Positions 1 to 64,000 of a stretch of 64,000 nucleotides of DNA are shown here, one piece after another (within the stretch, counting starts at the first letter, position 1; each line of letters starts with the position of its first letter). The translations under genes were made by a program, and so were the position numbers. This stretch comes from Ferrithrix thermotolerans DSM 19514 (GTDB lineage Bacteria > Actinomycetota > Acidimicrobiia > Acidimicrobiales > Ilumatobacteraceae): contig CAMASN010000010.1 of assembly GCA_945861025.1 (NCBI GenBank), forward strand, positions 1-64,000. The letters are read 5' to 3'. The notes beneath the pieces are model-generated. The model searched no databases. It had not been told where the DNA came from and saw only the letters and a list, made by a program, of their open reading frames with translations.

Positions 1-357
1 GGCGAGCGCGCTCGCGAGTGCCATTGCGCGTGCGGGGTCGGCGCCGGTTCCTGCGACTGCAATAAGGGTGGCAAACACAATTGGAGCGAGGGTGGAATCG
101 GGGCCGACGACCAAGATTCGTGAAGGGCCAAAGAGCGCGTAGGCAAGCAACGCGGCGGCCGTTGTGTACATCCCCGTCTCTGGAGGGAGCCCGGCGAGGC
201 CGGCGTAGGCCATGCCTTGAGGCACCAACAACGTGGTGAGCACGAGCCCTGCAACGAGGTCGTGACGGAACCACTCACGCTTGTAACCGCGCAGTACCGC
301 GATGCCAGGAACTAGGCGCCGAAGTTGTGTGGCTCGTGAACCATTGGCGACGGACAT
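1..357 (-). CDS. SulP-family anion permease, N-terminal part (runs off the window)
   Basis: Inner-membrane transporter of the SulP/SLC26 family, whose members carry sulfate, bicarbonate or other anions. The visible 119 codons start at an ATG at 357 and stay open to the window edge. After a basic N-terminus they contain the family hallmark: residues about 30-60 read DLVAGLVLTTLLVPQGMAYA, followed by GLPPETGMYTT and the conserved LVVGPDSTLAP segment. The substrate cannot be told from this part, and the STAS domain would lie outside the window. The gene sits 21 bp downstream of the recD stop on the same strand, so it may be cotranscribed with recCBD, but no functional link is evident. Confidence 0.88.
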   Translation of the reverse strand, partial: MSVANGSRATQLRRLVPGIAVLRGYKREWFRHDLVAGLVLTTLLVPQGMAYAGLAGLPPETGMYTTAAALLAYALFGPSRILVVGPDSTLAPIVFATLIAVAGTGADPARAMALASALA

Positions 358-378
358 TGCACCGTCAGAGTAGCTGGG

Positions 379-2346
379 TCACGGATTGGCCGAAGCCAGC
401 GCTGAGGTGAGGCCGGTGATGCGGCTGCCGGGCGTTTGCACAGCCTTTCTGACTGCTTCGGCTGTACCCACGACGATGAGGCGCCGGGTGGTGCGCGTGA
501 CTGCTGTGTACAACAACTCTCGGCCGATGAGCGGCGAGGTTTCGGGTGGTAGCACCACGACCACTGTGTCGTATTCGGAGCCCTGACTCTTATGGATGGT
601 CATCGCAAATGCGGTTTCGACCGAGTCGAGTTGCGAGGGGGCGAAGAACCGCACTTCGTCGCCGATTCGAAACGCGGCGCGAGTGCCATCGGGCTGTGCC
701 ACGACCACGCCTGTGTCGCCGTTGGCCAATTGTGTGCCCGGATCATTTCGTGTGATGAGCAATGCTCGGCCGGGATAGAAGCGCGTTGACGCAGCACGGC
801 CGAGCATCCATTGCTCGATCGTACGGTTCCATGCTTCAGCACCGAATGGCCCATGTTTGTGGGCGCACAGCACGCGCACGGCGGTGAGTTCGTGCAGGGC
901 ATCGGTGGCTCGGTTGTCGAGTGCTGCGGCGAGTGACGCTGCGCACGGCGCGGACACCACAGCGCGCACTGCTGCCGACACTGTTGCGCTACTTGGGTCG
1001 TGGTGTTCGACAAAGGTGAGCAGCGGTAGGCCGTTAGCGACGTCGTTGGCGCCGGCGCGCAGCAGTGCCACAACGTCGTCGGGTTTGTTGTCGTGAATGG
1101 CATCGGTGAGCGGGGCAATAGGCGAACCGGCCTGCTGACGGCGCGGCCGGTTGAGGCGCACTACGTGTGGGTGTATCGATGACTCGACCAAGCGGGCTGC
1201 ATCGACCACGTTGGCGAGTACCGAGCCGACCTCGACACTTTCGAGTTGATCTGGGTCGCCGACCAAGATCAGCGTTGCATCGGGTCGCACGGCCTCGAGC
1301 AAGCGGGCCATGAGCGGCAGCGACACCATTGAGGTTTCGTCGATGACCACGACATCGTGTGGAAGTGGATGTGTTGCATCGTGAACGAAGCGAGTGCTGT
1401 TGGGCCCGCGCGGGCCGAGGAGTCGGTGCACGGTGGTGGTAGGCAGGCGGGTGAGTTGGCCAGCGATTTCGGTGGGCAAGATAGCCCTGCCGCCCTCGGC
1501 AGCACCCGCAGCGGTGATGATGGCCTCACGCAAACGTGTTGCCGCTTTTCCGGTTGGTGCCGCAAGCGCGATGCGTAGCGGAGTGCCACGGTCGCCGGCA
1601 TTGTGCAGCATGACCGCCAGCAGGCGCGCAATGGTGTGGGTCTTGCCGGTTCCTGGACCGCCGACGATGACGCCCAATGCTGACGACAGTGCCATGCGCG
1701 CCGCCTGATGCTGGGTGTTGGGATCGTGTTCGAGAGATATGGGGTTCAGTTCAGTGGCGGGCAGTAGGCGGCCGAGAAGGGCTTCGGCGCTTGCCGAGAG
1801 CGACTCAGACGATGCGCCGCTGCACCGCGCTCGAAGCGATGCCGCCACGATGCACTCATCGACCCACTGGCGCTGGGTGTAGAGCTTGTGGCCGTTGAGT
1901 ACCAACGGGTGTTTGTCGAGCACGGGCTCGGGATCGGCCGCCGACACGACCCTCACTACGTTGCTGGCCTGCAGCGCTTGGGTCCATTGTTCGGTGCTGG
2001 GCCAGACCAACGCGTCGAATGCCGACGGCGCTGTTGTCTCGGCGTCAGGATCGTCGGTGTCGAGACGGTCGTCGGTGTCGCTGCGGTCGTCGCTGTTCGC
2101 GATCTCGGCGTGCGTCATCAACGACGCTTGGCCGAGGTCGATGCACACATGGCCGTGAAGCGGAGCCCACAATGCCAACGCCGCGCCGAGGTGCAACAAC
2201 GGCGTTGCCTGCGGGTCGCTGCGAGTGATGACCTCGGTGGCGTGTATTTCGGCGACGCCAAACACGCCGGCATCGACCCATGGCTGCAGCGAGGCAAGTG
2301 AGGGAGCAAGCGTTGGCACGAGTGGGTGAACAATTGAAGATGTCAC
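379..2346 (-). CDS. recD: Exodeoxyribonuclease V alpha subunit RecD
   Basis: Fast 5'-3' superfamily 1 helicase subunit of RecBCD, which unwinds double-strand breaks and loads RecA. The 655-residue protein shows Walker A (GPGTGKTHT), Walker B (VVIDETSM), the GDPDQLESVEVGSVLAN motif, and the C-terminal motifs AMTIHKSQGSEYD and LLYTAVTRT typical of RecD. I chose the GTG at 2346 because its GTGA overlaps the recB stop codon, matching the recB/recC junction; the frame stays open further upstream but only inside recB. It is the last gene of recC-recB-recD. A run of Asp/Arg/Ser repeats near residues 78-95 is a local low-complexity insert. Confidence 0.93.
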   Translation of the reverse strand: MTSSIVHPLVPTLAPSLASLQPWVDAGVFGVAEIHATEVITRSDPQATPLLHLGAALALWAPLHGHVCIDLGQASLMTHAEIANSDDRSDTDDRLDTDDPDAETTAPSAFDALVWPSTEQWTQALQASNVVRVVSAADPEPVLDKHPLVLNGHKLYTQRQWVDECIVAASLRARCSGASSESLSASAEALLGRLLPATELNPISLEHDPNTQHQAARMALSSALGVIVGGPGTGKTHTIARLLAVMLHNAGDRGTPLRIALAAPTGKAATRLREAIITAAGAAEGGRAILPTEIAGQLTRLPTTTVHRLLGPRGPNSTRFVHDATHPLPHDVVVIDETSMVSLPLMARLLEAVRPDATLILVGDPDQLESVEVGSVLANVVDAARLVESSIHPHVVRLNRPRRQQAGSPIAPLTDAIHDNKPDDVVALLRAGANDVANGLPLLTFVEHHDPSSATVSAAVRAVVSAPCAASLAAALDNRATDALHELTAVRVLCAHKHGPFGAEAWNRTIEQWMLGRAASTRFYPGRALLITRNDPGTQLANGDTGVVVAQPDGTRAAFRIGDEVRFFAPSQLDSVETAFAMTIHKSQGSEYDTVVVVLPPETSPLIGRELLYTAVTRTTRRLIVVGTAEAVRKAVQTPGSRITGLTSALASANP

Positions 2347-5300
2347 GATGCACTTCCGGTTGCGAACAGATTGTCGAGTGCGAGGATCGCCTCGGTTGGT
2401 GGTCGCCATGAAAAAACGCCATGGCACACTTCGTTGACTTGCGGCGTGAGTGGGCCGACCATGCCGCGAACAAACAGATAACCAATACCACCGAGATGTT
2501 GATCGGGGTCGTACCCGGAACCAAGCCGCCAACGCAGGTAGCGATGCAGCGCCACGGTGTAGAGCAGCGCTTGCAGCGGGTACCGATGCTCTTGCATTGA
2601 TGGCACCAGTTTCTGCGGAGCGTACGCAGCGATGGGATCGGAGGCGCCAGGAACGTGCAGGCGGTTGGTCTTGTAGTCGACCACGAGGTACTTGTGGGCG
2701 CCGTTGTGTGGCACTCGGAAGACGGCATCGATAGAGCCGTTCATCCAACCGGAGATCTTGATGCCGTTGGTCTCGTCAGCGAGGAGTTCGGCATAGGGAC
2801 GCACCGGGTCGGTGAGTGGCAGCGTGCGCAACAGAATGTCGGCGATCGCACGAGTTGGCATGGGGTGGTCTGCTGCGGCGGCGCCCGCGTTGATCGGGAA
2901 GTCGAAGTTCAGTTCGCTGAGGCGGTTCTCGGGGGAGAAGTCGCGGAGTGTGAGCTGATTAAACAGCGGACCAAGCGGTGTGTGCAGCGCAGCGATTAGG
3001 CCTGCAGCCACCTGCTCGGTATCGATGTTGAGGCCGTCGCGCTGAGCGTGGTGGGCGACAAGCGTCAGCACGTCGGTGTCGAGTTTGTCTGAAGTGAAAT
3101 CGAGTTCTTCGAGCACCGTGTGAACGAATGTGCCGAACGAAGCGCCGGCCACGGCGTTGGCGAGGTGAGCGACAACGGCGCCCGATTGAGGCGAGCGAGG
3201 CGTCGTGCGTGACCCTGTGTCGGCGATGACCCCGTCGGCGGCCGATGTTGGCTCGTCGGCGCCACCACGAATGGGAGCGAAGGCGGCATGATCGGCGCCA
3301 CCGTGAGCAATGGTGTCAATGGTGTTGCCGAGGCGAGTGAACGACCAACGCTTCCAGTTGGGGTTTGTGAGGCCGTGGCGCCCGCCGGTGGACGCAGTGG
3401 CGAGGGCAATCGACGATTGAACGTCGGCGCCGGCCCACCGACTGACGGACGCGTGGTCGAGCACCTCGTTCAGGCTGATGGCTCCGCCGCTGGTGGTTAC
3501 CAGCACGCTCAACTGGTCGAGAACACCCTGCATCGTGGTGGCTTGGTACGCCAGAGCAGTTTCTTTGATCGATTTGCCGACCTTGACTCGAGGGCTGAAT
3601 GAGTTGAGCACCGGGCCATCGCCTTCACGGTCGAGCAGGATGCGTGCGAGCGCAGACTTGTTCGCTTGCCATGTGGAAGCCCACCACACCTCGAGGCGGT
3701 GCTGCGCCCGCGTGAGCGCCACGTAGAGCAAGCGCAGATCGTCGCCCTCGTTGTCGAGTTTGGCCCGTCGCTCGCGAGCGTCTTGGTCGCTCGTGCTGCT
3801 GGCATCGTCGGGGTCGAGCAACCCTTGGTCCCACGCAACCGAGGACGCAAGGTCGATGGTGCGCGCGCCGTCGGGACTCGTATACGAGTATGGCTTTTTT
3901 AGATTGTTTGGCTTCTTGAAACCGAACGGCAACAACACGATGGGGTACTCAAGGCCTTTGGCCGAATGGATTGTGGTGATCTGAACCGCTAGCGCATCGG
4001 ATTCGATGCGGCGCATGGTGGGCTCGCTGCGTTCGTTGGTTGACGCAACCATTTCGTCGAGCACGCGTAGCACTTGGCCGGCTTCGGCCCGGGCGGGTAA
4101 TGCGTTGGCCAAGAGTTCGGCGATGTGGTCGAGATCGGTGAGGTGCCGCTCGCCTTGCTCGAGACGCAGAATTGAGGGCAGCAGTTCGGGCCGAGCCTTT
4201 TCTTCGTCGTACATCGAGGCCAGTCCGACGCGGTGTAAGCGCTGAGCCATATTTGCGACGCGCTCTTGCATCGCTGAGAGTGTGGCGTCGGCGTCGGGGC
4301 CACAGAATGCGGCTGGGTTGGCGGCCAAGAACCAGCCCAGCGAAGCGCCGCGAACTGCTGGCGCGTGAGACGGATTTGCCAACGCCGTGAGCAGCAGGCG
4401 CCATTGCATGACTGCTGGGGTGCTGAGTACCGAGCCCGTGCGAGTGCGAACTGCAGGGATGCCGGCCTGACGAAGTGCAGCGGCAACGTGCTCGGCGTTG
4501 CTGTGCGCGCTGACTAATACAGCGATGTCGCCGGGGCGCACTGGCGTGGGTTCGGTGCTGCCCGCAGCGGTGATTGTGTCGTGCTCGAGGAGATGGATGA
4601 TGCGCCGCACGAGGTGGCCGAGCACGACTGCTCGCACCTTGGGCATGGCGAGTTGTTTGCCGTTTTTTGAGAGCAAGCCGTCGCGAGGAAGCACTGCGTG
4701 CAGTTGCACCGCAGCTTCGTTGCCCAACGCGTTGAACGGGGCAGTGTCGCAGGGTTGCACTGGCAGGAACTTGATACGCGGATCACCGAGCGTGGCGCCT
4801 GCGAGGAGATGCTCGATTCCGAGCAGCAGTTGTTGATCGGAGCGGTGGTTGGTGGCCAAGCTGAACACGTTTGCCTGATCGACGGCATTGAGATAGGCGT
4901 GAACATCGGCTCCACGGAACCGGTAGATGGCTTGTTTAGGGTCGCCTACGGTGATGAGCACTTCGCTTGCGAATGCTGTCTGGAAGACCTGCCACTGCAC
5001 CCGATCGGTGTCTTGGAATTCGTCGATGAGTACCACCGAGAATCGTGCCGAGAGTTGCTCGGCTACGGCGGGTCCGTGCACAGGATCGAGGAGCGCATCG
5101 TGTAGATCGGTGATGAGCGAGTCGTATCCGATTTCGCCCCGTGCCTGTTGTCGAGACTTTACCTCGGCGCAGGCGTGCAGTACGAGATCGCTCCACCGCA
5201 TCGCGAGCGCCTCGGTGATGTCGTCTTCGACCAGGGCGGTTTCGGCCGTTGGCACCAATCGTGCGCCCGGGTTGCCGATGACCATGGAAACGGCGTCGAT

Positions 5301-5903
5301 CAAGCTGGTCTCGACCTGCTTCGGTGTTGTGGCATTTTTGGAGCTGTTGTCTGAGAGCAATGCGGGATTGTCGGCCAATTGGCTGATGAGCAGGTCTCTG
5401 CAGACCTCGGCGACGATGTCTGCGGAGTTGTCGACGAGTGCGGCGTCGGGGTTGTTGCCTGCGCGAAGACCGAGTTGCCCCAGGGCTTGTTGGCAAAAGC
5501 CGTGGATGGTGGTGATGGTGAGCTCGTCGAAACGGGCAATGGCATCGAGGAGATGTCGCCGCTGCTGCTCGGTGCGGCCCGCACTTGTGGCAGCCCGCAC
5601 GACCTCGATGAGCCATTGAGGCGTGTCGGCGAGATCGGCATTGGGAAGCAACGCTTGCGCTGCGATGTCAAGCATGGACCGCGTGCGATCACGTAGCTCG
5701 GTGACAGCGGCGCGGGTAAACGTGACCACCAACAACTGATCGGCGGTGATGCCGCGTTCGGCGACGTAGCGCACGATGAGCGCAGTGAGTGCATAGGTCT
5801 TGCCAGTACCGGCGCTGGCTTCGAGCGATGCGCGCCCAGTGGGCAGTGGCTGGTTGAGGTTAAACGGCGCGCCCGACGGCGCAGCTTCGAAGTGAGCGCT
5901 CAT
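2343..5903 (-). CDS. recB: Exodeoxyribonuclease V beta subunit RecB
   Basis: UvrD-like 3'-5' helicase plus nuclease of the RecBCD complex. The 1186-residue protein begins with ATG at 5903, whose ATGA overlaps the recC stop. Visible features in order are Walker A (EASAGTGKTYAL, residues 28-39), the early VVTFTRAAVTEL motif, Walker B (VVLIDEFQDTD), the GDPKQAIYRFRGAD motif, ITTIHSAKGLEYPIVLLP, LLYVALTRAQHRL and, near the C-terminus, the nuclease signature VVDYKTNRL. The presence of both helicase and DYK nuclease motifs argues for a complete active subunit rather than a generic UvrD. It lies between recC and recD, overlapping both by 4 nt, so translation is probably coupled. Confidence 0.95.
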   Translation of the reverse strand: MSAHFEAAPSGAPFNLNQPLPTGRASLEASAGTGKTYALTALIVRYVAERGITADQLLVVTFTRAAVTELRDRTRSMLDIAAQALLPNADLADTPQWLIEVVRAATSAGRTEQQRRHLLDAIARFDELTITTIHGFCQQALGQLGLRAGNNPDAALVDNSADIVAEVCRDLLISQLADNPALLSDNSSKNATTPKQVETSLIDAVSMVIGNPGARLVPTAETALVEDDITEALAMRWSDLVLHACAEVKSRQQARGEIGYDSLITDLHDALLDPVHGPAVAEQLSARFSVVLIDEFQDTDRVQWQVFQTAFASEVLITVGDPKQAIYRFRGADVHAYLNAVDQANVFSLATNHRSDQQLLLGIEHLLAGATLGDPRIKFLPVQPCDTAPFNALGNEAAVQLHAVLPRDGLLSKNGKQLAMPKVRAVVLGHLVRRIIHLLEHDTITAAGSTEPTPVRPGDIAVLVSAHSNAEHVAAALRQAGIPAVRTRTGSVLSTPAVMQWRLLLTALANPSHAPAVRGASLGWFLAANPAAFCGPDADATLSAMQERVANMAQRLHRVGLASMYDEEKARPELLPSILRLEQGERHLTDLDHIAELLANALPARAEAGQVLRVLDEMVASTNERSEPTMRRIESDALAVQITTIHSAKGLEYPIVLLPFGFKKPNNLKKPYSYTSPDGARTIDLASSVAWDQGLLDPDDASSTSDQDARERRAKLDNEGDDLRLLYVALTRAQHRLEVWWASTWQANKSALARILLDREGDGPVLNSFSPRVKVGKSIKETALAYQATTMQGVLDQLSVLVTTSGGAISLNEVLDHASVSRWAGADVQSSIALATASTGGRHGLTNPNWKRWSFTRLGNTIDTIAHGGADHAAFAPIRGGADEPTSAADGVIADTGSRTTPRSPQSGAVVAHLANAVAGASFGTFVHTVLEELDFTSDKLDTDVLTLVAHHAQRDGLNIDTEQVAAGLIAALHTPLGPLFNQLTLRDFSPENRLSELNFDFPINAGAAAADHPMPTRAIADILLRTLPLTDPVRPYAELLADETNGIKISGWMNGSIDAVFRVPHNGAHKYLVVDYKTNRLHVPGASDPIAAYAPQKLVPSMQEHRYPLQALLYTVALHRYLRWRLGSGYDPDQHLGGIGYLFVRGMVGPLTPQVNEVCHGVFSWRPPTEAILALDNLFATGSAS

Positions 5904-8900
5904 GATGCTGTGTCGACCGTCAGGAATGAGTGGTAGGCGTCCCACAGAACACGGGCCAACGGGGCGGCAGCGGGGAGTAGCTGATCTGGGTCGGCGTCTT
6001 CCCAGAGGAACTTGGTGTACGGGTCCTTGAGGTCTTGCTCGAGCTCGGCTTCGTCGATGCACCCCGCTGCGTAGAGGTCTGCGGAGGTGCGCTCAAAGAG
6101 CGGCAACGGTTCGCGTAGCGCCTGAAGACGCAACGATAGGGCGACATCGAGCAGATGCTGCGCTGCAACCACGCGCTGCGGCCCGTCGGCTGGGGTGAGC
6201 CATTCGTGCTCGGGCTTCGTGCCGCTGCCGCTGCGGGTAACCAAGATGGCCTTCCACGGGTGCTCGGGGTATGCCACCACTGCGGCTGCAAGATGCAGTG
6301 CAGCAGTGAGCCGATAACGCGGGTTGGGCCGGTTGAAGTGCACCCGCACCAAGGTGTGCCCGGCGAGGTCGGTAAGCGTGGCGACGAGCTGCACTGAAAC
6401 AGGCTCGGCGCCGGTGGATGTAAGCATGAGGTTGATGAGCGCGCTCTCTGAGTGCGTTATCAGTCCGGCGAGTTCGGGGAGCGCCTGAATCAGTTTGCTG
6501 ACTTCGGATTCGACGGCGTTGAGGGCAGATTGCGACAGCTCGCGCGGTGGCAGGGTACCGCTGAGCTGTTGAGCGATTCGCCACTGCGCGAGTTGCTCGG
6601 GCGATGACGTTCGCCGGTGCTGCGTCAGCAGGTCGGTGCCGATGTGTGAGGCCTCGAGCGGCGAAACATAGAGTGGTATCTCGGTGGCGATCTCGTCGGC
6701 TTGGCCGGGCATGCGCACATCGAGTCGATCGATGAGATACGTGCGGGACGGCCGGGTACACGACTGAACGAGGTCGAGCAGGCTGACGGTGTCGGGCACC
6801 AGCGGCGGCAGCGGCGCAGCGCGGCCTGACCCCGATGGCGATGTTGCTGCGGGCTCGCGACGCACGATGGCTGCGTCGAGCATGCCGGTGTCGAAGCTGA
6901 ATGGTTGGCCAGGTTGGGCCGCAACCAGTGCGTTGCCGACTGCGAAGTTGAACTCGTCGTACGCCTGACGTGGGTGTTTGGTGAGAATCATTTGTTCTAC
7001 AGCAGTGTCGATGGAGATGCCGCCAAGTTCGTGAGGATTGAGGGTGGCAGCCACAGTGTCTTTGAACTCGATGAGTTGCACGGGCAGTGGAAGCTTGCGG
7101 TTGGTGGTGATGTCGCTGCCGTCGCAGGTGATGACGAGGTGGTCGCCGGCTGCCATGAGCGCATCGAGGAGCAGATGTCGACCTTCGACTCGGGGGTCGC
7201 GTTCGCCCACGCAGGGCCGCGCGCCGAGCAGATCGTCGCCATCGGAACCAGAAGAACGCAGGCTGCTTTCGTCGAGGCCAAGGATGCAGATGACGCGGGC
7301 CGCAAGGTTGCGCACCGGAACCATGCCCGTGATGGTGACGGCTCCGGAGCGCAGGGTGAGCCGCCCGCGTGGCGCCGAATTGATGTCGGCAAGCAATGCG
7401 CGAATGTCGTTGAGAGCTAACGGAACTTCGTTTGCGGCATCGGCGAGTTTCGAGTTGGTGCGGAGATCTTCGATAGCGCCGATGACCTGAGCTAACTGCC
7501 AGGCGTCGTTAGGTGCAGTAGCGAACAACGAGCGCGCAATGTTGGTCAGCGCATTGACCCAGTAATCGATGGGGTGATCGCCCAGCGTGGCGGTGCGAGC
7601 AACGCGCAAACGAGCGACGAGCTCGGCGAGTAGGCCAGCGGTGCGCAGCCCGCCGGTAGGCACGTCGTCGAACGGCACAATGCCATTGGGCCCGACCCGT
7701 GGTGATGGAGCAGCCATCGCTGCACCTATCAGCAGTCGGTCGATGGAGGCCGCCCAGGTGCCTTCGGCGAAATCGTCGGAGAGCCAAATACGCCGGTGGT
7801 CGATGTCGAGGCCCCAGGTTGTGTTGAGATCGCTGATCCACCGGTCGATTGTGGAGATGTCGCCTTCGGACATGCCGAGGCATTGCTGAATTGGGGCAAG
7901 GGCACAGAGGCCGAGCAGTTCGGTGGCGGTGCAGCGACCTGCCACAAGGTGGATCGCCGCAGTGAGCGCAACTGCAACGGGGTTGGTGGCGCCGAGCGAA
8001 AGGTCGCTGACGTAGACAGGCACAGGCAACGAGCCGCGAGCAAACACCGATGCAGCCAACGGGGCGAAGCGGGGTAGATCGGGGCAGACCACAATGATGT
8101 CGTGCGGGGTCAGCGTTGGGTCGGCGGCAAAGAGATGCCCCAAGGCGTCTCGCAGTACCTCGAGTTGACGCGTGGCGCCGTGGCAGGAGTGAACCTGCAC
8201 ACTGTTGTCGGCGGTGAAGGGGTGCTCGCCGGAGGGGTCGTGGTCGGCAGCAATATCGGCCTGTAGCTGATGCAGCAGCGACCGCGGCGACAGCGGCGCA
8301 GCATCGAGAGTGCGAAGCAGTGGGTGGGGGTACTCGAGGTGCTCGGCGCTCAAGCCGCGCAACAGAGCGGCGGCCTCCATGGATGGCCGCGCCCACGATC
8401 GGGTGAGGCGATGGTTTACGTTGGCAGTGGCGTCGCACGCGCTGCGCAGAGTGAGTCGGCCAGCAAGTTGTTGACGACATTGCTGCCATGCAACCACCGA
8501 CGGGTGCACCAAGAACAGGTGCACTTCGCGCACCGCAGCCAATGCGTTGATTACGCTGAGTTGGCCAGGCGACACGGCGCTAACACCAAACACGCTGACG
8601 CGCTGGGGGAGCAGCGGCTCGAGTCCGCCCCGAGAGAGATCTTCGAGCAACCGCGGCAGTTGCTCGGCCCGACTCGGGAGCGCAATCAACGATTGCACCT
8701 CGCGCCACAGCGCGGGTTGCCACGTTTGGTCGGCCGCTAGGGGAACGACTGCGGTGTTCTCGTCGAGCGTGCCGTCGCCGTCGCGCCCGATAGCCCACTG
8801 CTGCAACATCTCGGGACGATTGTTTTCGTACCCATCGAACAGATCGGCGATGCGGCGCGCTGTTGAATAACGACTGCGGCTGCCCGCCGGGTCGTGTGGG

Positions 8901-9250
8901 CTTTGCGCGAGAAAGTGGGGCACCTGCGACGAGGCAGATTGCAGCACCTGCAGCACCGTCCATGTGAGGTGATCGATATCCCACGGATTGGTGGATGTTG
9001 GCGCCTGACCAAGTGCTCGACCAATGAAGCCGCCCGGAAACGGCATGTCGATATTGGCCGAGATGCCATCGCCGCGGCCAGATGCGCCAAGGCGAAGCGC
9101 AAGCTGTTGCTGGAGCCAATCGCGGATGCCTGCAGTGGGCACGGCAACGACTTCGGTAGCGAACGGGTCGGAGAGTGGCGCCTCGAGTAGCGATGCCAAG
9201 GCGTGGCAGAGGCCGGTGAGTTGCGCGCCATGGTGAATATGTAGGCCCAA
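5900..9250 (-). CDS. recC: Exodeoxyribonuclease V gamma subunit RecC
   Basis: Chi-recognition and scaffold subunit of RecBCD. It is 1116 residues, close to the usual RecC length, and starts [14 protein letters not shown]. Family-typical segments include [19 protein letters not shown] near residue 40, [31 protein letters not shown]-type text in the middle, and a helicase-like fold without Walker residues, as known for RecC. It is the first gene of the operon recC-recB-recD. The 162-bp gap to the divergent aldehyde dehydrogenase must carry both promoters. Confidence 0.93.
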
Positions 9251-9412
9251 CGTGGTCTCGTCTCGGAATCGGTGTGGCAGGCGGACGGTTCCACACGCGT
9301 TTCGCTATTTGACCACATGGGTGTCACAGAGATTGGCGGATCAGGTTCTGGCTGCGATACGGCCCCAAAGAATGGCGTACGCTGGCCTGAAAATCACATG
9401 GAGGAACCCCAA

Positions 9413-10852
9413 ATGACCGACACCCAGACCAACTACGACAAGCTCTACATCAATGGAGCATGGGTCGCATCTACCTCGACTGAAACCATTCAGGTCATCG
9501 ATTCGGTGACCGAAGGCGTGATGGCGACCATCCCATCGGGCACCGCTGCCGATGTTGATGCTGCAGTGAAAGCCGCCGCAGCAGCGTTCGAGTCGTGGGC
9601 CAACACGCCTCGCGAAGAGCGCGCCAAGTACCTCACCCGTATCGGTGATGCACTCGGTGCGCGCATGGACGAAATCGCTACAGCGATCTCGAAAGAGACC
9701 GGCATGGCGAAGTGGTTGTCGCAAATGGTGCAGGTCGGCTTGCCCATCAACAGCTTCAACACCGCCGCATCGCTCGCCGAGAACTACGAGTTCACTGAGA
9801 CCATCGGCTCGTCGCTCGTCGTGCGCGAGCCCATCGGTGTCGTCGCGTGCATCACGCCTTGGAACTACCCGCTGCACCAGATCGCTGCCAAGGTTGCCTA
9901 CGCCATGGCTGCGGGCTGCACCGTTGTGCTCAAGCCCAGCGAAGTCGCCCCGGTCGATGCGTTCATCTTGGCCGACATTATCAACGAGGTCGGCCTGCCC
10001 GCAGGTGTGTTCAACCTCGTGTCCGGTCATGGCACCGTGGTGGGCGAGGCAATGTCGCTGCACCCAGCCGTCGACATGGTGTCGTTCACTGGTTCAACCC
10101 GCGCCGGAAAGCGCGTGATGCAGGCCGGTGCCGAGACCATCAAGAAGATCGCACTCGAACTTGGCGGCAAGAGCGCCAACGTGTTGCTCGCCGATCTCGA
10201 TACCGCTGGCTTCTCGAAGGCCGTGGCCGATGGTGTTGGCAAGGCGTTCTTGAACTCGGGTCAGACCTGTTCGGCGCTCACCCGCATGCTGGTCCCTCGT
10301 GATCGTCTCGCCGAGGCCGAAGCAATCGCCGGAGCAACCGCCGAAGCAATGGTGGTTGGCGATCCATTCGCCGCTGGCATTCACCTCGGGCCACTCGCCT
10401 CGGCAGCCCAGCGTGACCGCGTGCAGGGCTACATCCAAAAGGGAATCGACGAAGGCGCCAAGCTGGTTGCCGGTGGCCTCGGCGCACCCGAAGGCCTCGA
10501 CGTGGGCTTCTATGTGCGGCCAACTGTGTTCTCTGGTGTCACCCCTGAAATGACCATTGCCCAAGAAGAGATCTTTGGCCCAGTGCTGTCTATCTTGCCC
10601 TACGACACCGAAGACGATGCAGTGCGCATCGCTAACGGCGTGGTGTATGGCCTCGCCGGTGGCGTGTGGTCGGCAAGCAAGGAGCATGCGCAAGCCGTGG
10701 CGCTTCGGTTGCGCACCGGTCAGGTCGAGGTGAACGGTGGGGCATTCAACCCCAACGCTCCGTTTGGTGGCTACAAGCAGTCGGGCATCGGCCGCGAGTA
10801 TGGCCGCTTTGGCATCGAAGAGTTCCTTGAGATCAAGAGCCTGCAGCTCTAG
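9413..10852 (+). CDS. NAD(P)-dependent aldehyde dehydrogenase
   Basis: Oxidises an aldehyde to the acid. The 479-residue protein has the complete ALDH superfamily set: the Asn motif [11 protein letters not shown], the Rossmann GSTRAGKRV, the general-base Glu in ELGGKS, the catalytic Cys in NSGQTCSAL, and EEIFGPVLS near the C-terminus. The start is the ATG at 9413 because GGAGGA (9400-9405) lies 7 nt upstream; the frame is open earlier but without such a site. It is convergent with a dioxygenase that resembles trimethyllysine hydroxylase, so 4-trimethylaminobutyraldehyde or a related betaine aldehyde is a possible substrate. This is inference; sequence motifs alone do not fix the substrate. 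Confidence 0.92.
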
Positions 10853-10873
10853 ATCTGAGTTCGAACAGTGGGG

Positions 10874-10904
10874 CTGGTTGCGTCAGGAAAACTGACGCAA
10901 CCGG
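10874..10904. terminator. Hairpin between convergent genes, overlapping a stop codon
   Basis: GGTTGCGTCA (10876-10885) and its exact complement TGACGCAACC (10893-10902) flank a 7-nt loop, and an outer G-T and C-G pair extend the stem. It lies between the aldehyde dehydrogenase stop and the convergent dioxygenase, and its left arm contains the dioxygenase TGA (10883-10885). No U-tract follows on either strand, so bidirectional termination is inferred from position and symmetry. Confidence 0.6.
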
Positions 10905-11989
10905 CTCTCAACGTCTTCTCGGTTCACGTAACCACCGCACATGCGCCGCAGGCCTGTGAAGGCTGCGCGGCCGTGCATCACGCGCCAGTTGTCGAACAGC
11001 AACGCTTCGCCTGGCGCAAGCACGTGGCGCCATTGCAACGACTGGTCGTTGGCCAACGTGTCGAACGCGCGCAGCGCGTCGTAGAACGCAATCATTTCGA
11101 GCTCGGGCAACAAGAACGGCGCCCGGTCGTAGTTGTTGAATGACACCTGCACGAGGTGACCCGCGTGGTCGTGGCGGAAGACAGGCCGTGCTGCCATCAG
11201 ATGTGAGCCATCGCCGATGTATTGACCCGGCACGGCAACGGTTGACAGCGTGGCGAAATGTTCGGGCATCTCGGTGGCCATGTGCTTGGCAATCGCAAAC
11301 GCATCGACCATGGTGCTGTCGCCACCGGTTCCGTCGAACTGCAGACAGTGCAGCATCTGCACGCCCGGGGCGTCGTGCGAATACGTGCCGTCGGTGTGTG
11401 GGCGAAGTTCGAGGTTGGTGTAAGCAGTATCGGCCTTGGTGAGATCGGCGGTGAACTCCCACATGCCACCAAAGATGGTCTCGCGCACGTAGCCAATGCG
11501 ACGCAACAGCGCCTCGGTGGCTTCGAAGCTGGCCGGGGTGCCCACAGCGAGGCAGAAACCGAACTCATCAGTTCTGGCTAACCACTCGCGCACGCCATCG
11601 TCGGAGCCCATGATCGCGTCGTATGGAACCATAGGCACATGAGCGCGAATGATGGCTCCGTTCCACAGCGTGATGCCGTCGCGAGACGTGGGCCGGGCAA
11701 CGGTGGGTGTGCGGTACTTGGCCAGAAAGGTCACGGGCAGCACAGAGTTGGGGCTTGAGTCGCTCCACGCGAGATCGATTGAGTCTTCGTTGAGGGCCAC
11801 ATCGGTGGCGACCAGATCGGCATCAACCTCGGCGGTGAACAGTTGGCGCTGCTGGGTCACTGGATGCAGGGTCTCGTCGTCGTGGGCATGGTCGCGCAGC
11901 CAGATCCATGGATAGCGAGTGACGGCGTGGTCGGTCCATGTGACGACGAGCGAATTGCGATCGAGATGCAGGGACGAGATAGCGATCAT
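10883..11989 (-). CDS. TauD/TfdA-type Fe(II)/2-oxoglutarate dioxygenase (trimethyllysine / gamma-butyrobetaine hydroxylase-like)
   Basis: Non-haem iron oxygenase of 368 residues. The N-terminal DUF971-like domain (about 1-95, with WIWLRDH and HPVTQQR) is followed by the TauD domain with the iron triad His198-x-Asp200 (RPHTDGTYSH) and His339. The C-terminal block DNWRVMHGRAAFTG then CGGYVNREDV is close to what I recall of trimethyllysine hydroxylases. The N-terminal domain lacks the cysteines that bind zinc in eukaryotic gamma-butyrobetaine hydroxylase. GGAG lies about 9 nt upstream of the ATG at 11989. The convergent aldehyde dehydrogenase suggests a role in carnitine-like trimethylammonium metabolism, which is inference. 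Confidence 0.85.
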   Translation of the reverse strand: MIAISSLHLDRNSLVVTWTDHAVTRYPWIWLRDHAHDDETLHPVTQQRQLFTAEVDADLVATDVALNEDSIDLAWSDSSPNSVLPVTFLAKYRTPTVARPTSRDGITLWNGAIIRAHVPMVPYDAIMGSDDGVREWLARTDEFGFCLAVGTPASFEATEALLRRIGYVRETIFGGMWEFTADLTKADTAYTNLELRPHTDGTYSHDAPGVQMLHCLQFDGTGGDSTMVDAFAIAKHMATEMPEHFATLSTVAVPGQYIGDGSHLMAARPVFRHDHAGHLVQVSFNNYDRAPFLLPELEMIAFYDALRAFDTLANDQSLQWRHVLAPGEALLFDNWRVMHGRAAFTGLRRMCGGYVNREDVESRLRQFS

Positions 11990-12054
11990 GTGCGGGACTC
12001 CGAAAGGGGTGAGTGTGGCCGTCGGTCAACGTGACTGCGCACCGAGTGTATGTC

Positions 12055-12816
12055 TTAGCGGAACAGGTAGATGAGGGCGACGATCACGCCGAATACGATC
12101 ACGAATGGTCGCAGTCGCTGAGCGGGAATAATCCCAACAAGACGACCACCCAGATGGCCGCCGATCAAACTTGCTGGCGCCATCACCAACACGAGGGTCC
12201 ATTCGATGCGGCCCGAGAACACCAAAAAGGCCGCAGCGCAACCGTTGATGACCACCGACATCAGTTGTTTGACAGCGTTGAGACGTGTAAAGGGCAGGTG
12301 CGAGAAGAGGCCGAGCACGGCCACCAGCATGATGCCTAAGCCCGCACCGAAATAGCCGCCGTATATTGCGGCCAACAAGATCGAGCCAAGCTCGAGCAAG
12401 CGGTGCGACGGTGATCCTTGCGAGCGACTTGTCAATATCGCACGCAGACGATCTTGGAAACCGAGTAGCCCGCAGGCGGCAAGAATCATGAACGGCACGA
12501 TCTGGCGGAACACAGCCTCGCTGGTGACCACGAGCAAGATCGATCCGCCAAGGCCGCCAAGCGCAGCGGTAATCATTTGCGGGCGTAAACCGCGGCCCAG
12601 GCCAGCAAGATCTCGCCGCTGTGCGTAGCTGCCTCCCACATAGCCCGGGCACAACGACACGGTGTTGGTTGCGTTGGCGCGAACAGCCGGAACGCCGATG
12701 GCCGTGAGGATGGGAAAGGTAATCAGTGTGCCGCCGCCAGCGATGGCATTGACACCGCCAGCTATGAGGGCTGCCGCTGCGGCAACAACATGGGCGATTG
12801 CTGAGATGTCTGTCAT
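12055..12816 (-). CDS. TauE/SafE-family membrane transporter
   Basis: Polytopic membrane protein of 253 residues belonging to the TauE/SafE (sulfite/sulfoacetate exporter-like) family. It shows the family's N-terminal glycine-rich motif GGVNAIAGGGTLITFP followed by RANATNTVSL, and in the second repeat YGGYFGAGLGIMLVA with LNAVKQLMS. About eight hydrophobic segments are visible, arranged as two halves. The exported anion is unknown. It shares the minus strand with the dioxygenase downstream (65 bp apart) and is divergent from the PfkB kinase. The start is the ATG at 12816; no strong ribosome site precedes it. Confidence 0.87.
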   Translation of the reverse strand: MTDISAIAHVVAAAAALIAGGVNAIAGGGTLITFPILTAIGVPAVRANATNTVSLCPGYVGGSYAQRRDLAGLGRGLRPQMITAALGGLGGSILLVVTSEAVFRQIVPFMILAACGLLGFQDRLRAILTSRSQGSPSHRLLELGSILLAAIYGGYFGAGLGIMLVAVLGLFSHLPFTRLNAVKQLMSVVINGCAAAFLVFSGRIEWTLVLVMAPASLIGGHLGGRLVGIIPAQRLRPFVIVFGVIVALIYLFR

Positions 12817-12959
12817 GCGCGTGAACTCACGGGCGAGAGGTTAGTTGTCGAAAGACCGCCGGCTGAGTTGGTGACCCGGATGTTGTAGAGGCCCACTGTG
12901 GTGCCAACGGCACTTTCTACCGTGCCGCTGAGCGTCACGAACCACTAGCGTGTCGAGGC

Positions 12960-13892
12960 ATGGCGACCTCGATGTGTGTGCTGGGTGACTTCGCCTGGGA
13001 TGTTCTGATCCAAACCAACACCGAACTCAAAAGGGGTGGCGACACCTTTGGCGAGGTCATGCTCACGCCGGGCGGCAGTGCTGCCAATGTGGCCGTGTGG
13101 GCAACTCGCAGCGGTATGGACACTCTGTTCGTCGGCAAGATCGGTCGCGACAGGTTCGGCCAACTTGCGCAAGAGAACCTTGACCATGAAAAGGTGAAGG
13201 CGTATCTCGTCGAGACCGACGCGCATCTCACCGGGTCTGTGGCCGTGTTTGTCGATCACAGCGGCGAGCGGTCAATGGTTTCCGGCCGTGGCGCCGACTT
13301 CTACCTCTTGTCCTCCGAACTGCCGCGGGCATCCATCGCCGAAACGCGCCATCTTCATCTCACCGCGTGGTCGTTCTTCACCGATCCACCTCGGTCGGCT
13401 GCGCGCACCGCTGCGCATATCGCCAAGGCTGCGGGGGCAACGCTGTCGTTCGACCCCGGCTCGTTTCAGATGATCGAGCAGATGGGCGTGGCTCAGTTCT
13501 TGAAGGTCACTCAAGACCTCGGAATCGACATCTTGCTGCCCAACTTCGAAGAGGGTTCGATCCTCACTGGCCTCACCGAGCCAGCCGCAATCGCGCGGCA
13601 ACTCACGGTGCTGTATCCGGGAGCTCTCGTGGTGCTCAAGCTCGATGCCGACGGTTCGTTCGTGCATCAGAACGACATCGATACCCATATTCCACCGGCA
13701 ACGAACAACTTGGTCGATGCCACCGGTGCTGGCGATTCTTTTGCCGGGTCGTTTCTGGCGCACTATCTCGTAAGCGGCTCAGCGCTCGAGGCTGCTCGAT
13801 TCGCGACGCGTGTGTCGGCTTGGGTGATTGAGCAGATCGGTGCTCGGCCGGCGCCCGATGCTCGGTTGCGTGCCTTGCTCGCTCAGCGCTGA
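12960..13892 (+). CDS. PfkB-family carbohydrate kinase
   Basis: ATP-dependent sugar or nucleoside kinase of the ribokinase fold, 310 residues. Signature 1 is TPGGSAANVAVWATR (residues 37-51) and signature 2 is NNLVDATGAGDSFAG with the catalytic base Asp259. The substrate cannot be assigned from these motifs. The start used is the ATG at 12960; an in-frame ATG at 12972 is the alternative. A TAGCGT hexamer (12946-12951) lies 8 nt before 12960 and would suit a leaderless start there. The downstream CDF exporter is 43 bp away and appears to have its own promoter. Confidence 0.9.
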   Translation: MATSMCVLGDFAWDVLIQTNTELKRGGDTFGEVMLTPGGSAANVAVWATRSGMDTLFVGKIGRDRFGQLAQENLDHEKVKAYLVETDAHLTGSVAVFVDHSGERSMVSGRGADFYLLSSELPRASIAETRHLHLTAWSFFTDPPRSAARTAAHIAKAAGATLSFDPGSFQMIEQMGVAQFLKVTQDLGIDILLPNFEEGSILTGLTEPAAIARQLTVLYPGALVVLKLDADGSFVHQNDIDTHIPPATNNLVDATGAGDSFAGSFLAHYLVSGSALEAARFATRVSAWVIEQIGARPAPDARLRALLAQR

Positions 13893-13935
13893 GCGAGTCA
13901 GCCGCCGCGCTTCACCGTTCTGTAGAGTTCGGGCT

Positions 13936-14853
13936 GTGAGTCAAGCGAAGCGTCTCAAGATTGCTGTCGTGCTCAACGTGGTCATCATCGCGATGCAGGT
14001 CAGCGTCGGAATCCGAGCGCATTCACTCGGTTTGCTCGCCGATGCAGGTCATAACTTCACCGATGTCGGGGCGCTGCTGATTTCGCTCTGGGCCGTGCAA
14101 CTCGTTCGCAGGTCGCCCACTTCCAAGCGATCATTCGGCTATCACCGCTCCGGCATTCTTGCCGCTCAAGCCAATGCAGCGTTGATCCTGATCGCATCGT
14201 CGTTCATCATGTTCGAAGCGGTGCGCCGCTTTACCGAGCCGCATCATGTCGAGGGTTTGATCGTGGTTTTCGCCGCCGCGGCGGCTCTCCTCGCAAACGG
14301 AGCCTCGGCGATTCTTCTGAACGATCATTCCGGCGATGTCAACATGCGTTCGGCAGTGCTGCACATGGTCGGCGACGCTGCTGCGTCGGCAGGCGTGGTG
14401 GCGGCCGGCCTCGTGATGTACGTAACCGATGGTTCCTATTGGCTCGATCCGTTGGTCTCCATTCTGATTGGTCTCGTCATTGGTTGGCGGGCCGTGCAAC
14501 TGCTGAAGCACACCACCGACATCTTGATGGAGGCAACCCCCGCTTCACTTGATGTTGAGGCAATGACTCGGGCTGTTATGACCGTCAATGGTGTCGAGAG
14601 CCTGCACGATCTGCATGTCTGGAGTCTGTCGAGCGCGATGCGAGCGCTGTCTGCGCACGTGGTGCTCGATGGTCATCCAACGCTCGAAGAAGCCCAACGC
14701 GTGGGCGAGAGAATCAAGGCAGTGCTGGCGCATGACTTCGCCATTGGTCACGCCACCCTCGAACTCGAATGCGAGCCGTGCTCCACGCACCTCGACGATT
14801 GTCTGATCGCAGCGATTCACAGCGACCACGGCCACGGGCATCGTCACCACTGA
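13936..14853 (+). CDS. Cation diffusion facilitator (CzcD/ZitB-like) metal exporter
   Basis: Zinc/cobalt-type proton antiporter of 305 residues. Transmembrane helix 2 has HNFTD (residues about 42-46) and helix 5 HMVGD, the two His/Asp pairs that form the CDF transport site. The cytoplasmic C-terminal domain contains SLHDLHVW, typical of the family, and the protein ends in a histidine-rich tail (SDHGHGHRHH) with a nearby CEPC motif that may sense metal. I chose the GTG at 13936 because TAGAGT (13923-13928) sits 7 nt upstream, as in a leaderless transcript; the open frame upstream overlaps the PfkB gene and looks non-coding. Confidence 0.92.
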   Translation: MSQAKRLKIAVVLNVVIIAMQVSVGIRAHSLGLLADAGHNFTDVGALLISLWAVQLVRRSPTSKRSFGYHRSGILAAQANAALILIASSFIMFEAVRRFTEPHHVEGLIVVFAAAAALLANGASAILLNDHSGDVNMRSAVLHMVGDAAASAGVVAAGLVMYVTDGSYWLDPLVSILIGLVIGWRAVQLLKHTTDILMEATPASLDVEAMTRAVMTVNGVESLHDLHVWSLSSAMRALSAHVVLDGHPTLEEAQRVGERIKAVLAHDFAIGHATLELECEPCSTHLDDCLIAAIHSDHGHGHRHH

Positions 14854-14952
14854 GTCGGTGTCCGTCACGTTCGATGAAGAAGCCTCGGTAGCCCAACGTG
14901 GCCCAATGGTGCCGATTTGGCTCGCTGCGGCGATGGCTGACAAAGTTCATCA

Positions 14953-15873
14953 ATGACTGCCGCTGAGCTCCATCAATCCGAGTCCGGAATCGACTTCGTG
15001 CGCACTCCCGATGATCGTTTCGTGGGTCTTGTCGATTGGCCATACGCCGTGCATTACCTCGATGTCGACGGCTTGCGAATGGCCTATGTCGACGAAGGTC
15101 CGGTTGGGGCCACCACGTTGCTGCTGCTGCACGGCGAGCCAACGTGGGGCTATCTCTATCGGCGAATGATTCCTACGCTTGTGGCCGCTGGGTATCGAGT
15201 GATTGCGCCCGACCTCATCGGCTTTGGTCGTTCTGACAAGCCCGTCGACCGCAGCGCCTATACATACAAAGGGCATGTGGCCTGGGTTGCTGAGTTCGTC
15301 AACGCGCTGGGTCTCAGCGACCTCACGCTGTTTTGTCAAGACTGGGGTGGGCTCATTGGCCTGCGCGTCGCGGCCGAGAGCCCTGGCATGTTTGCTCGGC
15401 TCATCATCACGAACACGGCGCTCCCCGTTGGGTCGCCGATGGGTGATGGGTTTATGCGTTGGCAGAACGCTTCGCAGAAGATGGCCGAGATGCATTGCGG
15501 TCGAATCCTGCAGTTGTCGGCTCTCGCGCGTGAACTCAGTGATGCTGAGGTGCAGGCGTACCAAGCGCCGTACCCCGACGAGACATACATGGCTGGGCCT
15601 CGACAGTTTCCGCTGCTGGTGCCAACATCTATCGACAACCCGGCGGTCGAGGACAACCTCGCTGCATGGCGTGTACTCGAGGCGTGGACCAAGCCGGTAC
15701 TTGTGTTGTGGGCGCCCGACGATCCGGTGTTTGGCGCCACCCAATCAACGTTTGTCGATCGCATCCCAGGAGCAGCGGGGCAGCCGCATCAGACATTCTC
15801 GCCGGCTGGCCACTTCATTCAAGATGATGCCGGCGAACAAGTAGCCGCAGCCGTGGTGGCCTGGCTGGGCTGA
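14953..15873 (+). CDS. Haloalkane dehalogenase-like alpha/beta hydrolase
   Basis: 306-residue alpha/beta hydrolase resembling subfamily-I haloalkane dehalogenases, which hydrolyse carbon-halogen bonds. The nucleophile elbow is FCQDWGG (Asp130, followed by the halide-binding Trp131), the oxyanion motif is HGEPTWGYLYR, the acid is most likely Asp256 in WAPDDPVF, and His287 lies in AGHFIQDD. An Asp nucleophile followed by Trp distinguishes these enzymes from serine esterases and from most epoxide hydrolases. The stop directly abuts the convergent carbonic anhydrase stop. Natural substrate is unknown; a haloacid or epoxide activity is not excluded. Confidence 0.85.
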   Translation: MTAAELHQSESGIDFVRTPDDRFVGLVDWPYAVHYLDVDGLRMAYVDEGPVGATTLLLLHGEPTWGYLYRRMIPTLVAAGYRVIAPDLIGFGRSDKPVDRSAYTYKGHVAWVAEFVNALGLSDLTLFCQDWGGLIGLRVAAESPGMFARLIITNTALPVGSPMGDGFMRWQNASQKMAEMHCGRILQLSALARELSDAEVQAYQAPYPDETYMAGPRQFPLLVPTSIDNPAVEDNLAAWRVLEAWTKPVLVLWAPDDPVFGATQSTFVDRIPGAAGQPHQTFSPAGHFIQDDAGEQVAAAVVAWLG

Positions 15874-16395
15874 TCAGGCCTCTACTTCGGCGAGATTGCC
15901 GGTTTCTACTTCATAGACGAAACCGCGGATGTGGTCTTTGTGGGGCACAAACGGACTTGTCTGCAACCGGCGAATCGATTGACGTACGTCTTGATATGGG
16001 TCTTTGAAGGCTTCGAGCGACCATGACGGACGCATACCTGTTTCGGCTTCGAGAGCGTCCATCAGTTCGTCGGACACAACTCGCTGCAGACCGCAATCGG
16101 TGTGGTGCAACAAGATGATCTCGCGGGTGCCGAGCAGGCGCTGCGAGAGCAGCAACGACCGGATGACATCGTCGGTCACCACGCCGCCAGCGTTGCGGAT
16201 GATGTGCGCATCGCCGTGGGCGAGGCCGAGCATCTGGAAGATGTCCATGCGGCTGTCCATGCACGCCACGATGGCAAGTTGCCGAAGAGGTCGCAGGGCG
16301 AGGTCGTGGTCGGCAAATGTCTCGATGTAGTGAGCGTTGTTGGCGAGCAGTTCGTCGGCGTTCGGGCTGAACTCGTTGTTGAGGCCGTCAGACAT
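15874..16395 (-). CDS. Beta-class carbonic anhydrase
   Basis: Interconverts CO2 and bicarbonate. The 173-residue protein contains the zinc ligands and dyad of the beta class: Cys45 and Asp47-x-Arg49 in ACMDSRMD, and His98 and Cys101 in LLHHTDCGLQ, with RNAGG between them. The start chosen is the ATG at 16395, since TACCAT (minus strand, 16408-16403) lies 7 nt upstream and fits a leaderless start; an earlier in-frame ATG at 16446 would add a poorly family-like extension. It shares its strand with the arsenic operon but is separated by its own apparent promoter. Confidence 0.92.
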   Translation of the reverse strand: MSDGLNNEFSPNADELLANNAHYIETFADHDLALRPLRQLAIVACMDSRMDIFQMLGLAHGDAHIIRNAGGVVTDDVIRSLLLSQRLLGTREIILLHHTDCGLQRVVSDELMDALEAETGMRPSWSLEAFKDPYQDVRQSIRRLQTSPFVPHKDHIRGFVYEVETGNLAEVEA

Positions 16396-16402
16396 GGCAA
16401 AG

Positions 16403-16408
16403 ATGGTA
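16403..16408 (-). promoter_or_regulatory. -10 box of the carbonic anhydrase gene (leaderless)
   Basis: TACCAT on the minus strand, 7 nt before the ATG at 16395. This spacing puts the first transcribed base at or next to the start codon, and no Shine-Dalgarno sequence is present. Confidence 0.55.
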
Positions 16409-16454
16409 GCGGCCGATGCGAAATCGGGCGGCATCTTTGGCATCAATCAGACGA

Positions 16455-17600
16455 TTATGACCTTTTGCTGCCATCAACAAGGAGCTCCGCCAACAATCCC
16501 CGAACGAGTTGATCGATCTCGTCGCGTATCGGGCGAACTGCATCGACGCCTTGACCGGCCGGATCGGCCAGTGCCCAATCGAGATAGCGCTTGCCCGGAT
16601 AGTACGGGCACTTATCGCCGCAGCCCATGGTGATCACTACGTCTGAGGCTTGCACAACGGCATCGTCGAGGCGCTTGGGTGTAGCCCCCGCAGCGAGGAG
16701 ATCGATGCCAAGTTCGGCCATTGCGGCCACGACCGCCGGGTTGATTGAGTCGGCGGGTGCGGTTCCGGCTGAGCGAACCTTCACCCGATTGCCGCCGTGG
16801 TGGGCGAGGAGCGCTGCAGCCATCTGGGAGCGGCCCGCGTTATGAATACAGACGAACAACACCTCGGGCACCTTGGTGTCGAGCGGTGTTATGCCGCTTG
16901 GGTCGGCCGCCTTTGTGACGAAGATGAAACGAATCAGCCCAAAGGCCAGGAACGCGCCGACGAGTTGCATGAGGATGAACATCGGCGCCGACGATGGCTT
17001 GATGCCAGCAAAGGTGTCGGACAGCATGCGTGCCACGGTGACGGCTGGGTTGGCGAAACTGGTCGACGACGTGAACCAGTAGGCGCCACCAATCCACGCG
17101 CCAACGGCAAACGGAATGGCCTCGCTGCGTCCGCCACGGATGCATCCGTGAATCACCAACAACAAACCAATGGTGGCCACTACCTCGCTGAGCCACAGTG
17201 CTCCTGACGATCGGGCATTCGTTGAGAACTGAATTGCAGGCAGTTCGAACATCAGGCTGGCAATCACGCTCCCGATGCACCCCCCGATGGTCTGGGCGAT
17301 CGTGTAGAGCGCGGCATCGCGGGTGCTGATTGAGCCGAACAGCCGATCAACCAACGTGACCACCGGATTGAAGTGAGCGCCCGACACTGCGCCGAACATC
17401 AGGATCAGGCCAATCAGCGCGCCCGCAGTAGCGGCAGCATTCTCGAACAGCTGCAAGCCCACGTCGTTGGGTGACAGGCGAGTGGCCATGATGCCCGACC
17501 CCACCACAGCGATGATGAGCAGTGCTGTGCCGAGGGCCTCGGCGGCAAGACGGCGTGTGATCGAGATCGCCGGAGCAGGGGATTGGACTGGTTGATTCAT
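16455..17600 (-). CDS. Aquaglyceroporin-arsenate reductase fusion (AqpS-ArsC type)
   Basis: Channel-enzyme fusion of 381 residues. Residues about 13-230 are a MIP channel with six membrane segments and the two selectivity loops HFNPV (77-81) and ANPAV (183-187). Residues about 245-375 are a low-molecular-weight phosphatase-type arsenate reductase with the CX5R loop FVCIHNAGRS (Cys251, Arg257) and the later MGCGDKCPYYPGKRYLDW (Cys327, Cys331). Such fusions are known from actinobacteria, where arsenate is reduced and arsenite leaves through the channel. The ATG at 17600 overlaps the stop of the upstream regulator-reductase (ATGA), so the open frame further upstream is ignored. No ArsB or ACR3 pump is nearby. 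Confidence 0.92.
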   Translation of the reverse strand: MNQPVQSPAPAISITRRLAAEALGTALLIIAVVGSGIMATRLSPNDVGLQLFENAAATAGALIGLILMFGAVSGAHFNPVVTLVDRLFGSISTRDAALYTIAQTIGGCIGSVIASLMFELPAIQFSTNARSSGALWLSEVVATIGLLLVIHGCIRGGRSEAIPFAVGAWIGGAYWFTSSTSFANPAVTVARMLSDTFAGIKPSSAPMFILMQLVGAFLAFGLIRFIFVTKAADPSGITPLDTKVPEVLFVCIHNAGRSQMAAALLAHHGGNRVKVRSAGTAPADSINPAVVAAMAELGIDLLAAGATPKRLDDAVVQASDVVITMGCGDKCPYYPGKRYLDWALADPAGQGVDAVRPIRDEIDQLVRGLLAELLVDGSKRS

Positions 17601-18262
17601 TGTGGGTCTTTCGAGGAGTTGAGGAGAAGGCTGATTCGCTCGCGTAGCTCTGCAGCGGTTGCGTCGAAGGCGCGTTTGGTGCCGACGGCCACTGGGTCGC
17701 TGATCGACCAATGCAGCCAGTCGGGGTGTGCAGTGATCTCTTCGTGCGCCTGATCGCACACGGTGATCACCAGTGAGGGCAGTTTGCTCACGTTGCGCAG
17801 TGAGCGAGGCGTGGTTGTTGAGATGTCGAGGCCGCAGCGCTGAGCCGCGGCGACTGCGCCAGGATGCACGCGCTCTGCCGGGTGCGTTCCGGCGGACTCG
17901 GCAGGTGCGTCGTTCATCGATCGCCAAAGCGCCGCTGCCAACTGGCTGCGTGCCGAGTTTCGGGTGCATACGAACAGTGCCGCGCTGTGCGTAATGGTGC
18001 GCCTGGGGCGGAGATCAATGAGCGCACCATGGGTGAGCCGCACGTACTTGCGGCGTGCGTCGCCGCTTGAGGCTGAGCGGGTGATCATCCCCACGCCTTC
18101 AAGCACTGCGAGGTGGTGGGCCAACAGGTTCGACTCGATTCCGAGCAATGTGCGCAGTTCGGTGGGTGTGCGATCAGACAACGAGAGCTCGTCGACGATC
18201 GCCAATCGACCGGGATCGCCGAGCGCAGCGTGTCGACTTGCGCGAAGTTCAACGGAGATCAC
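17597..18262 (-). CDS. ArsR-type repressor fused to an arsenate reductase domain
   Basis: 221-residue two-domain protein. Residues about 8-88 form an ArsR winged helix (HAALGDPGRLAIVDELS, then SNLLAHHLAVLEGVGMI). Residues about 92-221 form an ArsC/LMW-phosphatase domain with CX5R in FVCTRNSARSQ (Cys99, Arg105), SAGTHPAERVHPGA, and the VITVCDQAHEE segment. The second cysteine that thioredoxin-coupled ArsC uses after that segment is absent, which would fit mycothiol/mycoredoxin coupling. The GTG at 18262 is preceded by a consensus-like promoter placing transcription at the start codon; a TTG at 18283 lies inside the operator and is less likely. It overlaps the channel fusion by 4 nt. Confidence 0.88.
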   Translation of the reverse strand: MISVELRASRHAALGDPGRLAIVDELSLSDRTPTELRTLLGIESNLLAHHLAVLEGVGMITRSASSGDARRKYVRLTHGALIDLRPRRTITHSAALFVCTRNSARSQLAAALWRSMNDAPAESAGTHPAERVHPGAVAAAQRCGLDISTTTPRSLRNVSKLPSLVITVCDQAHEEITAHPDWLHWSISDPVAVGTKRAFDATAAELRERISLLLNSSKDPQ

Positions 18263-18268
18263 ACGGGA

Positions 18269-18298
18269 ATCATAATCACTCAATAATTATTGAGTCAA
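18269..18298 (-). promoter_or_regulatory. Promoter of the arsenic operon
   Basis: On the minus strand TTGACT (18298-18293) and TATGAT (18274-18269) are separated by 18 bp. The first transcribed base would fall on or next to the GTG at 18262, so the message is probably leaderless. The 18-bp palindrome described separately fills the spacer. Confidence 0.75.
18278..18295. promoter_or_regulatory. Palindromic operator, probable ArsR-domain binding site
   Basis: ACTCAATAATTATTGAGT is a perfect 18-bp palindrome lying between the -35 and -10 boxes of the arsenic operon. The half CAATAATT recurs at 18296-18303, 15 bp further on. An AT-rich imperfect or perfect palindrome overlapping the promoter is usual for ArsR-family autorepression. 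Confidence 0.7.
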
Positions 18299-18443
18299 TA
18301 ATTTCGCAGTGGTCGGTCGCCTCGTCGCATTGTGTCGAAGCCGGTATTCTAAAATTCTGCGATTTCAGCGGGTCAGCCAGACGGGCTCGACCACAGTGGG
18401 TTGGCCACGTTCGCTGGGCTACATCAGTCAGAGGAGCAATGTC

Positions 18444-19316
18444 ATGAGCGAACGGTTCGAGAACGGTTTTGCAGGTCGCGTCGCGGTCGTTACCGGCGCA
18501 GGCACGGGCATGGGTCGCGAGCTCGTTCGCCAACTCACTGCCGACGGCTGCGACGTTGCGGTGTGCGACGTCATTGGTGAGAACCTTCGCCAGACGGCGG
18601 CAATGTGCGCCGAAGATGGCAACACCGGCCAGGTCCTCGAAGTAATCGCCGACGTCTCGAGCGAAGAACAGATTCTCGCGTTTCGAGATGCTGTCGCCGA
18701 GTGGCGCCCGCACGTGAACCTGTTGTTCAACAACGCCGGCATTGCTGGAGGTGGCAGCATCGTCAACGGCGATCGCGCCCAGTGGGACAAGACCTTCGCC
18801 GTGTGCTGGAACGGCGTGTATCTCAACACCCGTGCGTTCATGCCGTTGCTCATGCAGGCTCCCGTCGGCCATGTCATCAACACCAGTTCGGTCAACGGAT
18901 TCTGGGCGTCGGTCGGACCCGACACAGCGCACAGCGCCTACTCATCAGCCAAGTTTGCGGTCAAGGGTTTCACCGAAGCGCTCATCACCGACTTCGCCCT
19001 CAACGCGCCGCACCTGCGTGCGTCAGTGGTCATGCCCGGCCACATCGGTACCTCCATCGTGATCAACTCGATGAAGCTCAACAGTTCCACCGCCGATGCG
19101 GGCCTCATCGATGTCGAGGGCATGGGCGAACTGTTCCGAGACAACGCACCAATGACTGCTGCTGAGGCAGCCACCATCATGTTAGATGCGGTCAAGAACG
19201 AGCAGTGGCGAGTGCTCGTGGGTGCCGATGCCGAACTGCTCGATGCTGCCGTTCGTGCTCGCCCCAACGAGGCATATCAGCCCAACTTCTTTCAACTGTT
19301 CGAACCACAGGACTGA
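18444..19316 (+). CDS. Short-chain dehydrogenase/reductase
   Basis: NAD(P)-dependent oxidoreductase of the classical SDR family, 290 residues. It has the cofactor motif TGAGTGMG (residues about 17-24), NNAG, the catalytic Ser in NTSSVNG, and the YxxxK motif in SAYSSAKFA. The ATG at 18444 is preceded by GAGGAG (18431-18436) at 7 nt; the earlier open frame lacks SDR similarity. It stands alone between the arsenic operon and a tRNA gene. Substrate is unknown. Confidence 0.9.
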   Translation: MSERFENGFAGRVAVVTGAGTGMGRELVRQLTADGCDVAVCDVIGENLRQTAAMCAEDGNTGQVLEVIADVSSEEQILAFRDAVAEWRPHVNLLFNNAGIAGGGSIVNGDRAQWDKTFAVCWNGVYLNTRAFMPLLMQAPVGHVINTSSVNGFWASVGPDTAHSAYSSAKFAVKGFTEALITDFALNAPHLRASVVMPGHIGTSIVINSMKLNSSTADAGLIDVEGMGELFRDNAPMTAAEAATIMLDAVKNEQWRVLVGADAELLDAAVRARPNEAYQPNFFQLFEPQD

Positions 19317-19396
19317 ACTCGTAGCAATCCGTTGCGTTCGTCGCTCAAGCGGAGGCGGGGGATCGCGCCGCGGCTGATAACCTCACCCCCGTTCAC

Positions 19397-19471
19397 GCGG
19401 GTGTAGTTCAGCGGTTAGAACCTCAGCCTTCCAAGCTGATGACGCCGGTTCGATTCCGGTCACCCGCTCCA
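19397..19471 (+). tRNA. tRNA-Gly (TCC anticodon)
   Basis: Acceptor stem GCGGGTG pairs fully with CACCCGC. The anticodon stem TCAGC/GCTGA encloses the loop CTTCCAA, giving anticodon TCC. The T arm has GGTTCGATTCC, and the 3' CCA is encoded (19469-19471). Confidence 0.95.
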
Positions 19472-19550
19472 GAAGCCTCGTTGATTGAGCGCGTTGTTGC
19501 CCCGTGGCGGTAGTGACGCACTCGGCGGCACGTAGCCAGCCGTGAAACAA

Positions 19551-19627
19551 TGGTCGGAATGAGAGGATTCGAACCTCCGACCCCCTGCTCCCAAAGCAGG
19601 TGCGCTACCAAGCTGCGCCACATTCCG
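19551..19627 (-). tRNA. tRNA-Pro (TGG anticodon)
   Basis: On the minus strand the acceptor CGGAATG pairs with CATTCCG. The anticodon loop is TTTGGGA between CCTGC and GCAGG, giving TGG. The T arm is GGAGGTTCGAATCCTC-like, and the 3' end ACCA is encoded. Confidence 0.95.
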
Positions 19628-19704
19628 TTTCGCCGCATCATATCGGCCGATCGCGCCTCCAACGGCGCTTGCTCGGGCAAATAGTACGACGAGTCATTTG
19701 GGGG

Positions 19705-19746
19705 TCGTGTGCCACCGACCACGCTGGGTCGGTCGGCGGCACACGA
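19705..19746 (-). terminator. Long hairpin downstream of the multicopper oxidase gene
   Basis: TCGTGTGCC-A-CCGACC (19705-19720) pairs with GGTCGG-C-GGCACACGA (19731-19746), a 16-bp stem with one A-C mismatch and a 10-nt loop. It begins 8 bp past the oxidase stop. There is no clear U-tract, so terminator function is inferred from position and stability. Confidence 0.6.
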
Positions 19747-19753
19747 GGATTTG

Positions 19754-21103
19754 TTACTTGACGATGACGGCCGTGACCATTCCGAACATGCCCTGTGGGC
19801 CTTCGGCGTGGGTGAGGATGTGGCAGTGCCACGCCCACACGCCTGGGTCAACGAAGTGGTACACCACCGTGTACCGCTCGCCTGGAGCAACGAGAATGGT
19901 GTCCTGTGCCACTGGGTCTTTGAGCGGCACGCCGTCCTTGGCGATGATCCAACCGACGGGCTGATGCATGTGCATTGGGTGGGCTGTGAGGCCTTCATTG
20001 AAGTAGTTCACGAGCATCGTCTCGCCCACGTTGGCCGAGTAAGGCTCGGTGGCGGGGAAGCTCTTGCCATTCAACGTGAGCCCGATGGTGCCGGCGTCGT
20101 TGAGCATCATGTTCACCGTCTTGTCGATCTTGGTGATTCCCTTTTCGGCTAGCGAAGCGGGCAACGGCATGTCGCCGATGATGAAGGCTCCCGCTAAGCC
20201 GTTGGGGATCTGGGTCTGAGCGTTGTGGTGCGAGTGGTACATGCCCACCGCAGGCTCAAGCGCGGTGAACTCATAGATAAACGACTTGCCTGGCTCCACC
20301 GGATCCTGTGTATACGGATCTACGCCGTCCATCGCGTTGGGTACCCGGATGCCGTGCCAGTGGATGTCGGTTGATTCTGGCAGTTCGTTGTTGAGAACAA
20401 TTCTGACCTTGTCGCCTACTTCGACTCGGATCGACGGGCCGGGAACCATGCCGTTATAGGTCCATGCCTTCACGATCTTGCCCGGCTCTACCTCCCAGTC
20501 GACGATCGAGGTGGTCAACTCGAACTCCTTGGTGCCATCGGCGAGGATCTTTGGCTCAAGAGCAGATCCGCCAAACGTGCTCTTGGGCTCGTTCACGAAC
20601 CGCAAAGCTCGCTCGGTCATTGCCTTGTCCATCTCTTGATACGACATCGTTGTCGGGGGAGCCGGAGTTGTGGTCGCCGAGTCAGCGGCTGAAACATGAG
20701 CCATGCCGGTCATGCCCGAGGCTGAGTGCCCGGGGATAGTGCACAAGAAGGGAAGTTCGCCGGTGGTTGCGTTCTTGAGGGTGATGGTCTGGGCTTCGCC
20801 GGGCTGCAGGTCTCGCGTGATGAGGTTCCGTTCGGGGATGCTGAAGTTGTGCGCCACATTGCCTGAGTTTGTGACGCGAATGGTCACGTCTCCGGGCGGC
20901 ACGTCGAGCATGTTGGGTGTCATTGCAAACTCGGTGAGGTTCACATCGACAGCGGTGGTTGTGACTGCTGCGAATCCCCCGCCGGATGAGCCTGAGTCTC
21001 CCGAGCGAGAAATCGCAAAACCGGAAAAGGCAAGTGCAACCACCCCGAGTCCAAATCCTCCGACAGCCAGCACGGATCTTTCATCGTTGTTCATGGCCGT
21101 CAT
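19754..21103 (-). CDS. Membrane-anchored plastocyanin-multicopper oxidase fusion
   Basis: 449-residue exported copper protein. One hydrophobic segment at residues 13-31 is a signal or anchor. Residues about 50-138 form a type-1 cupredoxin with ligands His85, Cys121, His126 and Met131 or 134. Residues about 195-449 form a two-domain multicopper oxidase with the four motifs His248-x-His250, His290-x-His292, His375-x-x-His378-x-His380, and His426-Cys427-His428 with His432. The only type-1 Cys in the oxidase is in its second domain, so it is a laccase-type enzyme and not a NirK nitrite reductase. The likely axial Met439 is two residues further from His432 than usual. DosR-like boxes lie upstream. 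Confidence 0.9.
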   Translation of the reverse strand: MTAMNNDERSVLAVGGFGLGVVALAFSGFAISRSGDSGSSGGGFAAVTTTAVDVNLTEFAMTPNMLDVPPGDVTIRVTNSGNVAHNFSIPERNLITRDLQPGEAQTITLKNATTGELPFLCTIPGHSASGMTGMAHVSAADSATTTPAPPTTMSYQEMDKAMTERALRFVNEPKSTFGGSALEPKILADGTKEFELTTSIVDWEVEPGKIVKAWTYNGMVPGPSIRVEVGDKVRIVLNNELPESTDIHWHGIRVPNAMDGVDPYTQDPVEPGKSFIYEFTALEPAVGMYHSHHNAQTQIPNGLAGAFIIGDMPLPASLAEKGITKIDKTVNMMLNDAGTIGLTLNGKSFPATEPYSANVGETMLVNYFNEGLTAHPMHMHQPVGWIIAKDGVPLKDPVAQDTILVAPGERYTVVYHFVDPGVWAWHCHILTHAEGPQGMFGMVTAVIVK

Positions 21104-21130
21104 TGTGATTGGGTCACGCCCAACCTCATA

Positions 21131-21144
21131 GGGACGATCGTCTC
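21131..21144 (+). promoter_or_regulatory. DosR-like box 1 upstream of the copper oxidase gene
   Basis: GGGACGATCGTCTC, a nearly symmetric GGGAC-N4-GTCTC site 28 bp before the oxidase start codon. It resembles the published mycobacterial DosR motif centred on GGGACTTTAGTCCC. The second box begins 22 bp further on, about two helical turns. Confidence 0.5.
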
Positions 21145-21152
21145 AACGGTTC

Positions 21153-21166
21153 GGGACTTTGGTCAC
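21153..21166 (+). promoter_or_regulatory. DosR-like box 2 upstream of the copper oxidase gene
   Basis: GGGACTTTGGTCAC, preceded by TTC. The stretch TTCGGGACTTT matches the left part of the DosR consensus exactly and GTC is kept in the right half. It lies between the oxidase gene and the sensor kinase stop. Confidence 0.6.
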
Positions 21167-21186
21167 TGATCTGCAAATTTGGCCGA

Positions 21187-22194
21187 TTACAGCGGCACCT
21201 TCCAGGTGACCAACGTGCCCCCAGTGGGCTTGGCCTGAATATCGAACGATCCGCCAAGGCCGGTGGCTCGCGCCGCCAGATTGCCCAGACCGTTGCCGTG
21301 ACCAAGCGCATTGGGTGAGATGCCCACACCGTTGTCGTCGATGGTGGCGGTGAGTTCGTCTTCAACCCGGATTTCAACGAGCACTTCGGTTGCATGCGCA
21401 TGACGGGCCACGTTGCCAAGGGCCTCCCGGACGACGGCAAACAGTTCGATACGCACATTGGCGGGAATAAGGAGTTGCGCAGCGCCATTGATGACGAGGC
21501 GAGGCGTGAACCCCAGCAGGCGAGTCGCTTGACGAATCAGCGCCTGAATCTCTTGGCCAAATGATCCTTGCCGCTGCGCTGAGCCCAGCGTGAAAACTGT
21601 GGTGCGGATCTCGCGGATCGCGTGATCGATTTGGTCGACCGCTGAGGTCACACGCGAGGTCATGGCTGGGTCGACCAACATCTCGAGTGCCTGCATCTCA
21701 AGACCCAACGCGTACAGGTGCTGCAGAGCAGTGTCGTGCAGGTCGCGGGCGATGCGCTCTCGCTCGGTCACGAGCGACAACGCCTCGTTTGTGGTTTGAA
21801 GGCGCCGCTCGAGCTTCACCCGCTCGGAGATGTCGCGAACGCTGGCAACTACAGAGTGGCCGCGTTCGTTGTTGAGCACGCTGAGGGCGATGGAGACGGC
21901 GATTTCGGTGCCGCCACGGTGCAGCAAGCGAACGTCACCGGCTGGCCCCATGGGCCGCGAAGCGTCGGCTTTCACAAACCCGGAACGCAACGTGGGGTGC
22001 GACGGGCGGGCCGACGTGGGCACGAGCACCTCGATACGTTGGCCAATCAATTCGGCCTTGTCGTAGCCCGACATTGCGGCCATTGCTGCGTTGACAAACA
22101 AGATGACGCCGGTGGCGTCGCACAGCACGAGTCCGTCTGGTGATGCTTCCATCACCGCTGTGGCGGGGAGCTGGCTCAGGTTGGTCGACTCCAT
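21187..22194 (-). CDS. PAS-containing NarL-type sensor histidine kinase (DevS-like)
   Basis: 335-residue cytoplasmic-looking kinase. Residues about 10-125 form a PAS domain (ATAVMEASPDGLVLCD, then SVRDISERVKLE). A HisKA_3 dimerisation helix follows with phosphoacceptor His153 (RIARDLHDTALQ), then an ATPase domain with EALGNVARHAHA, DDNGVGIS and GNGLGNLAARA. No transmembrane segment is visible. DevS of mycobacteria has GAF domains; here a single PAS takes that place, and whether it binds haem or flavin cannot be seen. The ATG at 22194 has TATTGT 6 nt upstream, so I prefer it to an earlier in-frame start. It is divergent from the DosR-like regulator. Confidence 0.9.
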   Translation of the reverse strand: MESTNLSQLPATAVMEASPDGLVLCDATGVILFVNAAMAAMSGYDKAELIGQRIEVLVPTSARPSHPTLRSGFVKADASRPMGPAGDVRLLHRGGTEIAVSIALSVLNNERGHSVVASVRDISERVKLERRLQTTNEALSLVTERERIARDLHDTALQHLYALGLEMQALEMLVDPAMTSRVTSAVDQIDHAIREIRTTVFTLGSAQRQGSFGQEIQALIRQATRLLGFTPRLVINGAAQLLIPANVRIELFAVVREALGNVARHAHATEVLVEIRVEDELTATIDDNGVGISPNALGHGNGLGNLAARATGLGGSFDIQAKPTGGTLVTWKVPL

Positions 22195-22200
22195 TCGCGA

Positions 22201-22206
22201 ACAATA
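22201..22206 (-). promoter_or_regulatory. -10 box of the sensor kinase gene (leaderless)
   Basis: TATTGT on the minus strand, 6 nt before the ATG at 22194. A DosR-like box lies about 25 bp further upstream, a position compatible with activation. Confidence 0.55.
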
Positions 22207-22230
22207 GCCCACATTGAGACACTGAAAAAG

Positions 22231-22244
22231 ATGACCTAAGTCCC
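22231..22244 (-). promoter_or_regulatory. DosR-like box between the divergent kinase and regulator genes
   Basis: On the minus strand GGGACTTAGGTCAT. The first seven bases match the DosR consensus and GTC is kept. Its distance from the kinase start is 37-50 bp, so the pair may autoregulate. Confidence 0.55.
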
Positions 22245-22279
22245 TATAAGCGGCCCCTCTCGCGTGGTCAAATAAATGA

Positions 22280-22939
22280 ATGTCTGCAAAGGTGCGCGTC
22301 TTTCTGCTCGATGATCATGAGGTCGTTCGTCAGGGCGTCCGCTCCCTGCTCGAGGCTTCGGGTCAAATCGAAGTGGTCGGCGAAGCCTCAAGCGCCAGCG
22401 AGACCTTGGCTCGGGTTCGCGCATCGCAACCCGATGTGGCCGTGCTCGATGTGCGCATTCCTGACGGCAATGGGGTCGAGGTGTGCCGCGAGATTCGCAG
22501 CGAGTTCCCACACATCCATTGCCTGATGCTCACGTCGTACAGTGACGACGATGCGCTTTTCGAAGCCATCATGGCTGGCGCTTCTGGTTACGTGCTCAAG
22601 CAAATCCGTGGATCAGAGTTGGTGTCGGCTGTGATACGCGTGTCGCTCGGTGAATCGCTGCTCGACCCGGCGGTCACCGGCAAAGTGTTGGCACGGCTCC
22701 GTTCGCCCGAGCCCGAAGACGATCGTCTGGTGCATTTGAGCCCGCAGGAACGACGTCTGCTCGAACTCATTGGCGAAGGTCTGACGAACCGCCAGATCGG
22801 CGCCGAGATGTTCCTCGCCGAAAAGACGGTGAAGAACTACGTGTCCACGTTGCTCGGCAAGATGGGTATGCACCGGCGTACCGAAGCCGCCGTGTATGCC
22901 GTGCGGCTCGACATGAATCAAGCTCGCAAGAACGACTAA
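22280..22939 (+). CDS. NarL/LuxR-family response regulator, DosR/DevR-like
   Basis: 219-residue regulator. The receiver domain has Asp11-Asp12, the phosphoacceptor Asp57 (VAVLDVRIPDGNG), and a Ser/Thr-Lys switch (LMLTSY, then GYVLKQIRG). The C-terminal LuxR helix-turn-helix reads LSPQERRLLELIGEGLTNRQIG with EKTVKNYVSTLLGKMGM, which is close to DosR as I remember it. Arrangement opposite the DevS-like kinase and DosR-like boxes nearby support the assignment. By analogy it would respond to hypoxia, NO or redox state; the signal here is not shown by the sequence. Confidence 0.9.
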   Translation: MSAKVRVFLLDDHEVVRQGVRSLLEASGQIEVVGEASSASETLARVRASQPDVAVLDVRIPDGNGVEVCREIRSEFPHIHCLMLTSYSDDDALFEAIMAGASGYVLKQIRGSELVSAVIRVSLGESLLDPAVTGKVLARLRSPEPEDDRLVHLSPQERRLLELIGEGLTNRQIGAEMFLAEKTVKNYVSTLLGKMGMHRRTEAAVYAVRLDMNQARKND

Positions 22940-22966
22940 CGCCGTTGGCCTCGTGGGAATGGTTGA

Positions 22967-23242
22967 TTAGCGCTTTGCTGCTGCTTTAGCGAGGCGCTTT
23001 GCTGTCTTGCCTGCTGGGGCAATAGAGCGGTGATCAAGGTCGCCGTGCTCGGCGCCATTGGTGAACAGCACCCGGTATCGCTGCCAGTTGAAACCGTTTG
23101 CCAGAATCACGCGACCAACGGTGCCCACGGGCACGCCGTCGAGTTCGATGGTTGAGGTCACACGATCGCCCATGCTCAATTCGAGTTGGTCTGCGTGTGG
23201 TTTGGCGAGGGCGTGGGGTTTCCAGAACGTCACGGTTGCCAT
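22967..23242 (-). CDS. Small conserved-looking protein with an SH3-like central part
   Basis: 91 residues starting MATVTFWKPHALAKPH at the ATG at 23242. The middle (GDRVTSTIELDGVPVGTVGR, then NGFNWQRYRVLFTNG) looks like a small beta-barrel of the KOW/SH3 type, and the C-terminus is rich in Lys and Ala (KTAKRLAKAAAKR), which could bind nucleic acid or membranes. I do not recognise the family. Codon use matches neighbours, so it is probably real. It is divergent from tig with only 56 bp between start codons. Confidence 0.7.
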   Translation of the reverse strand: MATVTFWKPHALAKPHADQLELSMGDRVTSTIELDGVPVGTVGRVILANGFNWQRYRVLFTNGAEHGDLDHRSIAPAGKTAKRLAKAAAKR

Positions 23243-23298
23243 TCTGCCCGATGAGAGGGAGTCGTTGCATCTTTCTGCGCCGATACACTCGGCCATCT

Positions 23299-24693
23299 GT
23301 GAAAAGCACTCTCGAATCCCTAGAGGGAAACAAGGTCAAGCTCTCGGTCGATATCGACGAAACCGAGTTTGATCGTGACATTGACTCAGCATTCAAAAAG
23401 ATCGCTCGCGAGGTGCGGTTGCCAGGCTTTCGAGCCGGCAAAGCTCCTCGCAAAGTGCTCGAGGCCCGCATCGGCATTGCCGCTGCACGCGAGCAAGCGC
23501 TTCGCGATGGCGTGCCGAACTACCTGGCGCAGGCCGTTCGAGAGCACGATGTCGACCTCATCGCCACGCCCGAAATCGATATCACCGGTGGCGAAGAGAG
23601 TGGTCCCATCTCGTTCAACGCAACGTGTGAGATCCGTCCCGAGGTCACCGTGCCGGGCTACGGCGGCCTGCGTGTCGAAGTTCCGGCCATTACCTGCACC
23701 GACGCCGATATCGACGCCGAGGTAAAGAAAGAACTCAGTCGTCAGGGCACCCTCGCCGACGTTGAGCGGGCCATCGCCCTAGGTGATCAGGTCACGCTCA
23801 ACCTGCAGGGTCTGCGCAGCGGTGAGCCAGTTATTGGTCTCAACACCGAAGATTGGCTCTACGAAGTCGGCAAGGGTTGGGTTGCTGGCGGCTTCGACGA
23901 TCAACTCGTCGGAGCCAAGGTCGGCGATGACCTCACCTTCTCGCTCATTCCTAATGGCACCGAAGAGCCAGCCGATTTCGAAGTCACCATCAACAAGGTG
24001 CAAGAGCTCATCCTGCCCGAGTTCAACGACGAGTGGGTCGACTCAAACGTCGCCGAATACGACACTGTTGCTGGGTGGCGCAGTGCGCTGCACGACCGTC
24101 TGAGCGAGGCGCATCTCAATCAGGCTCGTAGCCAGATTGTCGATCGCGCCACATCGGCGTTGGCCGAACTGGTCGACATTGAGCCACCCGAAGCAATGGT
24201 CCAGGGCGACCTGCAGGCGCGCGTGCAAAACACGGTGCAGCAGTTCCAGAGTCAAGGCATTGCCCTTGATCAGTGGCTGTCAGCCACCGGTCAAGACGCC
24301 AACAGCTTTGTCGAGGGCTTGCGCATCCAGTCGCTCAAAGCTGTGAAGGTCGATCTCGCTTTACGTGCCGTCGCCGTTGCCGAAGACCTCGCCGTCGATG
24401 ACGACGACTTCGAGCGTGAGTTCGAGCGCATTGGCATGCAGGTGCGTCAGCGCCCAGCGCAGGTTCGTAAGGCCTACGAAAAGAACGATGCGATGAGCGA
24501 ACTTGGTGCTCAAATTCGCAAGACCAAGGCGCTCGACTGGTTGCTGCATCATGTAGAAATCGTCGACCCCACGGGTGAGATCATCGATAACGATGTAATT
24601 CTTGGCCATGATCATGACCACGATCATGAACACGACCACGATCACGACCACGATGGTCACGACCACGACGATCACGACGATCACGATCACTAG
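23299..24693 (+). CDS. tig: Trigger factor with a histidine-aspartate-rich tail
   Basis: Ribosome-associated chaperone and prolyl isomerase, 464 residues. The ribosome-binding motif is present as [18 protein letters not shown] (about residues 43-60), followed by a FKBP-like domain (about 160-245) and the helical C-terminal arms. The last 29 residues alternate His and Asp/Glu almost without exception, a probable metal-binding tail beyond the usual fold. The GTG at 23299 is chosen because [15 protein letters not shown] matches normal trigger factor N-termini and TACACT (23284-23289) lies 9 nt upstream. clpP and clpX follow, the usual order. Confidence 0.95.
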
Positions 24694-24704
24694 GAGAACT
24701 GCGA

Positions 24705-25346
24705 ATGAGTCCAATGCGTGAACCGGTGCGTAACTACTACGTACCAAATGTGATCGAGACGACAAGCCGCGGCGAGCGCCACTCAGACCTGTACTCGCGC
24801 ATGCTGCGCGAGAACATCATCTTCATCCCCACCGCCATTGATGACACAGTTGCCAACCTTGTTTGCGCACAACTCATTCACCTCGAGAGTGAGAACCCTG
24901 ACAAGGACATCAGCATCTACATCAACAGCCCCGGTGGCGACATTACGGCCCTGTTTGCCATCTACGACACGATGCAGTTCATCAAGAACGACATCGCCAC
25001 CATTTGCCTCGGACAGGCCGCCTCGGCTGCTGCGGTGTTGTTGGCTGCCGGCACTAAGGGCAAGCGCCTCGCTCTGCCACACGCCCGTGTGTTGCTTCAT
25101 CAGCCATGGGGCCAGGTTGGCTACGGGCAAGTCACCGACCTCGAGTTGGCGGCCAAAGAAATTCTGCGCATGCGCGACCTGCTCGAGGAGATCTTGGCCA
25201 AGCACACCGGCCAGACGGTCGAGAAAATTCACGCCGATACCGACCGCGACTACGTGATTGAAGCGCCTCAGGCCGTCGCGTATGGCATTATCGATGAAGT
25301 AATTACATCTCGTTCCGCTGTCGACCGCTCCGGTCCAATTCGGTAA
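24705..25346 (+). CDS. clpP: ATP-dependent Clp protease proteolytic subunit
   Basis: 213-residue serine protease subunit of ClpXP. The catalytic triad is Ser107 ([11 protein letters not shown]), His132 (HARVLLHQP) and probably Asp182 ([13 protein letters not shown]). The N-terminal extension before RLLRENIIF-like sequence resembles a processed propeptide. The Shine-Dalgarno AGGAGA (24692-24697) overlaps the tig stop codon and lies 7 nt before the ATG, so the two genes are translationally linked. Only one clpP is seen here; actinobacteria often have two. Confidence 0.96.
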
Positions 25347-25376
25347 CGCACGCCAACCGATCCGGTAGGGGGAATA

Positions 25377-26660
25377 GTGGCGAAGTTTGGTGACACCGGC
25401 GAACTGCTGAAGTGTTCTTTTTGTGGCAAGTCCCAAAAGCAGGTCAAGAAGCTCATCGCCGGCCCTGGCGTGTACATCTGCGACGAGTGCATTGATCTCT
25501 GCAATGAGATCATTGAAGAAGAACTCACCGAGTCCAGCGAGCTGCGTTTCGAAGACCTGCCGACCCCTCGTGAGATTCGGTCGTTCCTCGACGAATACGT
25601 CGTTGGCCAAGACGATGCCAAAAAGATTTTGTCGGTCTCGGTCTACAACCACTACCGCCGCATTCAGCACCAGCAAGTCCTCGGCGTTGGTCGCCGTGAC
25701 GAAGTCGAACTCGCCAAGAGCAACATCTTGTTGCTCGGTCCTACCGGTTGCGGCAAGACCCACCTCGCGCAGACCTTGGCGCGTATGCTCAATGTGCCCT
25801 TTGCAGTTGCTGACGCAACGGCACTCACCGAGGCTGGCTACGTCGGCGAAGACGTCGAGAACATTCTGCTCAAGCTCATTCAGGCCGCCGACTTCGATGT
25901 GAAGAAGGCCGAGACGGGCATCATCTATATCGACGAGATCGACAAGATTGCGCGCAAGAGCGAGAACCCCTCGATCACCCGCGACGTCAGCGGCGAGGGC
26001 GTGCAGCAGGCACTGCTCAAGATCCTCGAAGGCACGGTTGCCTCGGTGCCGCCGCAGGGTGGGCGTAAGCATCCGCACCAAGAGTTCATTCAGATCGACA
26101 CCACTAACGTGTTGTTCATTTGCGGCGGCGCCTTCTCGGGTCTCGAGCAGATCATCGAGCAGCGCATTGGTCACAAGGGCATGGGTTTCAACAGCACAGT
26201 GCGTTCGAAGCAAGACCGCGACGCCGGCCAACTGTTTGGCCAGGTGCTGCCCGAGGACCTGCTCAAGTTCGGCATGATTCCCGAGTTCATCGGCCGTCTG
26301 CCGATGGTTGGCGCGGTGCGCAGCCTTGATCACGAGGCACTCGTCAAGATCCTCACCGAACCCAAGAACTCGCTGGTCAAGCAGTATCACAAGGTCTTTG
26401 AGTTCGAAGATGTCGAACTTGAGTTCACCCCCGAGGCGCTGATTGCGATTGCCGATCAGGCACTGCTGCGTGGCACTGGAGCTCGTGGTTTGCGGTCTAT
26501 TGTCGAAGAGGTTCTGCTCAACACGATGTACGAACTGCCTGGGCGCACCGACATTGGTCGGGTCACCATCGACGAACACACCGTCAAGAACAAGGTGGAT
26601 CCCACGTTGGTTCCTCGCGAACCCGTTCGCACCACGCGCCCTCGCCGGGCTGCTTCCTGA
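25377..26660 (+). CDS. clpX: Clp protease ATP-binding subunit ClpX
   Basis: AAA+ unfoldase of 427 residues that delivers substrates to ClpP. The N-terminal C4 zinc finger uses Cys13, Cys16, Cys35 and Cys38. Walker A is GPTGCGKT (121-128) and Walker B is [11 protein letters not shown]. The pore and ClpP-binding region includes IGHKGMGF in place of the IGF loop of other species. It begins with GTG at 25377 behind a purine-rich GGTAGGGGGAA, 30 bp after clpP, and is probably in the same transcript. Confidence 0.96.
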
Positions 26661-26713
26661 TTCTTCGCTTCTGGCCTGCGGGCATCGTCTCGCACCCATA
26701 GGGTTGTCATCAC

Positions 26714-28012
26714 ATGAACTACGCCGATGCTCTTGTTTACCTCGACGCGCACGCCACCTACGAAAAGACCGGCCTGATCGACTCGCCATCGCTTGCCTCC
26801 ATCGAGCGACTCATGTCGGTGATGGGCGACCCGCACACTACGTATCCGGTGATTCACATCACCGGCACCAATGGCAAGGGTTCTACGTCGCAGATGATCA
26901 CCCGCTTGCTCATGGCGCACGGCCTCACGGTGGGCACATTCTCGAGTCCCCACCTCGAGCGCGTCAACGAGCGCATGACATACAACTGCGAACCAATCAG
27001 CGACGAAGAGTTCGGCGAACAGGTCGGTGCCATCGCCGATCTTGAGGTACTCGCTGGTGTGCGACCGAGCTATTTCGAGATCACAACTGCGGCGGCGTTT
27101 CGTTGGTTCAGCGACATCGCCATAGATGTTGCCGTGGTCGAAGTTGGCTTGCTCGGCCGTTGGGACTCGACCAACGTGGTCGACGCTCAGGTTGCGGTAG
27201 TCACCAACGTTGCGCTCGATCACACTGAGTTTGCTGGTCCGACCAAGGCCGATATTGCGCGTGAGAAGGCAGGCATTGTCAAGCCCAATAGTGCAGTCAT
27301 CATCGGCGAGACCGACCCTGATCTCGTTGAGATCTTTATGTCTGCGGGTGGCGCTGTGGTGTTCGAGCGCGGCGAGCAGTTCGACTGCATCGAGAACCAA
27401 CTCGCCGTTGGTGGTCGGCTCGTCGATCTGCGTACCCAGACCACGGTGTACTCCGATGTGTTTGTGCCGTTGCATGGGCAGCATCAAGGCGACAACGCAG
27501 CGGTAGCACTTGCGGCGGTCGAGGCTTTCTTTGCTTCTCCGGTGCCAGAAGAACTCGTGCTCGAGGCCTTTCAGAACGTGCTAATACCCGGTCGCTTCGA
27601 GGTGCTCAATCACCTTCCGTTGGTCATCGTCGATGGGGCGCACAACCCCGCTGGCGCCGACACGTGTGCGCAAGTGTTTTTCGAAGACTTCCATCCCGAG
27701 GGTCGGCGCATCTTGATCGTTGGGTGTCTGCGTGGTCGCGATCCGGCGCAGTTGCTTGGTGCGTTGCGCGCCGAAGAGTACGACGTGGTCATTTGCTGCA
27801 CCGCCCCATCGCCGCGTGGTCTGCCGGTGAACGAGTTAGCGGCGATTGCTCGACGCGTGGGTTGCGACGATGTGTACGAGGTTGCGTCGGTGTCGGCGGC
27901 GTGTCAACGCGCATTCGACATGGCCACCGTCGACGATGCCATCGTGGTGTCAGGCTCGATGTACGTGGTGGGCGAGGCCCGTCCCTACATGATCACCCGT
28001 CGCATCGCCTAG
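26714..28012 (+). CDS. folC: Folylpolyglutamate synthase / dihydrofolate synthase
   Basis: Mur-ligase-fold enzyme adding glutamate to (dihydro)folate, 432 residues. It has the P-loop HITGTNGKGST (residues 48-58), the SPHLERVNER motif, the TNVALDHTEFAG segment and the C-terminal VDGAHNPAGA. These are diagnostic for FolC among Mur ligases. The ATG at 26714 has TAGGGT (26699-26704) 9 nt upstream, suggesting its own leaderless promoter although clpX ends only 53 bp before it. Confidence 0.95.
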   Translation: MNYADALVYLDAHATYEKTGLIDSPSLASIERLMSVMGDPHTTYPVIHITGTNGKGSTSQMITRLLMAHGLTVGTFSSPHLERVNERMTYNCEPISDEEFGEQVGAIADLEVLAGVRPSYFEITTAAAFRWFSDIAIDVAVVEVGLLGRWDSTNVVDAQVAVVTNVALDHTEFAGPTKADIAREKAGIVKPNSAVIIGETDPDLVEIFMSAGGAVVFERGEQFDCIENQLAVGGRLVDLRTQTTVYSDVFVPLHGQHQGDNAAVALAAVEAFFASPVPEELVLEAFQNVLIPGRFEVLNHLPLVIVDGAHNPAGADTCAQVFFEDFHPEGRRILIVGCLRGRDPAQLLGALRAEEYDVVICCTAPSPRGLPVNELAAIARRVGCDDVYEVASVSAACQRAFDMATVDDAIVVSGSMYVVGEARPYMITRRIA

Positions 28013-28091
28013 GTCGCCGCCGCCTCGATTGCCGTCGCCTACTGGCCGTTGCGGTAGGCGAACTGGCTACGGCGCCGTAGCCTTTGGCTCC

Positions 28092-28502
28092 ATGTCTGAT
28101 CGCACTCTCGTCCTTCTCAAGCCCGATGCCGTCGAACGCGGTTTGATCGGCCAGATCACCTCGCGTTTCGAGGCGAAGAACCTCACCATCGCTGCGATGG
28201 AACTTCGTCAGCTCGACAGCGAGATCCTCGCTCGTCACTACGAAGAGCATCAGGGCAAGGGCTTCTACGGTGAGCTTGTTGAGTTCATGTCCCGTGGCCC
28301 AGTTGTGGCGATGGTCATCGAGGGTCCTGAAGACACATGGGAAGTGGTGCGTACACTCGTTGGCGCCACCAACCCTCGCAAGGCTGCCCCTGGCACCATC
28401 CGTGGCGACCTCGGCATCTTGTTCACCGAAAACTTGGTACACGGCAGCGATTCGCTCGAGTCAGCACGGCGCGAAATCGGCATTTTCTTCCCGAATCTGT
28501 AA
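28092..28502 (+). CDS. ndk: Nucleoside diphosphate kinase
   Basis: Transfers phosphate among nucleoside di- and triphosphates through a phosphohistidine. The 136-residue protein has the normal length and the active-site motif NLVHGSDS with His117, plus TLVLLKPDAVERGLIG at the N-terminus and GATNPRKAAPGTIRGD. TAGCCT (28078-28083) lies 8 nt before the ATG, so I take 28092 and not the longer upstream frame. mreB begins 60 bp downstream behind a Shine-Dalgarno site. Confidence 0.97.
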   Translation: MSDRTLVLLKPDAVERGLIGQITSRFEAKNLTIAAMELRQLDSEILARHYEEHQGKGFYGELVEFMSRGPVVAMVIEGPEDTWEVVRTLVGATNPRKAAPGTIRGDLGILFTENLVHGSDSLESARREIGIFFPNL

Positions 28503-28562
28503 CAATCCGCGAGTCCGCTACGATGATCGGGAACGGCACCGCCGCTTCGGAAGGTTTTTCCC

Positions 28563-29597
28563 ATGGCACGTAACAATCCGCTTGCCCTTGGCCGTGACCT
28601 TGCCATCGATTTAGGCACAGCGAACACGTTGATCTATGCGCGTGGGCAGGGCATCGTGCTCAACGAACCTTCTGTTGTGGCGCTCAACGTCAACGATGGT
28701 CGGCCAGTTGCGGTGGGCTTCGAAGCCAAGCGCATGATGGGGCGCACGCCGGGTCATATCAAAGTGGTGCGTCCACTCAAAGACGGCGTCATCGCCGACT
28801 TTGATGTGTGCGAAAAGATGCTTCGCTATTTCATCCAAAAGGTGCACGCCAGCAAGTGGAGCAAGCCGCGCATGGTGATCTGCGTTCCTTCGGGAATCAC
28901 CGGAGTCGAGCAACGCGCTGTGCAAGATGCAGCCGAGTTTGCCGGCGCGCGCAAGCCCGTGCACATCATCGAAGAACCAATGGCTGCCGCTATCGGCGCC
29001 GACCTTCCGGTGCATGAGCCCAGCGGCAACATGATCGTCGACATCGGTGGTGGCACCACCGAGGTTGCGGTGATTTCGCTTGGTGGCATTGTCACCGCTC
29101 AGTCGGTTCGAGTGGCTGGCGACGAACTCGACGACGCCATTTTGCAGTACCTCAAAAAGGAGTTCTCGTTGGCCGTTGGTGAGCGCACCGCTGAGGAAAT
29201 CAAGATCCACATGGGATCTGCGTGGCCGCTCGACATCGAACTCACCGCCGACATCCGCGGACGTGACCTCATCAGCGGTTTACCGCGCACGCTCGAGATC
29301 ACCACCGAGCAGGTGCGCGAAGCTATTGCCGAGCCGGTGTCTGCCATTGTTGACGCCGTGAAGACCACGCTCGACAAGACACCCCCCGAGCTGGCAGCCG
29401 ACATCATGCAACAAGGCATCACCATTACTGGGGGTGGGGCATTGCTCGCGGGTCTCGATCAGCGCTTGTCGCACGAGACTGGCATGCCCATTCATATCGC
29501 TGCCGAACCGCTGTTTAGCGTTGTTATCGGCTCCGGACGCGCTCTCGAGAACATCGATGCGATGCGCGGCTTGCTGTCACAGAGTGGCGACGACTAG
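28563..29597 (+). CDS. mreB: Rod shape-determining protein MreB
   Basis: Bacterial actin that guides lateral wall synthesis, 344 residues. Phosphate loop 1 is DLGTANTLIYARGQGIV (starting near residue 17), phosphate loop 2 is DIGGGTTEVAVISLGG, and the adenosine motif is GGGALLAGLDQRL. GGAAGG (28549-28554) precedes the ATG by 8 nt. It heads mreB-mreC-mreD-mrdA-rodA, a complete elongasome cluster, which implies a rod-shaped cell or at least MreB-directed growth, unlike most polar-growing mycelial actinobacteria. Confidence 0.97.
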   Translation: MARNNPLALGRDLAIDLGTANTLIYARGQGIVLNEPSVVALNVNDGRPVAVGFEAKRMMGRTPGHIKVVRPLKDGVIADFDVCEKMLRYFIQKVHASKWSKPRMVICVPSGITGVEQRAVQDAAEFAGARKPVHIIEEPMAAAIGADLPVHEPSGNMIVDIGGGTTEVAVISLGGIVTAQSVRVAGDELDDAILQYLKKEFSLAVGERTAEEIKIHMGSAWPLDIELTADIRGRDLISGLPRTLEITTEQVREAIAEPVSAIVDAVKTTLDKTPPELAADIMQQGITITGGGALLAGLDQRLSHETGMPIHIAAEPLFSVVIGSGRALENIDAMRGLLSQSGDD

Positions 29598-29618
29598 TCG
29601 TCACCAACTCTCACTACT

Positions 29619-30659
29619 GTGCCCATCTATTCGGTCAGTCGCCGCCGCGCCATCGTGTTGTTGGTGCTGTCGTCAGTGCTGCTGCTCACCATCGACCTTC
29701 GCGGTAACCCCGTCATCGACGGTGCTCGCTCGTTGTTCGCCAGTGTGCTGTCGCCATTCGAAACGGCAGGGCGCGTTATTTCGACCCCCGTTCGCAACGC
29801 ATGGAATGGGGCCACGAGCTACCACGATCTTGAGCGCGAGAACGAGCGCCTGCGCGACGAGATTGCTCGCCAGCGAGGCGACCAACTCACGGCGCGCGCC
29901 ATCGTGTCCGAATACCAAGAACTGCTCACGCTCAACGGCCTCACCGCGCAATACCCAACGGTCACTGCTCGCGTGGTGGGCGCTTTGCCGGGCAACTTCA
30001 GTCAGACAGTCGAAATCGACCGAGGCAGCAACGACGGCATTTTGGTGGGCATGGTTGTGGTGAACAACGCTGGTCTTGTTGGCAAGATCCACACGGTCTA
30101 CGACAACCGCAGTGTGGTGATGCTCGCCAACGATTCCGAGTATGCAATTGAGGCAAAGGTTTCGGCCGGCGGAGAACTGGTGTCGCCGTCAGCGGGCACC
30201 TCTACTTCGGTCAGCACACCAACAACGTTGAATACGTCGACCACAACTACCGCTGTGGGCTCACCGCTGGTCGGCCCCGTGACCACCGCTACCACAACGA
30301 CAACGACAACAACAACGACCACCACCACTGCTGCGCCGAGGCCATCAGGGGCCACCACCACAACGATCCGCGTTGATCAGAACGACACGGGTGCGTTCGA
30401 AGGGCGCGGCAAGGGCCGTCTTCCAGCGATGAGGTTCGTCGCCGAAAGCGCCATCAGGGTCGGCTCGGTGGTGTCCACCACAGGTGGCTCGAAGAGCTTG
30501 GCGCCACCCGACATCATCATCGGCGAGGTCATCAACATCGTGCGTCGCGCTGGCTCGGCTGGACCGTTGCTTGAGATCAGACTTGCTGCGAACTTTGCGC
30601 AGCTGAACTTCGTGCAGGTTGTGCGTTACCGGCCGCCATCAGAAGTTCCACCGGGCTGA
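29619..30659 (+). CDS. mreC: Cell shape protein MreC with a threonine-rich insert
   Basis: Bitopic scaffold of the elongasome, 346 residues. It has one membrane segment (about 10-28), a coiled coil (YHDLERENERLRDEIARQR, about 68-86) and the double beta-barrel (VTARVVGALPGNFSQTVEIDRG and the later VGSVVSTTGG, IIIGEVINIV). Between the barrels, residues about 190-250 form a low-complexity insert very rich in Thr, Ser and Pro, with 13 consecutive Thr encoded at 30291-30329. The start is the GTG at 29619. The gene ends 1 nt before mreD. Confidence 0.93.
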   Translation: MPIYSVSRRRAIVLLVLSSVLLLTIDLRGNPVIDGARSLFASVLSPFETAGRVISTPVRNAWNGATSYHDLERENERLRDEIARQRGDQLTARAIVSEYQELLTLNGLTAQYPTVTARVVGALPGNFSQTVEIDRGSNDGILVGMVVVNNAGLVGKIHTVYDNRSVVMLANDSEYAIEAKVSAGGELVSPSAGTSTSVSTPTTLNTSTTTTAVGSPLVGPVTTATTTTTTTTTTTTTAAPRPSGATTTTIRVDQNDTGAFEGRGKGRLPAMRFVAESAIRVGSVVSTTGGSKSLAPPDIIIGEVINIVRRAGSAGPLLEIRLAANFAQLNFVQVVRYRPPSEVPPG

Positions 30660-30660
30660 T

Positions 30661-31185
30661 ATGGAAGCGCTTCTTCGTCGCCCAATGTTTCGGGTCGCTC
30701 CGGTAGCGCTGATGTTGATCGCGCTGCAGCGCGTGGCTATCGGCGACATTCGTTTTTGGGGTGTTGCGCCGCAGATTGTGCTCGCCTTTTGTGCGTCGGC
30801 TGGCATTGCCGGCGGCGCAGATCGCGGCGCATGGATGGGCTTCGTGGTGGGGTTGATGTTCGACCTCGGCACCGGCTCTTTGCTTGGTCAGCATGCGCTG
30901 GCCTACGGATTGGCCGGTTACACGGCAGGTCTTGTGAACGTGGTGGCGGTCGACCCGCATTGGTGGCTCTCGATGTTGTTTGTTGGCCTTGGTAGCACCG
31001 TTGGCGAGTTCACGGTTCCCGTGGTGAAGACATTCGTCAGCGATGGGGGATGGCACGGCGAACGATTGTCGTCGATCCTGCCGGTAGTGGCGATCACCAG
31101 TGCGTTGGTGTCGTTCGCATTCATGCCGTTGGGCCGTTGGTCGTTAGCAATTCGAAAAAAGACCTGGAAGGCGCCGGCTGCATGA
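30661..31185 (+). CDS. mreD: Rod shape-determining protein MreD
   Basis: Small polytopic membrane protein of the elongasome, 174 residues with about five hydrophobic segments. The sequence is weakly conserved in this family; the recognisable parts are GVAPQIVLAF and GFVVGLMFDLGTGSLLGQHAL. The identification leans on size, topology and position directly between mreC (1 nt away) and the PBP2 gene. The ATG at 30661 is preferred to an earlier frame within mreC. Confidence 0.9.
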   Translation: MEALLRRPMFRVAPVALMLIALQRVAIGDIRFWGVAPQIVLAFCASAGIAGGADRGAWMGFVVGLMFDLGTGSLLGQHALAYGLAGYTAGLVNVVAVDPHWWLSMLFVGLGSTVGEFTVPVVKTFVSDGGWHGERLSSILPVVAITSALVSFAFMPLGRWSLAIRKKTWKAPAA

Positions 31186-31230
31186 CCATGGCGACTCCTA
31201 CATCAACAACATACAGACCAGAATGTCGCC

Positions 31231-33444
31231 ATGGCAGTTGACAAACGCGCGGCCCGGCTTGGGGCGTTAGCTCTCGTGGCCGTGGTGTTGCTCAGTGCCA
31301 TCGGGGTTCGGCTGTGGTTCTTGCAAACCGTACGACGCGATGCCTTTCAACAGCAGGTCTCTGTGAGCAAGACCCGCACCCAGTTGCTTGTGCCCGAACG
31401 GGGTCGCATCTTCGATTCGGTGGGCCGAATCATCGCCGACAACCGGCGCGTACTCACCATCACGGTCGACCGTTCGATCATTCGCAAGAGCGCCAATCGC
31501 AACGAACTGTTTCTGCGTTTGTCTGGGTTACTCGGCGTGTCGGTGCAAGAGATGGAGTTGCGCTACAAGAGCGGTCGATACAGCAACTTCTTGCCGCTGC
31601 CGTTACGTGAAAACGTGTCCGAAGATCTGGTGCTGCAAATCGAGAGTCGCAGTGAGGATTACCCGGGGGTACGTGGCGACGAAGACTGGAGCCGGGTGTA
31701 CCCGTTTGCTCCGTTGGCGAGCCACGTAATTGGTTATCTCGGTCTCATTCTCGATACGCAGGCGAAAGAGTACAAACAGCTCGGGTATCTCAACAACGAG
31801 TCCATTGGGCAGTTCGGTGTTGAAAAGAGCATGGAGACCACGTTGCACGGCTCGTGGGGCAAGGTGATTTACGAGGTCGACAGCACGAACCATGTGGTGC
31901 GTGAGCTCAGCCGAGTCGAGCCCGTCGCGGGCAAGGACATTCAGCTCACTATCGATCTGAGAGTGCAGCAGTACGCCGAGCAAGCGCTGCAAACCGAGCT
32001 ACGTTTGCGTCGCGAAACCACCGACACCGCTCGCATGGCGCGTAACCCGCTCGACAAGTTGGGCAACCCCAAGTTCACCGGCGAAGCGTTTGTTGTCGAC
32101 CCTGAGACGGGTGTCGAATACCTTCCGTACCCCTCGCCCGCTGGTTCTGTCGTGGTGATGGACCACGAGTCTGGCCAAGTGATTGCAATGGCGAGCTACC
32201 CCACCTTCGACAATCGTTGGTTCAACGCGGGCATTAGCGGCGCAAAGTTCAAAGCACTGTTTCCAAACGACCAGGCCCACCCCGAGAAGTCGATTCTCGT
32301 GAATCGGGCGATTCAGGGTCAGTACAACTTGGGTTCCACCTTCAAGCCGTTTGTGGCCTATGCGGGCATGATGTCTGGCGTTGTGGCCCCCGGCGAGTTC
32401 TACACCGACAAGGGCAGCTACAAGCTCGAGAGCATCGACCGCAGCGTCTGTAACACGGGAGTGCGCTGTGAGTATTTCAATGCCACCAACGCCAATACCG
32501 GGCGGCCCAGTTCGTACGGGCCGGTCAACGTCGAATCTGCACTGGCCGTCTCGAGCGACGCGTTCTTCTACCGACTCGGCGAACTCACCTTCAAGGCTGG
32601 TCGCAACCTGCTGCAGGACCAAGTGAAGAAGTTCGGTTTCGGTAAAGACTCGGGCATTGAGTTGCCCTTTGAGTTCGATGGCCGTGTACCCGACACAGAG
32701 TTGAAGAAGCGCTTGGTCGAGTCAGGCAAACTCGCCAAAGGCGAGGTGCCTCGCCTGCTCGTGGGCGACAATGTGCAGACCTCTATCGGCCAAGGCCTCT
32801 TGGCCGCCTCGCCGCTGCAACTCGCCAACGCCTACGCCACCTTGGCGAACGGCGGCTTCCTGAATACGCCGCACATTGTTCGCGCTATCTATCAAGGTGG
32901 TGTCGCAGAGGTGTCGCCGGGCCTGGTCGATCTCACCCAGGGCGTGTTGATCACTGCCTACGACAAGGCCGATCTTGTTGAACAAATCGATCTGCCACCT
33001 GCCGTGTATGACCCCATCGTGGCCGGTCTGAAACGCGTGATCACGGGCAGAGGCGTTCGCTATCCGTCTACCTTCTATCACGGCACTACTGGCGAGACGC
33101 TCTTTAAGAACTATCCCTACGACAAGCTCACCATCGTCGGCAAGACCGGCACGGCGCAAGGCTTTGCGAGCAAGCCGTGGAACGACTCGTCGGCTTTTGC
33201 TGGCTTCAGCACCAATCCGTTCAAGCCGTACACCGTGGTTGCCTATCTCGAAAAGGCTGGCTACGGAAGTAAGGCCGCTGCGCCGGTGGTGAAGTGTGTG
33301 TTTGAGGCCTTAGCCGGAGCTATCAGGCTTGATCCAGTGGTGCCCTCTGACCCGCTTGACGTCACCTCGGTGCTGCCGGCGCTACCGGCTGAGTTGCGAT
33401 CAACGAACTGCTTGAAGAATCCCATCGACCCGGTGCGCGACTAA
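31231..33444 (+). CDS. mrdA: Penicillin-binding protein 2 (elongasome transpeptidase)
   Basis: Class B PBP of 737 residues that cross-links lateral wall peptidoglycan. One N-terminal anchor (about 10-30) is followed by the PBP dimerisation domain (ERGRIFDSVGRIIADNR) and the transpeptidase domain with SxxK at Ser369-Thr-Phe-Lys372, the SSDAFFYRLG region, and KTG at 638-640 (GKTGTAQGF). The stop codon overlaps the ATG of rodA (TAATG), so glycosyltransferase and transpeptidase are translationally coupled, as expected for a working pair. Confidence 0.95.
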   Translation: MAVDKRAARLGALALVAVVLLSAIGVRLWFLQTVRRDAFQQQVSVSKTRTQLLVPERGRIFDSVGRIIADNRRVLTITVDRSIIRKSANRNELFLRLSGLLGVSVQEMELRYKSGRYSNFLPLPLRENVSEDLVLQIESRSEDYPGVRGDEDWSRVYPFAPLASHVIGYLGLILDTQAKEYKQLGYLNNESIGQFGVEKSMETTLHGSWGKVIYEVDSTNHVVRELSRVEPVAGKDIQLTIDLRVQQYAEQALQTELRLRRETTDTARMARNPLDKLGNPKFTGEAFVVDPETGVEYLPYPSPAGSVVVMDHESGQVIAMASYPTFDNRWFNAGISGAKFKALFPNDQAHPEKSILVNRAIQGQYNLGSTFKPFVAYAGMMSGVVAPGEFYTDKGSYKLESIDRSVCNTGVRCEYFNATNANTGRPSSYGPVNVESALAVSSDAFFYRLGELTFKAGRNLLQDQVKKFGFGKDSGIELPFEFDGRVPDTELKKRLVESGKLAKGEVPRLLVGDNVQTSIGQGLLAASPLQLANAYATLANGGFLNTPHIVRAIYQGGVAEVSPGLVDLTQGVLITAYDKADLVEQIDLPPAVYDPIVAGLKRVITGRGVRYPSTFYHGTTGETLFKNYPYDKLTIVGKTGTAQGFASKPWNDSSAFAGFSTNPFKPYTVVAYLEKAGYGSKAAAPVVKCVFEALAGAIRLDPVVPSDPLDVTSVLPALPAELRSTNCLKNPIDPVRD

Positions 33445-34607
33445 TGGCCTTCTCGGTACTGAATCGCCGACCTGACTCGGGCCTCGGCAATGTGCGTTCG
33501 AGCCCGGGCGACCCGAGTCGCAACGTCGACTGGGTGCTGCTGGTCGCCCAAGCTGCGCTCACGGTCATCGGATGTCTCACGGTGTACTCGGCGTCGCGCA
33601 CGAAGGTGTTGAATCCGTATCTCTTCGCGACGCGACAGGTGGTGTTCGTCATCATCTCGATTGGCGCGATGCTGCTCATTATGTCGCTCGACTACTCATG
33701 GCTCCGCGAGCGTGCCCGCGCGTTCTACGTGGCCAGCCTGGTCAGCTTGGGTTTGATCTTCTTGTTGGCCAAGGTGAGCAACGGCGCTCAGCTCAGCTTC
33801 AGCGTGGGACCGATCAACATTCAGCCCAGCGAGCTGGCCAAGGTGGCGGTGTTGCTCGCGCTCGCGGCGTTTCTCAGCGAAGACAACAGCGACTCGGTGT
33901 CATACGAACGGTTCGTGGGTGGGCTCTGGCTCGCCGGAATTCCGGTGGTGCTCATCATCTTGCAGCCAGACCTGGGGTCGGCGTCGGTGTTTGTGGTGTT
34001 GATGATGGGACTCCTCTTGGTTGCCGGAGCCCGCGCCAAGTACATCGCGATGATCACGGTGCTCGCGATTGGCACGCTTGCGGCCGCGTTCGTGACTCGG
34101 TTCGTGAGCGGCTATCAGACGATTCGAATCCGGGCGTGGATGAGTCCAAACTCCTCAGACGATGCGTTGCAGCCGTACATCTTTCAGGGCCGTAACGCTT
34201 TGCGGGCCACGGCCACTGGCGGAATCACCGGCAAGGGTTGGTTACTCGGACCCATCACGAACGCCAAGAGCGATATCCCGGTGCAATGGGCCGACTTTCC
34301 GTTTAGCGCCATCGCCGAACAATTCGGTTTGATTGGTTGCTCGGTGCTGATTGGGTTGTTTGCCGTCGCGCTGTTTCGAATTTGGAGAATTGCGCATCTT
34401 TCCCGCGACTTATTGGGAACGTACATCTGCGCGGGTGTGTTCTCGATGCTGCTCTGGCAGGTCTTTCAGAACATTGCGATGACCCTTGGACTGGTGCCGA
34501 TTACGGGCCTGCCGATGCCTTTTATCTCGTACGGAGGTTCGGGCATGTTGGCCTATTTTGTGATGTTCGGGCTGGTGCAAAGCGTGCATATGCGCCGAAT
34601 GCGGTAG
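33444..34607 (+). CDS. rodA: SEDS peptidoglycan glycosyltransferase RodA
   Basis: 387-residue polytopic membrane enzyme of the FtsW/RodA/SpoVE family that polymerises lipid II. Diagnostic segments are INIQPSELAKVAVLLALA, IILQPDLGSASV, and the C-terminal GLVPITGLPMPFISYGGSGML. Position immediately after the PBP2 gene, sharing one base with its stop, favours RodA over FtsW. It is the last gene of the mre cluster. Confidence 0.95.
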   Translation: MAFSVLNRRPDSGLGNVRSSPGDPSRNVDWVLLVAQAALTVIGCLTVYSASRTKVLNPYLFATRQVVFVIISIGAMLLIMSLDYSWLRERARAFYVASLVSLGLIFLLAKVSNGAQLSFSVGPINIQPSELAKVAVLLALAAFLSEDNSDSVSYERFVGGLWLAGIPVVLIILQPDLGSASVFVVLMMGLLLVAGARAKYIAMITVLAIGTLAAAFVTRFVSGYQTIRIRAWMSPNSSDDALQPYIFQGRNALRATATGGITGKGWLLGPITNAKSDIPVQWADFPFSAIAEQFGLIGCSVLIGLFAVALFRIWRIAHLSRDLLGTYICAGVFSMLLWQVFQNIAMTLGLVPITGLPMPFISYGGSGMLAYFVMFGLVQSVHMRRMR

Positions 34608-34907
34608 CGCAACTGCTGCGTGGCCGCACGTTTGGGCATTGTTCACGTGTACGACTTGTTCGAAATGTCGCTACCGTTGTGCAGCAATATCGTCTTGCCG
34701 CGACCAAAGTCGCTGCAAGACGTAGTGTTGGCGGCAACACACGTCGTCTGTTCTGCGTGAGCGCAGCGGTCAACAACAAGCAATCCGGGCGAATGTTGCC
34801 CGTCAATGAGGTCGAAAGCGACGGCGCCGGTTGGGACGATTCCCACCTTGGGCTGCCGTCGCAGAACGCTCACCGGGATGGTGAGTGCACACGGAGGGAA
34901 TACGTCC
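34608..34907 (+). other. 300-bp leader region upstream of the RNase E/G gene
   Basis: No convincing gene is present. Two hairpins are visible: GTGTTG/CAACAC around GCGG (34725-34740), and a stem of up to 8 bp with core CTCACC/GGTGAG around GGGAT (34867-34887) ending 5 nt before the ribosome site GGAGGG (34893-34898). RNase E genes often have long, autoregulated leaders, so a regulatory 5' UTR is plausible, but the promoter was not located. Confidence 0.45.
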
Positions 34908-36995
34908 ATGGACGACATACGGGTCGAGAATCTCGACGAACCGGCAAAGAAATCAGCTGAAACGGCCGCGGAAGCGCCTGAATCAAGCTCAGCAGATCTA
35001 TCAGTAGATCTATCAGTAGATCCATCAGCAGATGGAGTAGTCGACGAAGCGGGCCAAGAGCCCACGGTGCGACCAGTTCGCAAACGTCGTCGCGGCTCTC
35101 GTGGCGGTCGTGGTCGCTCGAAGTCGGGTACCGGTCAGGGTGCCTCTGGCGATGCCGACAATGACGATGACGACGACGACTTCGACGACGAGAACGATTT
35201 CGATGGCGAATCCGGCGAATCCGGTGGCTCCGACTCCGAATCCGATCCGTCAGAGTCGCCCGCTCCTGTGGCGCCCAAGGTTCAACGTCAGCACAACCCA
35301 CCGAGGCCAAAGCCGGTGGTTCAGCAGCCCAACGGCCAGCCCCGCGCACCGCAGCAGCCGCGCCAGGGGCGCCCCGCTGGCAGAGTCGTCGCAGCCGACG
35401 CAGAGGCCGACGCAAATCCGGAATTGCCAGAGCGCTCATCCGAGGGCAAGCCCAGCGCCGAGGCCGCCGAGGCTGCTCTCGTTCGGCGTCCACAGATTGG
35501 CGATACTCGCCCTGCCCCGCGTTCGGCCTCAGCGGCTCTCGAAGCTGTCGTCGAAGACGCCCCACCAAGCACCGGTGCCCGTAAGAAGCGTCGGCGCACC
35601 TCGAAGGCCACCGTCGCCTCGGCCGGCGGTAGTGGCTCGGCGGGTGGCTCTCGCGGTGGCGCTCAACTCGACGCCGATCTGCTCGAAAAGCGGCGTGGCC
35701 GCGAGCGCAACGGCCGTCCGGTCGGACGCTATTTGATGTGCGTTCAAGTGCGTGACAACCTCACTCAGGTTGCAGTGCTCGAAGGCCGCAACCTCGTTGA
35801 GCACTATGTGAGCCAACCGGCCGACGATGTCAGCCAGATTCACGGCAACATCTATGTCGGCAAGGTGCAAAACGTGCTGCCAGGCATGGAGGCAGCCTTT
35901 GTCGACATCAGCACGCCAAAGAACGCTGTGTTGTATCGCGGCGATGTGCAGTACGACCAGGAAGACATTGTCGAGGCCGGCAAGGACGCCCGCATCGAGA
36001 ACATCCTCAAGGCCAAGCAACTGATTGTGTGTCAGGTCACCAAGAACCCCATTGGGGCCAAGGGTGCTCGCCTCACTCAAGAAGTTTCGTTGCCCGGTCG
36101 CTTCGTGGTGCTCATCCCGAACTCAAAGACGTATGGCATCTCGAAGCGCTTGCCCGACGATGTGCGCAAGCGTTTGCGCAACATTCTCGATCGGGTGAAG
36201 CCCGCCGAGCATGGTCTCATCGTGCGTACCGCCGCCGAGAATGCGTCCGAGCACGAGCTCCGCGCCGACATGACCCGTCTGCTCGATCAGTGGAACATCA
36301 TCGAGGCCAAGGCCAAAAAGGCCCAAGGCCCCGCGCTGCTTTACCGTGAGCCAGAGCTAGCGGTGCGCGTGATTCGCGAAGAGTTCAACGCCGAGTACCG
36401 CGGTGTCATTATCGACGACCAGCGCTTATTCGAAGACGTGCGCGATTACGTCACGGCGTTCAACCCCGAGCTCGCCGACCGGGTCGAGTACTTCGACGCA
36501 TCGCAAGAGGGACTCCCCATCTACGAGCGGTTCCACCTTCACGAACAACTCCACAAGGCGCTCGACCGCAAGGTGTGGCTGCGTTCTGGCGGATCGTTGA
36601 TCATCGAGCACACAGAGGCGCTCACGGTCATCGATGTGAACACGGGCAAAAACGTGGGCACATCGAACTCGAATCTTGAAGCCACGGTGTTCCATAACAA
36701 TCTCGAGGCTGCCGACGAAATTGCTCGTCAACTCCGTTTGCGCGACATCGGCGGCATCATCGTGATCGACTTCATCGACATGGAGATCCGCGAGAACCGC
36801 CGCAAAGTACTCGAAGCCTTCCGCGATGCTTTGGCTCGCGATAAGACCCGTACGCAGGTGTTCGACATCTCTGACCTCGGTCTTGTCGAGATGACCCGCA
36901 AACGAATCGGTGAAGGTCTGCTCACCAATTTTGCAGACCAGTGCCCGAACTGCGAAGGTCGTGGCGTGCTCGTTGATGTGGCGCTTTTGCAGTAA
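34908..36995 (+). CDS. rne: Ribonuclease E/G family endoribonuclease
   Basis: Single-strand endoribonuclease for mRNA decay and rRNA/tRNA processing, 695 residues. Residues 1 to about 255 are a disordered extension with acidic runs, Pro/Gln stretches and basic Arg/Gly-rich patches likely to bind RNA. The catalytic part has an S1 domain (GNIYVGKVQNVLPGMEAAFVDI), the Mg-binding aspartates in LTVIDVNTGKNVG and IIVIDFIDM, and the zinc-link motif CPNCEGRG near the end. GGAGGGAA lies 7 nt before the ATG at 34908. The N-terminal extension includes a 12-bp repeat. Confidence 0.93.
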   Translation: MDDIRVENLDEPAKKSAETAAEAPESSSADLSVDLSVDPSADGVVDEAGQEPTVRPVRKRRRGSRGGRGRSKSGTGQGASGDADNDDDDDDFDDENDFDGESGESGGSDSESDPSESPAPVAPKVQRQHNPPRPKPVVQQPNGQPRAPQQPRQGRPAGRVVAADAEADANPELPERSSEGKPSAEAAEAALVRRPQIGDTRPAPRSASAALEAVVEDAPPSTGARKKRRRTSKATVASAGGSGSAGGSRGGAQLDADLLEKRRGRERNGRPVGRYLMCVQVRDNLTQVAVLEGRNLVEHYVSQPADDVSQIHGNIYVGKVQNVLPGMEAAFVDISTPKNAVLYRGDVQYDQEDIVEAGKDARIENILKAKQLIVCQVTKNPIGAKGARLTQEVSLPGRFVVLIPNSKTYGISKRLPDDVRKRLRNILDRVKPAEHGLIVRTAAENASEHELRADMTRLLDQWNIIEAKAKKAQGPALLYREPELAVRVIREEFNAEYRGVIIDDQRLFEDVRDYVTAFNPELADRVEYFDASQEGLPIYERFHLHEQLHKALDRKVWLRSGGSLIIEHTEALTVIDVNTGKNVGTSNSNLEATVFHNNLEAADEIARQLRLRDIGGIIVIDFIDMEIRENRRKVLEAFRDALARDKTRTQVFDISDLGLVEMTRKRIGEGLLTNFADQCPNCEGRGVLVDVALLQ
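34989..35030 (+). repeat. 12-bp in-frame tandem repeat in the RNase E/G extension
   Basis: GATCTATCAGTA occurs at 34995-35006 and 35007-35018, with a variant GATCCATCAGCA at 35019-35030 and a half copy before. It encodes repeated Asp-Leu/Pro-Ser-Val/Ala. Confidence 0.8.
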
Positions 36996-37081
36996 TTACG
37001 GGCTTGCGCCAGCCAGCCATTCGAAATGACCCCAACATCTTGTTGGTGTAATCACCCAACGACGATAGGATCTCACCCGTT

Positions 37082-37393
37082 ATGTACGCAGTAATCGCAA
37101 CCGGCGGTAAGCAGGAACGTGTCGCAGAAGGCCAGCAATTGCAGGTCGAGCTACTCGGGGCTGAAGACGGCGCCGACGTCTCCTTCACTCCTGTTCTGTT
37201 CGTCGACGGCGACTCAGTATTGGCTACACCTGCCGAGCTGAAAGGTGTCACCGTTACGGGCCGAGTCATCGGCACCGCAAAGGGACCCAAGATCGACGGC
37301 TTCACCTACAAGCGCCGCACGAACCAGCGCAAGCGCTACGGGCACCGTCAAAAGTACACCGTCGTCGAAATCACATCGATCGCAAAGGGCTGA
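37082..37393 (+). CDS. rplU: 50S ribosomal protein L21
   Basis: 103-residue large-subunit protein starting MYAVIATGGKQERVAEGQ, with the C-terminal signature KRRTNQRKRYGHRQKYTVV. Normal length. TAGGAT (37066-37071) lies 10 nt before the ATG, and an imperfect GTTGGTG/CACCCAAC hairpin (37042-37060) separates it from the RNase gene. It is followed after 3 nt by rpmA, the usual pair. Confidence 0.97.
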   Translation: MYAVIATGGKQERVAEGQQLQVELLGAEDGADVSFTPVLFVDGDSVLATPAELKGVTVTGRVIGTAKGPKIDGFTYKRRTNQRKRYGHRQKYTVVEITSIAKG

Positions 37394-37396
37394 GCC

Positions 37397-37651
37397 ATGT
37401 CAAAGACAAAAGGTGGCGGGTCTACCCGCAACGGTCGTGATTCCAATGCTCAGCGCCTCGGCGTGAAGGCGTTTGGTGGATCGTCCATCACAGCCGGAAC
37501 CATCTTGATCCGCCAGCGCGGCACACGGTTCCACCCAGGCATCAACGTGGGCATCGGCAAGGACGACACCTTGTTCGCTCTCAAAGCTGGCAACGTGCAG
37601 TTCGGCGAACGCCGTGGCCGTCGTGTCATCAACGTGATTGTCCCCGAGTAA
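37397..37651 (+). CDS. rpmA: 50S ribosomal protein L27
   Basis: 84-residue large-subunit protein reaching the peptidyl transferase centre. It begins [20 protein letters not shown], retains [20 protein letters not shown], and starts directly with the mature-type N-terminus, so no proteolytic trimming is implied. It is cotranscribed with rplU. Confidence 0.97.
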
Positions 37652-37676
37652 TACCGCTCTTCACTGAGTTCTTTCT

Positions 37677-37697
37677 GACCCGGCCCTTGCGGCCGGG
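37677..37697 (+). terminator. Terminator hairpin after rpmA
   Basis: ACCCGGCC (37677-37684) and GGCCGGGT (37690-37697) pair perfectly around a 5-nt loop, followed by TCAGTCGTTTT. It lies 26 bp past the rpmA stop and between convergent rpmA and dgt. Confidence 0.8.
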
Positions 37698-37737
37698 TTC
37701 AGTCGTTTTCAGGCCAAGTTCGCTCGATCACGCCGCG

Positions 37738-38907
37738 CTATTCGGCCATGCCCACGCCGTGCGGTAAACGCTCTGCGCTCCAACCCAACAGCATCATTGC
37801 TTGGCGGCAGGCAAAGCGGTCGGTCATGCCGCTCACATAGCGAACGGCTGAGTGCAGGGCTTCGGCGCTGCCCGCCTGAATACCAGCAACCGGCACTGCG
37901 CTGTGTTGATGGTCGATGTGGTGCTGGGTGTCGATATCGGCGAGCAGGTTGGGTCGGTCGGCGTAATGCTCGACCAGGGCTTGAAGCAGGGCGATGACGG
38001 CCGTTGCTTGCGCCTGTGAGGCCGGGCGCAGGTAGACGTGCTCGTAGTTGAATTGGCGAAACTCGCTGAGCGCCGCGGCGTAGTCGTTGACCATGCCGAT
38101 GCGCCCAGTTTGTGCCGCGGCATCGGTCATTGCATGAACGAACGCGCCGAGTTGGCGCGAACGGGTGGCGCCACAGCGGTCGCGAACGAGCGCGGGCAAC
38201 ATGTCGGGTGCCACGATTCCGGCGGCCACGGCGTCTTCGAAGTCGTGACACACGTAGGCAATGCGATCGGCCCATGACACCACTTCGCCCTCAGGGGTTG
38301 CCGGGGCGGGCCGCGACCACGAATGGTTACGGATGCCATCGAGGGTCTCGGAGCACAAATTGAGCGAGGTCAAGGTGACATCGGCGCCCCATAGCGCATG
38401 GTCGTAGCCGCCCGGCACATACGGCGACAGGGCGTCTTCGCTGGCGTGGCCACCTGGGCCGTGGCCGCAATCGTGGCCGAGCGCAATGGCCTCAGTGAGC
38501 GCCAGATTCAACCCGAGGGCCCGTGAGATCGAGACGGCCACCTGAGCCACCTCGAGCGCGTGGGTGAGGCGTGTGCGCTGGTGATCGTCGGGAAAGACGA
38601 ACACTTGGGTCTTGCCGGCAAGGCGGCGAAACGACGAAGCGTGCAAAATGCGGTCGCGATCGCGTTCGAAGCAGGTGCGGTATGTGTCGGCCGTTTCGTC
38701 GATGACCCGGTCGCCTGCGCCGCTGGCTCGGGTGGCGAGACGCGCCATCGAGGCATCTTGGGTTTCTTCGCTGCTCCGGCGATCGACGAGTTCGGTGCTA
38801 CCCGGCCCGGCCCACGAGTCGCTGTGGGCCAATTGAATGCCTGCGACCTGATGCCCAGACATCGTGGCGGCCCAGCGTTGTGCTCGTTCTTGCACCGATT
38901 CGTCCAT
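37738..38907 (-). CDS. dgt: Deoxyguanosinetriphosphate triphosphohydrolase-like HD protein
   Basis: 389-residue HD-domain phosphohydrolase that splits dNTPs to nucleosides and triphosphate. Visible motifs are SFRRLAGKTQVF with RTRLTHALEVAQVA, the metal site GHDCGHGPGGHASE, and ADRIAYVCHDFEDA. TATCCT (minus, 38920-38915) is 7 nt upstream of the ATG at 38907, so the full frame including a variable N-terminal 60 residues is kept. It is divergent from obg. Confidence 0.92.
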   Translation of the reverse strand: MDESVQERAQRWAATMSGHQVAGIQLAHSDSWAGPGSTELVDRRSSEETQDASMARLATRASGAGDRVIDETADTYRTCFERDRDRILHASSFRRLAGKTQVFVFPDDHQRTRLTHALEVAQVAVSISRALGLNLALTEAIALGHDCGHGPGGHASEDALSPYVPGGYDHALWGADVTLTSLNLCSETLDGIRNHSWSRPAPATPEGEVVSWADRIAYVCHDFEDAVAAGIVAPDMLPALVRDRCGATRSRQLGAFVHAMTDAAAQTGRIGMVNDYAAALSEFRQFNYEHVYLRPASQAQATAVIALLQALVEHYADRPNLLADIDTQHHIDHQHSAVPVAGIQAGSAEALHSAVRYVSGMTDRFACRQAMMLLGWSAERLPHGVGMAE

Positions 38908-38914
38908 GTCTCGC

Positions 38915-38920
38915 AGGATA
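38915..38920 (-). promoter_or_regulatory. -10 box of dgt (leaderless)
   Basis: TATCCT on the minus strand with 7 nt to the ATG at 38907; no Shine-Dalgarno sequence is present. Confidence 0.5.
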
Positions 38921-38975
38921 CGCGGCGTAATCAGCGACCACCGACTACTGCTGACAGATAGCCTGCATTTGCACT

Positions 38976-40217
38976 ATGAGCGGATTTGTCGACGAAGCCC
39001 AACTAAATGTCCGCGGAGGCGATGGCGGAGCTGGCTGTGTCTCGTTCCGTCGTGAAGGTCCAGAGGCCATGGGTGGACCGAACGGTGGCGATGGAGGCAA
39101 GGGCGGCGATGTCTGGCTCGTCGCCACTCGCAACGTTGCATCGCTGCTTGCGTTCCGTGATCATCCTCATCGTCGCGCCAAGGATGGCGTGCACGGCAAG
39201 GGCAAGGACCAACACGGTAAGCGCGGCGAAGGCATCGAGGTTATGGTTCCCGAGGGCACCATTGCCCGCGACATGTATAGCGGCGAACTGCTCGCCGACC
39301 TCGTGCATCACGGCGATCGTTGGCTCGCTGCTGCTGGTGGCCGTGGCGGCCGCGGCAATGCCAAGTTCTGGTCGAACCGTCGACGTGCCCCGAGCTATGC
39401 CGAGCAGGGCGAGCACGGTGTTGATCAGTGGCTCAAGCTCGACCTCAAGCTGATGGCCGATGTCGCGTTAGTGGGTTTCCCCAACGCTGGCAAAAGCACG
39501 CTCATTAGCAGCATCAGCGCAGCAAAGCCCAAGATCGCGGCCTATCCGTTTACCACGCTCGAACCGCACCTCGGTGTTGTCAGCGTCGACAGCGATACCG
39601 AATTCATTGTGGCCGACATTCCCGGCCTCATCGAAGGCGCCAGCGAAGGACGTGGCCTTGGTCATCAGTTCCTGCGCCACATCGAGCGTGCCCGCGTGTT
39701 GTGCGTGCTCGTCGATCTCGAATCGGCCGATGGCGTGTCGCCAGCCGAACAAGAGCGCATCTTGGTAGGCGAGCTTGGCAGCTACGAGCCCGAACTACTC
39801 GAGCGTCCTCGCCTTGTCGTCGGCACCAAGAACGATGTCGGCGCCGAGACCGAATGGGATGGGCTACGAATCAGTGCCATCACCACCGAGGGCCTGCGGG
39901 TGCTCGTGGGCAAACTGGCCGAGTTGGTCGCGAAGGTTCGCCACGAGCAGCCAGACCAAGAAGGCATTGTCATCATTCGTCCTGAGGTCGATGGTGCGGT
40001 TGTCGAGCGCATTGATGAGAACCAGTTCCGTGTTCGCGGCCGCAATGTCGAGCGCGTCGTAGCGTTGAACGACGTGACCACCCCCGAGGCACTGAACTGG
40101 ATCGACGAGCGCTTGAAGAAACTTGGCGTCGATCGCCTGCTGAGCCGTGCCGGTGCCCAAGATGGAGACGTCGTGTGGATCGGTGAGTTCAGCTTCGAGT
40201 ACGAGCCCGATCTGTAA
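38976..40217 (+). CDS. obg: GTPase Obg/CgtA
   Basis: 413-residue GTPase involved in 50S maturation and stress control. The glycine-rich Obg fold occupies residues 1-158 (RGGDGGAGCVSFRREG, GGRGGRGNAKF). The G domain has GFPNAGKST (167-175), the switch YPFTTLEPHLG and DIPGLIEGA. A C-terminal OCT domain follows (VRGRNVERVV to VVWIGEFSFEYEPDL). proB starts directly after its stop, and rplU-rpmA are nearby, a common L21-L27-Obg-ProB arrangement here interrupted by an inverted dgt. Confidence 0.96.
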   Translation: MSGFVDEAQLNVRGGDGGAGCVSFRREGPEAMGGPNGGDGGKGGDVWLVATRNVASLLAFRDHPHRRAKDGVHGKGKDQHGKRGEGIEVMVPEGTIARDMYSGELLADLVHHGDRWLAAAGGRGGRGNAKFWSNRRRAPSYAEQGEHGVDQWLKLDLKLMADVALVGFPNAGKSTLISSISAAKPKIAAYPFTTLEPHLGVVSVDSDTEFIVADIPGLIEGASEGRGLGHQFLRHIERARVLCVLVDLESADGVSPAEQERILVGELGSYEPELLERPRLVVGTKNDVGAETEWDGLRISAITTEGLRVLVGKLAELVAKVRHEQPDQEGIVIIRPEVDGAVVERIDENQFRVRGRNVERVVALNDVTTPEALNWIDERLKKLGVDRLLSRAGAQDGDVVWIGEFSFEYEPDL

Positions 40218-41306
40218 ATGCGGGTCGTAGCCAAAGTCGGAACATCGTCGCTCACCGATGCATCTGGTGTGATCCAGGTGCACGTGATTGCGTCTCTGTG
40301 TGATCAATTGGCAGGGCTTCGTAAGCAGGGCCACGAGGTCATTTTGGTGAGTTCGGGTGCAATTGCAGCAGGAGTGGCGGCGTTGAGCCTTGAGGCACGG
40401 CCAACCGATGTGTTGAGCTTGCAGGCCCTTGCCGCCGCTGGCCAGCCACGCTTGATGCAGGAGTACAACCAACAGTTCGCGCGTCACGGTCTCGTCGCTG
40501 CACAAGTGCTGTTGGTGCCACACGACTTCGCGAACCGTCATCAGTATCTACACGCCCGCGACACGTTGGTTCGGTTGCTCGAACTTGGTTGCGTGCCCAT
40601 CGTGAACGAAAACGACACCGTCGCCAGCGACGAGATTCGTTACGGCGACAACGATCGCATCGCAGCACTCGTCGCCCACAACGTGAGCGCCGACGTGCTA
40701 GTGCTGCTCACCGATATGCCTGGCTTGTACACTGCCGATCCGCGCACGAACCCCGACGCCACGTTGATCAGCAACGTTGCCGCCGACGACCCCTTGCTCT
40801 CGGTCTCGGCTGGGTCAACAGGTACCAATCGTGGCAGCGGCGGCATGGCCTCAAAGCTCGGTGCGGCGCGTCTGGCCAGTTGGTCGGGCGTGCGCGCGGT
40901 GATTGCCGAAGCGTTGCGTCCAAATGTGTTGCTCGATGCCGTTGCGGGTGTCGCTGTAGGCACCACCTTTGAGCCCAGCGATCGCCGACTGCCAGCACGC
41001 AAGCTGTGGATTGGTTTCGCCAGCCAGGTCGACGGTTCGGTCACGGTCGATGCCGGGGCAGCGCGCGCATTGGTCGAGCGAGGCACGTCTTTGTTGCCGG
41101 CAGGGGTCATCGCAGTTGATGGTGACTTCGAAGAGGGTTCCACAATCGAAGTGCGTGATGCCGAAGGCATCGTGTTCGCACGCGGCATGGCTGCTGTTTC
41201 GTCGGCCGTAGTGCGTGTGAACGCTGGGCGCAGTACCCGCGATCTCGCCCCGCAGATTGCACACGAAGTGATTCACCGCGACGATCTCGTGCTGTTACCT
41301 CGCTGA
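40218..41306 (+). CDS. proB: Glutamate 5-kinase with PUA domain
   Basis: First enzyme of proline synthesis, phosphorylating glutamate. 362 residues: an amino acid kinase domain (VAKVGTSSLTD, VSSGAIAAGVAAL, the VNENDTVASDEIRYGDND motif, LLTDMPGLYTADP and RGSGGMASKLGAA) and a C-terminal PUA domain (about 275-355). The ATG touches the obg stop (TAAATG). proA is not in the window. Confidence 0.95.
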   Translation: MRVVAKVGTSSLTDASGVIQVHVIASLCDQLAGLRKQGHEVILVSSGAIAAGVAALSLEARPTDVLSLQALAAAGQPRLMQEYNQQFARHGLVAAQVLLVPHDFANRHQYLHARDTLVRLLELGCVPIVNENDTVASDEIRYGDNDRIAALVAHNVSADVLVLLTDMPGLYTADPRTNPDATLISNVAADDPLLSVSAGSTGTNRGSGGMASKLGAARLASWSGVRAVIAEALRPNVLLDAVAGVAVGTTFEPSDRRLPARKLWIGFASQVDGSVTVDAGAARALVERGTSLLPAGVIAVDGDFEEGSTIEVRDAEGIVFARGMAAVSSAVVRVNAGRSTRDLAPQIAHEVIHRDDLVLLPR

Positions 41307-41341
41307 GTTGCTTACGTTGCCCGGTCGCCGAGTGGAATCGC

Positions 41342-42949
41342 TCAGACCTTGGTGCGGCGGCGGAGCAGTCGGTCGCTGATCAACGTGAGTTCGGGCGCCT
41401 TCAACAGGGCCAACACGGCTACGTACACACCAACGCCAACGATGGTGCCCAGCAGAGCTCGCGGCATTGCTCCGTTTCCAGCATTGGCACCCACGAGGCG
41501 GGCAAACAACCACACGACCTCGCCCATGATTGCCGAGGCCAACAACATGCGTCCCATGCTTTCGTAAATAGGGCGCAGCTCGAATCCAGGCACTTTGTAG
41601 CTCAGCACCAAGAGCGCAACGACGGCGCTGACTAAATATGCAATACCAAACGCTAACCCGAGGCCAAGGACTCCGTAGCGGCCAACGAGTATCCAAGCAA
41701 GCACAATGTTGAGCGCGTTTTCGCCGAGGTTGATGATGAACGGCGTGCGCGCGTCTTGATGCGCGTAAAAGCCGCGCAGAACAAAGAGGTACACGCTGAA
41801 CCCCACGAGGCCCACCGCAAAGCCACCGAGCGCCCGACTGGTGTTGAGCGCCTGCAGCGCGTTGAGGCGCCCGTGTTGCAGGATGCCACCGATGATCGAG
41901 CGACGCAGAACGAATAGGCCAATACCGGCAGGCAAGGTGAGCAATGCCACCATGCGGATACCGAGCGACGTGCGATCGATAAACGCCGCTTTGTCGCGGT
42001 GGGCGACGAAGCGTGAGAGTTCGGGGACGAAGGTGGTTGCGATCGACACGGCTAACAAACCGTGGGGGAGTACGAAGAAGGTGAAGGCGGCGGTGTATGC
42101 CGCCTGTTGGCCCTCGCCCGAACCGAGGGCGAGGTTCTTCACCACGATGATGGAGACCTGGTTGGCGATTGCGTAGCCGAGGGTCCATCCCGACAGTTGC
42201 ACGAGTTTACGCACCGCCGGATGACGGAAGTCGGCGTTGAAGCGCAGTGGCACATGCGCCTTTTTCAGCGCCGGCAGTAAGGCGAACGCCATCACAGCGA
42301 TACCGGTGGTAGCGCCGAAGCCGAGCATCAGCCGTAAGCCGGTGTTTGACAACACCTCGCCGAGTTCGATGTCTCTGTCGCCGACCACACCAGGAATGAG
42401 CAGCAGGCTCACGATGATGACCAAGTTCGACAGCACCGGAGACCACGCGGCGGCAAAGAAACGTCGGCGCGCATTGAGGAGCGCAGCGCCAAGCGCCGAC
42501 AAGCCGTAGAAGAAGATCTGAATCAAAAAGATGCGGGCGAGCGACGAGCCGACATCGCGGTACTGCGTGGCGTTGATGGTGCTCGGAGGATTGAACGAGA
42601 ACAGGTGAAAGATCCACGGCGCAGCGACGAACGCGACTGCGGTGATTGCGGTGAGTGCCAACACGGCCACGGTGACCACGGCGGTCGTGGCTTCGTCGTC
42701 TTCTTGTTCGGCGTGCTTGGTGAACAAGGGCACGAGGCTTGCCGACAGAATGCCGCCGAGCAGCAGCTCGTAGATCGCGTTAGGGCTGTTGTTGGCTCCG
42801 TCGTATGCGTCGGCCAAGGCTGTTTGCCCAATGATGATGCTAAACACGACAATGCGAATCAACCCGGTGAGCCGGGACAGCGCTGTGCCTAAGGCGACGA
42901 CGACGTTGGATCGCAACATACCTCGTCCCCCGAGCACGTCGTTGTTCAC
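41342..42949 (-). CDS. murJ: Lipid II flippase MurJ (MviN family)
   Basis: 535-residue polytopic membrane protein with about 14 helices that flips lipid II. It shows the family N-terminus GTALSRLTGLIRIVVFS, then GANNSPNAIYELLLGGILSASLVPLF, and the middle GLYAHQDARTPF-type segment (FYAHQDARTPFIIN). I use the GTG at 42949 because TACTAT (minus, 42961-42956) is 6 nt upstream; the ATG at 42919, ten codons later and with a purine-rich stretch before it, is the alternative. The end lies 35 bp from convergent proB. Confidence 0.93.
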   Translation of the reverse strand: MNNDVLGGRGMLRSNVVVALGTALSRLTGLIRIVVFSIIIGQTALADAYDGANNSPNAIYELLLGGILSASLVPLFTKHAEQEDDEATTAVVTVAVLALTAITAVAFVAAPWIFHLFSFNPPSTINATQYRDVGSSLARIFLIQIFFYGLSALGAALLNARRRFFAAAWSPVLSNLVIIVSLLLIPGVVGDRDIELGEVLSNTGLRLMLGFGATTGIAVMAFALLPALKKAHVPLRFNADFRHPAVRKLVQLSGWTLGYAIANQVSIIVVKNLALGSGEGQQAAYTAAFTFFVLPHGLLAVSIATTFVPELSRFVAHRDKAAFIDRTSLGIRMVALLTLPAGIGLFVLRRSIIGGILQHGRLNALQALNTSRALGGFAVGLVGFSVYLFVLRGFYAHQDARTPFIINLGENALNIVLAWILVGRYGVLGLGLAFGIAYLVSAVVALLVLSYKVPGFELRPIYESMGRMLLASAIMGEVVWLFARLVGANAGNGAMPRALLGTIVGVGVYVAVLALLKAPELTLISDRLLRRRTKV

Positions 42950-43029
42950 CTGCGCATAGTACGGCTTCAGCAACGAAGGTGTAACTCGATTGAGGCACCG
43001 GCGAGGCGTGCGGTTAGGGTGCGATCCGT

Positions 43030-43902
43030 ATGGGAACACGCTTTGAATCTGTTCAGTCGGTGCGCGAAGGGCTTCGTGCCGAGAATTACCTTGCTGACGA
43101 AGGGATCGCCGGTGTCGTATTCCTGGCCGATCGTCTCGGTAAGCCGGTTCTCGTTGAGGGCCCAGCAGGCACCGGTAAGACCCAGTTAGCCAAGAGCGTC
43201 GCCGAGATGCTTGGCGCTCGTTTGATCCGTTTGCAGTGCTACGAAGGCCTCGACGAGTCGAAGGCCCTCTACGAGTGGAACTACAAAAAGCAACTGCTTC
43301 GCATTCAAGCCGACAAGAGCAGCGACTCATGGAGCGATGTGCACGACGACATCTTCTCTGACGAGTTCTTGTTGACCCGCCCGTTGCTTGAGGCCATCAC
43401 CGCCGATGATCCAGTGGTGTTGCTTATCGACGAAGTCGACCGTGTCGAGGTTGAGACCGAGGCGTTGTTGCTTGAAATTCTTTCTGAGTATCAGGTGAGT
43501 ATCCCCGAGTTGGGCACCATCACCGCCAAGCAGATTCCGCTGGTGTTCCTCACGTCGAACAACACCCGCGAGCTGTCCGAGGCACTCAAGCGTCGCTGCT
43601 TGTTTTTGCATGTCGACTACCCAGAACTCGAGCGTGAGAAGCAGATCGTGATGACCCGCGTTCCTGACGTCACCGAGAACATGGCCGATCAGATTGCGCG
43701 CATTGTGCGCAGCCTGCGTCAGCTCGATCTGAAGAAGGCACCGAGCGTCAGCGAAACCATCGACTGGGCCCGCACGCTTGTGTTGCTCGGTGTGCAAAAC
43801 ATCGATGCGCAGCAGGCCAAAGAGACCTTGCACGTTCTGCTCAAGTACCAGACCGACATTGCCAAGGCCGCCAAAGAGTTGTCCGCCGAAGCCAAAAAGT
43901 AG
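43030..43902 (+). CDS. MoxR-family AAA+ ATPase
   Basis: 290-residue AAA+ protein. Walker A is GPAGTGKT (44-51), Walker B is VVLLIDEVDR, sensor 1 is FLTSNNTRELS, and the arginine finger region is EALKRRCLFLHVDYP. MoxR proteins act with VWA-domain partners to insert metals or remodel protein complexes. The VWA protein downstream starts 24 bp later, so the two are one functional unit. TAGGGT (43015-43020) sits 9 nt before the ATG. The target complex is not in the window. Confidence 0.92.
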   Translation: MGTRFESVQSVREGLRAENYLADEGIAGVVFLADRLGKPVLVEGPAGTGKTQLAKSVAEMLGARLIRLQCYEGLDESKALYEWNYKKQLLRIQADKSSDSWSDVHDDIFSDEFLLTRPLLEAITADDPVVLLIDEVDRVEVETEALLLEILSEYQVSIPELGTITAKQIPLVFLTSNNTRELSEALKRRCLFLHVDYPELEREKQIVMTRVPDVTENMADQIARIVRSLRQLDLKKAPSVSETIDWARTLVLLGVQNIDAQQAKETLHVLLKYQTDIAKAAKELSAEAKK

Positions 43903-43926
43903 TCGGCGCGTACAAGGCCTCATCTG

Positions 43927-45369
43927 ATGATTGATCTTCTTGCCGGCTTCGTTGTAGAGCTTCGTAACGCGGGCATACCTGTTTCGCTGACCGAGAACCT
44001 CGACGCGATGGAGGCCATCCAGCACATTCCGATCGAGGATCGAGACGCGTTCAAATACGCGCTCGGCGCCACGATGGTGAAGAACAACAGCCACTGGCGC
44101 GCGTTTGAAACCGTGTTCGAGGTGTACTTCAGCCTGCGTGGACCCGAGTACAAACTTGTCGATGGCGACGAGAGCGAACTCGACGCGATGTGGCGCGAGA
44201 TGCAAGAGCAGCAGCAGGGCCAAGGCGAAGGCAAGGGCGCTGGTGGTGGCGGTATGGAGGCGTTGACGCCCGAGGAGATGATGAATCTCCTGATGAAGGC
44301 GTTGATGAAGGGTGATCAGGGCATGATGCGTGCCTTGGCCAAGCAGTCGGTGCAGCGTTTCGCTGGCATGGAGCCTGGCCGCCCGGTGGGTGGCACCTAT
44401 TACCTGTATCGCACGCTTCGTAATCTCGATCTTGAAGGCATGCTCGAAAAGCTGATGGAGGCGAGTCGTCAAGAAGTTGGCGGCGAGCTCACCCCACTTG
44501 AAGAGCGTCTTGAGAAAGACGAATACGACAGCCGCATCGATCAGTTCAAAAAAGAGATCGAAGCAGAGATCCGTCGTCGCCTCGTTGCCGATCGTGGGGC
44601 CGAGGCAATGGCCAAGACCCTGCGCAAGCCGTTGCCCGAAGATGTCGAGTTCATGCACGCGTCACGCGACGAGATGCAGAACCTGAAGAAGTCGCTCTAT
44701 CCGCTCACCCGCAAGTTGGCGGCACGACTGGCTCGCAAGCGTCGCCATGGCCGCAAGGGTCCGCTCGACTTCCGTAACACCGTTCGCCACTCGTTGTCGT
44801 ACGGCGGCGTTCCGGCCGATCCCAAGTTCAAGTACCCGCGTCCGGCCAAACCAGAGCTTATGGTGATCGCCGACATCAGCGGGTCGGTTGCGGCGTTTGC
44901 TCGCTTCACGCTGATGTTGGTCTATGCAATCCAGGGGCAGTTCAGCAAGGTTCGCTCGTTCGTCTTTATCGACGGACTCGATGAAGTCACCGAATACTTC
45001 AAGGGCGTCGAAGACATCAGCGAAGCAATCCATCGGGTGAACACCGAGGCCGATGTGGTCTGGGTAGACGGCCACAGCGACTACGGCCATGCGTTCGAAG
45101 TGTTCTGGGACAAGTACGGCAAAGACGTTGGCCCCAAGACAACCGTGCTGTTGCTCGGCGATGCTCGCAACAACTATCACGCCAGTCAGGCGTGGGTCGT
45201 GAAGAACATCAGCCAGAAGGCCCGCCATGTCTATTGGCTGAACCCTGAGCCACGCAGTTACTGGAACACCGGTGACTCAATCGTGGGCGATTACGGAACT
45301 CACACCGATGGCGTCTACGAATGTCGCAACTTGCGCCAACTTGAAGCCTTCGTCGAAAAGCTCGCCTAA
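43927..45369 (+). CDS. VWA-domain protein, CoxE-like
   Basis: 480-residue partner of the MoxR ATPase. The C-terminal half is a von Willebrand A domain with the MIDAS motif DISGS (316-320) and a later conserved LLLGDARNNY. The N-terminal part is helical and contains a Gln/Gly-rich linker at about residues 95-108 and Met-rich stretches. In carboxydotrophs CoxD (MoxR) and CoxE mature the CO dehydrogenase; no such oxidoreductase is nearby, so only the chaperone-like pair can be claimed. Confidence 0.9.
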   Translation: MIDLLAGFVVELRNAGIPVSLTENLDAMEAIQHIPIEDRDAFKYALGATMVKNNSHWRAFETVFEVYFSLRGPEYKLVDGDESELDAMWREMQEQQQGQGEGKGAGGGGMEALTPEEMMNLLMKALMKGDQGMMRALAKQSVQRFAGMEPGRPVGGTYYLYRTLRNLDLEGMLEKLMEASRQEVGGELTPLEERLEKDEYDSRIDQFKKEIEAEIRRRLVADRGAEAMAKTLRKPLPEDVEFMHASRDEMQNLKKSLYPLTRKLAARLARKRRHGRKGPLDFRNTVRHSLSYGGVPADPKFKYPRPAKPELMVIADISGSVAAFARFTLMLVYAIQGQFSKVRSFVFIDGLDEVTEYFKGVEDISEAIHRVNTEADVVWVDGHSDYGHAFEVFWDKYGKDVGPKTTVLLLGDARNNYHASQAWVVKNISQKARHVYWLNPEPRSYWNTGDSIVGDYGTHTDGVYECRNLRQLEAFVEKLA

Positions 45370-45374
45370 GTTCC

Positions 45375-45425
45375 TCGCCATCCAACGTTTGTCGCCATCC
45401 AACGTTTGTCGCCATCCAACGTTTG
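45375..45425. repeat. 17-bp tandem repeat, three exact copies
   Basis: TCGCCATCCAACGTTTG occurs at 45375-45391, 45392-45408 and 45409-45425 without mismatch, 5 bp after the CoxE stop and 110 bp before the guaB stop. No coding capacity that looks real. The rest of the intergenic stretch to 45535 shows nothing recognisable. Confidence 0.95.
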
Positions 45426-45535
45426 TTGAAGACTATTGGTCGACCCTCGACCAACTGCCTTCACCAAACCGCGAACCGGGGGGAACCTGGGGGACTCCGG
45501 AATGGTGAAGACAGTGGCGATGTTGTGGACGGGCG

Positions 45536-47098
<1,563 letters not shown>

Positions 47099-47202
47099 TT
47101 AGGTGCAATGCCGGTTCGGGTCGTCGGGATTGAACGAAAAGTCAGGCGGCGGGACCGCCGAACTGTCTGGTCGGACCTCAGTGTGCCTATTCTGGTAGTC
47201 CT

Positions 47203-47853
47203 GTGACCCGTCTGATCATGATTCGCCACGGCGAATCGAACACAACTGTCGCCCGCCGTATCGGGGGCTTTCGCACGTGTTCGGGGCTGTCGCCGCTGGG
47301 TGTAGAGCAAGCCGAACGCCTCCGCGATCGCCTTGCGGCCACAGCAGAGATTTCGGCCGATGTGCTGGTGAGCAGTCAGTTCCCGAGGGCTCGGGAAACT
47401 GCCGAGATCATCGCCCCAGCCTTGGGCGATCTCAACATTGACATCGTCGAGGGCTTCGGCGAGCACGATCCCGGTGATGTGTGCGACGGCATGACCTTCG
47501 ACGAATATGTAGAGCGCTATGGCCGCCACGATCACGAGGCAGACCCGTTCAGCGTGGGCTTTCCGGGCGGCGAAACGTTGGCCGCCTTTCATCTACGCGT
47601 GGGCGAAGCAATCTCGCAAACCCTGCGTGCCAACGAGGGCAAGACCATTGTTGTTGCCTGTCACGGCGGTGTGATCGATGCAGCCCTACGCCAAGCGCTT
47701 CGCGCCGCTCAGTTGGGCGTGTTCGAGATCAACACGTTGAATACTTCGATCACCGAGTTGCAGCTCGTGAAGCCAGGTCGATGGCGCCTCGTTCGTTACA
47801 ACGATCACGCTCACCTTGCTGGGTTGCCAAGAGAGACTGCTCGGCAGCCCTAG
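47203..47853 (+). CDS. Histidine phosphatase (phosphoglycerate mutase-like)
   Basis: 216-residue phosphatase of the histidine acid phosphatase clan. The catalytic RHGE motif is at residues 8-11 (MIRHGESN), the second His lies in VVACHGGVID, and VSSQFPRARETAEII is typical of the cofactor-independent branch. The substrate is unknown. GTG at 47203 is preceded by TATTCT (47188-47193), 9 nt away. Its TAG stop is also the beginning of the -10 box of the next gene. Confidence 0.9.
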   Translation: MTRLIMIRHGESNTTVARRIGGFRTCSGLSPLGVEQAERLRDRLAATAEISADVLVSSQFPRARETAEIIAPALGDLNIDIVEGFGEHDPGDVCDGMTFDEYVERYGRHDHEADPFSVGFPGGETLAAFHLRVGEAISQTLRANEGKTIVVACHGGVIDAALRQALRAAQLGVFEINTLNTSITELQLVKPGRWRLVRYNDHAHLAGLPRETARQP

Positions 47854-47856
47854 ATT
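47851..47856 (+). promoter_or_regulatory. -10 box overlapping the phosphatase stop codon
   Basis: TAGATT, 6 nt before the ATG of the SDR at 47863. Its first three bases are the stop codon of the upstream phosphatase gene. Fits a leaderless start. Confidence 0.5.
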
Positions 47857-47862
47857 ACGGGC

Positions 47863-48675
47863 ATGGGGATTCTCGATGGTCAGGTGGCTGTTGTCGTTGG
47901 CGGTCACAGCGGGTTCGGTGAGTCGATCACCCGGCTGTTCGCATCCGAGGGTGCGACAGTTGTCGTAGCCGGCCGACGCGTAGATGTCGTCAACGAGGTT
48001 GCTGCGTCGGTTGGCGGACTCGGAGTCGATTGCGATATCACCGACGACGAACAGGTGCAGTCACTTCAGCAATTGGCCACGCAGAGGTACGGCAAGATCG
48101 ACATTGCGGTGAACTGCGCGGGCTACGAGCAGAGCACGCCGCTGGCCGATCTCACTCCAGCCAAGCTCGATGCGATGTTGGCAGTTCAGCTCAGCGGGGC
48201 GATGTATTGCATGCGCCATTTCGGCAACGCAATGGCTGCCTCGGGCGGCGGAGCATTTTTGTCGATTAGTTCGCTCACAGCCCACAACCCATCGAACGGT
48301 CTTGCTGCCTACGCCAGCGCGAAGGCAGGTGTTGAATACGCCTCGAAGATTGCGGCCGTTGAATACGGCGCCAAGCAGGTTCGGTTCAACACGGTTGCTG
48401 CGTCACTCATCGAAACGCCGATGACCAAGCGCGTCTTCAGAATTGAATCGGCCATTCAGGCGCTACGCGAGGTGACCCCGCTGGGTCGAATGGGAACCAG
48501 CGATGATGTCGCCAAGGCAGCGCTGTTTTTGTGCGGCCCGGCGGGCAACTTTATTACTGGCCAAACGTTGTGTGTCGACGGTGGAGCATCGTTGCTGATG
48601 CTGCCAACGCAACAGATGTTTGCCGACGTGTATCGCCGCTGGAGCGAAGCTCAGACAACACCGGATCCGGCGTAG
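47863..48675 (+). CDS. Short-chain dehydrogenase/reductase
   Basis: 270-residue classical SDR. The cofactor loop is unusual, GGHSGFGESI instead of TGxxxGxG, but NCAG, the catalytic Ser (SISSLTAHN) and YASAK are intact, and VDGGASLL closes the fold. It is 3 nt upstream of a GMC oxidoreductase, implying one transcript and successive oxidation of an alcohol. The substrate is unknown. Confidence 0.9.
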   Translation: MGILDGQVAVVVGGHSGFGESITRLFASEGATVVVAGRRVDVVNEVAASVGGLGVDCDITDDEQVQSLQQLATQRYGKIDIAVNCAGYEQSTPLADLTPAKLDAMLAVQLSGAMYCMRHFGNAMAASGGGAFLSISSLTAHNPSNGLAAYASAKAGVEYASKIAAVEYGAKQVRFNTVAASLIETPMTKRVFRIESAIQALREVTPLGRMGTSDDVAKAALFLCGPAGNFITGQTLCVDGGASLLMLPTQQMFADVYRRWSEAQTTPDPA

Positions 48676-48678
48676 TCG

Positions 48679-50112
48679 GTGCGTTACGACACGGTGATTA
48701 TTGGTGCTGGTTCGGCTGGCGCTGTGTTGGCTTCGCGGCTGTCGCAGTCGGCCGCGCATCACGTGCTGCTGCTTGAGGCTGGCCCCGATCACCGCAGCGC
48801 GCAGACGCCAGCGTCTATCGCCGGCAACTCGTTTCTCGACGCCCTCGCCGAGCCGGGTCGCATGTATCCGAACCTTGTTGCTCAGCGAACCGAGGCCGGG
48901 GCTGAGAGCGTGTATCGACGCGGTCGGGGCATCGGTGGGTCGTCGGCGGTGAACGCGATGATCGCCATGTGGGGCGTGCCCGACGACTACGACCGGTGGC
49001 AGCGCGATCTGGGTTGCGAAGGTTGGTCGTGGGCCGATGTGGCGCCGGTGTTTGGTCGTCTCACGGCGATGCTGAGCCAGCCATCTCGCGCCGAGTGGGG
49101 AAGTGTCGATACGGCGTTGGTCGAGGCGGCGCAGTTGCTTGGTCACAGCGCCTGCGACGACTATTTGCTGCCCGGGGCGCTTGGCGTTGGACCAGCGTGG
49201 CTCACGCGGATCAATGGTCGACGGGTGTCTACCAACGATGCCTATCTCGAAGCCGCGCGTGAACGCGCGAACCTCACTATTCGCGGCAACGCATTAGTAG
49301 ATCGTGTGCTGCTCCAGGGTTCCCGTGCGGTTGGTGTTCGCCTGGCTGACGGAGAGATGATCGATGCGGGCGAAGTCATCGTGTGCGCCGGAGCCATTCA
49401 TTCGCCTGCTGTGTTGCTGCGAAGCGGCGTGCAACTTTCGGGCATTGGTCGCGGGCTCAAAGACCACGCATCGGCCAGCGTCACGCTGCAGCTTCACGAC
49501 CACTCCCGGGCATCGTCTAACGATCTTGCGTTAGCTACATTGCTGCGTTGGTCATCATCCGGCGGCGTCGCCGATCTGCAGTTGCTTCCTGTGAACCATT
49601 TGGGTGCCGCACCCGAGGCGGCGGGCTTCGGAGTTCTGATGGCGGCGGTCATGTCGGTGCACTCCGAGGGTTCTGTGTCGTTGCGCAGCGATGACCCAGC
49701 AGATGATCCGGTGGTTCGGTTCAACATGCTTGCCAACGAACGCGACCGGTCGCATCTACGCGAGGCCGTTCGGCACATGGCTGCACTCGTCGACACCGAG
49801 CCATTCCGGCGCATCTCATCGGCGGCCTACATTGACAACATCGGCACTCGTCTCGAGGCGTTACCTCACGACGACGCAGCGTTCGATCATTGGATGATGC
49901 AACATGTGGCCGACTACGTGCACGCCAGCTCGAGCTGCCGCATGGGTGCGGCCAGCGACGACCTTGCAGTGGTCGATGTCGATTGCGCGGTGCATCATCA
50001 CCAAGGGTTGCGCGTGTGCGATGCCAGCGTGTTTCCCGACCTGCCTCGCGGCAACACGCATCTTCCTGCGGTGATGATGGCCGAGCGTTTGGCTGAACGC
50101 CTCGGGGTGTAG
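48679..50112 (+). CDS. GMC-family FAD-dependent alcohol oxidoreductase
   Basis: 477-residue flavoprotein of the glucose-methanol-choline family. The FAD-binding motif is VIIGAGSAGAVLASRL with LLLEAGP, the second signature is RGRGIGGSSAVNAM, and the C-terminal active-site region has ASSSCRMGAAS and GNTHLPAVMMAERLA. Somewhat shorter than choline dehydrogenases. It starts with GTG, 3 nt after the SDR, and acts probably on the same pathway. Confidence 0.9.
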   Translation: MRYDTVIIGAGSAGAVLASRLSQSAAHHVLLLEAGPDHRSAQTPASIAGNSFLDALAEPGRMYPNLVAQRTEAGAESVYRRGRGIGGSSAVNAMIAMWGVPDDYDRWQRDLGCEGWSWADVAPVFGRLTAMLSQPSRAEWGSVDTALVEAAQLLGHSACDDYLLPGALGVGPAWLTRINGRRVSTNDAYLEAARERANLTIRGNALVDRVLLQGSRAVGVRLADGEMIDAGEVIVCAGAIHSPAVLLRSGVQLSGIGRGLKDHASASVTLQLHDHSRASSNDLALATLLRWSSSGGVADLQLLPVNHLGAAPEAAGFGVLMAAVMSVHSEGSVSLRSDDPADDPVVRFNMLANERDRSHLREAVRHMAALVDTEPFRRISSAAYIDNIGTRLEALPHDDAAFDHWMMQHVADYVHASSSCRMGAASDDLAVVDVDCAVHHHQGLRVCDASVFPDLPRGNTHLPAVMMAERLAERLGV

Positions 50113-50141
50113 GCCGATGAGCGACGGCTGATTACTCGCGC

Positions 50142-51017
50142 TTAGTGTTGAGCTTTTTCGGCGATCGGGAAGATCGGCGGGTCGTTGTCGGCAAGCGCGG
50201 TAGCAACGGCCTCGGCGCGTTCAGTTTCGGTGTAAGGAACGAACCCCTCGGCGGCATCGAGCACCAGTGGCAGCAGCGACAGATCGCCGGGGCTGCAAAA
50301 GGCGTGTACGCCAGGGTGCGAGAGCGCGAAACGAATGCCGTGGCGAATTCCCTCGGGTGTTGTCTGTGGTTCGTACCACGTTCCGTGCGTTCGCTTCTGC
50401 TCACCCCATGGCTGCTTGGCCGCGGCTTTGATCACCATCACGCCAACGTCTCGCGCCGCACACTCGGCGAGCAGCGCCAGCACGTTGTCGCGGTAGACAG
50501 GGTCGGCGTAGATACGTGGGTATAGCGGGAACATCACGGTGTCGAGATCCCATCGGCGCAACGCCTCGAGATGGGCCACGGGTGCCCCGAGATCGTGTCC
50601 GGTGATGCCCACAAATCGGAACAAGCCCTCGTCGCGCATTGACAACATCGACTCGATCGCGGCGACCCGACTGTCGAGCACGTCGAGGCCGGTCACGCCA
50701 TGAGCTTGGTAGAGATCGAACGAGTCGCACCCGAGTTTCGCGAGTGATGCCTCAAGTTGTGAGCGCACGCCATCGGGGTGGCTGCGGGCGGTCTTCTCGC
50801 CGATGAACAGTTGATTGCGCAGCGCGCCGATTGTGGGCCCGGCGACGGTCTCGGCCAGACCGTACGTGGGTGCAACGTCGATGTGGTTCACGCCGCGGGC
50901 AACCGCTATGCGCACTGCTGCATCGGCCTGTTCGGGGGTGCTGTCCCAAAACGTGGCGCCACCTAAAATGGCAACGCTGCTGTGGTGTTCGGTGCGGCCA
51001 AGCCGACGAGTCTGCAT
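50142..51017 (-). CDS. Aldo/keto reductase
   Basis: 291-residue NADPH-dependent oxidoreductase with the AKR tetrad Asp47, Tyr52 (DVAPTYG), Lys75 (IGEKTA) and His106 (YQAHGV). The C-terminal part is shorter than in most AKRs and resembles the ferredoxin-less AKR-like group. TAGAGT (minus, 51029-51024) lies 6 nt upstream of the ATG, a leaderless arrangement. It is convergent with the GMC oxidoreductase. Substrate is unknown. Confidence 0.9.
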   Translation of the reverse strand: MQTRRLGRTEHHSSVAILGGATFWDSTPEQADAAVRIAVARGVNHIDVAPTYGLAETVAGPTIGALRNQLFIGEKTARSHPDGVRSQLEASLAKLGCDSFDLYQAHGVTGLDVLDSRVAAIESMLSMRDEGLFRFVGITGHDLGAPVAHLEALRRWDLDTVMFPLYPRIYADPVYRDNVLALLAECAARDVGVMVIKAAAKQPWGEQKRTHGTWYEPQTTPEGIRHGIRFALSHPGVHAFCSPGDLSLLPLVLDAAEGFVPYTETERAEAVATALADNDPPIFPIAEKAQH

Positions 51018-51023
51018 GGGCGA

Positions 51024-51029
51024 ACTCTA
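51024..51029 (-). promoter_or_regulatory. -10 box of the aldo/keto reductase gene (leaderless)
   Basis: TAGAGT on the minus strand, 6 nt before the ATG at 51017; no ribosome-binding site between. Confidence 0.5.
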
Positions 51030-51076
51030 AGGGATCGATACTCGCTGCATCGGATGGCAGGTGCTAGTTATTGGGG

Positions 51077-52006
51077 ATGACGTATTCAAAGGGCCTGCAC
51101 GAACTTGGCGACGGATGCTTTGCCTATCTGCAACCCGATGGCGGGTGGGGGTGGAGCAATGCCGGCCTCGTCGTTGGTGACGGCGCGTCGCTGTTGGTCG
51201 ACACGTTGTTCGATCTCAAGCTCACCGCAGAGATGCTTCAGTCAATGTCGCGAGTGGTGGGCGCTGCACCGATTGGCACGTTGGTCAACACTCACGCCAA
51301 CGGCGACCACTGCTATGGCAACCAACTGGTGCATGGTGCCGAGATCATCGCGAGCGAACGCGCTGCGCATGAGATGACCGAAGTGCCGCCGTCGATGTTG
51401 GCAGCGCTCAACAAAGCGCCCGGCGAAGTTGGCGAGTTGTTCCGTGGGTTCTTCGGAGAATTCGATTTCGAAGGCATTGAGTACACGTTGCCGACGCGTA
51501 CCTTCGAAGGTCGGCTCGACATCGAGGTTGGCGGCCGAGTGATCGAACTCATCGAGGTTGGTCCGGCGCACACCGCAGGCGATGTCATCGCCTATGTGCC
51601 CGATGCCAAGACCGTGTACACCGGCGACATCTTGTTCATTGGTGGCACCCCCATTGTTTGGGCGGGCCCGCTGACCAATTGGATCAATGCGTGCGACTTG
51701 ATGTTGGGCATGGATATTGAGACCGTCGTGCCAGGGCATGGTCCGCTCACCGACAAGCGCGGCATTACACGCGTGCGTGACTACCTGGCGTACGTTCAGA
51801 CCGAAGCCACCGATCGCTTTCATGCGGGTTTGGATGCATGGGACGCTGCGCGCGATATTTCGCTCAACGGGTTCGAGGGCTGGGGTGAGTTTGGTCGCAT
51901 CAGCGTGAACGTAGACACCGTCTATCGATCATTGAATCCGAACCACGAGACGCCTAACGTTATTGAGCAGTTCAAGCGGATGGCAGCGTTTGAGGCTCAT
52001 CCGTAG
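51077..52006 (+). CDS. Metallo-beta-lactamase-fold hydrolase
   Basis: 309-residue MBL-superfamily enzyme. The metal-binding motif is NTHANGDHCYGN (His73, Asp77, His78), then GPAHTAGDV, the TGDILFIGG aspartate and the last His in VVPGHGPL. Position three of the usual HxHxDH motif is Asn, a variant seen in several MBL subfamilies. The ATG at 51077 follows TAGTTA by 6 nt. The 3' end overlaps the convergent SURF1 gene by 35 bp. Confidence 0.88.
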   Translation: MTYSKGLHELGDGCFAYLQPDGGWGWSNAGLVVGDGASLLVDTLFDLKLTAEMLQSMSRVVGAAPIGTLVNTHANGDHCYGNQLVHGAEIIASERAAHEMTEVPPSMLAALNKAPGEVGELFRGFFGEFDFEGIEYTLPTRTFEGRLDIEVGGRVIELIEVGPAHTAGDVIAYVPDAKTVYTGDILFIGGTPIVWAGPLTNWINACDLMLGMDIETVVPGHGPLTDKRGITRVRDYLAYVQTEATDRFHAGLDAWDAARDISLNGFEGWGEFGRISVNVDTVYRSLNPNHETPNVIEQFKRMAAFEAHP

Positions 52007-52745
52007 CTGCTTGGGCGAGTGCCTGACGCGCTGACTTTGCCGAGCGCCGCACGGCGAACACCCATCCGGCAATCGCGCACAGCGAGAAGAATAACCATTG
52101 CCCGGTGTACGACACGTGCGGGGGACCGCTGCCGAGATTGGGTGGCGGAACCGGAACTGGCGGCGATGGCGATGCCGGCTTTGTCGCAATGAGATCTATG
52201 TATATCGGCGCGATCGTTTGGTCAATGCGCTCGGCGATAAACGCAAGATCTACGCGCCTCACTTCGTTGTTGCTGGCGCTCTGGTCGTCGGTTAGCTCGC
52301 CGGTCCGACGGATCTGCGATGTTCGTGCGGTGCCCCCAACAACAATGGTTCCGGTGGGCGCCGCGGGCACCTGGATGCCGTCGGGAACGAAGCCGCGGTT
52401 GACGATGATGATCGGGCCGTTGTTGATTTGGAACGGCGTCAAGATGTTGATGCCGTTGAAGCCGTTTTGGGTGCGGTTGAGCTGGCGCAGTTCGCCGGTG
52501 GTGACATACGAACCTGAGGCGGTGACCACGTACCACTCGATGTCGGCAGCGGGTGTGTTTGCGCTGAGCAACAGAGCGAGTTCTTCGGGCTCGGCGGCCA
52601 GGCGGCCCTTGACGGTCTCGACGAACGCATCGTGCGCGATGTGCTTGTCCCACTGCCAGCGAGCGAGAAAGAGCATGCCGACAACGGAGCAGAGAACAAC
52701 TACGTGAAGCAGCAGCCATTTGGGCCGTAACAGAAAGCGATACAT
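51972..52745 (-). CDS. SURF1-family cytochrome oxidase biogenesis protein
   Basis: 257-residue membrane protein assisting haem a insertion or assembly of cytochrome c oxidase. Topology is typical: one N-terminal helix (about 10-28) followed by LARWQWDKH, a large external domain with IIVNRGFVP, and a C-terminal helix (about 214-232, SYTGQWLFFSLCAIAGWVF). A Pro-rich stretch (about 192-206) precedes the last helix. No oxidase genes are nearby. Its end overlaps the convergent MBL gene. Confidence 0.9.
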   Translation of the reverse strand: MYRFLLRPKWLLLHVVVLCSVVGMLFLARWQWDKHIAHDAFVETVKGRLAAEPEELALLLSANTPAADIEWYVVTASGSYVTTGELRQLNRTQNGFNGINILTPFQINNGPIIIVNRGFVPDGIQVPAAPTGTIVVGGTARTSQIRRTGELTDDQSASNNEVRRVDLAFIAERIDQTIAPIYIDLIATKPASPSPPVPVPPPNLGSGPPHVSYTGQWLFFSLCAIAGWVFAVRRSAKSARQALAQAATDEPQTLPSA

Positions 52746-52764
52746 GTACTCCTGACCGTATCGG

Positions 52765-53583
52765 TCAGCTACGCGCCCACAACATTTCTGTGGGCGATTG
52801 GGTGTTCAACAACAGTTCGGCAGGGGAGTGCTTTTCGATGTGCCCGATGAGCCCTCGATAGAGCTGAAACCCGCACAACTGCTGGAGGTCGGGGCTGAAC
52901 TGCCGAACCAGATCGAGCGGGATGCCGAGCTGCTGGTTCTCTTGTTGGCGAACCCATCCGGCGCAGTAGTTCATCGCAACGCCCCAGCGGCGTTGGCTGG
53001 TGGCGTTGGCCCCACCCCCGTGCCACAGTGAGCCGTGCCAGATGAGCACACTGCCCTTGCGCATCTCAGCGGCAATCGACTGTTGCTCCACGCCATACGG
53101 CGGCGAGTGATCGGCTTTGTGCGAACCAGGGATGATGCGCGTTGCCCCGTTTGCCTCAGTGAAATCAGTGAGCGCCCACATGCTGTTGGCGATGGTGGCG
53201 AGGTGAGGTTTAGGTAGGGGCAGCAACTGATCGTCGGCGTGAATGGGCTGGGCCGTTTCTCCGGGGCCGATGGAGATCGACGACAGGCTGCTGATGAGGC
53301 AGCCATCGCCCAACACGTTGCGCATGACAGCGAGCACAACTGGGTGCACTGGGATCTGCTCGTAGAGGCGACCCAACGCGAGCAGGTTGTAGATGCGCCA
53401 CGTTTGGAAGCCTTCGAATCCGTTGGTGGCGGGAACGATGTTGCGTTCGCGCTCGAGTCGGGTGAGGTCGGACACGAGTTTGTCGGCTAGGTCGGTTGAG
53501 AAAGCGTTCTCGATGATGGTGTAACCATCGGCCTCGACACGGTTGAGGTGGTCGCGGATCAACATCTCGTCTGTACCTGTCAT
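52765..53583 (-). CDS. Phytanoyl-CoA dioxygenase (PhyH) family protein
   Basis: 272-residue Fe(II)/2-oxoglutarate oxygenase. Iron ligands are His115 and Asp117 (PIHADDQLL) and a distal His in WHGSLWHGGG (His188 most likely); the 2-oxoglutarate Arg lies shortly after, in SQRRWGVAMNY. The N-terminal YTIIENAFS is common to PhyH proteins. Natural substrate unknown. TAGCGT (minus, 53597-53592) is 8 nt upstream of the ATG. Confidence 0.87.
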   Translation of the reverse strand: MTGTDEMLIRDHLNRVEADGYTIIENAFSTDLADKLVSDLTRLERERNIVPATNGFEGFQTWRIYNLLALGRLYEQIPVHPVVLAVMRNVLGDGCLISSLSSISIGPGETAQPIHADDQLLPLPKPHLATIANSMWALTDFTEANGATRIIPGSHKADHSPPYGVEQQSIAAEMRKGSVLIWHGSLWHGGGANATSQRRWGVAMNYCAGWVRQQENQQLGIPLDLVRQFSPDLQQLCGFQLYRGLIGHIEKHSPAELLLNTQSPTEMLWARS

Positions 53584-53591
53584 GGCTGAGG

Positions 53592-53601
53592 ACGCTACCG
53601 T
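53592..53601. promoter_or_regulatory. Overlapping divergent -10 boxes
   Basis: TAGCGT on the minus strand (53597-53592) serves the PhyH gene and TACCGT on the plus strand (53596-53601) serves the kinase gene; both share T596-A597. Each is 8 nt from its start codon, and only 26 bp separate the start codons. Confidence 0.55.
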
Positions 53602-53609
53602 GCCGGAGT

Positions 53610-54659
53610 GTGGGACCTGAGCAAGTAACTGGTGAGTGGCTATCGACGCTGTTCGATGTCACGGTAGTAATCGCTGACACTCAACGCATTGGCGACGGAC
53701 TCGTGGGCATGAACCTGCGTCTGACACTTACCGGCCCCGATGGTTCGTTGCCCGACTCGGTACCGCGCAGCGTGGTGGTCAAGCTGCCATCACCCGACGA
53801 AACCAGCCGGGCAACAGGTATGGCGCTGCGTAACTACGAGCGCGAGGTGAAGTTCTATAACGAGGTCGCACCCACTGTCGACATTCGCGTGCCGCGCTGC
53901 TATCACGCCGAATGGGATGCCGACACCGGCGACTTTGTCATCGTTCTCGAAGACCTCGCGCCGGCGTCGCAGGGCAACCAGATCACTGGCTGTTCGGTCA
54001 ACCATGCGCGCACTTCGGTGCTCGAACTCGCCCGCTTGCATGGTCCGCGTTGGGGCGACCCGGCGCTCAGCGACATCGAGTGGCTCAGCCGCCGCACCAC
54101 CGCCGACGACACAGCGATGTTGGTTGGCATGTGGGGCATTTTGTTCCCAGGGTTCATGGCAACCTATGGCAAGTATCTGACCGAGGAGGCCACCGATCTA
54201 GTGCAGCGTTTCGGCGCGATGCTGGCCGACTGGATCGACAAGCGTGATAGCCCGCTCACGGTGACCCACGGCGACTACCGACTCGACAACCTGATGTATG
54301 CCACTCCCGAGGGTGGCTCGCCGATCGCCACGGTCGATTGGCAGTCCCCTGGCCATGGCGCGGCCCTGGCCGACGTGTCGTATTTCCTCGGTGCCGGGCC
54401 GCAGCCCGAAGATCGTCGTGAGATCGAAAAGGGTCTCGTTGCCGAGTATGTCGAGGCGTTGCGCTGCGACTACAACATCGAGATCGACCACGATTGGGCG
54501 TGGCTGCAGTATCGCCGCGAGGCCTTCGCCGGCGTCGTGATGGCGGTTGTCGCGTCACAAATCGTTGGCGGCACCGAACGCAGTGAGGCGATGTTTGCAG
54601 CGATGGCCACTCGCCATTTGCAGCATGCGCTCGACCTCGACAGCGAGTCGCTGATCTGA
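53610..54659 (+). CDS. Aminoglycoside-phosphotransferase-fold kinase
   Basis: 349-residue APH/ecdysteroid-kinase-like protein. The nucleotide-binding Lys lies in VVVKLPSP, the catalytic loop is THGDYRLDNLMY, and the metal-binding Asp in ATVDWQSPGHG. Such kinases phosphorylate small molecules; in actinobacteria they often accompany acyl-CoA metabolism genes. There is no evidence for antibiotic resistance. It starts with GTG at 53610. Confidence 0.86.
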   Translation: MGPEQVTGEWLSTLFDVTVVIADTQRIGDGLVGMNLRLTLTGPDGSLPDSVPRSVVVKLPSPDETSRATGMALRNYEREVKFYNEVAPTVDIRVPRCYHAEWDADTGDFVIVLEDLAPASQGNQITGCSVNHARTSVLELARLHGPRWGDPALSDIEWLSRRTTADDTAMLVGMWGILFPGFMATYGKYLTEEATDLVQRFGAMLADWIDKRDSPLTVTHGDYRLDNLMYATPEGGSPIATVDWQSPGHGAALADVSYFLGAGPQPEDRREIEKGLVAEYVEALRCDYNIEIDHDWAWLQYRREAFAGVVMAVVASQIVGGTERSEAMFAAMATRHLQHALDLDSESLI

Positions 54660-54689
54660 CATGGATGGGCACATCATTGGGTGGTTGAG

Positions 54690-55175
54690 ATGACCAACGA
54701 ACTGCCTGACTTTCATATTCCCCACGCCGACAAAATCGAGTGGATGATCGAGACCTCTGGCTGGGCGCTTGAACCAGTGGCGGCCAGAGCCGACACCGAT
54801 CCGCTGACTCCCGGGTACTGCTACACCATTGGTCTGCCGGCGCTCACCGGCTTTGCCGAAGTTGTCATCTTTGGGCTCACCCCAGTGGCGGCCACTGGGC
54901 TCCTCACGATGGTGGTCGATCTACTCAAGGGCGGCACCGAGGTGCCGTTTGGTGTCGAGTTGCTCGGCCTGCTCGACAACGATCTGCGCTGCCAGTTTTT
55001 GCCCGTAGATGCGGTTACGAACGCGCAGCTCTTTGGCACAGCGCACGCTTGGTATCGAGGCAAGCCTTTTGAGATCGTGCAACTGCTGTGGCCCGATCGG
55101 TTTGGTTTCTTACCTACCGAGCCACAGTTCGCGCATCAACTACGTCTAGCCCAACCTGTGATTGGCGTGCTCTAA
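54690..55175 (+). CDS. DUF4262-type protein
   Basis: About 161 residues resembling DUF4262 proteins: TPGYCYTIGLPALTGFAEVVIFGL near the N-terminus is the family hallmark, and AHAWYRGKPFEIVQLLWPD follows towards the C-terminus. The function of the family is not known to me. The ATG at 54690 is used; an in-frame GTG three codons earlier (54681) is equally possible. Its last four bases overlap the convergent P450. Confidence 0.8.
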   Translation: MTNELPDFHIPHADKIEWMIETSGWALEPVAARADTDPLTPGYCYTIGLPALTGFAEVVIFGLTPVAATGLLTMVVDLLKGGTEVPFGVELLGLLDNDLRCQFLPVDAVTNAQLFGTAHAWYRGKPFEIVQLLWPDRFGFLPTEPQFAHQLRLAQPVIGVL

Positions 55176-56404
55176 CTCGATCGGCCTGGCAAGCGCACAG
55201 GAATGCTGCGCGGCCCGCGTACTTGGCCGGCAGCCCATGTGACTGCGCTGGGGTCAGCGAGTTCGAAATCGGGGAAACGCTTCACCCATTCTTCGACGGC
55301 GACTCGTAGCTCCATGCGGGCGAGGTTCGAGCCGAGGCATCGGTGAATGCCCAAGCCGAACGCAGCGTGGCGGTTCTCTTCGCGATCGATGATGACTTCG
55401 TCGGCGCGATCGAAGAACTCAGGGTCTCGGTTTGCTGCTGGGAAAGGAAGTAACACCCAATCGCCTTCCTTCATCGGACAGCCGGCGATCTCGACATCTT
55501 GAGCAACCAAGCGTGCCATCGTGACGGGTGCGTAGGCGCGAAGCATTTCTTCGATTGCGAATGGCATCAAGTCGGGCTCGGCGGCAAGGCGCTTGAGATC
55601 TTCGGGATTGTGGGCGAGGTGCCACAGCGCCGAGCCAATGGCTGACCACGTGGTGTCGATGCCAGCGACGAGGATGAGCAGCATGGTGCCGCGAACGTGT
55701 TCGTGCATCAGGTTGTTGCCATCGAGTTCGGCTTCGAGCAAGAAGGTGGTGAGATCGTCGCGTGGGTTGGCCACGTGATCGGCGATCTGATTGTCGAAGT
55801 ACGCATCGAGCGCTTGCCCTTCGACAAGACGCTCGTCGTCGTCCTCGGTGGCGGTGATGCCTTCCTCAAGGATGAGGTGGATCACATGACGGAAGTAATC
55901 GGCATCTTCAGTTGGGAAGCCGAGCATCTTGGCGATGACGCGCAACGGAATGTGCTGGGCGTACTCGACAGCGGCATCGACGATGTCTTTGCCCTCGAGC
56001 GCATCGAGCAGGTCGTTGCAGAGTTGCCGAGTGAATGGCTCGAGCGCGTCGACCTTGCGTGGAGCGAACGCGGGCAACAGCAAACGCCGCGCCATTGCAT
56101 GGAACGGCGGATCAGATGTGATGGGGGGAGCGACACCGATAGGCGCTGGGAGATCCAAGGGCCCGGGGCGCACCTCGCTGACGACAACGGCTCGCGATGT
56201 GAAGTTGTCGGTGTCATAGGCAATTGCCGACACGTGCTCGTGAGTTACGGGAAGCCATGTACCGCCGTAGCGATCGCTGTGTGCGATGGGGCAGGTGGCG
56301 CGAAGTTCGTCCCAGATGGGAAACGGGTTGTTGACCCACGTTGGGTCGGTGTGATCGAAGTCGGTGGCGAAATCGGTGACGGGAGGGTGACGATTGACTG
56401 TCAT
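55172..56404 (-). CDS. Cytochrome P450
   Basis: Soluble class I monooxygenase of 410 residues. Haem-binding Cys356 lies in FGLGIHRCLGSN, the I-helix oxygen-activating motif is AGIDTT (247-252), and the ExxR of helix K is Glu286-Arg289 in IEEMLRAYAPV. The partner ferredoxin gene is immediately upstream, 4 bp from the P450 start codon, so electrons come through it and an unlinked reductase. Substrate unknown; this branch often hydroxylates terpenes, steroids or fatty acids. Confidence 0.95.
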   Translation of the reverse strand: MTVNRHPPVTDFATDFDHTDPTWVNNPFPIWDELRATCPIAHSDRYGGTWLPVTHEHVSAIAYDTDNFTSRAVVVSEVRPGPLDLPAPIGVAPPITSDPPFHAMARRLLLPAFAPRKVDALEPFTRQLCNDLLDALEGKDIVDAAVEYAQHIPLRVIAKMLGFPTEDADYFRHVIHLILEEGITATEDDDERLVEGQALDAYFDNQIADHVANPRDDLTTFLLEAELDGNNLMHEHVRGTMLLILVAGIDTTWSAIGSALWHLAHNPEDLKRLAAEPDLMPFAIEEMLRAYAPVTMARLVAQDVEIAGCPMKEGDWVLLPFPAANRDPEFFDRADEVIIDREENRHAAFGLGIHRCLGSNLARMELRVAVEEWVKRFPDFELADPSAVTWAAGQVRGPRSIPVRLPGRSS

Positions 56405-56408
56405 TGGA

Positions 56409-56603
56409 TTACTCGCTGATGGTGATTGCGTACTCGGGGCAGTTGGCCACGGCGAGGCGTGCCTTGTGTTCGAGGCCTTCGGGCACGTTGCCGTCGTTGA
56501 GCTCTACGGCGTTGCCGAGATCATCGACATCGAACAACTCGGGGGCCAATGAATAACAACGGTTATGGCCTTGGCACTTTTCTGCATCGACATGAACGCG
56601 CAT
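56409..56603 (-). CDS. P450-associated [3Fe-4S]-type ferredoxin
   Basis: 64-residue ferredoxin. The ligand pattern is Cys10-x2-His13-x2-Cys16 and Cys55-Pro, in which the second cluster cysteine is replaced by His, typical of small actinobacterial ferredoxins dedicated to P450s. It is the first gene of the ferredoxin-P450 pair. GGGAGAACC lies just before its ATG (AGGGAGA about 5 nt upstream). Confidence 0.93.
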   Translation of the reverse strand: MRVHVDAEKCQGHNRCYSLAPELFDVDDLGNAVELNDGNVPEGLEHKARLAVANCPEYAITISE

Positions 56604-56642
56604 GGGTTCTCCCTCTTTCTTGGTTGAGATTAGCCCACAGTC

Positions 56643-56843
56643 TCAGCGATGTTCTACGGAGCGCAGTTCATTCAGTTCGCTCGCAAGTTCGTCGAGTGAT
56701 CGTCGCTCGCCACGCAGCAGAGCGGCGGCACGAGTGTCGGTGAAAGCGGCTGCGGCGACCAATTCGGGCCACTGCGCGCCGGGGCGATCGAGCACCTTGC
56801 GCAGTGCGGTGCTGAGTGCGCCGATGGGGTCGGAGTCGAACAA
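56643..56843 (-). CDS. Small helical protein of unknown function, start uncertain
   Basis: At least 66 residues from a TTG at 56843 (FDSDPIGALSTALRKVLD onward). The frame stays open about 18 codons upstream without ATG or GTG and reads IAVLNKRDVEALLGL, which continues the same composition, so the true start may be a CTG or a rare ATC preceded by GAGGAG. It overlaps or abuts the stop of the saccharopine-dehydrogenase-like gene, suggesting translational coupling. Codon use matches neighbours (mostly G or C in third position). No family recognised. Confidence 0.6.
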   Translation of the reverse strand: MFDSDPIGALSTALRKVLDRPGAQWPELVAAAAFTDTRAAALLRGERRSLDELASELNELRSVEHR

Positions 56844-56872
56844 GCCCAGCAGGGCTTCGACATCGCGTTTGT

Positions 56873-58093
56873 TCAGGACGGCGATGGCCGCCGCTCCTCA
56901 AGGTTCCAACTCACACCATGCACCGGCAGTAGATCGAGGAATGGGTCTGCCGAGAATCCCTCGGGACCCATCACGCCAGCACCAACCCATTCGCCCTCTG
57001 CGATGAGTTCGCATGCGACCACGGGATGCACAGCGGTTTGCCACACGACGGCTTGGTGTCCCGAGGTGCGCATGGTCCATTCGTTGTCGACGATTTGGTA
57101 CAGATACGACTCGCGTGGCGCGCCGTCGAGTCCGAGGCCCTTCACCAAGGTGCCGGCGCACGTGCGCCCTCGCATGCGGTCGCCAAGTTCGGCAGGGTTT
57201 GGCAGCACGGCAGCAACGAGGTCGCGTGGCGAAACCTCGACCCCACGAACCTTGACCGGCTTGGTGCTGTCGAGTCCGAGGCGATGCAGGGTGCGCAATA
57301 CCTCGATGAAGTCCTCGCCGAGGCCGTACTTAAACGTGACGCGATCGAGTTCGAGCCATCGCGGCATCAGCACCACTTCTTCGTGCTCAACGTTGACGCA
57401 ACACAACGTGCCGATGTCTTCGGGGAACACAAACATCTCGGGCTCGCTGAACGGCGCCGTGGTGAACAGACCGCGGCCGCGTTCCCAGATAAGCGGCGGG
57501 TTGAGACATTCTTCGATGGTGGTCCAAATGCTGAACGTGGGGGCGAACTCGAATCCGTCGATCACCAGGTCGCTGCCATCGCGCACGCCCACTTCGGTGA
57601 TCTTGCTGAACAGATGATCGCTGGCGTACCGAGCCAGCACGTCGGACAGTCCAGGCTCGACGCCCATTGCACACAACGACAGCAGGCCGCGCTCGACCCA
57701 CTGGTCTGACACTGCGAACTGCGCATCGCCAAGCACCACGCCGGTCTGCTCGTGAGGGTTGGTGGGGTGTGGCTCGGACATGTGCATCGCCATGTCGAGG
57801 TAGTGGCAGCCGGCCTCGAACGCCGCATCGAAGATGGGCGGGTTCATGCGCGGGTCGCAGGCGTTCACGATGATGTCGGCACGCATGCTCTGTGCCAATT
57901 GCACGATCTCGGATCGATTCGAGGCATCAAGGCGGGTGCCGCGTACACGGTCGCTGCCGGCCTGCGCCGCTGCCACGCCTGCGCGGATGCCATCGATATC
58001 TGCCAACACAATGTCAGTGAAGACCGGTCGACTCGCGGCGATTGTTGCAAACGCGGAGCCAACTCCGCCGGCACCGATAACGAGAATTCGCAT
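56873..58093 (-). CDS. Saccharopine dehydrogenase-like NAD(P)-binding protein
   Basis: 406-residue oxidoreductase. It begins MRILVIGAGGVGSAFATIAA with the Rossmann loop and has ADIDGI, INACDP-type (IVNACDPRMNPPIFDAAFEAGCHYLD) and a C-terminal catalytic/dimer domain as in saccharopine and carboxynorspermidine dehydrogenases. The substrate could be saccharopine, an opine or carboxyspermidine; the context does not decide. TACCCT (minus, 58107-58102) is 8 nt upstream of the ATG at 58093, so I reject the longer frame from 58123. Confidence 0.87.
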   Translation of the reverse strand: MRILVIGAGGVGSAFATIAASRPVFTDIVLADIDGIRAGVAAAQAGSDRVRGTRLDASNRSEIVQLAQSMRADIIVNACDPRMNPPIFDAAFEAGCHYLDMAMHMSEPHPTNPHEQTGVVLGDAQFAVSDQWVERGLLSLCAMGVEPGLSDVLARYASDHLFSKITEVGVRDGSDLVIDGFEFAPTFSIWTTIEECLNPPLIWERGRGLFTTAPFSEPEMFVFPEDIGTLCCVNVEHEEVVLMPRWLELDRVTFKYGLGEDFIEVLRTLHRLGLDSTKPVKVRGVEVSPRDLVAAVLPNPAELGDRMRGRTCAGTLVKGLGLDGAPRESYLYQIVDNEWTMRTSGHQAVVWQTAVHPVVACELIAEGEWVGAGVMGPEGFSADPFLDLLPVHGVSWNLEERRPSPS

Positions 58094-58217
58094 AGGCACT
58101 GAGGGTAGCCGCGCTTGTGTCAATGGGATCGACTGTTGCCGATAGGTCTCTGGAACGCTGCGGCGTGCTGCGTACGGCTAATTTGACGACGCGTACGCAT
58201 CACGAGGTGGGGGACCT

Positions 58218-59849
58218 ATGACGAACTGGAACATTGCTGAGATCCTTTCTGCGGTGGCGGCACAGGTGCCCGATCGTCCATGCCAGATCCAGGGTGACCG
58301 TGTATTCACCTGGGCCCAGTTTGAGCAGCGTACGAACGCGTTGGCTGCAGATTTGCTCGACAGTGGCATGACCCATCACGGCAAGCTTGCCTGTTACCTC
58401 TACAACTCGCCCGAGTACCTCGAGTCGATGGTCGGAGCGTTCAAGGCAGCGATGGTGCCGGTGAATACCAACTATCGCTACGCGGCCGAAGAGATCTTCT
58501 ATTTGTTCGATAACGCCGACGCCGAAGCGATCGTGTTTCACGCGGTGTTCAGTGATCTGCTCGACACCGTGCGCAACCGACTCACCAAGGTGAAGCGGTG
58601 GTACGTGGTCAGCGACGAGACCGGCAATGGTCCCGAGTGGGCAACGCCATACGAGTCGGTTGTGAGCGCCTCGGTTCCTGTGGGCATGCCGCAAGTGCCC
58701 CGTAGCGGCGACGATCTGTTGTTGCTCTACACCGGGGGCACCACCGGCATGCCTAAGGGCGTGATGTGGCGCCAAGACGATCTCTTCAACGTGCTCGGCG
58801 GAGGCGGCAACGCGGTGTCCGGCATCCCGCCCGCCGATGGCATCGACGACTTGATTAGCCGCATTGATACATCGCTTCCGACCGGTCCGGTGATGCTGGT
58901 GGCGTGCCCGCTGATGCACGGCACCGGACAGTTCACCGCGATCAACAACCTCGGGCTTGGTGGATGCATCGTCACGCTGACCAACCGCAAGTTTGATGTC
59001 TCCGAACTGCTCGGCACCATCGAAAAGCGTGCGGTCAGCAGCGTCATCATCGTTGGCCAAGCCTTTGCGGGGCCCATGCTCGATCATCTGCAACTTAACC
59101 CCAACCGCTACAACCTCACCAGCCTCGCGGTCGTTACCTCAAGCGGTGTCATGTGGAGCCAAGAGAACAAAGCTGGCCTTCTCGACTTCATCCCGCAGGC
59201 GATCTTGTTTGATTCGTTCGGTTCGTCCGAAGCCATTGGTATGGGTGCATCGATCAGCTCAAAGGGTGCTCCACAACAGACTGCAAAGTTTCAGATCGGC
59301 GCCACCTGTGCAGTCTTCAACGAAAATGGTGAGCGTGTTGTGCCGGGCTCTGGCGAGCAGGGAGTTGTAGCCGTGGGGGGCTTCATCCCACTCGGCTATT
59401 ACAAAGACGAAGCCAAATCGGCGCAGACATTTCGTACCTATGAAGGCCGCCGCTGGAGCGTCCCCGGCGACTTCGCCGAGGTCAACGAAGATGGCACGTT
59501 ACGGCTGCTCGGCCGCGGGTCGGTGTGCATTAACACGGGCGGCGAAAAGGTCTTCCCCGAAGAGGTTGAAGAGGCGCTCAAGACTCATCCCAGCGTGCGC
59601 GACGCCGTATGCGTCGGTTTGCCCGATCAACGGTTTGGCGAAGTGATCTGCGCAGTGGTCGAGTCCGAGGCCGATCGTCCCATCGACTCGGTGGCTCTCG
59701 CCGATCACGTGAAGGGGTTGCTGGCCCACTACAAGGCACCGCGTCATGTGGTGGTCGTCGACACCATTGGTCGGGCAGCGAACGGCAAGGTCGATTACAA
59801 GCGGCTGAAGGAATTGGCCATCGAGCGCTTGGCTGCGGGTCAATCATGA
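58218..59849 (+). CDS. AMP-forming acyl-CoA synthetase
   Basis: 543-residue ANL-family ligase that activates a carboxylic acid through an acyl-adenylate. The P-loop is YTGGTTGMPKGVMW, the adenylate-binding motif is DSFGSSEAIGMG, the hinge region GDFAEVNEDGTLRLLGRGS, and the catalytic Lys lies in GRAANGKVDYKRL. The acyl chain is unknown; it resembles fatty or cholate/steroid acyl-CoA synthetases. GAGGTGGGGG precedes the ATG. The stop overlaps the ATG of the next gene (ATGA). Confidence 0.93.
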   Translation: MTNWNIAEILSAVAAQVPDRPCQIQGDRVFTWAQFEQRTNALAADLLDSGMTHHGKLACYLYNSPEYLESMVGAFKAAMVPVNTNYRYAAEEIFYLFDNADAEAIVFHAVFSDLLDTVRNRLTKVKRWYVVSDETGNGPEWATPYESVVSASVPVGMPQVPRSGDDLLLLYTGGTTGMPKGVMWRQDDLFNVLGGGGNAVSGIPPADGIDDLISRIDTSLPTGPVMLVACPLMHGTGQFTAINNLGLGGCIVTLTNRKFDVSELLGTIEKRAVSSVIIVGQAFAGPMLDHLQLNPNRYNLTSLAVVTSSGVMWSQENKAGLLDFIPQAILFDSFGSSEAIGMGASISSKGAPQQTAKFQIGATCAVFNENGERVVPGSGEQGVVAVGGFIPLGYYKDEAKSAQTFRTYEGRRWSVPGDFAEVNEDGTLRLLGRGSVCINTGGEKVFPEEVEEALKTHPSVRDAVCVGLPDQRFGEVICAVVESEADRPIDSVALADHVKGLLAHYKAPRHVVVVDTIGRAANGKVDYKRLKELAIERLAAGQS

Positions 59850-60712
59850 GAGGCGATCATCTGCGGGCACGACTTGCGAATCGCAACAGCGTGTTGATGC
59901 CCGGCGTGTGGGATTCGCTGTCGGCCAAGCTTGCTGTCGAGGCCGATTTCGACACGGTGTTCGTGAGCGGATATTGCGTGAGCGCCACCATGCTTGGCAA
60001 ACCCGATTTTGGATTCCTCACCCAAACCGAGATGGCCGAAGTCGCTCGGCGAGTGTGTGCCGCGGCGCCCAGCACCAGCGTGGTGGTCGATGCCGACACC
60101 GGCTATGGCGGTCCGCTCAACGCAATCCGCACCGTCGAGTTGTGGGAGCAAGCAGGCGCCGCAGGAATGTTCCTCGAGGATCAAGTGTGGCCCAAGCGCT
60201 GCGGGCACATGCCTGGTAAGCAGGTGGTTCCGGTCGAAGACTGGCTGGCCAAGTTGCGCGCTGCTGTCGAACATCGCACGCATCTCCACATCACTGCGCG
60301 TACCGATGCGCGCGCGATGAACGGACTCGACGATGCCATCGAGCGCGCCAAGATGGCCCGCGATCTTGGGGTCGACGCAGTATTTATCGAGGCTCCCGAG
60401 TCGGTGGCCGAGCTCGAGCGCATCGCCGCCGAACTCAGCGATGTAACTCTGGTCGCGAACATGGTCGAGACCGGCAAGACACCGTTGCTCACGCCCGCTG
60501 AATTGGCCGAGCTTGGGTTTCTCCTCATCGTGTCGCCGCTCAGTGGATTGTTCACGATGGTGCACGCGATCCGTGAGTCGCTGGCGTTGCTCCGCAACGA
60601 AGGTTCGTTGCGTGGGCATCTCGATCGCCTCGTTGCATTCGATGACTTCGGTGGGCTCGTCGGACTCGGTGATCAGTTCGCGCTCGAGCAGCGGTACAAC
60701 CAAACGCGCTGA
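59846..60712 (+). CDS. PEP mutase / isocitrate lyase superfamily enzyme
   Basis: 288-residue TIM-barrel enzyme. The metal-binding motif is VVDADTGYGGPLNA, the active-site lid is KRCGHMPGK, followed by ITARTDARA and VFIEAPES. The lid with Cys-Gly-His matches lyase members (methylisocitrate lyase, 2,3-dimethylmalate lyase, carboxyPEP mutase group). Which substrate it cleaves is unknown. Translational coupling to the acyl-CoA synthetase suggests a short catabolic pathway that yields or removes a dicarboxylate. Confidence 0.87.
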   Translation: MRGDHLRARLANRNSVLMPGVWDSLSAKLAVEADFDTVFVSGYCVSATMLGKPDFGFLTQTEMAEVARRVCAAAPSTSVVVDADTGYGGPLNAIRTVELWEQAGAAGMFLEDQVWPKRCGHMPGKQVVPVEDWLAKLRAAVEHRTHLHITARTDARAMNGLDDAIERAKMARDLGVDAVFIEAPESVAELERIAAELSDVTLVANMVETGKTPLLTPAELAELGFLLIVSPLSGLFTMVHAIRESLALLRNEGSLRGHLDRLVAFDDFGGLVGLGDQFALEQRYNQTR

Positions 60713-60724
60713 GCTCATAGTTCG

Positions 60725-60752
60725 TTGACTCCAACGCCCGAACCGTTACACT
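60725..60752 (+). promoter_or_regulatory. Promoter of metX
   Basis: TTGACT (60725-60730) and TACACT (60747-60752) are 16 bp apart. Transcription would begin near 60758-60760, exactly where the riboswitch fold begins. Confidence 0.7.
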
Positions 60753-60758
60753 GCGTCA

Positions 60759-60867
60759 AGCATTACGAGCGGCCTTTCCAAAGGCCCGGCAACCTGGGTC
60801 GGAAGCCCCAAGGTGCCTCCATCGTCAGATGGGATGTGGCCGCACTTCGGTTCGGCAACAAAGGCTC
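60759..60867 (+). ncRNA. SAM-clan riboswitch in the metX leader
   Basis: The 5' leader of metX contains the conserved S-adenosylmethionine aptamer blocks: GAGC, a perfect 7-bp P2 hairpin (GGCCTTT/AAAGGCC, 60771-60786), CCCGGCAACC, a P3 stem with GCCCC, then AAGGTGCC. A further hairpin CCATC-GTCA-GATGG (60819-60832) resembles P4, and GGTTCGGCAAC follows downstream. The mix fits SAM-I, SAM-IV or the SAM-I/IV variant; I cannot decide. It would lower metX expression when SAM is abundant, probably at translation, since no U-tract is seen. Confidence 0.8.
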
Positions 60868-60916
60868 CGGCCGCTCTTGATGTTGTTGATTTCAGCATGC
60901 TCGAGAGGAGGACGAT

Positions 60917-62092
60917 GTGGACAAGCAATCATTTCCGGTGACCGGAGCATGGATGCCGGGCGATAACCCCGGGCATCGTCAGTTTCTCAGTGTGGCGGCC
61001 GATCGCCCCTTCGCTCTCGATGGTGCAACATCGCTCACCAATGTCAGCGTCGCGTACGAAACGTGGGGAACCCTCGACGACAGCGCGAGCAACGCAATCT
61101 TGATTTGTCATGCGTGGACAGGCGATAGTCATGCGGCAGGCGTCGACAGCAAGGGACATTCGGGCGAAGGTTGGTGGGTCGATGCAATCGGTCCGGGTAA
61201 GGCCATCGATACCAACCGTTGGTTCGTGGTGTGCGCCAACGTGCTCGGCGGGTGCCAGGGCACCACCGGCCCGTCGTCGCCGCACCCATCTGATGGCAAG
61301 CCCTACGGGTCTCGCTTTCCGGTCATCACTATTCGCGACATGGTTCGCCTGCAGGCCCGCCTTGCCGACCACCTTGGCGTCAATGTGTGGCGCAGCGTTA
61401 TCGGTGGCTCAATGGGCGGCATGCAAGTGCTCGAATGGGGCATTACCTATCCGGATCGCGTTCGCTCGTTGGTGCCTATCGCAACGTGTGCGCAGAGCAC
61501 AGCGCAACAGATTGCTTGGGGCGCGATTGGACGTCGCACGATCTTGCTCGATCAGCGCTGGCGCGGTGGCGACTACTACGACGCGCCCGAGGGCGATGGC
61601 CCAGCCGAGGGTCTTGCGGTGGCGCGCATGATCGCGCAAGTCACGTTCAGAAGCGACAACGTGTTCACCGAGCGATTCGGACGAGACCTCGCCGACGGCG
61701 GCGCACATCGGGATGGGTTCGATCTCTGGCAGCGCTTCGAGGTCGAGCGCTATCTCGATCATCACGGCGAAAAGTTGATCCGTCGATTCGACACCAACAG
61801 CTACCTCATCATCGGCAAAGCAATGGACCTGCACGATGTGGGCCGCGGCCGCAACGGTGTGCTGTCGGCCATGGCGCGAATCAAAGTGCCGGTGCTGTCG
61901 ATGGGTATCTCAAGCGACATGTTGTACCCGGCCTATCAGCAGCGGCACCTGCGCGATCTACTTGTCGCTGCGGGCACCCCGTGTGAGTATGTCGAGATCG
62001 ATTCGCCACACGGTCACGACGCGTTTTTGCTCAACCTCGATCAGGTTGCCCCGCCCATCGAGGCGTTCTTGGACTCGGTGTCGAAGGACTAG
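60917..62092 (+). CDS. metX: Homoserine O-acetyltransferase
   Basis: Acylates homoserine for methionine synthesis. 391-residue alpha/beta hydrolase-fold enzyme with the nucleophile Ser165 in GGSMGGMQVLEW, ANVLGGCQGTTGPSS, and the C-terminal DSPHGHDAFL containing the catalytic His. The GTG at 60917 follows GAGGAGG (60905-60911) by 5 nt; the overlapping ATG at 60915 is out of frame. Regulated by the riboswitch upstream. Whether the acyl donor is acetyl- or succinyl-CoA is not decided here. The end overlaps a convergent gene by 4 bp. Confidence 0.94.
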   Translation: MDKQSFPVTGAWMPGDNPGHRQFLSVAADRPFALDGATSLTNVSVAYETWGTLDDSASNAILICHAWTGDSHAAGVDSKGHSGEGWWVDAIGPGKAIDTNRWFVVCANVLGGCQGTTGPSSPHPSDGKPYGSRFPVITIRDMVRLQARLADHLGVNVWRSVIGGSMGGMQVLEWGITYPDRVRSLVPIATCAQSTAQQIAWGAIGRRTILLDQRWRGGDYYDAPEGDGPAEGLAVARMIAQVTFRSDNVFTERFGRDLADGGAHRDGFDLWQRFEVERYLDHHGEKLIRRFDTNSYLIIGKAMDLHDVGRGRNGVLSAMARIKVPVLSMGISSDMLYPAYQQRHLRDLLVAAGTPCEYVEIDSPHGHDAFLLNLDQVAPPIEAFLDSVSKD

Positions 62093-62553
62093 CCATGTCG
62101 CTTCGCTGCCGCAGCGTCGAGCATCGGGATCCCTTTGCTCGTGGCTGGCAAGCGCAGCGCCACCATGAAATCGAGGCCGTCGTCGGGGCCGCACTCGAGG
62201 AGATAGACCACCCGTCGTTTCGGTGGGTTATCGGACGGCCCCGCCACGAGCCAGGTCGACGACTTCGGCATCCGTGTTGGCATGAAACTGCTCGTCGATG
62301 TGCTGGCGCCCGATCTCTGCGGGCTGTTCAGGCCTCCTCGGCGTGGCCGCACTTCGATGGTGCCGTTGGTGCCGTTGGTGACGCGGAACTCGCGCCACTT
62401 TCCGACGCTGCGTCCGTCGCGACTGATCGTTTGGCCGTAACAGACCATGCGTTGCGCGTCTTTGCTGACCCAGTGCGGCTCGATGCGGAATGCGGCCCAC
62501 AACATCGCCGCACACACGGCTGCGATGCCGGCGAATGAAAGCAGGCTTGTCAT
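62089..62553 (-). CDS. Membrane-anchored protein of unknown function
   Basis: 154 residues from the ATG at 62553. One N-terminal hydrophobic helix (about 3-21, SLLSFAGIAAVCAAMLWAAF) is followed by a predicted cytoplasmic domain of mixed composition with KDAQRMVCYGQ and VVYLLECGPDDGLDFMVALRLP. The latter hydrophobic beta pattern suggests a small folded domain. I do not recognise a family. It lies between convergent metX and the divergent membrane protein gene. Confidence 0.7.
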   Translation of the reverse strand: MTSLLSFAGIAAVCAAMLWAAFRIEPHWVSKDAQRMVCYGQTISRDGRSVGKWREFRVTNGTNGTIEVRPRRGGLNSPQRSGASTSTSSFMPTRMPKSSTWLVAGPSDNPPKRRVVYLLECGPDDGLDFMVALRLPATSKGIPMLDAAAAKRHG

Positions 62554-62624
62554 CGCTTCATAGCTTGGCGCATCAGCGAGTGAGCTGCACACTTACGAGG
62601 CAAACATGCCAGACTTGATGAGTC

Positions 62625-63218
62625 ATGAAGTTGCTCTCGCTGCATTCACTCGCACCGTTCGTGGTTGGACTCGTAGCTGATTCGGTCAGCGACGTCACCA
62701 GCACGCGCAAGGTGTATCTGCTTGCCGCTGGTCTCGCCGCCCTTGGTGTATCGCTCCTCATCATCACCGTGTGGTTCTGGCGGAGCACACGTCCCGACCC
62801 GGCGCTGCTGGCCCCGCTCGAGGTGATGGGCGAGCGCAAGTTCCGTAATCTCGATGAGTTTGCGCAACAAGATCTGCTCAACTCGGTGCGCCCCGAAGAT
62901 GCGCAGCCGATGCGTTGGGGAGTTGTCGAAGGTGAATCGCTCAACGAAGGCGTTATCGATCTCGAAGCGGCCGCACGCGCCGAACTGAAGGGATTCGACG
63001 ACCTTCGCGATGCCGAGGTGCTCGAGGCGCCAGTTGTCGAGGCTTCGGTGGTCGAGGAGCCAGTAGTTGAGCCTGTCCCCGAGCCAGCACCTGGTCCTGC
63101 GCCAGCGCCAATCCCCGAGCCAGAGCCAGTGCCAGAGCCGCTTCTTGATCCATCAACGCCGTTAGCTCGTGACCTGATGGATCCGCTGCTGCGCAACGTG
63201 AAAAAGGGTCGCCACTAA
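62625..63218 (+). CDS. Single-pass membrane protein with Pro/Glu-rich C-terminus
   Basis: 197 residues. A central hydrophobic segment (about 31-50, VYLLAAGLAALGVSLLIITV) follows a weakly hydrophobic N-terminus. A conserved-looking middle (ERKFRNLDEFAQQDLLNSVRPED) precedes a low-complexity tail of Pro, Glu, Val and Ala (about 135-180). The tail ends in a basic KKGRH. Function unknown; such proteins in actinobacteria are often envelope-associated. Confidence 0.75.
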   Translation: MKLLSLHSLAPFVVGLVADSVSDVTSTRKVYLLAAGLAALGVSLLIITVWFWRSTRPDPALLAPLEVMGERKFRNLDEFAQQDLLNSVRPEDAQPMRWGVVEGESLNEGVIDLEAAARAELKGFDDLRDAEVLEAPVVEASVVEEPVVEPVPEPAPGPAPAPIPEPEPVPEPLLDPSTPLARDLMDPLLRNVKKGRH

Positions 63219-63244
63219 GCACATCGTGGTCGGCTCGCAGCGGG

Positions 63245-63250
63245 TACGGT
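63245..63250 (+). promoter_or_regulatory. -10 box of the 75-residue protein gene (leaderless)
   Basis: TACGGT, 7 nt before the ATG at 63258, with no ribosome-binding sequence between. Confidence 0.5.
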
Positions 63251-63257
63251 TGTTGCA

Positions 63258-63485
63258 ATGGCTGAGTTGAACGTAGAAGAGATGTTGGCACGATTCCGCG
63301 AGAGGGCTGTGGCCGTCAAGAAGCGGCCGCTGCCACCGGTTGCAGGTGAAGAGCGTCAAGCGTTCATCCAGCAGGCGCAGGCCGACTTCCAAGATTTCGC
63401 CATCATCGGCGACGCAGTCGCAGAGATCGAGGACGGCATTCTCGTGCTGCGCGTCGACCTGCGTCCTCCAGACCAACGCACATGA
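63258..63485 (+). CDS. Small protein of unknown function
   Basis: 75 residues (MAELNVEEMLARFRERAVAV onward), with an amphipathic N-terminal helix, RPLPPVAGEERQAFIQQAQADFQDFAIIGDA, and a short beta-like end (DGILVLRVDL). The good codon pattern, a leaderless-type promoter and a 4-nt overlap (ATGA) with the next gene support it. No family recognised. Confidence 0.72.
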   Translation: MAELNVEEMLARFRERAVAVKKRPLPPVAGEERQAFIQQAQADFQDFAIIGDAVAEIEDGILVLRVDLRPPDQRT

Positions 63486-64000
63486 CCGCTTCGTTGCGCA
63501 CCCGTGCAACGTCTTCCGATCTACCGCTCGTCGCTGGTGCTCTCGCAGTGTTTGCGTGGGGCTTCGGTCCGCTGATTGTTCGTGGCATTCACGCCTCTGC
63601 TGCGTCGATCATCGTCTTTCGCTTTGCATTCGCTGTGCCGGTGATGATTGCCATTGCGTACCTCGCGGGAGGCCGACTCTCGCTGGCCGTGTTTCGCCAT
63701 GCGCTTGGGCCTGGCGTCCTGTTTGCGTTGTCGACCATGGCCAGCTTCTCGTCGTACAAGACCACGTCGATTGCGCTCGCCACGTTGATTCCAGCGGTGC
63801 AGCCGGCGTTGATTTTGTTCATTGCCTCTCGGCTGTTCGGCGAGCGCTTGCCTGCACGACGGGTGGTGTGCGCAGTTGCGGCGCTCTCGGGTGTCTTTGG
63901 CGTTGTGCTCGCTTCGGGCAACACCAGTGGCACGGCCATGCGCGGCAACTTGTTGGCGCTTTCAAACCTGTTTCTTTGGACCGCCTATTTCGTGCAGGTG
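63482..64000 (+). CDS. EamA/DMT-family transporter, N-terminal part (runs off the window)
   Basis: First 173 codons of a drug/metabolite transporter. Hydrophobic helices begin at LVAGALAVFAWGFGPLIVRG, with the EamA pattern F-R-F after helix 2 (IIVFRFAFAVP), SYKTTSIALATLIPAVQPALILFIASRLFGERL in the middle and a second-half start. The ATG overlaps the stop of the 75-residue protein, so both are cotranscribed. Substrate is unknown. Confidence 0.88.
   Translation, partial: MTASLRTRATSSDLPLVAGALAVFAWGFGPLIVRGIHASAASIIVFRFAFAVPVMIAIAYLAGGRLSLAVFRHALGPGVLFALSTMASFSSYKTTSIALATLIPAVQPALILFIASRLFGERLPARRVVCAVAALSGVFGVVLASGNTSGTAMRGNLLALSNLFLWTAYFVQV

Follow-up and report, generated by a model that had tools for sequence, protein, structure and literature searches.

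Divergent genes around a 26-bp gap

The stretch of DNA analysed here (the window, 64,000 nt) comes from contig C10 of a 2.89-Mb assembly in 104 contigs, a genome labelled G000 throughout. It carries a PhyH-family dioxygenase gene and an EcKL/APH-type small-molecule kinase gene that are transcribed away from each other (Table 1), and the ORF ends place the 26-bp gap between them exactly where the original prediction had it. Direct reading of the sequence bears out the two oppositely oriented -10 boxes as well: they interlock, and the TA at 53596-53597 is common to both. Eight of the 10 positions of the resulting element, ACGCTACCGT, are self-complementary.

Table 1. Features of the PhyH-kinase locus and other interlocked gene pairs of G000
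Feature	Position	Strand	Basis and remarks
PhyH-family dioxygenase gene, 272 aa	52765-53583	-	Pfam PF05721, 1.7e-28
Predicted PhyH transcription start, first base of ATG	53583	-	8-nt spacing falls in the 6-8 nt peak
Intergenic gap, taken as core of a bidirectional promoter	53584-53609	.	ORF ends; 26 bp
Interlocked -10 element ACGCTACCGT (A...TA...T)	53592-53601	.	Sequence; inside the 16-bp block 53590-53605, identical in 5/5 genomes
PhyH -10 box TAGCGT	complement of 53592-53597	-	8 nt ahead of ATG at 53583
Kinase -10 box TACCGT	53596-53601	+	8 nt ahead of GTG at 53610
Predicted kinase transcription start, first base of GTG	53610	+	8-nt spacing falls in the genome's 6-8 nt peak
EcKL/APH-type small-molecule kinase gene, 349 aa	53610-54659	+	PF02958, 1.3e-17; PF01636, 1.9e-10
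Interlocked pair VWA_2 / Guanylate_cyc	L041		Pfam; VWA_2 barely over the cut-off
Interlocked pair Cpn10 (GroES-like) / alpha-beta hydrolase	L186:13915-13955		23-bp gap; perfect palindrome ACGGTACCGT, 10/10 self-complementary
Interlocked pair QueF-like / PhyH	L325 around 2008		AGACTACGGT; second PhyH-family gene, 293 aa
Interlocked pair DUF6204 / CxxCxxCC	L243		Pfam
Probable sixth pair, MOSC / AIRS-domain protein	L234		Score 14.3 against 15 needed; plus-strand frame runs off the contig end

The -35 positions fall inside the opposite genes, at about 53572-53579 in PhyH and about 53614-53621 in the kinase gene, which agrees with the original prediction; no -35-like hexamer was seen by eye at either of them. 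A sigma-70 consensus scan returned no site in the gap (three promoter-like sites in 19 kb against 4.1 expected), and an exact consensus pattern search of G000 gave no match. Both boxes fit TANNNT and match TATAAT at only 3 of 6 positions. Given this fit and the absence of a sigma-70 site in the gap, the E. coli consensus is an unsuitable standard for this actinobacterium, and the actinobacterial TANNNT box is the proper one. In Mycobacterium tuberculosis, TANNNT was reported 7-12 bp upstream of 73% of primary transcription starts, with a preference for purine starts and no conserved -35 motif (PMC3898074). The possibility that the PhyH-family protein is an ectoine hydroxylase was rejected, its ThpD match reaching 35 bits against a cut-off of 336.5.

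Leaderless starts across the genome and among orthologues

Conventional ribosome sites are missing, in line with the original prediction: no Shine-Dalgarno word, defined as any 4-mer of AAGGAGGTGA at 4-12 nt ahead of the start, precedes either PhyH or the kinase. A GGAG lies 1 nt from the kinase GTG, too close to serve as a Shine-Dalgarno site, and it is not kept in either G007 or G001. Leaderless genes are reported to be common in Actinobacteria, where they make up over 20% of genes and carry TANNNT some 12 bp ahead of the start codon (PMC3160421), and 505 leaderless genes are given for M. tuberculosis (PMC3898074). The two genes at this locus resemble that class on both counts, having no Shine-Dalgarno site and a TANNNT whose first T lies 14 bp from each start codon.

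The same signal runs through the genome. In a G000 sample of 844 kb (39 stretches plus the window, 697 genes), 125 genes carry TANNNT at 6-10 nt ahead of the start codon, against a background of 2.72 per position at 11-39 nt. Among the 380 genes in the first 464 kb, 24 have the box at 6 nt, 16 at 7 nt, 16 at 8 nt, 8 at 9 nt and 5 at 10 nt. A Shine-Dalgarno word accompanies 13 of the 125 box-bearing genes in the sample versus 198 of the 572 genes without a box, a scarcity that is expected if the TANNNT box marks leaderless genes. The lack of ribosome sites at PhyH and the kinase is therefore no anomaly, both genes belonging to the leaderless TANNNT class. The adjacent SURF1 gene (start at 52745) appears leaderless too: its TACGGT box (52755-52760, minus strand) stands 9 nt ahead of the ATG and 4 bp past the PhyH stop codon.

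Orthologues of both genes were examined from the best 30 loci for each. Among kinase orthologues with at least 45% identity and the N-terminus present (L013, with its N-terminus missing, and 14 loci below 45% were dropped), all 15 loci have TANNNT 6-9 nt ahead of an in-frame start, compared with 5 of 30 in the out-of-frame control. Among PhyH orthologues with at least 55% identity (L078 and L079 were dropped for missing N-termini and L080 at 42%), a leaderless-type box is found in 20 of 27 loci, compared with 1 of 54 in the control. Both sets of counts include several closely related loci, and the out-of-frame control carries no open-frame requirement. One of the kinase boxes, TAGGGT at 9 nt in L009, is questionable, since the gene upstream of it in that genome is an SDR gene. 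The 7 of 27 PhyH orthologues in which the box is missing count against reading the gap as a doubly leaderless bidirectional promoter. At PhyH loci of six genomes from another genus (L057, L060, L062, L063, L065 and L077) a conserved TCTGGCACAGT replaces TANNNT ahead of the start, perhaps representing a different promoter class.

Conservation and recurrence of the interlocked element

The PhyH-kinase pair was found in five of nine genomes of the genus (G000, G001, G006, G007 and G008), each time with a 26-bp gap. In the two more distant genomes, G001 and G007, all 16 positions of the core at 53590-53605 are identical to G000, while only 4 and 5, respectively, of the other 10 gap bases are. Fourfold-degenerate sites are 43-46% identical between G000 and these two genomes. 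The architecture has thus been long kept, its core having stayed the same while about 55% of fourfold sites differ.

Beyond the genus the arrangement changes in two ways. In three genomes of another genus (G026, G068 and G083), the PhyH TAGCGT is interlocked, as ACAGTAGCGT, with the GTG-started SDR gene across a 23-bp gap, and the kinase gene lies further along in the same direction as the SDR gene. The SDR gene sits between PhyH and the kinase at three loci from this genus (L165, L166 and L167), taking over the position of the kinase at the interlocked promoter. G106, from the same SDR genus, has a PhyH copy (L079) too short to judge. In six genomes of a third genus, the PhyH-kinase pair has a gap of 47-49 bp and no shared box; a CTACSGT kinase box and ACTGTGCCAGA ahead of PhyH are both present without interlocking. 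Interlocking is therefore not required, a point against the bidirectional reading.

Within G000 the element is not unique. The 844-kb sample holds 99 divergent pairs, seven of which have gaps of 20-32 bp, and three of these seven carry the interlocked element at 5-11 nt from both starts (two of six once the window locus is set aside, this locus having been ascertained as the finding itself). Shuffling each gap gives an expectation of 0.049 (P printed as 0.0000 in 20,000 shuffles), and random windows drawn from longer divergent gaps give 0.013. Interlocking at the short divergent gaps of G000 is above chance. Smaller samples of three other genomes contained no interlocked short gap (0 of 4 in G001, 0 of 1 in G020 and 0 of 4 in G029; together 0 of 9).

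A pattern census of the whole assembly returned 25 places corresponding to 24 distinct sites. Five of them have convincing genes on both sides, a sixth is probable (Table 1) and the remaining 18 are not flanked by a convincing gene pair. Gaps at the six candidate sites measure 23-26 bp. Among the nine genomes of the genus, the five sites other than the window locus are matched in 9 (L186), 9 (L041), 5 (L325), 3 (L243) and 5 (L234) cases, and no aligned sequence spanning the A, TA and T letters lacks any of them. Starts at 5-11 nt on both sides are found in 8 of 10, 9 of 9, 5 of 5, 3 of 3 and 5 of 5 loci in the same order, counts that include the window's own genome. Of the two L186 exceptions, one ends at a contig edge and the other, L217, is without a plus-side start at the expected place. 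The ACGGTACCGT palindrome of the L186 pair is present in every matched locus of the genus whose sequence covers it.

A simpler count of the pattern CAYN{6,9}ANNNTANNNTN{6,9}RTG in 101 genomes was uninformative, G000 giving 15 matches versus 41 for the reversed control, because the control has AT in place of TA, which we assume to be the rarer dinucleotide. It was superseded by the gene-based shuffle test and by an open-frame check of all 25 census matches in G000, where 19 of the 24 wider-pattern sites (L234 included) are not gene starts on both sides.

The symmetrical A, which stands four bases ahead of TANNNT and completes the second box, was also compared inside and outside the interlocked geometry. 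It occurs in 11 of 215 leaderless boxes outside and at 3 of 5 loci inside (Fisher 0.0019, with eight views collapsed by hand to the five loci). Six of the 223 boxes came from G026 (69% GC), which is visibly mis-called by the simple gene finder; the gene calls of this genome carry no weight here, and it was excluded from the short-gap test. At coding and noncoding TANNNT sites of G000 and the other samples the symmetrical A is present in 9-11% of cases, where base composition would give about 19%. We do not claim that leaderless promoters avoid it, the background itself being only 9-11%.

A candidate doubly leaderless bidirectional promoter

Taken together, the gap is quite probably one compact bidirectional promoter that would give rise to two leaderless mRNAs, one for the PhyH dioxygenase and one, in the other direction, for the kinase. 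The symmetry of TA allows two TANNNT boxes to interlock, and the near-symmetrical A...TA...T element, reading TACCGT on one strand and TAGCGT on the other, could be bound in either orientation by what we infer to be a housekeeping-type RNA polymerase holoenzyme. Transcription would then begin at each start codon or no more than a few bases from it, and the conservation of both boxes lends indirect support to transcription in the two directions. Overlap of -10 elements on opposite strands is the hallmark of the bidirectional promoters described by Warman, Grainger and colleagues, whose divergent starts are by definition 7-25 bp apart (PMC10268837). The start-to-start distance predicted here is 23-27 bp, depending on where transcription starts, and the upper value, which corresponds to starts exactly at the start codons, is just beyond that window and counts against the assignment.

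It is improbable, though conceivable, that a genuine promoter exists on the kinase side alone, the PhyH box being a by-product of TA symmetry and PhyH being transcribed from within the kinase gene. The kinase box indeed occurs throughout the family, whether PhyH is there or not. The G002 locus has lost PhyH and the greater part of the kinase gene but retains ACGCTACCGT, which means that no strict link holds between PhyH and the box on its side. Against this, the A that only the PhyH box uses (53592) is present in all five genomes that have the pair, unlike flanking gap bases, which vary, and it is absent in G003 and G004, both of which lack PhyH at the locus and have the kinase box. The box at leaderless spacing in 20 of the 27 PhyH orthologues tested (from the best 30 loci) and the PhyH start without a Shine-Dalgarno word likewise argue for a promoter of PhyH's own. 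At the G002 locus (L171, about 2600-2680, on G002:C55) the kinase promoter, GTG and first codons now run into a DUF4262 frame, which normally is the next one after the kinase gene.

The original prediction went on to propose that, through the shared base pairs, expression of one gene should exclude that of the other at any given time. Its premise holds: the geometry of the overlap bars two polymerases from binding at once, as is also stated for bidirectional promoters (PMC12825309). The conclusion finds no support in the sequence or in the E. coli work, which describes no appreciable basal competition at five tested bidirectional promoters, their basal activity being too low for it, and repression of the partner when one direction is strongly activated (PMC12825309). 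The site thus shuts out a second polymerase, yet this does not oblige the genes to exclude one another. No regulator is present among the five genes typed around the gap. Polymerase occupancy of a promoter should be short relative to mRNA and protein lifetimes. A temporal switch is accordingly very unlikely in our estimate, and side-by-side expression of PhyH and the kinase is the more likely default; overlapping -10 boxes should not by themselves be read as a sign of mutually exclusive expression. Least probable of all is that ACGCTACCGT serves a dimeric transcription factor as its operator and does not comprise two promoters, a reading suggested by self-complementarity at 8 of 10 positions here and 10 of 10 at the GroES-like/hydrolase pair, since the six sites range from 4 to 10 of 10, share nothing beyond the A, T, A and T letters of the two TANNNT boxes, and use the same hexamers that stand at a fixed distance ahead of one-sided leaderless genes.

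The proposed bidirectional promoter with two leaderless products would thus combine two known elements. Like the bidirectional promoters of E. coli, Salmonella and other prokaryotes, it has -10 elements that overlap on opposite strands through their own symmetry (PMC12825309, PMC10268837) and room for one polymerase at a time (PMC12825309). By our arithmetic, 23 bp, one of several common spacings of such promoters, corresponds to two TANNNT boxes that share their TA at a spacing of 7 bp. Unlike the E. coli type, it shows TANNNT instead of TATAAT and no visible -35, both mRNAs are predicted to be leaderless so that the whole gap would be promoter, and the distance from start codon to start codon is 27 bp. 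It shares with actinobacterial leaderless genes a TANNNT roughly 12 bp ahead of the start codon (PMC3160421, PMC3898074), and it differs from them in general in having interlocked boxes that belong to two divergent genes. The available text of the open-licence literature on leaderless genes and on bidirectional or overlapping divergent promoters yielded no doubly leaderless interlocked pair (PMC12529400 concerns a bidirectional terminator). The M. tuberculosis pair prpD/Rv1129c is divergent and leaderless on both sides, with starts 120 bp apart (1254630 and 1254510) and no interlocking; both genes are induced in starvation (PMC3898074).

The evidence strongly suggests a well-conserved bacterial promoter of a known kind and not a switch that allows just one of the two genes to be on, with bidirectional -10 elements and leaderless mRNAs joined in about the smallest arrangement that either allows. 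We judge it evenly balanced whether the genus has a separate class of minimal promoters maintained by selection, numbering roughly six per genome, each with one 10-bp A...TA...T element that drives two leaderless genes. Should this be the case, a gap of 23-26 bp would carry all initiation signals, for transcription and translation, of both genes, and each gene's -35 positions and first coding bases would also work for its neighbour. Natural controls for selection on interlocking are at hand in the PhyH-kinase pair itself, which is interlocked in five genomes and stands un-interlocked at 47-49 bp in six genomes of a different genus, and in the three genomes of yet another genus where PhyH is interlocked with a different partner.
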